Source of the DNA: Candidatus Saccharimonadota bacterium
Lineage (GTDB): Bacteria; Patescibacteriota; Saccharimonadia; Saccharimonadales; Saccharimonadaceae
Reading direction: 5' to 3'
Assembly: GCA_017514765.1 (NCBI GenBank)
Contig: JAFWIU010000006.1
Location: 1 to 37,132, forward strand
Length of the DNA stretch: 37,132 nt
Notes under the pieces: generated by a model
What the model was told of the DNA's origin: nothing
The model's database searches: none
What the model saw: the letters and a program-made list of their open reading frames with translations, nothing else
Program-made: the position numbers and the translations under genes
In this document: one piece after another, positions 1 through 37,132 of the stretch
How the letters are laid out: every line of letters begins with the position of its first letter
Numbering within the stretch: position 1 is the stretch's first letter

Positions 1-935
1 GCTCCATCAATAGTTACAACCTTATTGCCAGCTGGCACTCCATAATTAGCAAAGCCACCTTCTTCGTTATATGAACCAGTATAAGACTTCTTGGTTACAG
101 TACCAGTAGTTTCGGTTTCAGTCGCTTCGTATGCTACTAAGTTAGTGGATTTACCGTTCGGGAAGGTCAAACCATTACCGTCAAAGTTTACATTTAACTT
201 ACCAGCTACAGCGGAGGATGGATGAACCAATGTGTATATCACTTGCCCGCTATACGTATCAGCAGCCTGAGTCTTAGAAATGTAAGCAGCATAGGTAGTA
301 GTAAGCTTAACTCCACCAGTAGATGCAGTCATATCGGTACCGGAGTTCTTATGAGCGACTTTGGTATATTCATTTGGTACTACATGATAACTACTAAATG
401 AAGCTTGAGTAGCACCTGATTCTGCTTCACTAGGAAGGTCTACATTCGGAGCAGAATCAATCGTGAAAGCATTAGTACCAGTTGTATCTCCAGAATCTTG
501 TGTTATTGCTAGTTTCATCGCCCAGTTAGATATATCAGGATTACCAGCAGATGTAGCAATACCGGATTCAATAGTAGCATTACCCGATGCATTTGTTCCT
601 ACTAGTTTATTACTATTTGTTCCTCCTACTTCATTTCCTGTATACCCTGCTGCATATATAGCGAATCCTTCATTATCATTACAGAAAGCATGTAGAGTAG
701 TAGTACCTATATTGTTTTCATATAGTCCATTATTGATATTAGCATTATGGGAATTCTGTCCAGTGCCAGAAATAGTACATGATACTGGTACTGTTATGTT
801 TATTTCATCTACTATGGAAGTATTATCTTCCGCTAATACCCGATTACTAGCTAATATCCCACCAACCATAACAGTAATACCCAGCATCGCACTTAGGCTT
901 AGTATTGTTGTTCTACAATAATTCTGTATGACCAT
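1..935 (-). CDS. Secreted surface protein, N-terminal part (runs off left edge)
   Basis: Reading the minus strand from the ATG at 935-933 gives about 311 codons with no stop to the left edge, so the C-terminus lies outside the window. Residues 1-36 form a signal peptide: a short basic start (CRTT), a hydrophobic core (LSAMLGITVMVGGIL) and a likely cleavage site after VLA. The mature part is rich in Ser, Thr, Asn and Gly, has few Lys or Arg, and has two early Cys (SCTISG, AFCND) that could form a disulfide. Around residues 255-300, stretches such as NVNFDGNGLTFPNG and SYNEEGGFANYGVPAG resemble the beta-rich InlB/Listeria-Bacteroides type repeats of cell-surface adhesins; this family link is inference. 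AAGGGA about 12 nt upstream is a weak ribosome site. It is probably the first part of a large adhesin-like protein. Confidence 0.8.
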   Translation of the reverse strand, partial: MVIQNYCRTTILSLSAMLGITVMVGGILASNRVLAEDNTSIVDEINITVPVSCTISGTGQNSHNANINNGLYENNIGTTTLHAFCNDNEGFAIYAAGYTGNEVGGTNSNKLVGTNASGNATIESGIATSAGNPDISNWAMKLAITQDSGDTTGTNAFTIDSAPNVDLPSEAESGATQASFSSYHVVPNEYTKVAHKNSGTDMTASTGGVKLTTTYAAYISKTQAADTYSGQVIYTLVHPSSAVAGKLNVNFDGNGLTFPNGKSTNLVAYEATETETTGTVTKKSYTGSYNEEGGFANYGVPAGNKVVTIDG

Positions 936-966
936 AATCGGGTAATCCCTTATTTAGCTTAAGCCA

Positions 967-997
967 ATTATATCATACAATTTCTACAAGATGACAA
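967..997 (-). promoter_or_regulatory. Promoter of the left-edge surface protein gene
   Basis: On the minus strand, TTGTCA (997-992) and TATAAT (972-967) are 19 bp apart, and TGA directly before TATAAT makes an extended -10. The predicted start is near 960, giving a leader of about 25 nt. The rest of the gap to the next gene at 1118 shows nothing else clear. Confidence 0.55.
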
Positions 998-1064
998 ATT
1001 CTCATAAATTCTCGTATAGCAATACGCATCACATCACCATGCACCCCAAACATCTCGCCCATGC

Positions 1065-1093
1065 TTGCCTTTCTTCGCCAACAAGCGTACACT
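1065..1093 (+). promoter_or_regulatory. Candidate promoter of the small repeat protein gene
   Basis: TTGCCT (1065-1070) and TACACT (1088-1093) with a 17 bp spacer. The expected start near 1100 would leave an 18 nt leader containing the ribosome binding site GTGGAGGT. Confidence 0.45.
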
Positions 1094-1117
1094 AATTAAA
1101 AATCAAGTGGAGGTAAT

Positions 1118-1336
1118 ATGGGTTATTTAGAAGAAATGTTAGTAAGAAACGGCGTCATCTATCGTACATCTGACGGTAACAGTTCATATATCGAAGGAAG
1201 TCTCGTTTCGAACTCGCTCGTCGTCAGGAACTCATCCGGTTGGGTCACCCACCGTATCGAACGCGCCACCAACGGCGTCGACCTTGTCGTCCGCAACGTC
1301 ACTACCGGCCTAGTCGAAACCCGCGTCAGAATCTAA
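1118..1336 (+). CDS. Small repeat protein of unknown function (72 aa)
   Basis: I do not recognise this family. The start is well supported by GTGGAGGT 3 nt upstream of the ATG. The protein has no Cys, no signal peptide and no membrane segment. It consists of about three imperfect copies of a short unit beginning with V-R-N: LVRNGVIYRTSDG, LVVRNSSGWVTHRIE and LVVRNVTTGLVETRVRI. This alternation of hydrophobic and polar residues suggests a small all-beta fold with a repeated strand-turn-strand unit. The gene stands alone between a divergent surface-protein gene and a large inverted repeat that could end its transcript. Confidence 0.75.
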   Translation: MGYLEEMLVRNGVIYRTSDGNSSYIEGSLVSNSLVVRNSSGWVTHRIERATNGVDLVVRNVTTGLVETRVRI

Positions 1337-1370
1337 CAAGAACATCAAGTAAGTACTTTTAAGACAATTT

Positions 1371-1470
1371 AATAACTACTTTTAGGGCAATATCCCGAAA
1401 AACCGGAAAAAGTCAACGACCCTGTGTCTTTACTTTTTCCGGTTTTGAGACCGCCCTAAAAACAGTTATT
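1371..1470. repeat. Nested 100-bp inverted repeat (possible structured RNA or bidirectional terminator)
   Basis: The outer arms 1371-1388 and 1453-1470 pair at 16 of 18 positions. Inside them a perfect 15-bp stem joins 1399-1413 to 1432-1446 around an 18-nt loop. The A-rich left and T-rich right flanks of the inner stem fit a bidirectional terminator of the upstream small gene, but the outer stem makes it longer than a usual intrinsic terminator. It ends 13 bp before the CIRCE operator of dnaJ. Confidence 0.7.
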
Positions 1471-1482
1471 TAGTTGTCCCTA

Positions 1483-1509
1483 CTAGCACTCTTGCATTTC
1501 GAGTGCCAG
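1483..1509 (+). promoter_or_regulatory. CIRCE operator and promoter of dnaJ
   Basis: TAGCACTC (1484-1491), a 9-nt spacer and GAGTGCCA (1501-1508) match the HrcA operator consensus TTAGCACTC-N9-GAGTGCTAA. The promoter is TTGCAT (1492-1497), 17 bp, TATAAT (1515-1520), so the operator overlaps the -35 and much of the spacer. The -10 ends 7 nt before the dnaJ ATG, which predicts a leaderless transcript; unlike at dnaK, the operator would not lie in the mRNA. Confidence 0.88.
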
Positions 1510-1527
1510 TGATATATAATACAATAC

Positions 1528-2463
1528 ATGAGTACAAAACGTGATTATTATGAAGTTTTAGGCGTTTCCAAGAACGCATCCGATGACGAAATCAAGAAAG
1601 CTTACCGCAAACTCGCCATCAAATACCATCCCGACAAGAATCCCGGCGATAAAGAAGCGGAAGCCAAATTCAAAGAAATCAACGAGGCCCATGATGTTTT
1701 GAGCGACAAACAAAAACGCGCAAGATACGACCAATTCGGTCACGCCGGTGTCGGCGGTGCCGGCAGCAATCCTTTTGCAAATGGTAATCCCTTCGCGAGC
1801 GGCGGTAATCCTTTCTCAGGTGGCACCTTCAACTATAATGGCCAAGCCTTCAGTTTCGACTTCGGTGGTGGCAGCGGCTCTGTTTTTGATGACATCCTAG
1901 GCAGCATCTTCGGCAACGGAGGCGCCAGAAGACCTCAACGCGGTGCCGATTACCAAACTACAGTCACGCTTACTTTCGAAGACGCCATTTTTGGCACTAC
2001 CAAATCAGTCACCGTCGAAGGCAAAGACCTTAAAGTCAAAATCCCCGCCGGCATCGATGACGGCATGTCCATCAGACTACGCGGTAAAGGCGGTCCCGCT
2101 CCTGAAGGGGCCACCGAACCAGGCGATCTATATGTCAAAGTTCGTGTCAAACCCCACAAACACCTTACTCGTGAAGGCGCCATCATCCTTTCCGAAGAAC
2201 ACATCAGTATGGTTGACGCCGCTCTCGGCTGCGAAATCGAAGTCGAAACCGTCGACGGCAAAATCACTATGAAAGTCCCCGCCGGCACTCAATCCGGCAC
2301 TCCTTTCAAACTCTCTGGTCACGGCGTTCCCTTCCGTGCCGACGGCGATCGCGGCCCTCACATCGTCACCATCATCGTCGAAACCCCAAAGAATCTTTCC
2401 CGCAAACAGAAAGAATTATTAGAAGAATTCAAGAAAACCAAAAAGCGCAGCTTTTGGGGTTAG
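1528..2463 (+). CDS. dnaJ: DnaJ-family co-chaperone, type II (no zinc finger)
   Basis: 311 aa. Residues 5-70 are a J domain ([23 protein letters not shown]) with the HPD tripeptide at about 34-36 that stimulates the Hsp70 ATPase. A Gly/Phe/Asn-rich linker follows (about 75-135), then the C-terminal substrate-binding beta domains (about 140-300, with [17 protein letters not shown] and the related [16 protein letters not shown]). The four CxxCxGxG repeats of classical type I DnaJ are absent, so it is type II (CbpA-like). It is probably still the partner of the DnaK at 23.1-25.0 kb, since all the heat-shock genes except hsp20 share CIRCE operators. It is unlinked to dnaK, and no grpE is in the window. 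The 3' end is part of a bidirectional terminator shared with the convergent virB4-like gene. Confidence 0.95.
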
Positions 2464-2488
2464 CTAACCCCAGAAGCTACACCTTTTT
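2449..2488. terminator. Bidirectional terminator between dnaJ and virB4-like gene
   Basis: 2449-2463 and 2464-2478 pair over 15 bp with one G-U wobble. A T-run at 2484-2488 serves the + strand and an A-rich stretch before 2447 serves the minus strand. The palindrome contains the dnaJ stop codon and reaches into the stop codon of the convergent gene. Confidence 0.8.
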
Positions 2489-4303
2489 CTGTCCTGGATT
2501 TGTCGTCACCAAGCTCTCTTCTGTTTCCGAAGCAATAATCTGAATATGCACGTGATTCTGTCCTGCGAAGAACAACCCTTGCCCTACCGGGAAATTCGAT
2601 AGTCTTCGTTTCTCTTCTTCCGTCAACTTAAACACATCCGATAACACATCCACCGCCGACACCGACTGTTTCAAGAGCAATTGCATCGACGAGTTCCCCA
2701 CAATCGCCCGTCCCATCTTCGAACTCATAAAATCTTCCACATCTTGTGTAATTGTCGTAAGACCCAAGTAATACTTACGCGCTCGCTTTGCTAATGAGAA
2801 CAAGAAGTTCGCCGAATCCTCATATTGCATCAATTGCCACGCCTCATCCACAATTAATATACGTTTCTTCTGTTCCGCACGTACAATATTCCAAATATGG
2901 GAAAGCACGATATACATCGCCACTGGCCTCAGCTCATCCTCAAGGTCGCGAATATTAAATACCACCATCTGGTTATTAATATCTATATTTGACTGTTGCG
3001 AGAAAATCCCTGCGAACGTTCCTGTCGTATATTTGCGTAGCCTCTGTGCCAGCATCGGCCCCGAACCGCCCATATGTAGCAGCGTATCATACAAATTTGC
3101 AATCGTCGGCGGCGTCGACTGGTGCGTCAACGGGTCTGACGTAATTCCCACTCTCGCGTACGTGTCTATCAAGGCTTGATCAAGATCCGCTTCTTCATTT
3201 GCTGACAAAGCCGGCACTACTTGTCCACCACCAGACACTTGATTCCCACCCAACATCAATCTTAGTAGCCCATGCAGAGTCACCAAATTCGCTCGCAAAG
3301 CATCATTTGCATCTTCCGAATCCACTACCTTCGGCAAATCAAACGGGTTAATCCTCACATCCGAATTCAGCGATAATCTAATATACGTCCCACCCACCGC
3401 ATCGCTCAACTTCTGGTACTCATTCTCTGGATCAATAATTAGCACCTCGGTCCCCAGCATCATGGAACGCAAAGCTTCCAACTTCACTGTGAATGATTTA
3501 CCAGCACCAGATTTCGCAAACACCACCATATTCGCATTCTCAAGCGAGAATCTGTCAAATATCACCAAGCCATTATTGTGCATGTTTACACCATATAATA
3601 TACCCTTGTCTTGCGTCAAATCTGCCGAGGTGAACGGGAAGGACGTCGAAACCGCGCCCGTATTCATATTTCGTCGAATCTGTAATTGATCGGCACACTG
3701 CGGCATCACCGAATTTAGACCCTGCTCTTGTTGTGAATTCGCCACTTTTGAGAAAACCATCTGTTGACCAAATATCGTCTCAATCTTTTGCTGCACAAAT
3801 TTCATCTCGTCAAGCGAATCCGCCCATAGTGTGATATAAAGCCCGAATCGGAAAAACTTCTCCGCTCCTAACTGCAACTGATCTCGTAGTTCCTCCGCAT
3901 CAGTTATCGCCGCCTCAAGCTCCGGATCACGTACCTTACCCTTTTCCATATTCAGGCTCATCGTCGCCTCAAGCTGCGTCACTTTTGTCTTCAAGTTCTT
4001 CATCACCACCGACGATTCCACCGGATAGATATACATCGACACATCAACCACTTCATCAATATTAATTATCGAAGATAGCCAACCCGTGTAAAGCATCCTC
4101 GGATAACCATACACATACATCGTCCGACCATACTTATTCCCTAATCTAAAATAATCCGAGTGTATCTCAATCGCACTCGGCGAAATCAAATCACGTAAAG
4201 TATTCGTTCCCTGTTCGAAAGCGTGCTGTACTTCTGCATTCTCCATCGCCTCATTGCGTGCCGCTATTTCTGCCGCCGTCAACTGTTTTTTCTTCTTACC
4301 CAT
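2477..4303 (-). CDS. virB4: VirB4/TraC-family type IV secretion ATPase
   Basis: 608 aa. VirB4 ATPases sit at the inner membrane and power pilus assembly and substrate transfer. The Walker A is AKSGAGKS (263-270), preceded by NGLVIFDRFSLENANMVVF. The Walker B is RILIVDEAW (481-489), and ITQDVEDF is at about 545-552. The region before the Walker A contains part of the usual VirB4 N-terminal half; the remaining N-terminal domain seems to be the separate upstream gene at 4305-5324. The start is supported by AGGAGG lying inside the last codons of that gene, which ends 1 nt before this ATG, so the two are translationally coupled. It ends a minus-strand run with the VirB6-, PrgI- and TraC-N-like genes. 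There is no signal peptide. Confidence 0.9.
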   Translation of the reverse strand: MGKKKKQLTAAEIAARNEAMENAEVQHAFEQGTNTLRDLISPSAIEIHSDYFRLGNKYGRTMYVYGYPRMLYTGWLSSIINIDEVVDVSMYIYPVESSVVMKNLKTKVTQLEATMSLNMEKGKVRDPELEAAITDAEELRDQLQLGAEKFFRFGLYITLWADSLDEMKFVQQKIETIFGQQMVFSKVANSQQEQGLNSVMPQCADQLQIRRNMNTGAVSTSFPFTSADLTQDKGILYGVNMHNNGLVIFDRFSLENANMVVFAKSGAGKSFTVKLEALRSMMLGTEVLIIDPENEYQKLSDAVGGTYIRLSLNSDVRINPFDLPKVVDSEDANDALRANLVTLHGLLRLMLGGNQVSGGGQVVPALSANEEADLDQALIDTYARVGITSDPLTHQSTPPTIANLYDTLLHMGGSGPMLAQRLRKYTTGTFAGIFSQQSNIDINNQMVVFNIRDLEDELRPVAMYIVLSHIWNIVRAEQKKRILIVDEAWQLMQYEDSANFLFSLAKRARKYYLGLTTITQDVEDFMSSKMGRAIVGNSSMQLLLKQSVSAVDVLSDVFKLTEEEKRRLSNFPVGQGLFFAGQNHVHIQIIASETEESLVTTNPGQKKV

Positions 4304-4304
4304 A

Positions 4305-5324
4305 TTACGCCTCCTTCTCTCCTTTTTTCACATACATCGTAGCCAATTTAGCAAAATCCACCAAAGGCTCCCTGACTGCCGTATCTGGATTATTAAAGTT
4401 ATAATAAAGCTCCGCCAACTCTCGAGTATTCAACCTTACCGAATGAATACCAATCTGGAATAAACCCGACATCACTGAATCAACTCGGTTATTCAACTCA
4501 GTCATTGATTTATCGTAAGTCGCTCGATCAATCCTCGTCACCGTCGGCGCCTTACTCTTCGAAAACACCTTAAAGAAATTCTTCGTCTCCTCCAAAGCCT
4601 TCTCAAGATCTGCTGAAGGATAATATGGGATTACCACAAAGAACGACTTGTCCATAATATTCGCTTCCCTCGAAAGGATATCCACGAAATTAATATAATC
4701 ATCCATTAATACGCTTAACAACATATTATCGTTATTCCGACGAATCTCCATCAACCTTTCGAGATAAGGGCCGATATCAACCTGCTGCGACCTAATCAAT
4801 ATCTGCACTGTAAACTTCAATGAGTTCAGAAAGTTTTGATAAGAATACTCTACTCCCTCGCGCTCCATATCCGACATCAAATCAAAGTTAATCGATTTAC
4901 AAGCTACCACTGCTCGGAACGAACCATCCTTCATAATTACTACATTGTCACGCAACTCCGATATCAGTAAATTAGCTTGTGTCGAGGTAGGGATGTCTTT
5001 ATTGGGTGACTCTGGAACTTTTTGCTGTGCAGCCACTGCTGCCGCACCCAAATTCGCACTGCCCACCGCCTGTCGTTGGCCTTGTGTGGGCATGATAATT
5101 TGCGTATTTTGCGCTGGCATCTGAGACATCTGAGGCATTTGTTGCATCTGCCCGAATGTCTGACCCGGCATTTGCGTCATCTGTCCTGGCACTTGTGCCA
5201 TCTGACCATACATCGGCTGCGCCTGTTGCATCGGCGGCACCTGCTGCGTTGGTTGCATTGGCGGCATTGGCATCCCACCGCCCTGTCCAAACATTCCGTT
5301 GTAATTATTTCCTTGTGGTTCCAT
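4305..5324 (-). CDS. TraC-like N-terminal domain protein (VirB4 N-half as a separate gene)
   Basis: 339 aa. Residues 1-80 are a low-complexity tract rich in Met, Pro, Gln and Gly (repeats like QMPGQ, MPQMSQMP), probably disordered. From about 95 a folded domain begins with LLISELRDNVVIMKDGSFRA, which resembles the N-terminal TraC-like domain found before the ATPase core in VirB4/TraC proteins; SFFVVIPYYP near 235 and TLR-like helices follow. No Walker motif is present. It lies 3 nt after the prgI-like gene and 1 nt before the ATPase gene, and the two products probably form one functional VirB4 unit (inference). No clear Shine-Dalgarno sequence precedes the ATG, which fits coupling to the upstream stop codon. 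The family call rests on remembered similarity and context. Confidence 0.72.
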   Translation of the reverse strand: MEPQGNNYNGMFGQGGGMPMPPMQPTQQVPPMQQAQPMYGQMAQVPGQMTQMPGQTFGQMQQMPQMSQMPAQNTQIIMPTQGQRQAVGSANLGAAAVAAQQKVPESPNKDIPTSTQANLLISELRDNVVIMKDGSFRAVVACKSINFDLMSDMEREGVEYSYQNFLNSLKFTVQILIRSQQVDIGPYLERLMEIRRNNDNMLLSVLMDDYINFVDILSREANIMDKSFFVVIPYYPSADLEKALEETKNFFKVFSKSKAPTVTRIDRATYDKSMTELNNRVDSVMSGLFQIGIHSVRLNTRELAELYYNFNNPDTAVREPLVDFAKLATMYVKKGEKEA

Positions 5325-5327
5325 ATT

Positions 5328-6182
5328 CTAATGTAGAGACACGAAAACCTCGCCCTCATCCCTTTCCTTTATTCTATTTGCTTCCTTTGATATAGTCGCA
5401 ACAGTATAATCAGTATTATTCGCTAAATCTATTATACTAGGTTTTGCCATCATTTGTCCAGTCTTTTCCTGGCTCATCACATTACCAGTATCAGACTTTC
5501 CACCCATATCACCCGCCTTTTCACTATAGTTATTTGGATTGTTTATCCCATTGGAATCCAAAATCAAATCTCTACTCGCCATTCTCTCATTTTCCGCAAT
5601 CGCCTCTCGCATCTCCTGTACCACCTTCGCATGATGGGCATTCTCATCTCTCGCAATCGTATCCTCCAAATTATCAAAATGATGCGTCTCGAATATATCG
5701 TGTGCCATATTCGCTTCTTCCACCAATTCTTCCTTCAATTTAGGCGAGCCACCAGCTCCTTTAATCGCATAGCCTTCAGTATCCACAATATCCGCCAAGA
5801 ACGACAATCTATGCGTCACTTCTTCACCAGTAATATCACGCGCCCTCGATTCGTCCTCTACCTGTTTCGGTGCTGTTACCTTAATCGTAGATTCTCTCTG
5901 TCCCGGCCTCCATACCTTCGTTCGCGGCTTCAAATAATAAGATACTACTGCCACTAAATACGCTTCCATCGGCTGATCCTTTTTAATTGGCAACGCCAAC
6001 GCACCAAGCAACAGAATAAACGGTACTGGAATAATCGCCAATAACGGGAACAACTGGAATAAAGCCACCGCAAGCGCTATCAAAGCAGCGGCAATCAAAA
6101 GATACACGAACTGCCGAAAACTGAACGGCCCGAGTAATTTATCGTCCGCCTCAACATCCTGAGGCACCTTATATTGCGCCAT
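5328..6182 (-). CDS. PrgI/VirB3-like membrane protein of the secretion module
   Basis: 284 aa. The N-terminus (YKVPQDVEADDKLLGPFSFRQFVYLL) is typical of the PrgI family, small inner-membrane proteins that take the VirB3 position next to VirB4. Two membrane helices follow at about 24-44 and 46-65, joined by a tight Phe-Pro turn, then a conserved-looking cytoplasmic part (MEAYLVAVVSYYLKPRTKVW). The remaining ~185 residues are charged and helical and longer than in typical PrgI proteins, with no recognised domain. TATAAT ends 6 nt before the ATG, so the gene probably has its own leaderless promoter in addition to any read-through from the virB6-like gene 26 nt upstream. Confidence 0.83.
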   Translation of the reverse strand: MAQYKVPQDVEADDKLLGPFSFRQFVYLLIAAALIALAVALFQLFPLLAIIPVPFILLLGALALPIKKDQPMEAYLVAVVSYYLKPRTKVWRPGQRESTIKVTAPKQVEDESRARDITGEEVTHRLSFLADIVDTEGYAIKGAGGSPKLKEELVEEANMAHDIFETHHFDNLEDTIARDENAHHAKVVQEMREAIAENERMASRDLILDSNGINNPNNYSEKAGDMGGKSDTGNVMSQEKTGQMMAKPSIIDLANNTDYTVATISKEANRIKERDEGEVFVSLH

Positions 6183-6188
6183 ACCACC

Positions 6189-6194
6189 ATTATA
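6189..6194 (-). promoter_or_regulatory. Extended -10 element of the prgI-like gene (predicted leaderless)
   Basis: TGTTATAAT on the minus strand, then GGTGGT, then the ATG. The same TATAATGGTGGTATG string occurs at the GT8 gene (20516-20502). GGTGGT is too close to the ATG to act as a Shine-Dalgarno. Confidence 0.6.
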
Positions 6195-6208
6195 ACATAA
6201 TAATTCAA

Positions 6209-9200
6209 TTAATCATAATCAATGTAAGCTAATAATTCTTCCACAAATTCGTATATCTGCTCCTTCGTCACTCCATAACCCTCAGACACAATAAAATCCT
6301 GCACCTGGTCCGCTATCCAAGCAATCTCACTATATGAATTACAATAATCGCTAAGCTCTGTTGCGAAATCATCCGCATCTAGAGCATGATTAAATATTTC
6401 AAAAATCTGTGCTGCATGGTTTGCATGCGCCTGTGTCGTCTCCGTTTCTGATTCGTAACCACGATTACTCCTTCTAGTTTGATTCGTAAACGTATGCCTA
6501 TTGCCATTCTCATCCACAGTATAAAGCGAGTCTCTAATATCTTTTGTTATCTGGCGCATATCACCATTCTGCTCGTAGGGATCCACCTCAATCACACCAC
6601 CATCGCCCCATTTCGTATCAAATATATCCTTCAACTTCTTCCACTTTTCTATCGTACCAGCTTTCTGATTGTCCATTGTGTTCTGTGTCTGTCTCGACAT
6701 CATCACCACAATCTTTTTCGCAGCCGGTATAATATACTTTTCCTTCACCCTTTCCATCAGCTCCTCACGCGTTGCCTCCTCAGCCTTCACCTTCACCTTA
6801 TTGCCACTCTCATCATATCTAATACCATATATCGGCTCTCCATTCACATTCAAATATCCACGAATCAGTTCAGTTGGGAACATTATCTCCCACTTGTCTG
6901 GATCCATCATGTTGGCAAACATTTCAATCGCATCGCTATCCTGCATATTCCACGCACCAGGTTTTGTAGCCTTGTTCAAGCTATCAAGATACGCCAAATA
7001 CTCTTGCGCATAGTTCTTGATATACCCCTTCTTCACCATCTCTGCCACCATCGGGCTAAATGCCGCGTTCTTCTCCTTAAATGGTGCTGAAAGTAAAGCT
7101 CGTCCCACCGTCGTTCTGAATGCATCCAAACCCATATTCCTTAGTACCGGTATTTCACTATCCGGTTGCTCTTTTATACCAGCATGAATCGCCAACATAT
7201 TATTAATCGGGTCATTAATCGGTGCATCAAAATTACTCATCAATTCTTTAATCGCCGATTTATCCCTCTTATAAATTCTCGTTACATAGTTACCGTTTAC
7301 ATCGTACCAATCATAATACGGTCCATTTTCATCGTATTGATCCCACATCACCAGTTTTTCAGGATGATTTACGCGCAAATAATCTCGCATTTCTTCGATT
7401 CGATTTCCTTCTTTGTCTGTTGCATAACCATCATCATCAATATAATAGTTAAACAAGAAATTTCGGAAATTACGCTTATCTGGTGGAAATTTAGCAGCCA
7501 CAATTGCGATGTCTCTCCGTTGATTACTTTCTACCGCTGCAGCCCGCGCAATAATTTTACCCAACACTCGTGCCTGCCCAGTCGAACCTAAGCCACCAGT
7601 CGACGACATAATATAATGACGATATTTTTCCATTTTTTGATCATCCAACAAACCACCAGCCGCCGATACGACATAGTGTTGATAATTCTCCTCCCTCTCC
7701 CGACCTTCCGCAGTACCTACCTTCTTTGGGTCATAGTTCATCGAAGCATCCAAATAATTTCCCACCATAAAACTAAAGTCTGCCTCCTCATCATTTTCCC
7801 TTGTCATTTGAGCACGGCCATATTCCAAAAACGCCTTTCCAGCTTTCGCATCTCTCATCGACTCCATATCTAAAGCCCTAATTCTCTTAGCCAGTACCTT
7901 ATTGCCAGCTTTTTCTGCTGCCTTAATCTGATCACGTATATCCTTAGCAACATAGTAGCTTCCATAATTATTCAAAGCATGTGCGGTATCCATCGAAGCA
8001 GTCTCACTCAACAAGTGTGTGGTCGATGCGTCTTTCGCCGCTCTAGTATATTTATTCGGCTTCAAATATTCGGAATTACCTTGCGACTTCGCGCCATCAT
8101 AACCACCACTAATCTTCCTCTGCGCATAAATATTCGCCTCGTTGTTACGTATCGCTTGCAAATTACCCAAGTGTTGATCCCTTAAAACTTTTCTATTATC
8201 CACATATCTCCGCAAATGACTCATCGGCGTTCTTCCTAACGCCAACATCCGTGCGCTCGTCTGCTGTCGCTTCGAATCTGCCCAAGCCCGATTGGTTGCC
8301 AACGGTTTTGCCGCCAACCCTCGCATCGCCGCATTGATACCACCAAGGAACGTACCGCTCATTTGCATCAGCTTCCACGAGAAAAACAGCGGGAATATTT
8401 GTACCGCCAGCCCGAGCAATATCCCAAACCCACTCTGAGAACTCATGATAATCGCAAATCCCGCCAATGATGACGCGCCAAACAGCAACGAGAACACCGG
8501 ATAGAACACCAACATCTTGATCAATAGATTCTTCCATTTCTTGTACAAATCCTCCGTGTTCGGCAAAATCCCCGCCACGAACGCCAACGGTGATATCATC
8601 ACGAGTAGCACCACCACGGCCTGCCTTAGAGCAATCGTAATTAATCCCGTCACCACCGCCACCATCGCACCTAATGCCGTCGGAATCAACATCCAAATCA
8701 AGCCAAATTCAAACGCCACTGCACCCGCTCCTACCGCCAATGCTGTTCCACCAGCCATCGAGGTATAAATCTCCGCCATCGACACATGTGAAACCGCACC
8801 CGACGCACTCACATTACTCATCGCCGTCGCCTCCACCGATTCAAACAATCCCCTCAATCCATTACCAACTATGTTTGATACGTCCACCGCAATTGAACAA
8901 ACCAAGAAACTAATGTTTACCATGATCGCCATCACGATCAACTTCGGCAAAGCTTTCTTCAACCCATAATTCGAAATTCCCCATCCTGTAATTTGTGAAT
9001 AAATCACCACTAGGAAAAAGATAATAAAGACCACATTTGTCACCCCCAAACAATACTTCCAAATCTCATAAATTGGCGAACCATCCTTAGCCGCCACCGG
9101 ATTAATTATCAAAATATCCTCAATCTTATCATACAAAAAGTCTACCGCCTCAGATACCTTATTCATCACCGGACACACCACCCATCCCAAAGCACCCAGA

Positions 9201-9529
9201 CTCGTCTTACAAACATCTTCCTTCGCCTCTGTCGAATCCGTCTGATTCGTATTATTATCAGTATTGCTGTTAGTCGTCTCGTTATTAGTAGATTGTTGCT
9301 CCGTCTGCGTCTCTTCAGTCTGCAATTCATCCTGTTGGTTTTGCTCCTGCTCTGTTTGTTGCTGTTCAGTTTGAGTCTGTTCAGCAGTATTTACCGTTTC
9401 GGGCACAGCATAAACATCTTCGTTTGCAAATGTCAAACGAGTCAACCCAGTCAACATTCCTATAAGTACCAAAAAAACTCCAAAAAACCTCTTCAACTTA
9501 CTCATTCTTGTAGTTTTTTTAACACTCAT
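6209..9529 (-). CDS. VirB6/TrbL-like polytopic protein with very large soluble C-terminus
   Basis: 1106 aa from the ATG at 9529, chosen because GAGG lies 6 nt upstream; an in-frame GTG at 9541 is too close to that site. Residues 1-36 form a signal peptide or anchor ending near LTFA. Residues 45-105 are a Gln/Glu/Thr/Asn-rich disordered tract. Five or more membrane helices occur between about 160 and 390, including LRQAVVVLLVMISPLAF at about 301-317, the pattern of the VirB6/TrbL channel family that helps form the inner-membrane translocation pore. Residues 410-1106 are hydrophilic and probably mostly helical, with no domain I recognise; this extension is far larger than in classical VirB6. 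It has a near-perfect promoter and heads the minus-strand secretion genes, diverging from the pilin genes. Confidence 0.85.
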   Translation of the reverse strand: MSVKKTTRMSKLKRFFGVFLVLIGMLTGLTRLTFANEDVYAVPETVNTAEQTQTEQQQTEQEQNQQDELQTEETQTEQQSTNNETTNSNTDNNTNQTDSTEAKEDVCKTSLGALGWVVCPVMNKVSEAVDFLYDKIEDILIINPVAAKDGSPIYEIWKYCLGVTNVVFIIFFLVVIYSQITGWGISNYGLKKALPKLIVMAIMVNISFLVCSIAVDVSNIVGNGLRGLFESVEATAMSNVSASGAVSHVSMAEIYTSMAGGTALAVGAGAVAFEFGLIWMLIPTALGAMVAVVTGLITIALRQAVVVLLVMISPLAFVAGILPNTEDLYKKWKNLLIKMLVFYPVFSLLFGASSLAGFAIIMSSQSGFGILLGLAVQIFPLFFSWKLMQMSGTFLGGINAAMRGLAAKPLATNRAWADSKRQQTSARMLALGRTPMSHLRRYVDNRKVLRDQHLGNLQAIRNNEANIYAQRKISGGYDGAKSQGNSEYLKPNKYTRAAKDASTTHLLSETASMDTAHALNNYGSYYVAKDIRDQIKAAEKAGNKVLAKRIRALDMESMRDAKAGKAFLEYGRAQMTRENDEEADFSFMVGNYLDASMNYDPKKVGTAEGREREENYQHYVVSAAGGLLDDQKMEKYRHYIMSSTGGLGSTGQARVLGKIIARAAAVESNQRRDIAIVAAKFPPDKRNFRNFLFNYYIDDDGYATDKEGNRIEEMRDYLRVNHPEKLVMWDQYDENGPYYDWYDVNGNYVTRIYKRDKSAIKELMSNFDAPINDPINNMLAIHAGIKEQPDSEIPVLRNMGLDAFRTTVGRALLSAPFKEKNAAFSPMVAEMVKKGYIKNYAQEYLAYLDSLNKATKPGAWNMQDSDAIEMFANMMDPDKWEIMFPTELIRGYLNVNGEPIYGIRYDESGNKVKVKAEEATREELMERVKEKYIIPAAKKIVVMMSRQTQNTMDNQKAGTIEKWKKLKDIFDTKWGDGGVIEVDPYEQNGDMRQITKDIRDSLYTVDENGNRHTFTNQTRRSNRGYESETETTQAHANHAAQIFEIFNHALDADDFATELSDYCNSYSEIAWIADQVQDFIVSEGYGVTKEQIYEFVEELLAYIDYD

Positions 9530-9564
9530 AAATAACCTCACCCTTCTCTATTGGGCGTGTGACT

Positions 9565-9593
9565 ATTATAGCACGCATAAGCAATTTTGTCAA
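9565..9593 (-). promoter_or_regulatory. Strong promoter of the virB6-like gene
   Basis: On the minus strand TTGACA (9593-9588), 17 bp, TATAAT (9570-9565): both hexamers match consensus. The leader of about 30 nt contains the ribosome site. It diverges from the pilin promoter at 9657-9685. Confidence 0.88.
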
Positions 9594-9656
9594 TATAATC
9601 TACTCTTATTTACCCTCTCGTCAAATATATGTCATAAGCAGAATAATCACCAAGAT

Positions 9657-9685
9657 TTGGCTTTTTTTCGCATTATTGGTATAAT
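9657..9685 (+). promoter_or_regulatory. Promoter of the pilin gene cluster (predicted leaderless)
   Basis: TTGGCT (9657-9662), 17 bp, TATAAT (9680-9685). Only 6 nt separate the -10 from the ATG at 9692, so transcription should begin at or next to the start codon. Confidence 0.7.
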
Positions 9686-9691
9686 AAAACT

Positions 9692-10528
9692 ATGTTAAAA
9701 AAATCTACTATTCTTTTATCGCTCATCGTAGCATTTTTCTCAAGTTTCATTATTTCAACTCCATCTTTCGCCGAAATGGATTGTAGCGGTATCAAAGATA
9801 CAAAATCTTATGAAGACTGTATGGCTATTGAAGGCAATTACGATAGCAGCCAACAGGGTTCCGGCGCCACCAATGCCACATTCGACGGCGGATGCCGTAG
9901 CATTCTCGGTCTTACATCCTGGGACTGCGGCGTCAATATCAGCAACGAAGACACTCTTAAGACCGGCATCTGGCAAATCGCCGCCAACGTTTCCATTAAC
10001 ATCACCATTATTGCCGCCTATCTAGTCCTAGGCTATGTCATCTACGGCGGTTATCAATATATTTTCTCCGCCGGCGATCCTAACAAAGTCACCTCCGGCA
10101 AGAAAACCCTCTCCCACGCCTTCATCGGTCTCGCCATCGTCATGGCCGCCTTCATTATTATGAGCAGTATCCGTATTGCCCTACTTGGAGCCAACAACCA
10201 ATTCAGCGACTGCGTCCACAATGAATGCGTAAACCCCAACAGTCTCGTCACCAACGCCGTCCAATGGGTTATTGGTATTGCCGGTGCCGTCGCCGCCATC
10301 TTCATCGTTTATGGCGGCATCGCTTACACCACTTCCGCCGGCGACCCCAACAAACTCACCAAAGCCAAACAAATCATCCTCTATGCCCTCATCGGTATGG
10401 CTATCGTCGCCCTTGCCGAAATCATCACTGCCTTTGTTTCCGGCATGATTCGCGACGCCGGCGGCACGCCCACCTCATATCATCAAATCATTAACCCAAA
10501 GGAGCATCATGAAATCCACATTAGCTAA
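9692..10528 (+). CDS. Tandem-duplicated VirB2/TrbC-like pilin protein
   Basis: 278 aa. The signal peptide (1-27, STPSFA before EMD) is followed by a Cys-containing spacer (C31, C43, C68, C79) and then two copies of a two-helix pilin unit. Copy one spans about 93-165, with YGGYQYIFSAGDPNKV and AFIGLAIV. Copy two spans about 188-255, with YGGIAYTTSAGDPNKL and ALIGMAIV. The loop SAGDPNK is identical in both (126-132 and 215-221). VirB2-like pilins polymerise into conjugative pili; a fused pair is unusual and would give a covalent dimer. C174 and C179 lie in the linker between copies. It is first in a set of three + strand pilin genes and overlaps the next by 20 nt. Confidence 0.85.
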   Translation: MLKKSTILLSLIVAFFSSFIISTPSFAEMDCSGIKDTKSYEDCMAIEGNYDSSQQGSGATNATFDGGCRSILGLTSWDCGVNISNEDTLKTGIWQIAANVSINITIIAAYLVLGYVIYGGYQYIFSAGDPNKVTSGKKTLSHAFIGLAIVMAAFIIMSSIRIALLGANNQFSDCVHNECVNPNSLVTNAVQWVIGIAGAVAAIFIVYGGIAYTTSAGDPNKLTKAKQIILYALIGMAIVALAEIITAFVSGMIRDAGGTPTSYHQIINPKEHHEIHIS

Positions 10529-11048
10529 GCTACTAGCTATCATCATTACCACAACACTTGGCTTATCACTGTTTACATTCACGCCAATTGCTTACGCTGA
10601 CGACAGTACCAATAACGGCTTCTTCAATACCAACAATGGAGCCAATAATACTAATACCGGTGATTCTGGTGGCAACACCGGCACTGGCGACGTCTGTAGC
10701 TCCGATGCAGCCGACATTGTCAAACAAGCCGCTGGTTGCAGTGGTAACGACGACGCCTTACCCAACTATATCATCAGCATCCTCAATGGCATCATTGCTG
10801 TTTCTGGTCTCGTTGCCGTCATCTATGTCGTCATCGGTGGTATCACCTACATGACCTCCACTGGCGACTCTCAAAAGCTCGAAAAAGCCAAGAAAACCAT
10901 CCTCTACGCCTGCATCGGTATGGCTGTCGCCGTTCTCGCCTTCGCCTTCGTTAATTTCGTCATCATCAACATCATCGGCGGCGGTTCAAGTAATACTAGC
11001 AATAGTGGGGGTGGGGGAGGAGGCACAGTCAGGGCAGAAACCAAATAA
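10509..11048 (+). CDS. VirB2/TrbC-like pilin protein with Asn/Gly-rich head
   Basis: 179 aa. The ATG lies inside the upstream gene with AAAGGAG 5 nt before it. The signal peptide ends near AYA (about residue 30). Residues 32-62 are rich in Asn, Thr and Gly. Two Cys follow (GDVCSSD, AGCSG), then one pilin unit: helix IISILNGIIAVSGLVAVIYVVIGG, loop MTSTGDSQKLEKAKK, helix ILYACIGMAVAVLAFAFVNFVI. The C-terminus is a Gly/Ser tail encoded by a G-rich tract. The loop pattern S-x-G-D-x-x-K matches its three neighbours, so these are paralogues. It is probably a pilus subunit or minor pilin of the secretion module. Confidence 0.84.
   Translation: MKSTLAKLLAIIITTTLGLSLFTFTPIAYADDSTNNGFFNTNNGANNTNTGDSGGNTGTGDVCSSDAADIVKQAAGCSGNDDALPNYIISILNGIIAVSGLVAVIYVVIGGITYMTSTGDSQKLEKAKKTILYACIGMAVAVLAFAFVNFVIINIIGGGSSNTSNSGGGGGGTVRAETK
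11007..11023 (+). repeat. G-rich tract in the 3' end of a pilin gene
   Basis: GGGGGTGGGGGAGGAGG encodes the Gly tail of the preceding pilin-like protein. It stands out in a strand that is otherwise C-rich. Runs of five G can slip during replication, and the tract has four G runs as in a two-tier quadruplex. Confidence 0.6.
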
Positions 11049-11066
11049 TTTCACCCAGAAACCCTC

Positions 11067-11095
11067 TTGCATATTATTCTTAATCGTTATACAAT
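11067..11095 (+). promoter_or_regulatory. Promoter of the third pilin-like gene
   Basis: TTGCAT (11067-11072), 17 bp, TACAAT (11090-11095). The leader is about 20 nt and contains AAAGGA upstream of the ATG at 11123. Confidence 0.65.
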
Positions 11096-11122
11096 AAACT
11101 TAAATTAAATAAAGGATAAACA

Positions 11123-11467
11123 ATGAAAGATATCATTAACGTATTTGCCGAACAAATTAACCCAGGCAACAGCAACATGTCAACCGGTATCAATACAGTG
11201 AATAATGGTGGCACCGGAGCTGGGGGAGCTGGTTTTGTTGACAACGTTATAAATATACTAAACGGCGTGATTGCCGTCCTTGGTCTCGTCGCCGTTGTTG
11301 TTGTTATTATCGGTGGCGTGAATTATATGACTTCCTCAGGCGACACCGGCAAAGTTAAGAAAGCCAAAGACACTATTCTCTATGGCCTCATTGGCCTCGC
11401 AGTCGCCGTCCTTGCCTTCGCCCTAGTTAACTTCGTCATCGCTAACATCATCGGCGGAAGATCATAA
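11123..11467 (+). CDS. VirB2/TrbC-like pilin protein, short form
   Basis: 114 aa. AAAGGA lies 6-7 nt before the ATG. Unlike its neighbours it has no recognisable signal peptide; about 40 Asn/Gly-rich residues lead into the pilin unit. The unit consists of helix VINILNGVIAVLGLVAVVVVIIGG, loop MTSSGDTGKVKKAKD and helix ILYGLIGLAVAVLAFALVNFVI. It is closest to the preceding gene, which it matches nearly residue for residue around both helices, so it looks like a recent duplicate. It has its own promoter and is followed by an intrinsic terminator. The first helix could itself serve as the export signal. Confidence 0.83.
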   Translation: MKDIINVFAEQINPGNSNMSTGINTVNNGGTGAGGAGFVDNVINILNGVIAVLGLVAVVVVIIGGVNYMTSSGDTGKVKKAKDTILYGLIGLAVAVLAFALVNFVIANIIGGRS

Positions 11468-11483
11468 TCATAGCTACGACTAA

Positions 11484-11508
11484 TATCTCCCGCCTGGGAG
11501 ATATTTTT
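11484..11508 (+). terminator. Intrinsic terminator of the pilin genes
   Basis: An 8-bp stem (11484-11491 with 11496-11503), a GCCT loop and five T. Confidence 0.88.
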
Positions 11509-11544
11509 CATTTAACTGCTTTTCAATACAAACAACCCAAACCA

Positions 11545-11571
11545 AAATACCCCCAACAAACGGGGGTATTT
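11545..11571. terminator. Bidirectional hairpin between pilin genes and hsp20
   Basis: A 10-bp stem (11545-11554 with 11562-11571) around a 7-nt loop, with the A/T-rich ends inside the stem. Given its position it most likely terminates hsp20, whose stop codon is 22 nt away on the minus strand. Confidence 0.7.
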
Positions 11572-11592
11572 CCTTGCACCATGACTAAGAAT

Positions 11593-12144
11593 CTACTGTA
11601 TATTAATCTTCTTCGGCTGTTCCGTCTTTTCCTTCTCAAACGTAATCGTCAGCACCCCATCCTTCAGCTCGGCCTTCACACTATTCTCATCCTCACGCAC
11701 CTGTACTGGCAACGCAATCGTTCGCGAAAACTCACCCCAATAGCACTCTTGAATATGCCACCTTGTGGTCTGCTCATCCTCACCACCAGACAATACACCC
11801 GAGATAGTCAAAATATTATCCGAAATACTCACATCGAGATCAGATTTCGATATTCCCGCTGTGCGTGCTTTTACTACTAATTTATCGGCGGTTTCATAGA
11901 CATCCACAGCGAGCTGCCCAGGAAAATCGTCGGTATCGTTTGCCCACTCATCTTCGATCGGTTCGCTGATTTCTTCCTCCACCATCGGAACGTCCTCTAC
12001 CATTGGTACGTCTTCTACCATTGGTCCTTCCTCTGGTACTGGTTCCGGATTCTCCATCGGAGCCAACATACCATCGTCCCCTGACAGGAACGCAGCAGCG
12101 AGGTCGTCTTCCATCAGCAAATCGTCACTTTTTGTACGTGCCAT
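11593..12144 (-). CDS. hsp20: Hsp20/alpha-crystallin small heat-shock protein
   Basis: 183 aa from the ATG at 12144, which has GGAGGA 5-6 nt upstream; an upstream in-frame start would include the promoter. Small Hsp20 proteins bind unfolding proteins without ATP. The alpha-crystallin domain spans about 75-170: QLAVDVYETADKLVVKA, then ISDNILTISG and the closing KDGVLTITFEK. The C-terminal I-N-I (180-182) is the I-x-I anchor for oligomer assembly. The N-terminal arm (1-72) is acidic and Pro/Met-rich, with a PMVEDV/PMVEEE repeat encoded by an 18-bp direct repeat. No CIRCE lies at its promoter, so its control differs from dnaK, dnaJ and groES. Confidence 0.93.
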   Translation of the reverse strand: MARTKSDDLLMEDDLAAAFLSGDDGMLAPMENPEPVPEEGPMVEDVPMVEDVPMVEEEISEPIEDEWANDTDDFPGQLAVDVYETADKLVVKARTAGISKSDLDVSISDNILTISGVLSGGEDEQTTRWHIQECYWGEFSRTIALPVQVREDENSVKAELKDGVLTITFEKEKTEQPKKINIQ

Positions 12145-12172
12145 ATTTCCTCCACTTATATTGTTATGCTTT

Positions 12173-12201
12173 ATTATATATGAACATCGTAGTAAAATCA
12201 A
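12173..12201 (-). promoter_or_regulatory. Promoter of hsp20, overlapping the comF upstream region
   Basis: On the minus strand TTGATT (12201-12196), 17 bp, TATAAT (12178-12173). The -35 lies only 7 nt before the comF start codon on the other strand, so the divergent promoters must overlap. Confidence 0.75.
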
Positions 12202-12208
12202 GAGAATC

Positions 12209-12904
12209 ATGCCAAATATTGTAAAAATTACAACATTTCCCAACCTTCTAGACCTTCTCACTCCTCACTCCTGTAGGGGTTGCGGCCAAATTGGTTGTAT
12301 TTTATGTGACCGTTGTAAAAAACACATTATCTCCACACATCAATCCCTTTGCCCAAATTGCAAATCGCCTACCCATTTCGGCAAATGTCTAAATTGTCCA
12401 GATCTACCCCCAGTCTATATCATCGGTGAACGCACCGGCCTCCTTAGCGACATCGTTCATGACTACAAGTATCATTCCATCCGCGCCCTCGCACATCCTC
12501 TCGCCGAGCTCATGCACACATTTTTACCACAACCTGATACCCCCTCTGTCACCGTTCCCCTCCCCACTATCGACCGCCACATTCGCGCTCGCGGTTTTGA
12601 CCACACCAAGCTCATCGCCAAACACCTCGCTAAACTGCAAGGGCCTCATTGCACCACCCAATCACTTCTCATCCGCACCAAGAACACCACCCAAGTTGGC
12701 ACCAACCGCACTACCCGTATCAATCAAGCCGCCGACGCCTACGCCATCGCGCCGCACACCACTATCGATAATCACACCACCTATATCCTCCTTGACGATG
12801 TCTGGACCACCGGCGCCTCCATGCGCGCCTGCATCGAAAAACTCCGGCATGCCGGAGCTCAACGAATCACTATCGCGCTGTTATCTCTAAGCCGTCTCGA
12901 TTAA
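12209..12904 (+). CDS. comF: ComF-family phosphoribosyltransferase-like competence protein
   Basis: 231 aa from the ATG at 12209. ComF proteins assist the cytoplasmic steps of DNA uptake in natural transformation. The N-terminus has two Cys-rich zinc-binding knuckles (CRGCGQIGCILCDRC, 22-36, and CPNCKSPTHFGKCLNC, 48-63). The phosphoribosyltransferase fold follows, with RGFDH at 128-132 (often RGFNQ) and the PRPP loop YILLDDVWTTGAS at 192-204. The upstream site (AGAGAA) is weak. A start further upstream would lie within the hsp20 promoter region. Its last 18 bases overlap the end of the convergent pilin-like gene. Position between pilin-like genes suggests the neighbouring machine may serve DNA import, which is inference. 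Confidence 0.9.
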   Translation: MPNIVKITTFPNLLDLLTPHSCRGCGQIGCILCDRCKKHIISTHQSLCPNCKSPTHFGKCLNCPDLPPVYIIGERTGLLSDIVHDYKYHSIRALAHPLAELMHTFLPQPDTPSVTVPLPTIDRHIRARGFDHTKLIAKHLAKLQGPHCTTQSLLIRTKNTTQVGTNRTTRINQAADAYAIAPHTTIDNHTTYILLDDVWTTGASMRACIEKLRHAGAQRITIALLSLSRLD

Positions 12905-13306
12905 CCTTATCACGCTCTGTACTTCTTCCGACTGTGGCGAATATGGCAAAGCCGAAATCACGAAGTTCACAATCGCGTATGCAAACACCGCAATCACAAG
13001 CCCAATAATCGCATAAAGCACCGTATTCTTCGCATCTGTTACTTTCTTCGCATCACCCCCTGACACCACATACTTAATCCCACCGATAATCAACATGATT
13101 ACTGCGATAATACCCACGATATACAAAATCGTATTCGTAATCTGCCGAAATGCTCCCGTCGGCCCAAACAAATCCGCAGGACACCCGTCACATCTCGCCA
13201 TCTCTGCACCCTCCTGCAAAGTCAACGCCGACACCGACGCTACTCCCACCAGGCTTATCACTCCCATCATTACTATTGATAATATAACTTTTAGCACATT
13301 CTTCAT
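12887..13306 (-). CDS. VirB2/TrbC-like pilin protein on the minus strand
   Basis: 139 aa. The signal peptide (1-28, VASVSA) is followed by a short loop with CDGC and then the pilin unit: helix ITNTILYIVGIIAVIMLIIGG, loop VVSGGDAKKVTDAKN, helix VLYAIIGLVIAVFAYAIVNFVI. It is the fourth member of the paralogous family but is encoded apart from the others and convergent with comF. TATAAT ends 7 nt before the ATG with no ribosome site between, so a leaderless transcript is expected. A role as pilus or pseudopilus subunit is inferred. Confidence 0.84.
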   Translation of the reverse strand: MKNVLKVILSIVMMGVISLVGVASVSALTLQEGAEMARCDGCPADLFGPTGAFRQITNTILYIVGIIAVIMLIIGGIKYVVSGGDAKKVTDAKNTVLYAIIGLVIAVFAYAIVNFVISALPYSPQSEEVQSVIRLIETA

Positions 13307-13313
13307 AATCTAT

Positions 13314-13319
13314 ATTATA
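13314..13319 (-). promoter_or_regulatory. Extended -10 of the minus-strand pilin gene (predicted leaderless)
   Basis: TGGTATAAT, then 7 nt to the ATG at 13306; a weak TTGTTT lies 15 bp upstream. Confidence 0.6.
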
Positions 13320-13350
13320 CCACAATATTGCAAAAAACAACATACCCACC

Positions 13351-13371
13351 AAAAAAACGCCGAGATTGGCG
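13351..13371 (-). terminator. Terminator of tRNA-Ser
   Basis: On the minus strand CGCC-AATCTC-GGCG followed by seven T, 9 nt after the CCA end. Confidence 0.8.
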
Positions 13372-13380
13372 ATTCTAAAC

Positions 13381-13473
13381 TGGCGGAGGGTGGGAGATTC
13401 GAACTCCCGCTCCAGATCACTCCAGACTAACGATTTAGCAAACCGTCCCCTTCAGCCACTTGGGTAACCCTCC
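13381..13473 (-). tRNA. tRNA-Ser (anticodon GCU)
   Basis: 93 nt with an encoded CCA. The acceptor arms GGAGGGT and ACCCTCC pair fully. The anticodon stem ACGGT/ATCGT carries loop TTGCTAA, giving GCU, which reads AGC and AGU. The long variable arm expected of a serine tRNA (about 20 nt) and the T-loop TTCGAAT are present. A TAAAAT box at 13483-13488 on the minus strand places the transcript start near the mature 5' end. Confidence 0.95.
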
Positions 13474-13519
13474 ATCTCTACCATTTTACCATATTTTATC
13501 CATTTTTGTTAAACAAATA

Positions 13520-13528
13520 TGATATAAT
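13520..13528 (+). promoter_or_regulatory. Extended -10 of the gene at 13535 (predicted leaderless)
   Basis: TGATATAAT with 6 nt (GTAGTT) to the ATG. No Shine-Dalgarno is present. Confidence 0.65.
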
Positions 13529-13534
13529 GTAGTT

Positions 13535-14002
13535 ATGGCAAAACAATCACAAGATATCACCTGGCAAGCTGAGGAATACATCGTTCCAGGCCGCAATACT
13601 TGGTGGTACGTAGGTCTTTTCGCGGTCGCAACCGCACTTTGTATTCTCGCGGTCTTTCTCAATTGGTGGACTTTCCTTGTCCTAATCATCCTTAGCGTCA
13701 TCACTATCCTTACCTCCACCTTCCGTCCTCCCCGCAAAATCACTTACACTCTCACTTCCGAAGGCCTTCACGAAGGTCAGCGTCTTCACAAATACGAAGA
13801 TTTCAAAGCTTTCGGCATCTTACAGGAAGGCACTCACTATTCCGCCGTCCTTATCCCCAAGAAACGCTTCGGTCTCAGTGTCAAAGTCTATTTCCCCAAG
13901 ACTAGCGGCGAAGCCATTGTCGATGCACTAGGCGCACGCCTCCCCATGCAAGAAGTCAAACTAGACTTTCTCGATAAAATCGTAAATTTCTTGCGCATTT
14001 AA
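13535..14002 (+). CDS. Two-helix membrane protein of unknown function
   Basis: 155 aa. A short N-terminus with many aromatics (WQAEEYIVPGRNTWWY) precedes two membrane helices, about 27-43 and 45-65, separated by NWW. The C-terminal 90 residues are soluble and look beta-rich (ITYTLTSEGLHEGQRLHKYEDFKAF), ending in a helix rich in Val, Leu and Phe. The arrangement of two helices then a small beta domain is like bacterial PH-like membrane proteins, but I cannot name a family. It has a leaderless promoter and diverges from tRNA-Ser. Confidence 0.8.
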   Translation: MAKQSQDITWQAEEYIVPGRNTWWYVGLFAVATALCILAVFLNWWTFLVLIILSVITILTSTFRPPRKITYTLTSEGLHEGQRLHKYEDFKAFGILQEGTHYSAVLIPKKRFGLSVKVYFPKTSGEAIVDALGARLPMQEVKLDFLDKIVNFLRI

Positions 14003-14049
14003 CATAAGTGTGATAATATAGATAATAATTAATAATAAAGGTGGGCAAA

Positions 14050-14640
14050 ATGGACCAAAATCAACCAAACGTAGATAATGATCTACAGAAAGCAATTGAC
14101 GATATTACTAACACGACTAACATCGACCCGGTTTTTTCTGACCCGGTCGCTGCACCATCTTCTGTACCAGAAGGTGACACCGGCGAACTAGCCGAACCTG
14201 TCGGACCGTTCCCTGAACCCAAGCTTGAAGTGGTCGAGCCTGCGCCTGAAACCATTGCGCCGCTTGATGCAGCTAGCAATATTCCAGATCTAGCTATGCC
14301 AGAACCACCGGCACCTGCACCAGCACCCACCGCCGCAGAGCCAGTCCTTGCTCCTGCACCTGCTCCCGAAATCCCCGCTCCGGCACCCACACCAGAGCCA
14401 CTCACACAAAACCTCACCACCTCTGAAATCAAAAAAGCTGCGCTTCGCGATCTCATCCCTGTACTCGACAAAATCAGCCTAGATCCAACTCAAAAATTCG
14501 AAATCTATCGCAGCATTTTCGAAGATTTGAAGGATTACTCCGTCCTCGACCCAGCCTACCATGCCGCTCGTGAAATCCCCGACGAAGCCAAACGCGCCGA
14601 AGCTCTCTTTTATCTCGTCGAAGCCATCGACAAAATGTAA
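14050..14640 (+). CDS. Pro/Ala-rich protein with small helical C-terminal domain, unknown function
   Basis: 196 aa from the ATG at 14050, which has AAAGGTGG about 6 nt upstream; a GTG at 14041 is in frame but overlaps that site. Residues 1-40 are polar. Residues 40-125 are a Pro/Ala/Glu tract (repeats of PAPAP and PEP), probably extended and disordered. Residues 130-196 form a helical domain (KAALRDLIPVLDKISLDPTQKFEIYR). There is no signal peptide or membrane segment, so it is probably cytoplasmic. A strong intrinsic terminator follows. The function is not recognised. Confidence 0.78.
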   Translation: MDQNQPNVDNDLQKAIDDITNTTNIDPVFSDPVAAPSSVPEGDTGELAEPVGPFPEPKLEVVEPAPETIAPLDAASNIPDLAMPEPPAPAPAPTAAEPVLAPAPAPEIPAPAPTPEPLTQNLTTSEIKKAALRDLIPVLDKISLDPTQKFEIYRSIFEDLKDYSVLDPAYHAAREIPDEAKRAEALFYLVEAIDKM

Positions 14641-14662
14641 TCCTCGCCCACCTCACACAACC

Positions 14663-14688
14663 ATAACCCCCACAAGGGGGTTATTTGT
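14663..14688 (+). terminator. Intrinsic terminator
   Basis: A 9-bp stem (14663-14671 with 14676-14684), ACAA loop and T-rich tail. Confidence 0.85.
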
Positions 14689-14703
14689 TTTCTTCAAAAG
14701 ATT

Positions 14704-14712
14704 TGATATAAT
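14704..14712 (+). promoter_or_regulatory. Extended -10 of the gene at 14745
   Basis: TGATATAAT; the predicted start near 14719 leaves a leader of about 26 nt with GGAAG at 14733-14737. A second TATAAT at 14723-14728 would start inside that site. Confidence 0.5.
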
Positions 14713-14744
14713 CAAATAATACTATAATTAACTGGAAGAACTGT

Positions 14745-15341
14745 ATGGACGAATCTAAACCTAAAAACAAATCTATCAAGTATATTATTATTGCAATTAT
14801 TGGCGTACTACTACTCGTAGGCATCGGCGTAGGCGTCGCAATCGCTATGAGCAATAATGGCGATAAGGGCACCGAACCAGATAATAGCGGCGACACCAGT
14901 ACTGCCACTGAAGAAAACGACGAGGAAACCAAGCGCATCACTGAAGAAACCATCAAGAAGTACACCGATATCAAAGTAGAAGGCTATCGCGATGTAGAAG
15001 ACAATTCTGTCAACGGCAAGGCAGTCGTAGTTTCCGTTCACAATATTTCCGAAGAAGTCGTTTCGCTCGCCATTGTCATGGGAGCCTACGATCAAGAAGG
15101 CAATCTCTTAGATACTTCTTCCCTTTACGCTGAAGGTATCCAACCAGACCAAACGCACGTCTTCAATACCTTTGTCTATTCCGAACTCACTCCTAAACAA
15201 CTGGAATCTGCTACCTACAAAGTCTACAAAGCACACACCTATAATGCAGAAGGCGTCGAAACTTCTAGTGAAGGCGAAGCCACCACCGAAGAAGAGACCA
15301 CAACCGAAGAAGCCTCCGGTGAAGAGGCTTCTAACGAATAA
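14745..15341 (+). CDS. Membrane-anchored extracytoplasmic protein, FxLYD-like domain
   Basis: 198 aa. A polar N-terminus with KPKNKS is followed by one membrane helix (about 13-34), then an acidic linker (about 38-70). A beta-sandwich-like domain spans about 75-165 (VEGYRDVEDNSVNGKAVVVS, then AYDQEGNLLDTSSLYAEGI and THVFNTFVY), resembling FxLYD-type domains of surface proteins. The C-terminus is Glu/Thr-rich. The orientation is probably N-in with the domain outside. A GAAGCCTC/GAGGCTTC hairpin (15309-15331) and a weaker stem (15345-15365) lie at its end, convergent with groEL. The function is unknown. Confidence 0.75.
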   Translation: MDESKPKNKSIKYIIIAIIGVLLLVGIGVGVAIAMSNNGDKGTEPDNSGDTSTATEENDEETKRITEETIKKYTDIKVEGYRDVEDNSVNGKAVVVSVHNISEEVVSLAIVMGAYDQEGNLLDTSSLYAEGIQPDQTHVFNTFVYSELTPKQLESATYKVYKAHTYNAEGVETSSEGEATTEEETTTEEASGEEASNE

Positions 15342-15344
15342 TTC

Positions 15345-15370
15345 ACAACTTTTATAGTGAGTTGTTCTTT
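15345..15370. terminator. Weak hairpin between convergent gene ends
   Basis: A 6-bp stem ACAACT/AGTTGT with a 9-nt loop, followed on the + strand by TCTTT. It lies between the FxLYD-like gene and groEL. Confidence 0.4.
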
Positions 15371-16982
15371 AGTACATTCCGCCCATATCTGGCGCTGCTG
15401 GCTTTTCCTCAGGTATCTCACAAATCAGTGCACCCATTGTAATAGCCGTCGCCGCAATTGAAGTCGCATTCTTTACGGCTTCTTTTGTTACCTTCGCCGG
15501 ATCAATCACACCCGCCTTTTTGAGATCCACTAATCCATCAGCCGGCTTCATCACGTTAATACCCATCCCGGCCTTAGCTCCCTCAACTTCAGCTAGCAAA
15601 GCCTGCGCATTCAATCCTGCATTTTCCATAATATGCACAAATGGTGTCTTCAACGCTTCACGTACGATTCGCGCACCTGGTTCATCGACCGAAAGTTTAC
15701 CAGCCAAATTCACCAACGTTACTCCACCACCAGTCACAATCCCCTCTGCGAGTGCCGCCTTAGTTGCAGCTACCGCATCATCTACCCGGAACTTCTTCTC
15801 ATCAATCTCTGTCTCCGTTGCTCCTCCTACCTTAATCACTGCAACTTTACCAGACAACGCCGCTGCTCGCTTCTCAAATTCTTCACGTTCATAGTCCGAC
15901 TTTGCTGCATCCGCCAAAGTCCGAATCAACGCAATTCTACTAGACACCGCCTTCTTGTCACCAGCTCCCTTGATAATCGTCGTTTCATCTTTTGTTGCAA
16001 TTATTTTTGCCGCCGAACCTAGCACTTCGAGTCCAACTTCCTCAAGCTTCAATCCCTTGTCAGACGATACCACCGTCGCATCAGTCAATATCGCAATATC
16101 CTCCATCACTTCTTTACGCCTATCACCAAATGCTGGAGCTTTGAGCACCAATGAATTAAACACTCCCTTCAGCTTATTCAAAACTAACAACGATAACGCC
16201 TCACCCGAGACCTCTTCCGCAATTATTACCAAATCTTTTTTACCGCTTTGTGCTACCTTTTCAAGTAGTGGCAAAATATCATTGGCCGCTGAAATCTTTT
16301 GATCAGTCACCAGAATCAATGGTTTTTCAGTCACTGCTTCTTGCCGATTTGCATCCGTTACGAAGAACGGCGACGCATATCCCTTGTCGTACGAAAATCC
16401 CTCTACAATTTCCTGCTCCATCTCCAAGCCTTGACCGGCTTCTACTGTCACCACTCCATCTTTGCCAATCTTCGAAATCACCTCTGCAATCAACTGACCC
16501 ACTTCCGCATCACCTGCTGAAATCGTCGCCACCTCTGCAACTTTACCGGAATCCCCCTCAATCTTCTCAGACGCTTTTTCAATTCCCGCTACAATTTCCG
16601 CTCCGGCCTTCTCAATTCCTCGTCTAAGTTCCATCGGATTCATCCCAGCCACAATCAGTTTATTAGCCTCATTCAATATATTGTAAGTTAATACTGTTAC
16701 AGTAGTCGTACCATCACCCGCCACTTTGTTTAGCTTCTGTGCAGCAGTTTTAATTAGTTTTGCTCCTACCGCCTCGCCTAACGATTCTTCCTTATTCGGC
16801 AATTCTACTGCCTCAGCCACCGTCACACCATCATGCGTAATTACCGGTGCACCATACTCTTTCTCAATAATCACGTTTTTACCCTTTGGGCCAAATGTCA
16901 CCTTCACTGCGTCATATAGTTGCTTTGCGCCAGACAGCACCTTCTCTCGTGCTTCTGCTTCATAATAAATCTTTTTTGCCAT
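15369..16982 (-). CDS. groEL: Chaperonin GroEL (Hsp60)
   Basis: 537 aa, normal for the family (about 540). It starts MAKKIYYEAEAREKVLSGAK, with AAAGGAG upstream, and carries the expected nucleotide-site motifs TFGPKGKNVIIEKEYG, AGDGTTTVTVL and GIVTGGGVTL. It ends in a short Gly/Met tail (DMGGMY) that projects into the folding cavity. With GroES it forms the ATP-driven folding cage in the cytoplasm. It follows groES by 88 nt and presumably shares its CIRCE-controlled promoter. The intergenic gap holds a pair of DnaA-box-like repeats. Confidence 0.98.
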   Translation of the reverse strand: MAKKIYYEAEAREKVLSGAKQLYDAVKVTFGPKGKNVIIEKEYGAPVITHDGVTVAEAVELPNKEESLGEAVGAKLIKTAAQKLNKVAGDGTTTVTVLTYNILNEANKLIVAGMNPMELRRGIEKAGAEIVAGIEKASEKIEGDSGKVAEVATISAGDAEVGQLIAEVISKIGKDGVVTVEAGQGLEMEQEIVEGFSYDKGYASPFFVTDANRQEAVTEKPLILVTDQKISAANDILPLLEKVAQSGKKDLVIIAEEVSGEALSLLVLNKLKGVFNSLVLKAPAFGDRRKEVMEDIAILTDATVVSSDKGLKLEEVGLEVLGSAAKIIATKDETTIIKGAGDKKAVSSRIALIRTLADAAKSDYEREEFEKRAAALSGKVAVIKVGGATETEIDEKKFRVDDAVAATKAALAEGIVTGGGVTLVNLAGKLSVDEPGARIVREALKTPFVHIMENAGLNAQALLAEVEGAKAGMGINVMKPADGLVDLKKAGVIDPAKVTKEAVKNATSIAATAITMGALICEIPEEKPAAPDMGGMY

Positions 16983-17040
16983 TTCTTCTCCTTTATTATC
17001 AAACTCAATTTCTAGGTGTCCACCCCTGTTTTTTCGTTAC

Positions 17041-17062
17041 TTTTCCACAAGTTTTCCACAAG
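17041..17062. repeat. Tandem 11-bp repeat resembling paired DnaA boxes
   Basis: TTTTCCACAAG occurs twice in a row between groEL and groES. Each copy has one mismatch to the DnaA box TTATCCACA. The 11-bp step matches one helical turn and the spacing of the array at 25521-25586. Confidence 0.55.
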
Positions 17063-17070
17063 TCACTATT

Positions 17071-17325
17071 CTACAAAGTCGCCAGAATGTCCTCTTCCTT
17101 CAGAATAATATAGTCTTTATCATCTACCTTTACCTCAGTCGTCGAATACTCCTTATAGACAATTTTCTCACCCTTTTTCACAGATTTTACCTCTGGGCCC
17201 ACCGATTCGACTACTGCATAGGCAGGCTTTTCCTTTGCTTCGCCCAGCAAAATTCCAGACTTCGTTTTCTCTAGCGGCTTCTCCACTATCGCCACCACAC
17301 GGTCTTTTAACGGTTTAAGTGCCAT
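17071..17325 (-). CDS. groES: Co-chaperonin GroES
   Basis: 84 aa from the ATG at 17325, which begins MALKPLKDRVVAIVEKPLEKTKSGI. AGGAG lies about 8 nt upstream, and a longer reading would run into the CIRCE operator. GroES caps the GroEL ring; the mobile loop is visible as EKTKSGILLGEAKEKPAY (19-36). The protein is a little shorter than usual (about 95) and ends YIILKEEDILATL, the standard GroES C-terminus. It is first in the groES-groEL operon. Confidence 0.97.
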   Translation of the reverse strand: MALKPLKDRVVAIVEKPLEKTKSGILLGEAKEKPAYAVVESVGPEVKSVKKGEKIVYKEYSTTEVKVDDKDYIILKEEDILATL

Positions 17326-17349
17326 AATTATTTCTCCTTTTCTACCTCC

Positions 17350-17391
17350 ATTATAGCACAAAAATTGGCACTGTAAACCCCCGAGTGCCAA
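17350..17391 (-). promoter_or_regulatory. CIRCE operator and promoter of groES-groEL
   Basis: TTGGCACTC (17391-17383), 9 nt, CAGTGCCAA (17373-17365) on the minus strand, a near-perfect HrcA operator. The promoter is TTTACA (17377-17372), 16 bp, TATAAT (17355-17350), so the operator covers the -35. The leader is about 20 nt and has a normal ribosome site. Confidence 0.92.
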
Positions 17392-17411
17392 TTTAGAAAC
17401 AAGTTCAAGCT

Positions 17412-18614
17412 TTAGTTGGTCTCTAGCAATTCCGTGGCCTTCTTGATCATATAAGCCGCCTCATTGGTTGGAATTACATAAACCGGCTTCGACCCTTCCT
17501 CTGCCACATTAGCATATCCCTTCGACTTATCCACCGCCGCATCGTTCTTCAATCGGAATCCCATAAATTCTAGTTTTGCAATAATCGAACTTCGCACCGG
17601 TAAAGATCGCTCCCCAATCGTCGCCGTAAACACAATCGCATCTATCCCCCCCATCTTCGCTGCAAACTCACCAATCTTACCGGCCACCCCATCGATAAAT
17701 AGATTATAAGCCGCCGCCGCATCCGCACGGTCTTCTTCGGCTCCCGCAATAATCTCGCGCATATCATTTGAGCCCGCCATTGCCAGTAGACCCGACTCCT
17801 TATTCATCAACTTAATTGCTTCCGCAGCGCCCAGTTTCTCACCCAGCAAAGCTCCAATCGTTGGGTCAATCGAACCCGTCCTCGTCGACGACATCAACCC
17901 CTCAAGCGGCGTCTCACCCATCGAAGTATAAGCTGGTTTCCCATCAACCAACGCAGTCACAGAACACCCTGAACCCAAGTGGCACACAATCATCTTTTTT
18001 TCTAAGAGCCCTAATTCCGGGATCCTCCCCATCATGTAACCATAAGACGCACCATGCGCACCCCAACGTCCCAAATCAAATTCCTCCACAATCTTCGCCG
18101 GCAACGCATATGCTGTATCTCGCCTTGAATCCGCCGTCAACGCCTCCGAATCACTCATCACCATCACGGGCACACCTGGAAAAGTTGCCGTCGCATTTTT
18201 GATTCCCCGCTCCGTACCCGGTACGTGCAAAGGATTCGTTACTCGCACCTTCTCGAGTTCCTTGAAGGTCTGCTCGTCTACAATATGATTCGCCGAAAAA
18301 TACTTCCCCGCTGCCACCACACGTACCAAAATCCCATCCAACGGATGCGCTTCATTGATAAATCCTTCTTTCTCAAAAATCGCCTTCGCCTCTTTAAACG
18401 CCACGTCCAAAGTATCCCACTTCTTATCTACCACTTCTTCCGACCCATCTGCCCGCGTAATCGTACAAATAAACTGCTTCTTGCCATCTTCCTCTATACC
18501 CTCAAAATACAATGAGCACACTTCATCCTCGCCCTCATACAACGAAAACTTTTCCGAAGATGACCCTGAATTTAATACCAAGAAAATTTTTGTAATGTTA
18601 TTATTTGATGACAT
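17412..18614 (-). CDS. ackA: Acetate kinase
   Basis: 400 aa from the ATG at 18614, which has AGAAGGAG about 8 nt upstream. The in-frame ATG at 18638 overlaps the -10 box and is not transcribed. The enzyme interconverts acetyl phosphate + ADP and acetate + ATP, an ATP source in fermenters. Motifs: LVLNSGSSSEKFSLYEG near the N-terminus (the family consensus has NAGSSS), HLGSGCSVTAL, SMGETPLEGLMSSTRTGSIDP and FTATIGERS. The length is typical (about 400). No phosphotransacetylase gene lies nearby, so the acetyl phosphate source is not visible here. Confidence 0.95.
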   Translation of the reverse strand: MSSNNNITKIFLVLNSGSSSEKFSLYEGEDEVCSLYFEGIEEDGKKQFICTITRADGSEEVVDKKWDTLDVAFKEAKAIFEKEGFINEAHPLDGILVRVVAAGKYFSANHIVDEQTFKELEKVRVTNPLHVPGTERGIKNATATFPGVPVMVMSDSEALTADSRRDTAYALPAKIVEEFDLGRWGAHGASYGYMMGRIPELGLLEKKMIVCHLGSGCSVTALVDGKPAYTSMGETPLEGLMSSTRTGSIDPTIGALLGEKLGAAEAIKLMNKESGLLAMAGSNDMREIIAGAEEDRADAAAAYNLFIDGVAGKIGEFAAKMGGIDAIVFTATIGERSLPVRSSIIAKLEFMGFRLKNDAAVDKSKGYANVAEEGSKPVYVIPTNEAAYMIKKATELLETN

Positions 18615-18636
18615 AAAAATAACTCCTTCTGTTTCC

Positions 18637-18645
18637 ATTATATCA
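18637..18645 (-). promoter_or_regulatory. Extended -10 of ackA
   Basis: TGATATAAT on the minus strand; the leader of about 17 nt carries AGAAGGAG. Confidence 0.6.
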
Positions 18646-18654
18646 CATCAAGAT

Positions 18655-18684
18655 AAAAACTGGTTGTCCACTCAAGACAACCAG
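18655..18684 (-). terminator. Intrinsic terminator of the gene at 18692
   Basis: CTGGTTGTC (18684-18676 on the minus strand) pairs with GACAACCAG (18668-18660) over 9 bp, followed by TTTTT. It separates the upstream gene from the ackA promoter. Confidence 0.85.
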
Positions 18685-18691
18685 CCGCTCT

Positions 18692-19558
18692 CTACTCAGA
18701 CCATTTCGCTTTCTTACGATGCTTCCTAATTATCATCACAATCGCGCCAATCACCGCCGCTATCGCCGCAATCACTAGTAGTAAGAACCAAATCGGACAA
18801 ATAATCACAGTCTTCTCCTCTTTCGATGGCGTTTGTCCTTGATAATAAATCGTCTGATTTACCTTCACCACACCCAGTAGTGGCAATCCTTCGCTAATCT
18901 CACGTGTCACATAACGTGTCGTCTCTGGCATAATCACCTCTGAATAATACGCGTCTTCCGCATTTCCCTCCACTATCACATCACCAGTAAAGAAATTCGT
19001 CACATTAATAATTACAGTCGCATTCTCATGAATATTACCTTCATTGCTAATCAATGCCGACACCGTAATTGGTGGACCCGCCACAAACCCTGGAATCTCA
19101 TTACTCAGAATCTCTCCTTTGTGTACCGTTTCCCCATTTACAGTCGCATAAACCAGGCTCGCCATCTCGAAAATATCCTTCACTGCCACTCCATTATCAG
19201 TCGCCTTCATATCGTCATCGCGCGTAATAATAATCGCTGCATACTGACCACCCGCCGGCGCATTACCTGGTACCTTAATCTTAAACTTAATTTCCCCCGT
19301 TTTATTCGGCTCAATCGTCCCAGTCGGATCCTCAATCTCAATCCAATCTTTAATCATGTTGTACTTCGAATCCGTCGTCAAATCTGCTTCATAACCTTCC
19401 CCCACCACCCCATAAGGCGCCACATATGCTTTATATTTCAAATCATCCACCGAATCATTCGGGTTAATCACTGAAATTGACCCCTCCGTAGTTTCACCTG
19501 CTTCCAAAGAAATCCGCTGGCTCATCGGTGTCACTGTAAAAAAGTTCGCTCCCTCCAT
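18692..19558 (-). CDS. DUF916/WxL-associated-like surface domain protein with C-terminal anchor
   Basis: 288 aa. GAGGAGGT lies upstream of the ATG and an in-frame stop precedes it, so the start is firm. Residues 5-125 resemble the extracellular DUF916-type immunoglobulin-like domain of Gram-positive surface proteins (FFTVTPMSQRISLEAGET, then PGNAPAGGQYAAIIITR). A second beta domain spans about 150-245. One membrane helix (about 253-278, IWFLLLVIAAIAAVIGAIVMII) and a basic tail (RKHRKKAKWSE) close the protein. The usual signal peptide is missing: the domain starts almost at residue 1. It is either a tail-anchored protein, one exported by other means, or a gene that lost its signal sequence. 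Confidence 0.8.
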   Translation of the reverse strand: MEGANFFTVTPMSQRISLEAGETTEGSISVINPNDSVDDLKYKAYVAPYGVVGEGYEADLTTDSKYNMIKDWIEIEDPTGTIEPNKTGEIKFKIKVPGNAPAGGQYAAIIITRDDDMKATDNGVAVKDIFEMASLVYATVNGETVHKGEILSNEIPGFVAGPPITVSALISNEGNIHENATVIINVTNFFTGDVIVEGNAEDAYYSEVIMPETTRYVTREISEGLPLLGVVKVNQTIYYQGQTPSKEEKTVIICPIWFLLLVIAAIAAVIGAIVMIIRKHRKKAKWSE

Positions 19559-19618
19559 TAAATACCTCCTCTATCCCGCCACACTCAGGACATTTCGTTA
19601 TTAAATATCTCTACTCCC

Positions 19619-19627
19619 ATTATATCA
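19619..19627 (-). promoter_or_regulatory. Extended -10 of the DUF916-like gene
   Basis: TGATATAAT on the minus strand, about 60 nt before the ATG, which leaves an unusually long leader of about 54 nt for this window. Confidence 0.5.
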
Positions 19628-19670
19628 AATAATTCCCACATCATACAATACATACTTTCTCTCTGTTCAA

Positions 19671-20504
19671 TCAGTCTTCTACGCTATCTTTTAATCTCTC
19701 GTACTCATTTAGAATATCATCGTACTCATGAATTCCTAACACCTCATGTACCTTTTCCACCTCAAACGGCTTCACTTTCTGTACTCTAAAAAATGGCCAA
19801 AACTTAAAGTTATTCGAAAAATGGTGCAACACCGTATCTCGCCTCGGCTTCTCTTCCTGCTCATTATACTTTCTATCTACCAGCACTCGCTTTTCAATCG
19901 ATTTATTTAGTGCCGCTTGATCCGCCAACATCATCCATCGCCCAGCACACAACTCCACTGCCTTTCCGAACATCCCCGTTTTTATACACTCTGGGATATT
20001 GAATAGCATCACCCCCGAATTCATATAATCCTGTTTCAACAATCCGTGATAATGATACCAACGCCGCCCATAAATATCGAGCACCCCCGCTGCTTCCACA
20101 CCAGTCAAATCCATATTATAGAACTCGCTAATATCTCCCCGGCACACCACATCATAATCCAAATATAATATTCTATCCAACTGAGCCAGCTCCGGCACCT
20201 TGTCAATGTAAAGCCGGAGCATCGACGCTGGCGTAAAATATGATCTCATGTTCTTCTTCGGTAAATTCTTGACAAATACTTCCGTCGCATCAATTAACTT
20301 CACGAAACTCTTTTTATTGTGCTTTTTCACCAACCTATCCAGAAAATTCGCTGCTTCCTCCGTAAATGGTTTTGTCTCTTCATATTTAATCGTCAAGATA
20401 TAGATATTATATATAGCGTTCTCATCTCCACGCATTAGAAGCGACAATATCGACACCAACACCCCCCGCACAATCCCCTTATCCCCACAATACAATATAT
20501 TCAT
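19671..20504 (-). CDS. Glycosyltransferase family 8 protein
   Basis: 277 aa from the ATG at 20504 (MNILYCGDKGIVRGVLVSIL), the usual N-terminus of GT8 enzymes, which transfer glucose or galactose from UDP-sugars onto surface glycans. An upstream in-frame start would include the promoter. The metal-binding D-x-D is in YLDYDVV (D116, D118), followed by CRGDISEFYN. MNSGVMLFNIPE and DQAALNKSIE are the other family signatures. The last part (from about 225) is basic and aromatic, as expected for membrane association. TATAAT ends 6 nt before the ATG, so it is predicted leaderless. Acceptor and polymer are unknown. Confidence 0.9.
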   Translation of the reverse strand: MNILYCGDKGIVRGVLVSILSLLMRGDENAIYNIYILTIKYEETKPFTEEAANFLDRLVKKHNKKSFVKLIDATEVFVKNLPKKNMRSYFTPASMLRLYIDKVPELAQLDRILYLDYDVVCRGDISEFYNMDLTGVEAAGVLDIYGRRWYHYHGLLKQDYMNSGVMLFNIPECIKTGMFGKAVELCAGRWMMLADQAALNKSIEKRVLVDRKYNEQEEKPRRDTVLHHFSNNFKFWPFFRVQKVKPFEVEKVHEVLGIHEYDDILNEYERLKDSVED

Positions 20505-20510
20505 ACCACC

Positions 20511-20516
20511 ATTATA
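20511..20516 (-). promoter_or_regulatory. Extended -10 of the GT8 gene (predicted leaderless)
   Basis: TGGTATAAT then GGTGGT then ATG, the same string as at the prgI-like gene. It diverges from the tRNA promoter at 20538-20543, only 21 bp away. Confidence 0.62.
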
Positions 20517-20537
20517 CCAAAACCCCTTAAAATATGG

Positions 20538-20543
20538 TATAAT
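20538..20543 (+). promoter_or_regulatory. -10 element of tRNA-Arg(UCG)
   Basis: TGGTATAAT; the predicted start is 1-3 nt before the mature tRNA 5' end at 20552. Confidence 0.6.
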
Positions 20544-20551
20544 ATCTCCAT

Positions 20552-20628
20552 GCACTCGTAGCTCAGTGGATTAGAGCACTTGTCTTCGGAACAAGGGGTC
20601 GTGGGTTCGAATCCCTCCGAGTGTACCA
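20552..20628 (+). tRNA. tRNA-Arg (anticodon UCG)
   Basis: 77 nt with an encoded CCA. The acceptor GCACTCG/CGAGTGT has a G-U at the first pair. The anticodon stem CTTGT/ACAAG carries loop CTTCGGA, giving UCG, which reads CGA. The T-loop is TTCGAAT. Confidence 0.93.
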
Positions 20629-20666
20629 AATATTATAAAGGAGAGTTCACTCTCATTCATAATATT
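20629..20666 (+). repeat. Imperfect hairpin after tRNA-Arg(UCG)
   Basis: AATATTAT (20629-20636) pairs with ATAATATT (20659-20666), and GAGAG (20641-20645) with CTCTC (20650-20654). There is no T-run, so it may be a processing structure or an inserted sequence rather than a terminator. Confidence 0.5.
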
Positions 20667-20679
20667 TGAACGAAGATAT

Positions 20680-20706
20680 GGATTATCAATCCCTCCGGAT
20701 ATACCA
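20680..20706 (+). pseudogene. tRNA 3'-end remnant
   Basis: 20 of 27 aligned positions match the T-arm, acceptor and CCA of the upstream tRNA-Arg(UCG), including an unbroken AATCCCTCCG and TACCA. No matching 5' half or anticodon arm can be folded upstream. It looks like the relic of a duplicated or recombined tRNA. Confidence 0.55.
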
Positions 20707-20717
20707 TCTTTTAGCCT

Positions 20718-20794
<77 letters not shown>

Positions 20795-20810
20795 AATCCC
20801 AAATCTATGT

Positions 20811-20816
20811 TATAAT
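20811..20816 (+). promoter_or_regulatory. -10 element of tRNA-Met
   Basis: TGTTATAAT; the predicted start is near 20823, just before the tRNA at 20825. This tRNA is therefore probably also transcribed on its own. Confidence 0.6.
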
Positions 20817-20824
20817 AACCCCAT

Positions 20825-20901
20825 GGTACCGTAGCTCAGCTGGTTAGAGCGTGGGACTCATAAGCCCAAGGTCGGTGGTTCAATCCCACCCGGTACCACC
20901 A
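20825..20901 (+). tRNA. tRNA-Met (anticodon CAU; elongator, or Ile2 after modification)
   Basis: 77 nt with an encoded CCA. The acceptor GGTACCG/CGGTACC is fully paired, unlike an initiator tRNA. The anticodon loop is CTCATAA, as in elongator Met and in Ile2 tRNAs whose C34 becomes lysidine. The anticodon stem has one mismatch at its loop end (A-G). Sequence alone does not separate Met from Ile2. Confidence 0.88.
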
Positions 20902-20904
20902 TAT

Positions 20905-20929
20905 AATCCAAACACGTTTTGGATTTTTT
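20905..20929 (+). terminator. Intrinsic terminator of the tRNA cluster
   Basis: AATCCAAA (20905-20912) pairs with TTTGGATT (20918-20925), followed by a T-run. Confidence 0.85.
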
Positions 20930-20945
20930 GATTGCAAAAATATGT

Positions 20946-20951
20946 TATAAT
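20946..20951 (+). promoter_or_regulatory. Extended -10 of the prepilin gene (predicted leaderless)
   Basis: TGTTATAAT, then 7 nt to the ATG at 20959, with no ribosome site. Confidence 0.62.
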
Positions 20952-20958
20952 AATAACT

Positions 20959-21345
20959 ATGAATAAACGTGGCTTTACCATTCTCGAGATTGTTATCGTT
21001 GCAACCTTCGCAGGTCTTCTTTTCCTGCTCTTTTTCATCCAGAAACAAAATCTCGACGCCATGCAACGCGACGACGATCGCAAAACCGCCATCAATGCCA
21101 TGTATTACGCTCTTGAAGAAAGCTTCTATAAAGAACACGGTTATTATCCCGAATTCATCTCCGAAGACAACATCAAAGTCATCGATCCTGCCCTTTGGAC
21201 CGATCCTGATGGCCGTAACCTCGGCGATGCCGGCAGCTCCTACTCCTACGAAGCCGCCAATTGCAAAAACGGCAAATGTAAAGAATACACCCTCAAGGCT
21301 CGCCTCGAAAAAGAAGACACCTACGTCAAATACAATCGCAATTAA
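20959..21345 (+). CDS. Type IV prepilin-like protein
   Basis: 128 aa from the ATG at 20959; an earlier in-frame start would precede the transcript. The N-terminus MNKRG|FTILEIVIVATFAGLLFLL is a class III prepilin signal: a basic leader, Gly before the cleavage site, Phe at mature +1 and Glu at +5, leading into the long hydrophobic assembly helix. The short globular part has two Cys (NCKNGKC) and motifs like YYPEFISED and LWTDPDGRNLGDAGSSY, as in minor pilins and type II pseudopilins. No peptidase, assembly ATPase or platform gene lies beside it; these would have to be elsewhere. It could belong to a type IV pilus used for motility, attachment or DNA uptake. Confidence 0.88.
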   Translation: MNKRGFTILEIVIVATFAGLLFLLFFIQKQNLDAMQRDDDRKTAINAMYYALEESFYKEHGYYPEFISEDNIKVIDPALWTDPDGRNLGDAGSSYSYEAANCKNGKCKEYTLKARLEKEDTYVKYNRN

Positions 21346-21358
21346 TTCGACCCCCCTA

Positions 21359-21937
21359 TTAATCTTGACTTAGCCTACTCGCTGCTTTTGCTGCTGTAAT
21401 TAACTCTGTCACCGCCTTTAATTCGGAAGGCGTTATATCCGAATACGTAAAAGTGTAAGTCGTCTCATCACCCACTGTCGACAGCCTAAAAGTCCCATAT
21501 TGGAACAACTTCTGCATAAGACTCGTCTGCGCAAAACTCGCATCTTCCACTGATGCTAAATCAATTACATTGACCGAACTTGCCACCAGCGAAGTCATCG
21601 CCAACTGTATCACATGTTTATTTGTAATAAACAGCTTGTTACCATTATAAATCCTCAACGAAATCCACGAAATAATTAGCGCCGCTGCCAACAAAGCCGA
21701 CAAAATAATAAACAAGAAATTCCTCCCCATCTCATCAATCATCGTCTGGTTCATCAACACAATCAAGAATGCAAATAGCACCACCACCAAACCCAAAAAC
21801 GTCGACCCCATTATCATCCACAAACAAATCTTCGCCCGTTTAAAGTAAAATTCCACATATTCCCCATCATCCAGCTGCAGATCCGGAAAATCCTTTCTGC
21901 TACGTTCATGTCTAATTTTTGCTAGATTTCCATCCAT
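21359..21937 (-). CDS. bPH2-like (DUF304-type) membrane protein
   Basis: 192 aa from the ATG at 21937, with AGGAG 5 nt upstream; the GTG two codons earlier is too close to it. A short soluble part with LQLDDGEYVEFYFKRAK leads into two membrane helices (about 38-62 and 72-95). A PH-like beta domain starts with NGNKLFITNKHVIQLAM, the typical opening of bacterial PH domains, and ends in a helix (ELKAVTELITAAKAAS). The function in this family is poorly known. Its -10 box (TGGTATAAT, 21980-21972) overlaps the ruvB stop codon. Confidence 0.82.
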   Translation of the reverse strand: MDGNLAKIRHERSRKDFPDLQLDDGEYVEFYFKRAKICLWMIMGSTFLGLVVVLFAFLIVLMNQTMIDEMGRNFLFIILSALLAAALIISWISLRIYNGNKLFITNKHVIQLAMTSLVASSVNVIDLASVEDASFAQTSLMQKLFQYGTFRLSTVGDETTYTFTYSDITPSELKAVTELITAAKAASRLSQD

Positions 21938-21972
21938 TTTCACTCCTTATGGGTATGCGGTATACAACACCA

Positions 21973-22992
21973 TTATACCACATTTTTCTTATTTTGTAAA
22001 TGTTCCCACCCTTTTTTCGTCACCACTCTCCCCTTCGGTGTTCGTACCAATAATCCCATTTGCATCAAATACGGCTCATAGAAATCTTCAATCGTCGCCG
22101 CCTCGTCCCCCGTAAGCGCCGCTATCGTCGTAAGGCCTACTGGCCTCTCGCCATAATTCTCATACATCAACCTTAACATATTCCTATCCGCTGGATCCAA
22201 CCCCAAATAATCAATCTCCATTAATTCTAAAGCCTTTTCCGCCATCGGCACGTCCACAATCCCGTCCCCATTTACATCTGCATAGTCTCTCACTCGCTTG
22301 AAAATCCGATTCGCGATTCTTGGCGTCAACCTCGACCGCGTCGCGAGCAATTTTGTCGCTTCCGGTTCAATTTTTGTCTTCAAAATCCCCGCCGTACGAT
22401 TAATAATCTGCTCAATCTCCGATTCCTTATAGTATTCCAACCGATGGATTATCCCAAACCTATCCCTAAGCGGTCCCGCCAGCGACCCCGTCCGCGTCGT
22501 CGCACCTATCACGGTAAACCTCGGCAAATCCAGTCTCACCGACCTCGCCGCCGGTCCTTTCCCAATCACGATATCCAGCTTATAATCTTCCATCGCCGAG
22601 TAGAGTACCTCCTCTACTGCCCGCCTCAGTCGATGAATCTCATCGATAAACAGCACGTCCCCGTCTTTCAAATTCGTCAAAATCGACGCAAGATCCCCCG
22701 CTCGCTCAATCGCCGGACCAGAAGTTACCCTGAGTGACGCTCCTAGCTCATGCGCGATTACTCCCGCCATCGTCGTCTTACCTAACCCGGGTGGCCCATA
22801 TAGCAGCACATGATCCAACGTCGATCCATCCGCTCGCTTCTTTACCGCTTCAATCGCTAATTTCAGATTATTCTTGAGGTGTTCCTGCCCAATATACTCA
22901 TCAAAACTCACCGGCCGAAGCGAAATCTCCATCCGTTCTTCTTCCGCATCCTGCGGAGCCACCGTCGGCTCCACCAACCTCTCTATTGCCAT
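21973..22992 (-). CDS. ruvB: Holliday junction branch-migration helicase RuvB
   Basis: 339 aa, normal length. RuvB hexamers drive branch migration of recombination intermediates with RuvA. Walker A GPPGLGKT at 66-73, Walker B DEIH at 117-120, sensor GATTR, then SRLTPRIANR (the family usually has SRGTPR) and the C-terminal winged helix (RTPKGRVVTKKGWEHL). TGATATAAT ends 6 nt before the ATG with GGGGGT between, so a leaderless transcript is predicted. ruvA and ruvC are not in the window. Confidence 0.97.
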   Translation of the reverse strand: MAIERLVEPTVAPQDAEEERMEISLRPVSFDEYIGQEHLKNNLKLAIEAVKKRADGSTLDHVLLYGPPGLGKTTMAGVIAHELGASLRVTSGPAIERAGDLASILTNLKDGDVLFIDEIHRLRRAVEEVLYSAMEDYKLDIVIGKGPAARSVRLDLPRFTVIGATTRTGSLAGPLRDRFGIIHRLEYYKESEIEQIINRTAGILKTKIEPEATKLLATRSRLTPRIANRIFKRVRDYADVNGDGIVDVPMAEKALELMEIDYLGLDPADRNMLRLMYENYGERPVGLTTIAALTGDEAATIEDFYEPYLMQMGLLVRTPKGRVVTKKGWEHLQNKKNVV

Positions 22993-22998
22993 ACCCCC

Positions 22999-23007
22999 AT
23001 TATATCA
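22999..23007 (-). promoter_or_regulatory. Extended -10 of ruvB (predicted leaderless)
   Basis: TGATATAAT on the minus strand, 6 nt before the ATG and directly after the dnaK terminator. Confidence 0.62.
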
Positions 23008-23017
23008 TAATGAACCA

Positions 23018-23044
23018 AAACAGGGCACGCCCAGTGCCCTGTTT
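23018..23044 (-). terminator. Intrinsic terminator of dnaK
   Basis: A perfect 11-bp stem (23018-23028 with 23034-23044), 5-nt loop and TTTT on the minus strand. Confidence 0.9.
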
Positions 23045-23064
23045 CATTAGTTCATCGAATATCT

Positions 23065-24966
23065 TTACTTATCAACCACTTCACCCTCAACTGGCTCATC
23101 CGAATCCGAACCAGCACCAGACTTATCATCCGACTTCCCGCCATCCTTAGCATCTTCAGAAGCCGATTGATACATCTTCGCTCCTATCGGCATAATCTTA
23201 TCCGATAGTTCCTTGGTTGCTTCTTCGAATTTATCCTTATCCGCCGATTCGTCGTTCAATACCTTACGAGCTTCTTCTACCGCTTTCTTAATCGTCTCCT
23301 TATCTTCATCGCTAATCTTATCCTTGTATTCCGAAGGCATCTTCTCAGCCTGATAAATCGTGTTTTCTAGGTGGTTCTTCGCATCAATCGAATCGCGTCG
23401 TTTCTTATCTTCCTCTGCATGCACCTCGGCTTCCTTCTGCGCTTTCTCGATATCTTCCTTACTCATATTACCCGAATTCTGAATCGTAATCGACTGCTCC
23501 TTACCAGTCCCCTTATCCTTCGCCGTCACATTCAGAATGCCGTTTGCATCAAGGTTAAACGTTACTTCAATCTGCGGAATTCCGCGTGGCGCCGGTGCAA
23601 TACCATCCAAGATAAAGCGTCCAAGTGATTTGTTATCCTTTGCAAATTCACGCTCACCCTGCAGCACATGAATTTCCACCTGTGGCTGGTTATCCGACGC
23701 AGTTGAGAAGACCTCAGATTTCGATGTCGGAATCGTCGTGTTACGATCAATCAAAGGCGTCCTTACACCACCCATTGTCTCAATCCCGAGCGTCAGAGGT
23801 GTCACATCAAGTAACAAAATATCCTTCACGTCACCCTGCAGCACTCCACCTTGAATCGCAGCACCTACTGCCACTACCTCATCCGGGTTCACACCTTGCA
23901 TTGGTTCCTTACCGAAGATTGACTTTACCTTCTCAATCACCGCTGGCATCCTAGTCATACCACCAACCATCACTACTTCATTAATATCCGAAGTTGAAAG
24001 CTTAGCATCCTTCAAAGCCTTCTTCACCGGCTCTTCCAAGCGATTCAATAACTCTGACACCAATTCTTCCAATTTAGCTCGAGTCAAAGTATACTCAAAA
24101 TGCTTTGGTCCATCCGCATCTGCCGACAAGAAAGGAAGATTAATATCAGTCGAAGTCGACGACGAAAGTTCCTTCTTCGCTTTCTCCGCTTCATCCTTCA
24201 CCCGTTGCATTGCAGCTGCATCACCTTTAATGTCAATTCCCGACTCTTTCTTAAACTCATCGACCAAGAAATTCACCAAAATATTATCAAAGTCCTCACC
24301 ACCTAAGTGTGTATCACCGTTAGTAGACAGCACCTCGAACACTCCATCACCAATATCCATAATCGACACATCAAATGTACCACCACCAAGATCGAATACT
24401 GCAATCTTCTCATCTTTTTTACCTTCAAGACCATAAGCTAGCGCCGCTGCCGTTGGCTCATTAATAATTCGCTTCACCTCAAGACCAGCGATTTTACCCG
24501 CATCTTTCGTCGCTTGACGTTGCGAATCATCAAAATAAGCTGGCACCGTAATAATCGCTTCCGTCACCGGCTCACCAAGGAACGCCTCAGCATCCGCCTT
24601 GATTTTCGACAAAACCATCGCCGAGATTTCTTCTGGCGTATATTCCTTACCGTCCATCTCTACCGCGACGCCATTTCCCTTCTTCACAATCTTATAAGGG
24701 CTGATTTCTTTATCGCGCTCAACTTCCTTATCAGTGAACTTACGTCCAATCAAACGCTTAATACCATAAATAGTGTTCTTTGGATTCGTCACTCTCTGAC
24801 GCTGAGCGACTTTACCTACTAAACGCTCACCTTTCTTGGTTACCGCTACCACCGATGGGGTAGTTCTATCACCTTCCGCATTTGTAATCACCTCTGGCTT
24901 GCCCGCCACCATATATGCAAACGCCGAGTTGGTCGTTCCAAGATCAATTCCGATGATTTTACTCAT
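23065..24966 (-). CDS. dnaK: Chaperone DnaK (Hsp70)
   Basis: 633 aa, normal length. Hsp70 uses ATP to bind and release hydrophobic peptides, helped by DnaJ and GrpE. The nucleotide domain carries [40 protein letters not shown] and [30 protein letters not shown] marks the linker and substrate domain. The lid is charged, and the tail is Asp/Ser/Gly-rich, ending PVEGEVVDK, comparable to the usual EEVKD-like end. GAGG precedes the ATG. Unlike in many bacteria, grpE and dnaJ are not adjacent; control comes from its own CIRCE promoter. Confidence 0.98.
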
Positions 24967-24995
24967 ATTTTCCTCACTTTCTTTTACTTAATTCG

Positions 24996-25022
24996 TTGGC
25001 ACTCTTCACTGCCGAGTGCTAA
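24996..25022 (-). promoter_or_regulatory. CIRCE operator in the dnaK leader
   Basis: TTAGCACTC (25022-25014), 9 nt, GAGTGCCAA (25004-24996) on the minus strand: one base from the full consensus. It lies downstream of the predicted transcript start, the classical CIRCE placement. Confidence 0.95.
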
Positions 25023-25031
25023 TTACCATCT

Positions 25032-25060
25032 ATTGTAGCGCACTAGCACTCGCTTGTCAA
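25032..25060 (-). promoter_or_regulatory. dnaK promoter with an extra CIRCE half-site in the spacer
   Basis: TTGACA (25060-25055), 17 bp, TACAAT (25037-25032). The spacer contains GAGTGCTAG (25051-25043), identical in eight of nine bases to a CIRCE right half; no left half is present. Confidence 0.88.
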
Positions 25061-25096
25061 GACCGCCAACTCACTTTTATACTCACCTTTACACCA

Positions 25097-25753
25097 TCAT
25101 AATAAAACTATCTGATAATCAACGTTTTGCCTCTTTAACCACTCATCCACCGCCTTCTTTACCCCTGGAAGCGCCGGATTAGTGTAATCATGCACTATTA
25201 ATACTCCACCACTACTTATCCTCGACGCCACCAATCTCAACGAATCCCTAATCGATTCGTAAAAATCTCCATCCAAAAACGCCAAAGCAATCTTCTCCGG
25301 CATCTCATCTCCCGTTAAATCAGCAAACCACCCCTTCTTAATCACTGGCACTGGTAATCCTGCCCTTAAGAATCTTTCTTTCACCTCTCGTTTCGTCACC
25401 CCCAATTCTCCTGCCCGAAATGCTTCCCCGAGCACCGATTCATCTTCCAACCTCTTCTCTGGTAACCCCTCAAATGAATCATAAATCCACAATCGCTTTC
25501 GCACTTTTTCACCGGTCGTTTCTTCCACATCTTTTCCACCACTTTTCCACACCTCTTCCACAACCTTATCCACCGACTTTTCCACAAGCAAACCCCTATT
25601 ATACTCATATACTACCTCTGCCAGCAGCAACGATGTATCTCCCTTATAACACCCCAACTCTACAAAATCCCCCTCTACATCTAGTACAGACTTCGCCAAC
25701 CCAATTATCTTCTCAGTTTCTGCCCTCGAAACCTGGTCATTTTTCCAACTCAT
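25097..25753 (-). CDS. TylF/macrocin O-methyltransferase-like protein
   Basis: 218 aa from the ATG at 25753, which overlaps the uvrA stop codon (ATGA), so translation is coupled to uvrA. Class I SAM-dependent fold: FVELGCYKGDTSLLL (30-44) binds SAM, YDSFEGLP (91-98) and LAFLDGDFYESI (158-169) supply the metal and catalytic acidic residues of the TylF family, and VLIVHDYTNPALPGVKKAVDEW (184-205) follows. Members methylate sugar hydroxyls of macrolides or surface glycans; the substrate here is unknown. Residues 55-85 (VEKSVDKVVEEVWKSGGKD) look like a charged insertion and are encoded by a phased array of DnaA-box-like motifs. Confidence 0.87.
   Translation of the reverse strand: MSWKNDQVSRAETEKIIGLAKSVLDVEGDFVELGCYKGDTSLLLAEVVYEYNRGLLVEKSVDKVVEEVWKSGGKDVEETTGEKVRKRLWIYDSFEGLPEKRLEDESVLGEAFRAGELGVTKREVKERFLRAGLPVPVIKKGWFADLTGDEMPEKIALAFLDGDFYESIRDSLRLVASRISSGGVLIVHDYTNPALPGVKKAVDEWLKRQNVDYQIVLL
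25521..25586. repeat. Phased array of six DnaA-box-like motifs inside the methyltransferase gene
   Basis: Nonamers of the form T-C/T-T/A-TCCAC-A/C begin at 25521, 25532, 25543, 25554, 25566 and 25578, with steps of 11, 11, 11, 12 and 12 bp. They have one or two mismatches to TTATCCACA. The 11-bp step is not a multiple of three, so a peptide repeat does not explain it. Confidence 0.6.
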
Positions 25754-28677
25754 TTCAAATACTTTCGCAAATATTCTCCCGTAGGTGTTGTCGCTGATTT
25801 TGCCAAATCCTCCGGTGTCCCTTGTGCACAAACCTGCCCACCTTTAAGTCCTCCCTCTGGACCCATATCTATCACCCAATCTGCACTCTTTATCACGTGC
25901 AAATTATGCTCAATCACGATCATCGAATTTCCCCCATCCACCAACCGATTCAAAATATTCAGCAACCTCTTCACATCATCCGAATGCAATCCTGTCGTCG
26001 GCTCGTCCAAGATATACAAAGTCTTACCTGTCGACCGCCGCGCCAGTTCCGTTGCTAGTTTGATTCTCTGCGCCTCACCTCCCGAAAAAGTCGTCGCTGG
26101 CTGTCCTAGTCGTATATACCCTAATCCTACTTCTTGAATTGTCCGGAGTTTCGACGCAATCGCTGGAATCGCACTAAAGAATTCCACCGCCTCGTCAATC
26201 GTCATATCGAGCACCTGCGAAATATCCTTCCCCTTATATTTCACCTCTAATGCCTCTGCATTATACCTTTTACCGTGACATTTCGGACACGTCACGTATA
26301 CATCCGGCAAGAAATGCATCTCAATCTTATTCACCCCATCTCCCTGACAATGCTCACACCGTCCACCCTTCACATTAAACGAAAACCTTCCCGCCTTATA
26401 CCCCCTAACCTCCGCCTCTGGTTGCGCCGCAAAAAGTTCCCTTATCGCTGTAAACACCCCAGTATACGTCGCTGGATTTGAGCGCGGCGTCCGCCCAATC
26501 GGACTCTGATCAATCACAATCACCTTATTCAAGTTTTCAATCCCATCAATCCGCTCATGCGTCCCTGAAACCGTCTGTGCACGATGTAACCTCGCTAGTA
26601 GTTCATTTGCCAGAATCGAATTCACCAAAGTCGATTTACCCGATCCCGATACCCCCGACACTACCGTAAACACCCCTAGTGGAAAATGCACATCAATATT
26701 CTTCAAATTATTCTCTCTTGCCCCCACCACCACCAATTCACGACCTGTCTTCGGCTTCCGACGCTTCTTAGGCACCGGTATCGTCAATTCCCCTGACAAA
26801 TACTTACCAGTAATCGAAGCCGAATTTGCCATAATTTCTTCTGGTGTCCCCGCCGCCACCAAGCGCCCACCATTAAGACCCGCCCCTGGCCCAATATCAA
26901 TAATATAATCTGATTCCAACATCGTATCTTCATCGTGCTCCACTACGAGCACCGTGTTTTTCAAATCCCGCAAATGTTTCAAAGTCGCAATCAGTTTATC
27001 ATTATCTCTCTGATGCAACCCAATCGACGGCTCGTCTAGTACATACAGCACCCCTTGTAACCCCGACCCAATCTGCGTAGCAAGTCGTATTCTCTGCGCT
27101 TCTCCACCGGATAATGTATTCGCCGCCCGCCCAAGTTCCAAATACCCCAGCCCTACGTCCTGCATAAATTTCACTCGTTCCCTAATCTCTTTTAAAATTG
27201 GTCCAGCGATTAGCATATCCGAGTCCGAGAATCCCAAATCCTGCGACAGCACTTCCAGTGTCGCATCGACATCCAAATTACACATATCCACAATATTTAA
27301 ATCATGTACTGTCACAGCCAAAACGGATGGTTTCAACCTTGCTCCATGACACTCTTGACACTCCCTCACCCGCATAAATCTTTCGATGTCATGCTTCGTA
27401 AATTCTGAGACTTTCGGATCATGATATCGCCTTTCTAGCATCGGTATCACCCCCTCGTAAGTCGTCTCGTACACTGTACCGTCCGCAAATCTTCCCGAAC
27501 CCGAGATCTTCATTTCATATTTTTCATCCCCAGTTCCGTACAAAATCATATGCTGTATATCTTCCGACAATTCCCCTATCGGCGTATACACATTGAAATC
27601 ATGTTTCAATCCCACCGCCATCAATCGCTTCAACCACCACGACTCTTGTCCTACTCGATTAAATGGCCTAATTCCCCCTTCCGCAATCGTTAAATTCTTA
27701 TTAAACACTAGCGACGGGTCTATTTCCATCTTCGTCCCGAGACCAGTACACACCGGACACGCCCCCTCTGGTGCATTAAACGAAAACAGTCTCGGCGTTA
27801 ATTCTGGAATTAATTCTTCCGGATGATCCGGGCAAGCATACCTCTGCGAATACGTCAGTACCTCCGAATTTGCGCTACTAATCTTCGTTTCCCCCACCGC
27901 CGTCGAATTATCCGTCACCCGCAAAATCTGCATTATCCCCTGTCCCATCTCTAGCGCCTGCTCAATCGAACCCGCAATCCGCGTATGCAAATCTGGCGAC
28001 AGCACAAACCTGTCCACCACCACCTCAATATCATGTCTCTCATTCTTGTTTAACTCTGGAAACTCATCTAATGCATAAATAATCCCATCCACTCGCACTC
28101 TCGAAAATCCCTTAGCCGAATACTGTTCTGGCAAATGGGCAAATTCCCCCTTCTTCGCTGACACTATTGGAGCCAAACACATACATTTCGACCCCAGCGG
28201 CAGTTTCATTACCTCATTCACAATATCTTCCACCGACCTGCGGCTTACTTCTTTATGACAAATCGGACAATGCGGCACCCCCACCCTCGCAAATAACAAA
28301 CGCAAATAGTCATACACTTCCGTTACCGTCGCCACCGTCGAACGCGGATTCCGCGAAGTCGACTTCTGATCGATTGAAATCGCCGGCGAAAGACCCGTAA
28401 TCGAATCCACATCCGGTTTATCCATAATTCCGAGAAACATCCTCGCATATGACGACAATGACTCTACATATCGCCTCTGTCCTTCTGCATAAATGGTATC
28501 AAATGCAAGCGACGATTTCCCCGACCCCGAAAGCCCCGTCATAATCACCAATTTATCACGCGGAATATCCACATCCAAATTCTGCAGATTATTCTGCCTC
28601 GCCCCCCGTACTCTTATCACATTTTCGTTCCCAAAAATCTCACCCCTCTGACCATTATCCTGTTTTTCGTCTTTCAC
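25750..28677 (-). CDS. uvrA: Excinuclease ABC subunit A
   Basis: 975 aa, slightly longer than usual (about 940) because of a ~20-residue N-terminal extension before [20 protein letters not shown]. UvrA detects DNA lesions and loads UvrB in nucleotide excision repair. Two ABC ATPase modules are visible: Walker [10 protein letters not shown] (48-56) and GVSGSGKST in the second half, signatures [18 protein letters not shown] and [18 protein letters not shown], and zinc-binding Cys pairs ([24 protein letters not shown]). The start is GTG at 28677 with GGAAGG 3 nt upstream. It is the first gene of a two-gene operon with the TylF-like methyltransferase. Confidence 0.97.
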
Positions 28678-28707
28678 TAGCCTTCCTTCCCTTAAATAAA
28701 CGCATAT

Positions 28708-28736
28708 ATTATACCAAAAACCTAGCGTTTTGTCCA
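28708..28736 (-). promoter_or_regulatory. uvrA promoter
   Basis: TGGACA (28736-28731), 17 bp, TATAAT (28713-28708), also with TGG as extended -10. The leader is about 25 nt and contains the ribosome site. Confidence 0.75.
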
Positions 28737-28767
28737 GATTACAATTTCACTATCAGAATCCAAAACA

Positions 28768-28776
28768 TGTTATAAT
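28768..28776 (+). promoter_or_regulatory. Extended -10 of the gene at 28786 (leaderless or nearly so)
   Basis: TGTTATAAT, then 9 nt to the ATG. Confidence 0.55.
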
Positions 28777-28785
28777 AAAACCATT

Positions 28786-29970
28786 ATGGTTAACTCAAAT
28801 AATGCATTCAAAAAACAGCCAGGCGAAAAAGCCAGCGAAATTGCTATCAGGTGTTTAGTGGCAATTATAATATTAGATGTCATCATGGCGTTTATTGCCA
28901 TCTTAATCCCAGACAATAGCTTCACTCTGGTCAAACTATACGCGTCCTTTGCTCTCTTTCTTCTACCCATCCTCATCACAATCGGCAATCTAAGATATAT
29001 TGAACGTTACAATATGGCAACCAAAGTTTTTTCATGGATCAGTATCGCCTGTAGTGTTCTCTTCATTCTTCTAGGTTTAGTACTTATCTGGAACGGCAAT
29101 AGCGTATCCGCACTTGACACTGCGAATGATATACCATCATCCAACTATTCCACCAACGATACACAAACAGAACACCTCCCCGCCTATATAACCAAAGACT
29201 ACGACGATGATAGTGACTCATATGATTACGACGACGACTATTATTATGATAACTATGATTATGACGACGATTACTACGATTATGATGATGATTACGATGA
29301 TTACTACGACTATAAGTACAATTACGATTACGTAGCGCCCATCAACAACACGCCATATTACACTATAGGCAGCTCATCTATAGCAACCTCCATCTCTCCA
29401 ACTTTAAAAGCCTACCTCGTCTCCCTCATTATGATGCTTTCTACCTTTTTCATCGCATCTTGTTTGAAATACAAAAATAGCTCTGTGCTGATTATCGGTC
29501 TTAAGATTGCTTCTATCGTTTGTATTGCCTGTTGCTGCCTTGTGGCAATATCATTTTTACTCTTCCCAATTCCATTTAGCGAAATGGCTGTCAGATTTGC
29601 CATCCTAGCCGTAGTTTTATCAAATAGTGGATTTGACTCGTGGCTAGCCCTCATCATTATCGCCCACAAAGAAAAACACAAAGTATCGAACAACGAAGCC
29701 AAAATCCCCCAAGACAAACACCCAGCCACAGCCAGTCCAGACACTCCAGCCATCACTCCAGAACCAACCCCAACCGATACAACAACCTCGAAGCCAACCC
29801 CAACTGACACGACACCAACCGCCTCAAAGCCAGCTCCAAGCGACACACTAACCACCTCTGAGCCAACCCCGAGCAACACACCATCAACTCAGGGACCAGC
29901 TACGACCGATACGGCTTCAACCTCAGAGCCATCTCCAACTACCGACACCCACCCCACTCCAGAAGCGTGA
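28786..29970 (+). CDS. Polytopic membrane protein with Asp/Tyr tract and Pro/Thr tail
   Basis: 394 aa, family not recognised. Helices lie at about 20-41, 47-68, 81-103, 208-227, 232-260 and 266-293, giving six membrane segments. Between helices 3 and 4 lies a ~100-residue loop whose centre (137-183) is almost only Asp and Tyr (e.g. YDYDDDYYYDNYDYDDDYYD). With a cytoplasmic N-terminus this loop would be outside the cell. From about 300 the tail is Thr/Pro/Ser-rich with recurring units like SKPTPTDTT and SEPTPSNT, probably disordered. The Asp/Tyr tract could bind cations or basic surfaces, which is inference. It ends 12 nt before the GtrA-GT2 gene. Confidence 0.8.
   Translation: MVNSNNAFKKQPGEKASEIAIRCLVAIIILDVIMAFIAILIPDNSFTLVKLYASFALFLLPILITIGNLRYIERYNMATKVFSWISIACSVLFILLGLVLIWNGNSVSALDTANDIPSSNYSTNDTQTEHLPAYITKDYDDDSDSYDYDDDYYYDNYDYDDDYYDYDDDYDDYYDYKYNYDYVAPINNTPYYTIGSSSIATSISPTLKAYLVSLIMMLSTFFIASCLKYKNSSVLIIGLKIASIVCIACCCLVAISFLLFPIPFSEMAVRFAILAVVLSNSGFDSWLALIIIAHKEKHKVSNNEAKIPQDKHPATASPDTPAITPEPTPTDTTTSKPTPTDTTPTASKPAPSDTLTTSEPTPSNTPSTQGPATTDTASTSEPSPTTDTHPTPEA
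29203..29330 (+). repeat. Low-complexity GAY/TAY codon tract
   Basis: Almost every codon is GAC, GAT, TAC or TAT. Codons vary between Asp-Tyr units, so this is not a pure microsatellite; selection on the peptide is more likely than recent slippage. Confidence 0.75.
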
Positions 29971-29976
29971 TATAAT
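29968..29976 (+). promoter_or_regulatory. Extended -10 of the GtrA-GT2 gene (predicted leaderless)
   Basis: TGATATAAT overlaps the stop codon of the preceding gene (TGA) and ends 6 nt before the ATG at 29983. Confidence 0.62.
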
Positions 29977-29982
29977 TACTCC

Positions 29983-31455
29983 ATGAACTCAATCAACAAT
30001 TCGGCCGTAAAACTCAACAAAGATGTTAAGACCAGTCAGCATGCCACACGTTACTTTTTCGTCGGTGTAACCGTCACTGTTTTTAACTATATTCTCTATG
30101 CTATTCTGTCAAATCTTCTCATCAAAGACAATAATCTCATTTGGCTCTCCAGCCTCATCGCTACCGTTATAACCACTATTGTCGCTTATATTGCTCACTC
30201 CAAGATTACTTGGAAAGAACGCCACGTCACCAAAGCCTCTATTATTCGCTTCTTCATCTGGAACGCCCTAATCACCATTATTATCAGCCCCACCCTTACT
30301 CAACTGTTTAGCCTACTCACCCCACTTTACGAATTTGTCTATAATATCACAAATTCCATCCATCTTCCCTTCACCTATGAATTCGTCCTCACCACTGGAG
30401 CATTCACACTTACTTCGATCGTTATTATGGTTCTCAATTTCCTCTTTTACGATAAATTCGTCTTTCCTAAATCTAAATCTAGCAAAGCATATTCCTCATG
30501 CAATGCCTTTCCAGACGTCAAAGTCTCCGTTATCATTCCTGTTTACAATACTGCCAAATACCTTCCCGCATGCCTAGATTCTGTCCTCGCTGAAACACAC
30601 CGTGACCTCGAAGTCATCTGCGTCAATGATGGCTCAACCGACAAATCTCCCACAATTCTCAAAAAATACGTTAACCAAGATTCCCGCATCAAAGTCATTA
30701 ACCAAAAAAACCAAGGTCTTTCCGCCGCTAGAAACGCCGGATTAAAAACTGCCACCGGCGATTACATTACCTTTATTGATTCCGACGATGAAGTTAAACC
30801 CGAGATGATAGAAAGCCTGCTAAAAGCCCTAAAAGATTCTCAAGCCGGTATCGCCGCCTGCTCGTTTGCAGAATCCTTCCCTAGTGGCAAAATCAAAAGC
30901 TTCAACAAAAATTACCCGGAAACAACTTACAATACTGAAAACGCACTAAAAGCCATGCTAAAGGAAATTGGCTTCAACGTTACCGCCACCATGAAATTAT
31001 TCTCCAGAAACACTTTAAAAGGCGTCAAATTCCCCATCGGTAAACTCCATGAAGATGTCGGCACTACCTATAAAGCAATTCTAAAAGCCAAAAACCTTAT
31101 TTTCGTCCCAGAAGACTATTATGTTTACCACCATCACGACTCTTCAATCATTAACAATTTTTCTGACCAAAAGTTCGACCTTATTACTCTCACCGACCAA
31201 ATGTGCGACGACATCGAAAAGAAATACCCAGACCTCAAAAACGCCGCCAACGAACGCCGCATGCGTGCTAGGTTTTCTATCTTACGTCAAATCCCCATTG
31301 ACCACCCCAAAGTCAAATCACTCCAAGAGTATCTCAAAACTCACCAAAAATACATCACCAAAAATCCTGAAGCCTCCAAAACCGACAAGATAGCCTTAAA
31401 ACTCGCTCTTACCAACGTCAAACTATTTCAACTCGCCTATAAGTTATTCAAATAA
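29983..31455 (+). CDS. GtrA-like membrane domain fused to GT2 glycosyltransferase
   Basis: 490 aa. Residues 20-163 are a GtrA-like domain with four helices (RYFFVGVTVTVFNYILYAIL, LIATVITTIVAYIAHSKITW, FIWNALITIIISPTL, LTSIVIMVLNFLFYDKFVF); such proteins are thought to move or hold undecaprenyl-linked sugars. From 179 a GT-A fold begins (VKVSVIIPVYNTAKYLPACL) with NDGSTD at 215-220 and the metal site DSDD at 266-269, typical of family 2. Gene order GtrA then GT2 in one chain suggests coupled transfer and flipping of a lipid-linked sugar (inference). Its last 19 bases overlap the end of convergent galE. Confidence 0.9.
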   Translation: MNSINNSAVKLNKDVKTSQHATRYFFVGVTVTVFNYILYAILSNLLIKDNNLIWLSSLIATVITTIVAYIAHSKITWKERHVTKASIIRFFIWNALITIIISPTLTQLFSLLTPLYEFVYNITNSIHLPFTYEFVLTTGAFTLTSIVIMVLNFLFYDKFVFPKSKSSKAYSSCNAFPDVKVSVIIPVYNTAKYLPACLDSVLAETHRDLEVICVNDGSTDKSPTILKKYVNQDSRIKVINQKNQGLSAARNAGLKTATGDYITFIDSDDEVKPEMIESLLKALKDSQAGIAACSFAESFPSGKIKSFNKNYPETTYNTENALKAMLKEIGFNVTATMKLFSRNTLKGVKFPIGKLHEDVGTTYKAILKAKNLIFVPEDYYVYHHHDSSIINNFSDQKFDLITLTDQMCDDIEKKYPDLKNAANERRMRARFSILRQIPIDHPKVKSLQEYLKTHQKYITKNPEASKTDKIALKLALTNVKLFQLAYKLFK

Positions 31456-32435
31456 CACATCGTATCGCGCATCGCATCTTCTACTGTCAGCTCAGTTTTC
31501 CAACCAAGCTCTTTCTTGGCCTTTGATGGATCCGCATATATTTCTGCCAAATCACCTGCCCTTCGACCAACAACTTTATACGGCAGTTTCTTGCCACTTG
31601 CTTCCTCGAACGCCGCAATCATTTCAAACACCGAAGTCCCCTTACCAGAACCTAGATTATAGATCAAAACACCAGGTTCCATCTTGTCAATCGCCGCCAC
31701 ATGCCCTTTTGCCAAATCCACCACATGTATATAATCTCTCACACCACTACCATCTGGCGTCGGATAATCATCACCATAAACATTCAACTCTTTAATCTCT
31801 CCGCGCGACACCTTCATAATAATCGGCATCAAATTATTTGGAATATCATTGGGGTCCTCACCTAATAGTCCTGATGGATGATTCCCAACCGGGTTGAAAT
31901 AGCGCAGAATCACCACCTGAAACTCCGGATCAGATTCGGCCACATCTTTCAAGATTTCCTCAATCACATGCTTCGTTTCGCCATAAGGATTTGTTATCCC
32001 CATTCCAGTCGGCATCGTCTCATCAAGTTTTGGAGTTGGTTGTTCACCATAAACCGTCGCCGATGATGAAAAAATGATTTTCTTCACCCTATGCCTCTTC
32101 ATACATTTCAGTAAATTAATCGTACCCCCAACGTTGTTTTCATAATACTTCAAAGGTTTCTCAACCGATTCGCCCACCGCTTTAAGTCCTGCAAAATGTA
32201 CCACCAAATCATATTTGTTCTCACTAAAGAGCTTGTCCATCCCTTCAAAGTCCAACAAGTCTAATTCATAAAAATTCGGCTTCTTTCCGGCAATCTCTTC
32301 AATTTTATCTAGCACCGTAATCTTTGAATTAAACAGATTGTCCATTACGTCAATCTCGTAGCCTTTTTTGTATAATTCAATAATTGTATGTGAACCGATA
32401 TAACCGGTCCCCCCAGTAACTAATATTCTCTCCAT
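31437..32435 (-). CDS. galE: UDP-glucose 4-epimerase
   Basis: 332 aa, normal length. Extended short-chain dehydrogenase: NAD-binding TGGTGYIGS at 7-15, FSSSATVYG near 122-130, catalytic Tyr and Lys in NPYGETK (Y151, K155), and GSGKGTSV, RRAGDLAEIYADPSKA and LGWKTELT in the C-terminal substrate domain. It interconverts UDP-glucose and UDP-galactose, supplying galactosyl donors to neighbouring glycosyltransferases. TATAAT ends 7 nt before the ATG, so it is predicted leaderless. The 3' end overlaps the GtrA-GT2 gene on the other strand by 19 bp. Confidence 0.96.
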   Translation of the reverse strand: MERILVTGGTGYIGSHTIIELYKKGYEIDVMDNLFNSKITVLDKIEEIAGKKPNFYELDLLDFEGMDKLFSENKYDLVVHFAGLKAVGESVEKPLKYYENNVGGTINLLKCMKRHRVKKIIFSSSATVYGEQPTPKLDETMPTGMGITNPYGETKHVIEEILKDVAESDPEFQVVILRYFNPVGNHPSGLLGEDPNDIPNNLMPIIMKVSRGEIKELNVYGDDYPTPDGSGVRDYIHVVDLAKGHVAAIDKMEPGVLIYNLGSGKGTSVFEMIAAFEEASGKKLPYKVVGRRAGDLAEIYADPSKAKKELGWKTELTVEDAMRDTMCYLNNL

Positions 32436-32442
32436 ATGACAT

Positions 32443-32465
32443 ATTATAACATTCTATGATAGAAT
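32443..32465. promoter_or_regulatory. Divergent -10 elements of galE (-) and the YidC fusion gene (+)
   Basis: Minus strand: TGTTATAAT with the TATAAT at 32448-32443, 7 nt before the galE ATG. Plus strand: TGATAGAAT ending at 32465; the leader of about 20 nt to 32491 contains GGAG at 32480-32483. One promoter predicts a leaderless mRNA, the other a normal one. Confidence 0.55.
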
Positions 32466-32490
32466 AGAATAAATAATATGGAGTGCATTT

Positions 32491-34389
32491 ATGTTTATTG
32501 TTGATTTCCTTGGTTGGATTATGAAATTATGTTACAACATGGTTGGTAACTACGGCGTCGCAATCATTCTCTTTACCCTAGTCAGCAAAATCATCCTACT
32601 CCCCATTTCAATCTGGGTGCAAAAAAACTCCATCAAAATGGTCAAAATGCAGCCAGAAATCAATCAACTTAAAACCAAATATTTCGGCGACAAAGATACC
32701 ATCGCTGAAGAAGAATCTAAAATCTATAAAAAATATAAATATAATCCCCTTGCTTCTCTCGTCCCACTCGTTGCCCAAATCATCCTGCTTCTCGGTGTAG
32801 TCGAAATCGTCAAGAATCCTAGCCTTTACATCGGCGTCGAAAATCTCGATTTCAATTTCCTTGGTTTTGATCTTCGTTGGATCGCTATCGAAAACGGCGG
32901 CACTGCTATTTGGATTCCAGTTATCGCCGGACTTTCCGCTCTTGCACTTTGTATCGGTCAAAACATCATGAACCCTCTCCAAGCCGAACAATCCAAGTGG
33001 AACAAATACGGCATGCTAGTTTTATCAGTTGGTCTTTCAATCTATCTGGGTACATTTGTAACCGCCGGCGTTGCTCTCTACTGGACTGCTAGCAATCTCA
33101 TGGCCATTCTACAGCAATGGCTACTTAATATTTTCATCAATCCTAAAAAACACATCGATTACAAAGCTCTCGAAAAATCACGGGCCGAACTTAAAGAGCT
33201 CCAAGATATTAGCAAAACAAATAAACGCACTAAAGAACAAGTCAAAAAAGAAAAAGCCGATTACAAACGTTTCTTTTCAATCGTTAATAAAAAACTCGTC
33301 TTTTATTCCGAAAGCAATGGCTTTTATAAGTATTACAAAGGGATGATTGAATACATTTTAAAAAATACCAACCTCACTATTCATTACATCACCAGCGATT
33401 ATAATGATCAAATTTTCGAACTGGCCAAAACCGAAAAACACATCAAACCTTACTATATTGAAGAAAAGAAGCTCATCACTTTAATGATGAAAATGGACGC
33501 CGACGTAGTCGCCATGACTATGCCAGACATTAATAACTATCACATTAAACGCAGTTATATCCGTAAAGACATCGAGTACGTTTATATCCCACATGGCATT
33601 GATAGTCCAAATCTCACAATGCGTAAAGGCTCAATGGATAATTACGATTCAGTCTTTGTCACCGGCAAATATCAACGCGAAGAATGTGAAAAAACCAACA
33701 AAGTCTATAATCTTAAAGATCGCAAAATCATCAATCTAGGCTATCCTCTACTGGATGAAATGATTACCGATTACAAAAAATCCTCTAAGAAAACCACCAA
33801 GAAAAAAACCATTATGATTGCGCCGTCTTGGCAAAAGGATAATATCATCGACCTTTGTCTAGACCAAATCCTTGATTCCCTAAAAGGTGAAAATTATCAA
33901 GTTATCGTTCGCCCACACCCTCAGCATGTTCGTCATATGAAAGAAATGTTTGACAAAATGCAAGAAAAATACCAAGGCACTAACATTACTATCCAAACCG
34001 ACTTCTCTTCAACTGATTCCGTTTTTAATGCTGACCTCCTCATCACCGACTGGTCCAGTATCGGCTACGAATATGCTTTCACCACCGAAAAACCCGTTAT
34101 TTCTATCGATACCCCAATGAAAGTTATGAATCCTGAATACAAAAAAATTAAAGTTGAACCATTTAATATTTGGGCACGTTCCGAAATTGGTGAAGTCGTC
34201 AAGGTTGGAGATGTCAAAAACATCAACAAAACCGTCCAAAAAATCCTCAAAGATCCTAAAAAATATCAAAAAAAAATCGCTACTCTTAAAAAAGATTCGA
34301 TGTATAATTTAGGAAACAGTGCTAAAGTTGGCGCCGAGTACATTATTCAATGTGTTCAAGATAAAATTAAAGAAAGGAAGAAAAAATGA
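32491..34389 (+). CDS. YidC/Oxa1 insertase domain fused to CDP-glycerol glycerophosphotransferase
   Basis: 632 aa. Residues 1-222 align with Oxa1/YidC insertases: YGVAIILFTLVSKIILLPIS, the cytoplasmic hairpin KMQPEINQLKTKYFGDKD, YNPLASLVPLVAQIILLLGV, then helices ending in ALYWTASNLMAILQQWLL. The conserved Arg of the insertase groove is Lys33 here. A charged linker (225-262) leads to a TagB/TagF-type transferase (about 265-625) with PHGID (367-371), LGYPLLDE (416-423), APSWQKD (444-450), RPHPQH (474-479) and TDWSSIGYEYAF (519-530). These enzymes transfer glycerol or ribitol phosphate from CDP donors to make teichoic-acid-like chains. It overlaps the next gene by 4 nt, and the neighbours supply CTP-dependent activation. 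The insertase half may act as membrane anchor or as a specialised insertase. Confidence 0.92.
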   Translation: MFIVDFLGWIMKLCYNMVGNYGVAIILFTLVSKIILLPISIWVQKNSIKMVKMQPEINQLKTKYFGDKDTIAEEESKIYKKYKYNPLASLVPLVAQIILLLGVVEIVKNPSLYIGVENLDFNFLGFDLRWIAIENGGTAIWIPVIAGLSALALCIGQNIMNPLQAEQSKWNKYGMLVLSVGLSIYLGTFVTAGVALYWTASNLMAILQQWLLNIFINPKKHIDYKALEKSRAELKELQDISKTNKRTKEQVKKEKADYKRFFSIVNKKLVFYSESNGFYKYYKGMIEYILKNTNLTIHYITSDYNDQIFELAKTEKHIKPYYIEEKKLITLMMKMDADVVAMTMPDINNYHIKRSYIRKDIEYVYIPHGIDSPNLTMRKGSMDNYDSVFVTGKYQREECEKTNKVYNLKDRKIINLGYPLLDEMITDYKKSSKKTTKKKTIMIAPSWQKDNIIDLCLDQILDSLKGENYQVIVRPHPQHVRHMKEMFDKMQEKYQGTNITIQTDFSSTDSVFNADLLITDWSSIGYEYAFTTEKPVISIDTPMKVMNPEYKKIKVEPFNIWARSEIGEVVKVGDVKNINKTVQKILKDPKKYQKKIATLKKDSMYNLGNSAKVGAEYIIQCVQDKIKERKKK

Positions 34390-34604
34390 ACGAAATATTA
34401 AACTTTGGTTATATCGATCCTTCAGTTATGACCTATGCCATTCAAGCTGGAGCTGGTATTGTCATTGCGGTAGGAGCCTTCGTCGGTCTATATTTCCGAA
34501 AAACCAAGAAAAAAGTTAACAAAAAACTTGGTATCGATGAAAACAAGAACAAAGAAGTCGAATCCGACGAAATTGAAGTTAAAAGCAAGTCCAAAAAATC
34601 CTAA
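34386..34604 (+). CDS. Small single-helix membrane protein with Lys/Glu-rich tail
   Basis: 72 aa. The ATG overlaps the upstream stop (ATGA), with AAAGGAAG before it. A short outer segment (NEILNFGYIDPSVM) is followed by one helix (about 17-37, AIQAGAGIVIAVGAFVGLYF) and a highly charged cytoplasmic tail starting RKTKKKVNKKLGIDENKNKE. Tight coupling to the YidC-transferase fusion suggests a subunit or partner of it. The family is not named here. Confidence 0.8.
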   Translation: MNEILNFGYIDPSVMTYAIQAGAGIVIAVGAFVGLYFRKTKKKVNKKLGIDENKNKEVESDEIEVKSKSKKS

Positions 34605-34622
34605 TTTTTTAGAAAGTATGTT

Positions 34623-35681
34623 ATGTATTACCTAAATCCAAAAATCAAAGAACTAAACCGAATATTCGACCAAAACGACAGAAGCGATTATTTACGTCTA
34701 GACTTAAATGAGAACCCAGGAGGTCTTCCTAAGGAAATTGTCAAAAAAGCTTTAGACAAAATCACACCAGAACTTGTTGCCGAATATCCAGAAACTAGGC
34801 ATTTCACAGAAGTATTAGCCAGGCACCTTCACACCGATACTTCACATCTCTGCCTAGTCAATGGTTCCGCAGAAGGTATACGCTACATTTTTGAAGCTTT
34901 TACCAGCGAAGGAGGCCGTGTCGTAGGAGTCGTTCCATCCTATTTTATGTTTCAAATATATTCGGAAATGTATGGTAGAAAATTCATTCAAGTTCCATAT
35001 GATAATAATCTAAAAATGGACGTAAATCATATTATTGATAAATTAACTGATGACACACAACTATTAATTATATTAAACCCTAATAATCCTATGGGCAATA
35101 CTTACACTGAAGCCGAATTCAAAAAAATCCTCAGTGTAGCCAAAGCCAAGCAAATCACCATCCTTATAGATGAAGCTTATCACTATTTTTATCCCAAAAC
35201 TTTTATCAAATATGCTCTAAATGATGAACATGTTTTTGTTACGCGTACCTTTTCAAAATTATTCTCTATGGCAGGATGCAGACTTGGTTACGTAGTAGGC
35301 TGGCCAGAAGGTATCAAAATGGTACAAAAGCTCTGCACACCGCACAACACCAACGTATTTGCACTAAAAATTGCCGAAGCAGTTCTTGATACGCCTGGAG
35401 CCTTAGACAAACTCATCAAGGATTTTAATGAAGGACGCAATTATTTTGTCAAATGGCTCGATCAAAATGATTATCAACACAAAGGCGAAGCTGGTAATTT
35501 TATCTTCATTAAACCAAAAACAAATGCCGACACCGTCGTCAAACGCATGAAAAAAGAAAAGAAAATTTTAATCAAAAGCTACCCAAACGTAGGCGAGCTG
35601 GGCGACTGCTTACGTATATCTATCGGTGGCAAAGAATACATGGAAAAATTTACCAAAGCATTAATAGAAATTGATAAATAG
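34623..35681 (+). CDS. HisC-like PLP-dependent aminotransferase (or decarboxylase)
   Basis: 352 aa, fold type I class II. LRLDLNENPGG (24-34) and NPNNPMGN (152-159) are typical of histidinol-phosphate aminotransferase and of its relative threonine-phosphate decarboxylase (CobD). IDEAYHYF (182-189) holds the PLP Asp, K212 in TFSKLFSMAGCRLGY is the Schiff-base lysine, and LRISIGG near the C-terminus carries the Arg that binds a carboxylate or phosphate. No other histidine-pathway gene is present, and the gene sits between a CDP-polyol transferase and a cytidylyltransferase. It more likely makes an amino-alcohol phosphate or amino sugar precursor for the surface polymer (inference). Confidence 0.88.
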   Translation: MYYLNPKIKELNRIFDQNDRSDYLRLDLNENPGGLPKEIVKKALDKITPELVAEYPETRHFTEVLARHLHTDTSHLCLVNGSAEGIRYIFEAFTSEGGRVVGVVPSYFMFQIYSEMYGRKFIQVPYDNNLKMDVNHIIDKLTDDTQLLIILNPNNPMGNTYTEAEFKKILSVAKAKQITILIDEAYHYFYPKTFIKYALNDEHVFVTRTFSKLFSMAGCRLGYVVGWPEGIKMVQKLCTPHNTNVFALKIAEAVLDTPGALDKLIKDFNEGRNYFVKWLDQNDYQHKGEAGNFIFIKPKTNADTVVKRMKKEKKILIKSYPNVGELGDCLRISIGGKEYMEKFTKALIEIDK

Positions 35682-35695
35682 ATAGGACTCATCAT

Positions 35696-37033
35696 ATGAA
35701 AAAAGTTATTACATACGGCTCATTCGACTTATTCCATTTCGGTCATCAGCGTTTATTGGAACGCGCAAAAGCTCTTGGCGACTATCTCATCGTAGGAGTC
35801 ACTAGTGACGATTATGATCGCGTACGCGGAAAAATCAATATTGCTCAATCGTTGGCCGAGCGTATCGCCGCAGTCAAAGCAACTGGACTCGCCGACATGG
35901 TCATCGTCGAAGAGTATGATGGTCAAAAAGTCGACGATATCAAAAAATACAACATTGATGTTTTTACCATCGGCTCAGATTGGGAAGGTAAATTTGATTA
36001 CTTAAATAACTACTGTAAAGTTGTTTATCTCGAACGTACTAAAGGCGTTTCTAGCTCAGAAATACGTTCAGAAAAACGCGCCACCAAACTCGGTCTAGCA
36101 GGAAATTCTTGTTCCTTTTTCAAAAAAATCATTGGAGAAGGTCCTTTTGTTAACGGCTTAAGTATTGTAGGTATTTGCCCTGAAAAACTACAAACTAGCG
36201 AACCGACCACTCAAGAGTTAAAAGAGTTAAATCTACAAGTCTACAAATCTTACGACACCATGTTAAAAAACGTCGATGCCGTCTATATCAAGACCAACTA
36301 CACTAGTCGCTACGATTACATCAAAAAAGCCCTCAAAGCCGGCAAAAACGTTCTTTGTGAATCACCAATTTGCCTAGATGTAAACAAATGTAAAGAACTC
36401 TTCAAGCTCGCCAAAGAAAATCATTGTGTTCTTATGGAAGCCATTCGCACTGCATACTCTACTGCTTACAAGCGTTTGGCTCTCCTCGCCGAAATTGGCA
36501 AAGTTGGGGATGTCTTGTCTATCGAAGCTACTTGCACTAGTATGCAAAGAAATGATCCTAGCCGTTTAGCAAGTCTCTATGAATGGGGACCAAATGCCAT
36601 TTTGCCTATTTTCCAAATACTCGGAACTAAATACAAATCCAAGACCTTCATCACTCGTCAAAGTTCTAAAGAAATCAAAGGTGATGCTTTTACTAAAATT
36701 AATTTCGTCTACGAACACGCCACCGCTTCAGCGACCGTAGCAGAAGGTGCTAAATCTGAAGGCGATCTTGTTATTGCTGGTACTAAAGCGTATATTTACG
36801 TTCCCGCACCCTGGTGGAAGACCGAATACTTTGAGTTGCGTTACGAAAATCCTGCATATAATCGTCGTTATTTCTATCAACTAGACGGCGAAGGAATTCG
36901 TTACGAGCTAGTTGAATTTCTCCAAGCTATTCAAGACAGTAAAGATGTTCCCCGCATCGATAGAAATACCACCTTAGCAATTTGCCAAACCATGCAAGAT
37001 TTCAAAGAACGTAAAGACCTCATAGAAATCTAA
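35696..37033 (+). CDS. Glycerol-phosphate-type cytidylyltransferase fused to Gfo/Idh/MocA-like domain
   Basis: 445 aa. Residues 1-125 are a TagD-like nucleotidyltransferase: TYGSFDLFHFGHQRLLERAK with the CTP-binding HFGH at 14-17, and RTKGVSSSEIR (114-124), the variant of the RTxGISTT signature. It would join CTP and a polyol phosphate to give a CDP-polyol. From about 130 a Gfo/Idh/MocA-type NAD(P) oxidoreductase follows (AVYIKTNYTSRYDYIKKALKAGKNVLCESP). Its glycine-rich loop is degenerate (LAGNSCSFF at 134-142) and the EKP motif is ESP (222-224), so normal cofactor chemistry is doubtful. It ends the run of four + strand genes and supplies the donor for the CDP-glycerol-type transferase upstream. 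Confidence 0.9.
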   Translation: MKKVITYGSFDLFHFGHQRLLERAKALGDYLIVGVTSDDYDRVRGKINIAQSLAERIAAVKATGLADMVIVEEYDGQKVDDIKKYNIDVFTIGSDWEGKFDYLNNYCKVVYLERTKGVSSSEIRSEKRATKLGLAGNSCSFFKKIIGEGPFVNGLSIVGICPEKLQTSEPTTQELKELNLQVYKSYDTMLKNVDAVYIKTNYTSRYDYIKKALKAGKNVLCESPICLDVNKCKELFKLAKENHCVLMEAIRTAYSTAYKRLALLAEIGKVGDVLSIEATCTSMQRNDPSRLASLYEWGPNAILPIFQILGTKYKSKTFITRQSSKEIKGDAFTKINFVYEHATASATVAEGAKSEGDLVIAGTKAYIYVPAPWWKTEYFELRYENPAYNRRYFYQLDGEGIRYELVEFLQAIQDSKDVPRIDRNTTLAICQTMQDFKERKDLIEI

Positions 37034-37058
37034 CTGAGCCACTTTTGCTATTTTATGG

Positions 37059-37064
37059 TAAAAT
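37059..37064 (+). promoter_or_regulatory. Extended -10 of the right-edge gene (predicted leaderless)
   Basis: TGGTAAAAT, then 7 nt to the ATG at 37072. Confidence 0.5.
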
Positions 37065-37071
37065 TATAGAT

Positions 37072-37132
37072 ATGAGTATACCTCGTGTGTTAAACAAGAA
37101 GAACCGCATTCTTCTTTCCGAGCTCACCAAGA
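37072..37132 (+). CDS. Start of an unidentified gene (runs off right edge)
   Basis: ATG at 37072 opens a frame of 20 codons without a stop to the edge, beginning MSIPRVLNKKNRILLSELTK. It has the same spacing of -10 box to start codon as the leaderless genes of the window. Too little is present to assign a family; it may continue the surface polymer cluster. Confidence 0.55.
   Translation, partial: MSIPRVLNKKNRILLSELTK

Follow-up and report, generated by a model that had tools for sequence, protein, structure and literature searches.

A reading frame in the genome of a Candidatus Saccharimonadota bacterium joins a YidC/Oxa1 membrane domain to a TagB/TagF-type CDP-alcohol phosphotransferase, and the genome data give good support to the view that these two domains form one system with two further modules, an LtaS/EptA-like phosphotransferase and a small membrane protein with a YIDP motif. 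In our estimate there is an even chance that the four modules act together across the membrane to put CDP-activated phospho- and phosphonoalcohols on the cell surface, through lipid loading, translocation by the YidC domain, and transfer by the LtaS-like enzyme. The protein families involved are known; what appears to be new is how they are combined and how repeatedly the YidC fold is linked to the other members, and searches of open-access papers found neither the fusion nor the system described. Overall, this suggests that bacteria may have reused a protein-insertion fold to build or decorate surface polymers.

The YidC-transferase fusion and its spread

The fusion is encoded on the forward strand at positions 32491-34389 of the window (the whole stretch of DNA analyzed, 37,132 nucleotides), where 632 codons are open in a single uninterrupted frame. 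It consists of a YidC domain (residues 1-222, 32491-33156), a charged linker (residues 223-261, 33157-33273), and a CDP-alcohol phosphotransferase domain (residues 262-632, 33274-34386), all on the forward strand. Both domains score above the curated Pfam cut-offs, 60KD_IMP (PF02096) over residues 21-213 (E 4e-32) and Glyphos_transf (PF04464) over residues 265-543 (E 7e-16), and an AlphaFold model built from a 58-row alignment of natural homologues (mean pLDDT 89) contains two folds. In the first, five membrane helices with a cytosolic hairpin after helix one make up the fold of the YidC superfamily. This N-terminal half matches Bacillus halodurans YidC (3wo7) with a TM-score by target of 0.71 at 23% identity, with E. 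coli YidC also among the best solved structures, and the best match for the C-terminal half is the wall teichoic acid polymerase TagF (3l7k, VIA Z 22). Used as a profile against solved structures, the whole fusion retrieved YidC only, and the transferase half alone retrieved Cps3D, TarL, and TagF. Across 58 fusions, H368 (in PHG), RPHP at 474-477, and DWS at 520-522 are invariant in the transferase domain, and the PHG, RPHP, and D-x-S motifs together with the TagF-type GT-B fold place it among the CDP-alcohol phosphotransferases. Invariant residues of the YidC domain in the same set are T29, Q96, S183, Y197, W198, and N202. Mean pairwise identity is 58.3% in the YidC half, 59.0% in the enzyme half, and 46% in the linker, the least conserved part.

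A sequence-only reading of the window had proposed this one-frame fusion and had placed Lys33 at the position of the YidC groove arginine. Both points stand, the latter by profile alignment to the E. coli and B. halodurans proteins: residue 33 is lysine in 57 fusions and arginine in one, and thus basic in 58 of 58. The groove arginine is considered essential in Bacillus SpoIIIJ, and the fusion has the positively charged groove residue expected of insertases, any insertase function being putative. However, lysine is not special to the fusion, because the housekeeping YidC of the same genus has it too; with Asn or Tyr present in some Bacillota YidC, we dropped Lys33 as a sign of specialization. 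Asn or Tyr at this position was seen, for instance, in the housekeeping-like YidC of two Lachnospiraceae genomes (L151, L156).

The idea that the fusion is instead the housekeeping insertase of its genome, or two genes joined by a frameshift or misassembly, retains a negligible probability and is refuted by three lines of evidence. Its one attraction is the patchy spread of the fusion: in a sample of 250 genomes of a single Lachnospiraceae family, about 10 gave fusion-type matches. Against it, 80 other loci encode the fusion, contrary to the refuting condition set by the sequence-only reading (no other genome with the fusion), and the same frame is found in these loci and in 12 of 147 genomes of the genus. 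Next, the window genome (0.70 Mb, 99% complete) holds a separate yidC of 376 aa (G000:C5:114418), followed by a KH/R3H (Jag-like) gene. The second yidC that the earlier reading proposed to look for is present, although neither rnpA nor rpmH was seen in the short flank examined. Finally, an AU test rejects a grouping of the fused YidC with the housekeeping YidC of the genus (p 6e-46). The fused domain is thus neither the sole YidC of its genome nor a member of the genus's YidC group, and a further YidC copy was found besides the fusion in 29 of the 32 genomes checked.

The 80 loci come from a scan of about 85,000 species genomes and belong mostly to rumen Saccharibacteria and gut Bacillota. All except two (L098 and L137, both cut by contig ends) match the query across both domains. 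Identity to the window fusion is 71-98% in rumen and gut Saccharibacteria and about 47-67% in many Bacillota, and the outlying hosts are one bin labeled Chloroflexi (38%) and one Coriobacteriales (35%). Among the gut Bacillota that carry the module is the cultured, non-pathogenic Lachnospiraceae strain GAM79 (L135). In phylogenetic trees, the fusions of Saccharibacteria form one clade within the Bacillota sequences (SH-aLRT 100), and the fused YidC domain groups with Bacillota YidC. Because of this placement and the patchy spread, including only 12 of the 147 genus genomes, we infer that the fusion gene was acquired by transfer from Bacillota, i.e., that ruminant Saccharibacteria, with their minimal genomes, obtained such a system from these bacteria. 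In the window, GC content drops from about 0.44 to about 0.37 at the start of the gene block. The fusion protein had no match on the viral contigs scanned, and plasmid records yielded canonical YidC only, for example in the gene order yidD-yidC-jag of a C. difficile plasmid, and none of the matching places spanned 80% of the query. Some members of the system carry extra domains: L111 (5431-7896) encodes a fusion extended at its N-terminus to 821 aa, and L119 (3477-5975) encodes an LtaS-like protein of 832 aa with a tail that matches DUF6805 close to the cut-off.

Partner genes, donor genes, and module fusions

Gene neighborhoods were compared for 81 loci, with up to 6 kb on each side and many of them cut by contig ends. 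The main partner of the fusion, which the sequence-only reading missed and whose gene lies outside the window, belongs to the sulfatase/alkaline-phosphatase superfamily (PF00884) and is a membrane protein of 530-700 aa. Its gene is present in 52 of the 81 loci, usually directly upstream of the fusion, with a 4-base overlap in several loci and often in two to four tandem copies. The protein has five hydrophobic segments followed by an outer domain, and D208, T245, H387, H392, D445, and H446 are invariant (n = 27), a set that fits the nucleophile and metal ligands of enzymes in the LtaS/EptA group. A threonine nucleophile is typical of the phosphate-group transferases of this superfamily and not of true sulfatases. 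Profile comparison matched LtaS (2w5q, E 2e-7), and a fold search retrieved PbgA/YejM, EptA, and LtaS; the five helices, alkaline-phosphatase-type outer domain, threonine nucleophile, and metal ligands assign the partner to the LtaS/EptA-type phosphotransferases. In the window genome it is encoded at C5:119507-121156, on another contig than the fusion, and the two are the only PF00884 and the only PF04464 protein of that genome, respectively. Both genes occur in exactly the same 12 of 147 genus genomes, which are related and do not represent 12 independent events. Among 24 genomes without an adjacent LtaS-like gene at the fusion locus, 21 carry one elsewhere, including all 8 Saccharibacteria.

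The next gene in the window (34386-34604, forward strand) encodes a 72-aa, one-helix membrane protein with homologues in fusion loci and the conserved motif GYIDPSVMTY...RKxKKKxxxKLGIDENxNKEVESD; its start overlaps the stop codon of the fusion by 4 bases (ATGA, 34386-34389). YIDP proteins are encoded in 59 of the 81 loci, as a separate gene next to the fusion in 49 and as part of the LtaS-like protein in 10, and in many homologues a signal peptide ends immediately ahead of the YIDP motif. Near the module, a short gene for an S26 signal peptidase was observed in 20 of the 81 loci (e.g., L078 2203-2652 and L128 8068-8616). The 72-aa protein looks like a subunit rather than a client, because it is fused to other members elsewhere.

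Considering these fusions together, the modules occur in five arrangements. The YidC-transferase fusion, the LtaS-like protein, and the YIDP protein are separate in the window and most loci (arrangement i). Elsewhere, a single protein of about 1198 aa combines the LtaS-like, YidC, and transferase domains in that order (ii; L108, L126-L128), or one of 1420 aa combines YidC, transferase, and LtaS-like domains, all three recognized by Pfam (iii; L177). In the 10 loci with a YIDP-LtaS-like fusion, this protein lies beside the YidC-transferase fusion (iv). Lastly, a YIDP-transferase protein is found directly beside a YidC-LtaS-like protein (v; L179, L180, L194-L201, L204, L205), with the adjacency in L200, L204, and L205 taken from genome coordinates and the YidC and Sulfatase domains of L180 confirmed by Pfam. 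Stand-alone transferase relatives in one Lachnospiraceae family follow the last pattern, with 10 of 12 directly beside a YidC-LtaS-like gene in a 250-genome sample. At the groove arginine position, the YidC domain of arrangement v has Asn or Gln in 14 of 14 cases, and its groove lacks the charged residue. All five arrangements are compatible with one topology, predicted from hydrophobic segments and the topology of the families, in which the transferase is inside, the LtaS-like domain outside, and the N-terminus of the YIDP protein out. We consider these varied fusions the strongest evidence that the YidC fold would be in a stable complex with these enzymes. A model of the triple fusion (pLDDT 84) had a pTM of 0.52, too low for the relative placement of its domains to be interpreted.

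The YidC domain that is fused to an LtaS-like domain in L178-L180, L194-L201, L204, and L205 belongs to a divergent family with Asn or Gln at the groove position, and the transferase beside it bears an N-terminal YIDPGTGS membrane helix. As far as we could find, this divergent family itself appears to be undescribed. A tree suggested that YidC was recruited twice, once for the fusion family and once for the YidC-LtaS-like family; this is unsupported, as an AU test does not reject a single clade (p 0.42).

Candidate donor genes follow the 72-aa gene. A HisC/CobD-like PLP enzyme (34623-35681, forward strand; PF00155, closest solved relatives HisC) is followed by a TagD-like CTP:glycerol-3-phosphate-type cytidylyltransferase fused to a Gfo/Idh/MocA-type domain (35696-37033, forward strand; PF01467 and PF01408; B. 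subtilis TagD 1coz, E 4e-34). The PLP enzyme likely makes an amino-alcohol phosphate that the product of the next gene activates, and the TagD-like fusion likely makes the CDP-activated donor. The donor in the window is likely of the glycerol or amino-alcohol type, and the TagD-like domain suggests a CDP-glycerol-like donor for the transferase. This PLP family is found beside the fusion in 5 loci, and a related PLP domain is fused to a LicC-like nucleotidyltransferase in 21; the combination of TagD-like and Gfo/Idh/MocA-type domains recurs in 6 of the 81 loci. Overall, a cytidylyl- or related nucleotidyltransferase is nearby in 45 of the 81 loci, of LicC-like or TagD-like kind or fused to PEP mutase. 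Some loci encode PEP mutase and phosphonopyruvate decarboxylase, both above NCBIfam cut-offs, along with an aminoethylphosphonate-transaminase-like enzyme or an iron alcohol dehydrogenase. Taken together, these genes point to phospho- and phosphonoalcohols, activated with CDP or CMP and differing between strains, as the probable donors. TagGH-like ABC genes lie near 12-17 of the 81 loci, mostly in Saccharibacteria.

Other genes were noted in passing. A stand-alone transferase relative from another candidate-phyla genome (L033 1498-2649, reverse strand) sits in a phosphonate cluster that lacks a YidC domain, where its neighbors are an iron alcohol dehydrogenase and a fragment resembling phosphonopyruvate decarboxylase. 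About 1 kb from the window fusion, a GtrA-type membrane domain is fused to a GT2 glycosyltransferase (29983-31455, forward strand); this protein follows the same logic of a flippase-like domain joined to a cytosolic transferase, from known families, and is outside the conserved module. The gene before it (28786-29970, forward strand) encodes a predicted membrane protein of 394 aa that contains a long stretch rich in Asp and Tyr, ends in a tail rich in Pro and Thr, and gave no Pfam or NCBIfam match.

A proposed route to the cell surface and its alternatives

In the route that we propose, cytidylyltransferases encoded nearby would generate CDP-X, where P-X, depending on the neighborhood, may be glycerol phosphate, an amino-alcohol phosphate, or aminoethyl- or hydroxyethylphosphonate. 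Given its fold, motifs, and topology, the TagB/TagF-type domain would then use CDP-X to load P-X, at the cytosolic face, onto an acceptor that is a membrane lipid or is linked to one. The polar groove of the YidC domain, open to the bilayer, would pass the lipid headgroup outward in a flippase or scramblase role, and the LtaS/EptA-like enzyme, with the threonine nucleophile and metal ligands that its fold and residues predict outside, would transfer P-X from the lipid to an extracellular glycan. The YIDP membrane protein may be the structural subunit that holds the complex together, as its fusions suggest. It counts against the route that, to our knowledge, this family has no known lipid-linked P-X intermediate. 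We rate the chance that the Oxa1/YidC fold serves as the flippase for a lipid-linked phospho- or phosphonoalcohol, between the cytosolic transferase and the extracellular LtaS-like transferase, as slightly below even. Lipid scrambling in vitro has been shown for YidC and other insertases of the Oxa1 family (PMC10491306), and the domain is probably more than an anchor because it is conserved like the enzyme half, keeps invariant groove residues, and has a basic residue 33. Also against this route, the stand-alone transferase of L033 indicates that the transferase can act without a YidC domain, and the basic groove residue is replaced in arrangement v. At some Saccharibacteria loci, the TagGH-like ABC exporters could carry the product instead.

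The sequence-only reading had envisaged an Oxa1-fold protein in surface-polymer synthesis. System membership is strongly supported by the fusions and links to the same transferase and LtaS-like enzyme, and a YidC step would be the more conjectural part. Of the three uses that it offered for the YidC domain, reuse of the groove for an amphiphilic intermediate would be the best fit, and the other two are less likely. Insertion of the 72-aa partner is weakened by its fusion to the LtaS-like protein in 10 loci and by the fusion of a related helix to the transferase, and simple tethering by the conservation of the YidC half and its polar groove residues.

A broader insertase or chaperone role, in which the YidC domain would insert or assemble the YIDP protein, the LtaS-like enzyme, or both, and the fused transferase would only position it, is unlikely in our judgment, with some evidence in its favor. 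YidC proteins are a family of insertases, the small partner has one helix and is of the kind that YidC inserts, its gene and that of the fusion overlap at the latter's stop codon, and a signal peptidase is encoded nearby in 20 of the 81 loci. However, fusions in other genomes join the partners with one another and with the YidC protein, as would suit stable subunits better than clients, a further YidC is available in nearly all genomes checked, and the insertase arginine position is Asn or Gln in arrangement v. That the domain merely holds the transferase at the membrane and organizes the complex, with an idle groove, seems rather unlikely: it evolves as slowly as the enzyme, T29, Q96, Y197, W198, and N202 are kept in 58 of 58 fusions, and the YIDP protein could provide an anchor and does so in arrangement v, where a YidC domain is still kept on the other protein. 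CDP-alcohol transferases are nonetheless membrane-bound, and the transferase of the fusion has no other membrane domain. Finally, the transferase may make or prime a lipid-linked polymer that a TagGH-like ABC transporter exports, with the LtaS-like enzyme a separate polymerase or hydrolase and YidC aiding local assembly only. The ABC genes near some loci and the TagF-type polymerase fold of the transferase fit such a scheme, which we regard as improbable, since most Bacillota loci keep the LtaS-like partner without a nearby ABC exporter and the LtaS-like domain is directly fused to YidC in other genomes.

The repeated fusions link the Oxa1/YidC fold to surface-glycan chemistry and are hard to explain if this fold only inserts proteins. 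Insertases were recently shown to scramble lipids in vitro (PMC10491306), and the system would offer a defined substrate and partner set for probing a biological use of that activity. If true, the flippase reading would give a new function to a membrane-protein fold that ranks among the oldest, within a transmembrane system that brings CDP-activated groups to the surface instead of C55-P sugars. For many gut-bacterial clusters that make surface phosphonates and phosphoalcohols, the system would also identify the transfer step that is missing. Should the YidC domain prove to flip a lipid-linked group, a categorically new system is possible.

Relation to known systems

Each part of the module has well-known relatives. 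With the YidC/SpoIIIJ/Oxa1/EMC3/GET1/TMCO1 superfamily, the fusion shares a complete five-helix core (23% identity and a TM-score of 0.7 to B. halodurans YidC), and it differs in being joined to surface-polymer enzymes and in not being the housekeeping copy. Its transferase has the fold (VIA Z 22 to TagF) and the PHG, RPHP, and D-x-S motifs of TagB, TagF, and TarL (PF04464); unlike in these proteins, the membrane part is an N-terminal YidC domain, and the transferase falls in a subfamily common to the YIDP-transferase proteins. The partner resembles LtaS, EptA, and PbgA/YejM in its five N-terminal helices, extracellular domain, threonine nucleophile, and metal ligands, but a YidC domain and a CDP-alcohol transferase are linked to it genetically and by fusion. 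We know of no report of such a link or fusion for the known members of that group.

At the pathway level, several neighborhoods share PEP mutase, Ppd, an AEP-transaminase-like enzyme, and a LicC-like enzyme with the Pnt and Lic pathways for surface phosphonate and phosphocholine (PntC, LicC; PMC6697681). The published clusters, in contrast, point to LicD-like transferases or glycosyltransferases, and neither YidC nor a sulfatase is found in the text of that paper. The closest parallel in proposed logic is three-component transmembrane glycosylation (GT-A, GtrA-type flippase, and GT-C, as in GtlA/GtcA/GtlB and CsbB/GtcA/YfhO; PMC8035078), where a lipid carrier is loaded inside and translocated, and transfer to a wall polymer takes place outside. 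Several outside enzymes can share one flippase in those systems, and tandem LtaS-like copies may likewise share one fusion. The parts are nevertheless different: in place of the GT-A C55-P sugar synthase, the GtrA/Wzx flippase, and the GT-C enzyme, the conserved components here are a CDP-alcohol transferase (PF04464), a YidC fold (PF02096), and an alkaline-phosphatase-fold enzyme (PF00884), and the group added would be a phospho- or phosphonoalcohol rather than a sugar.
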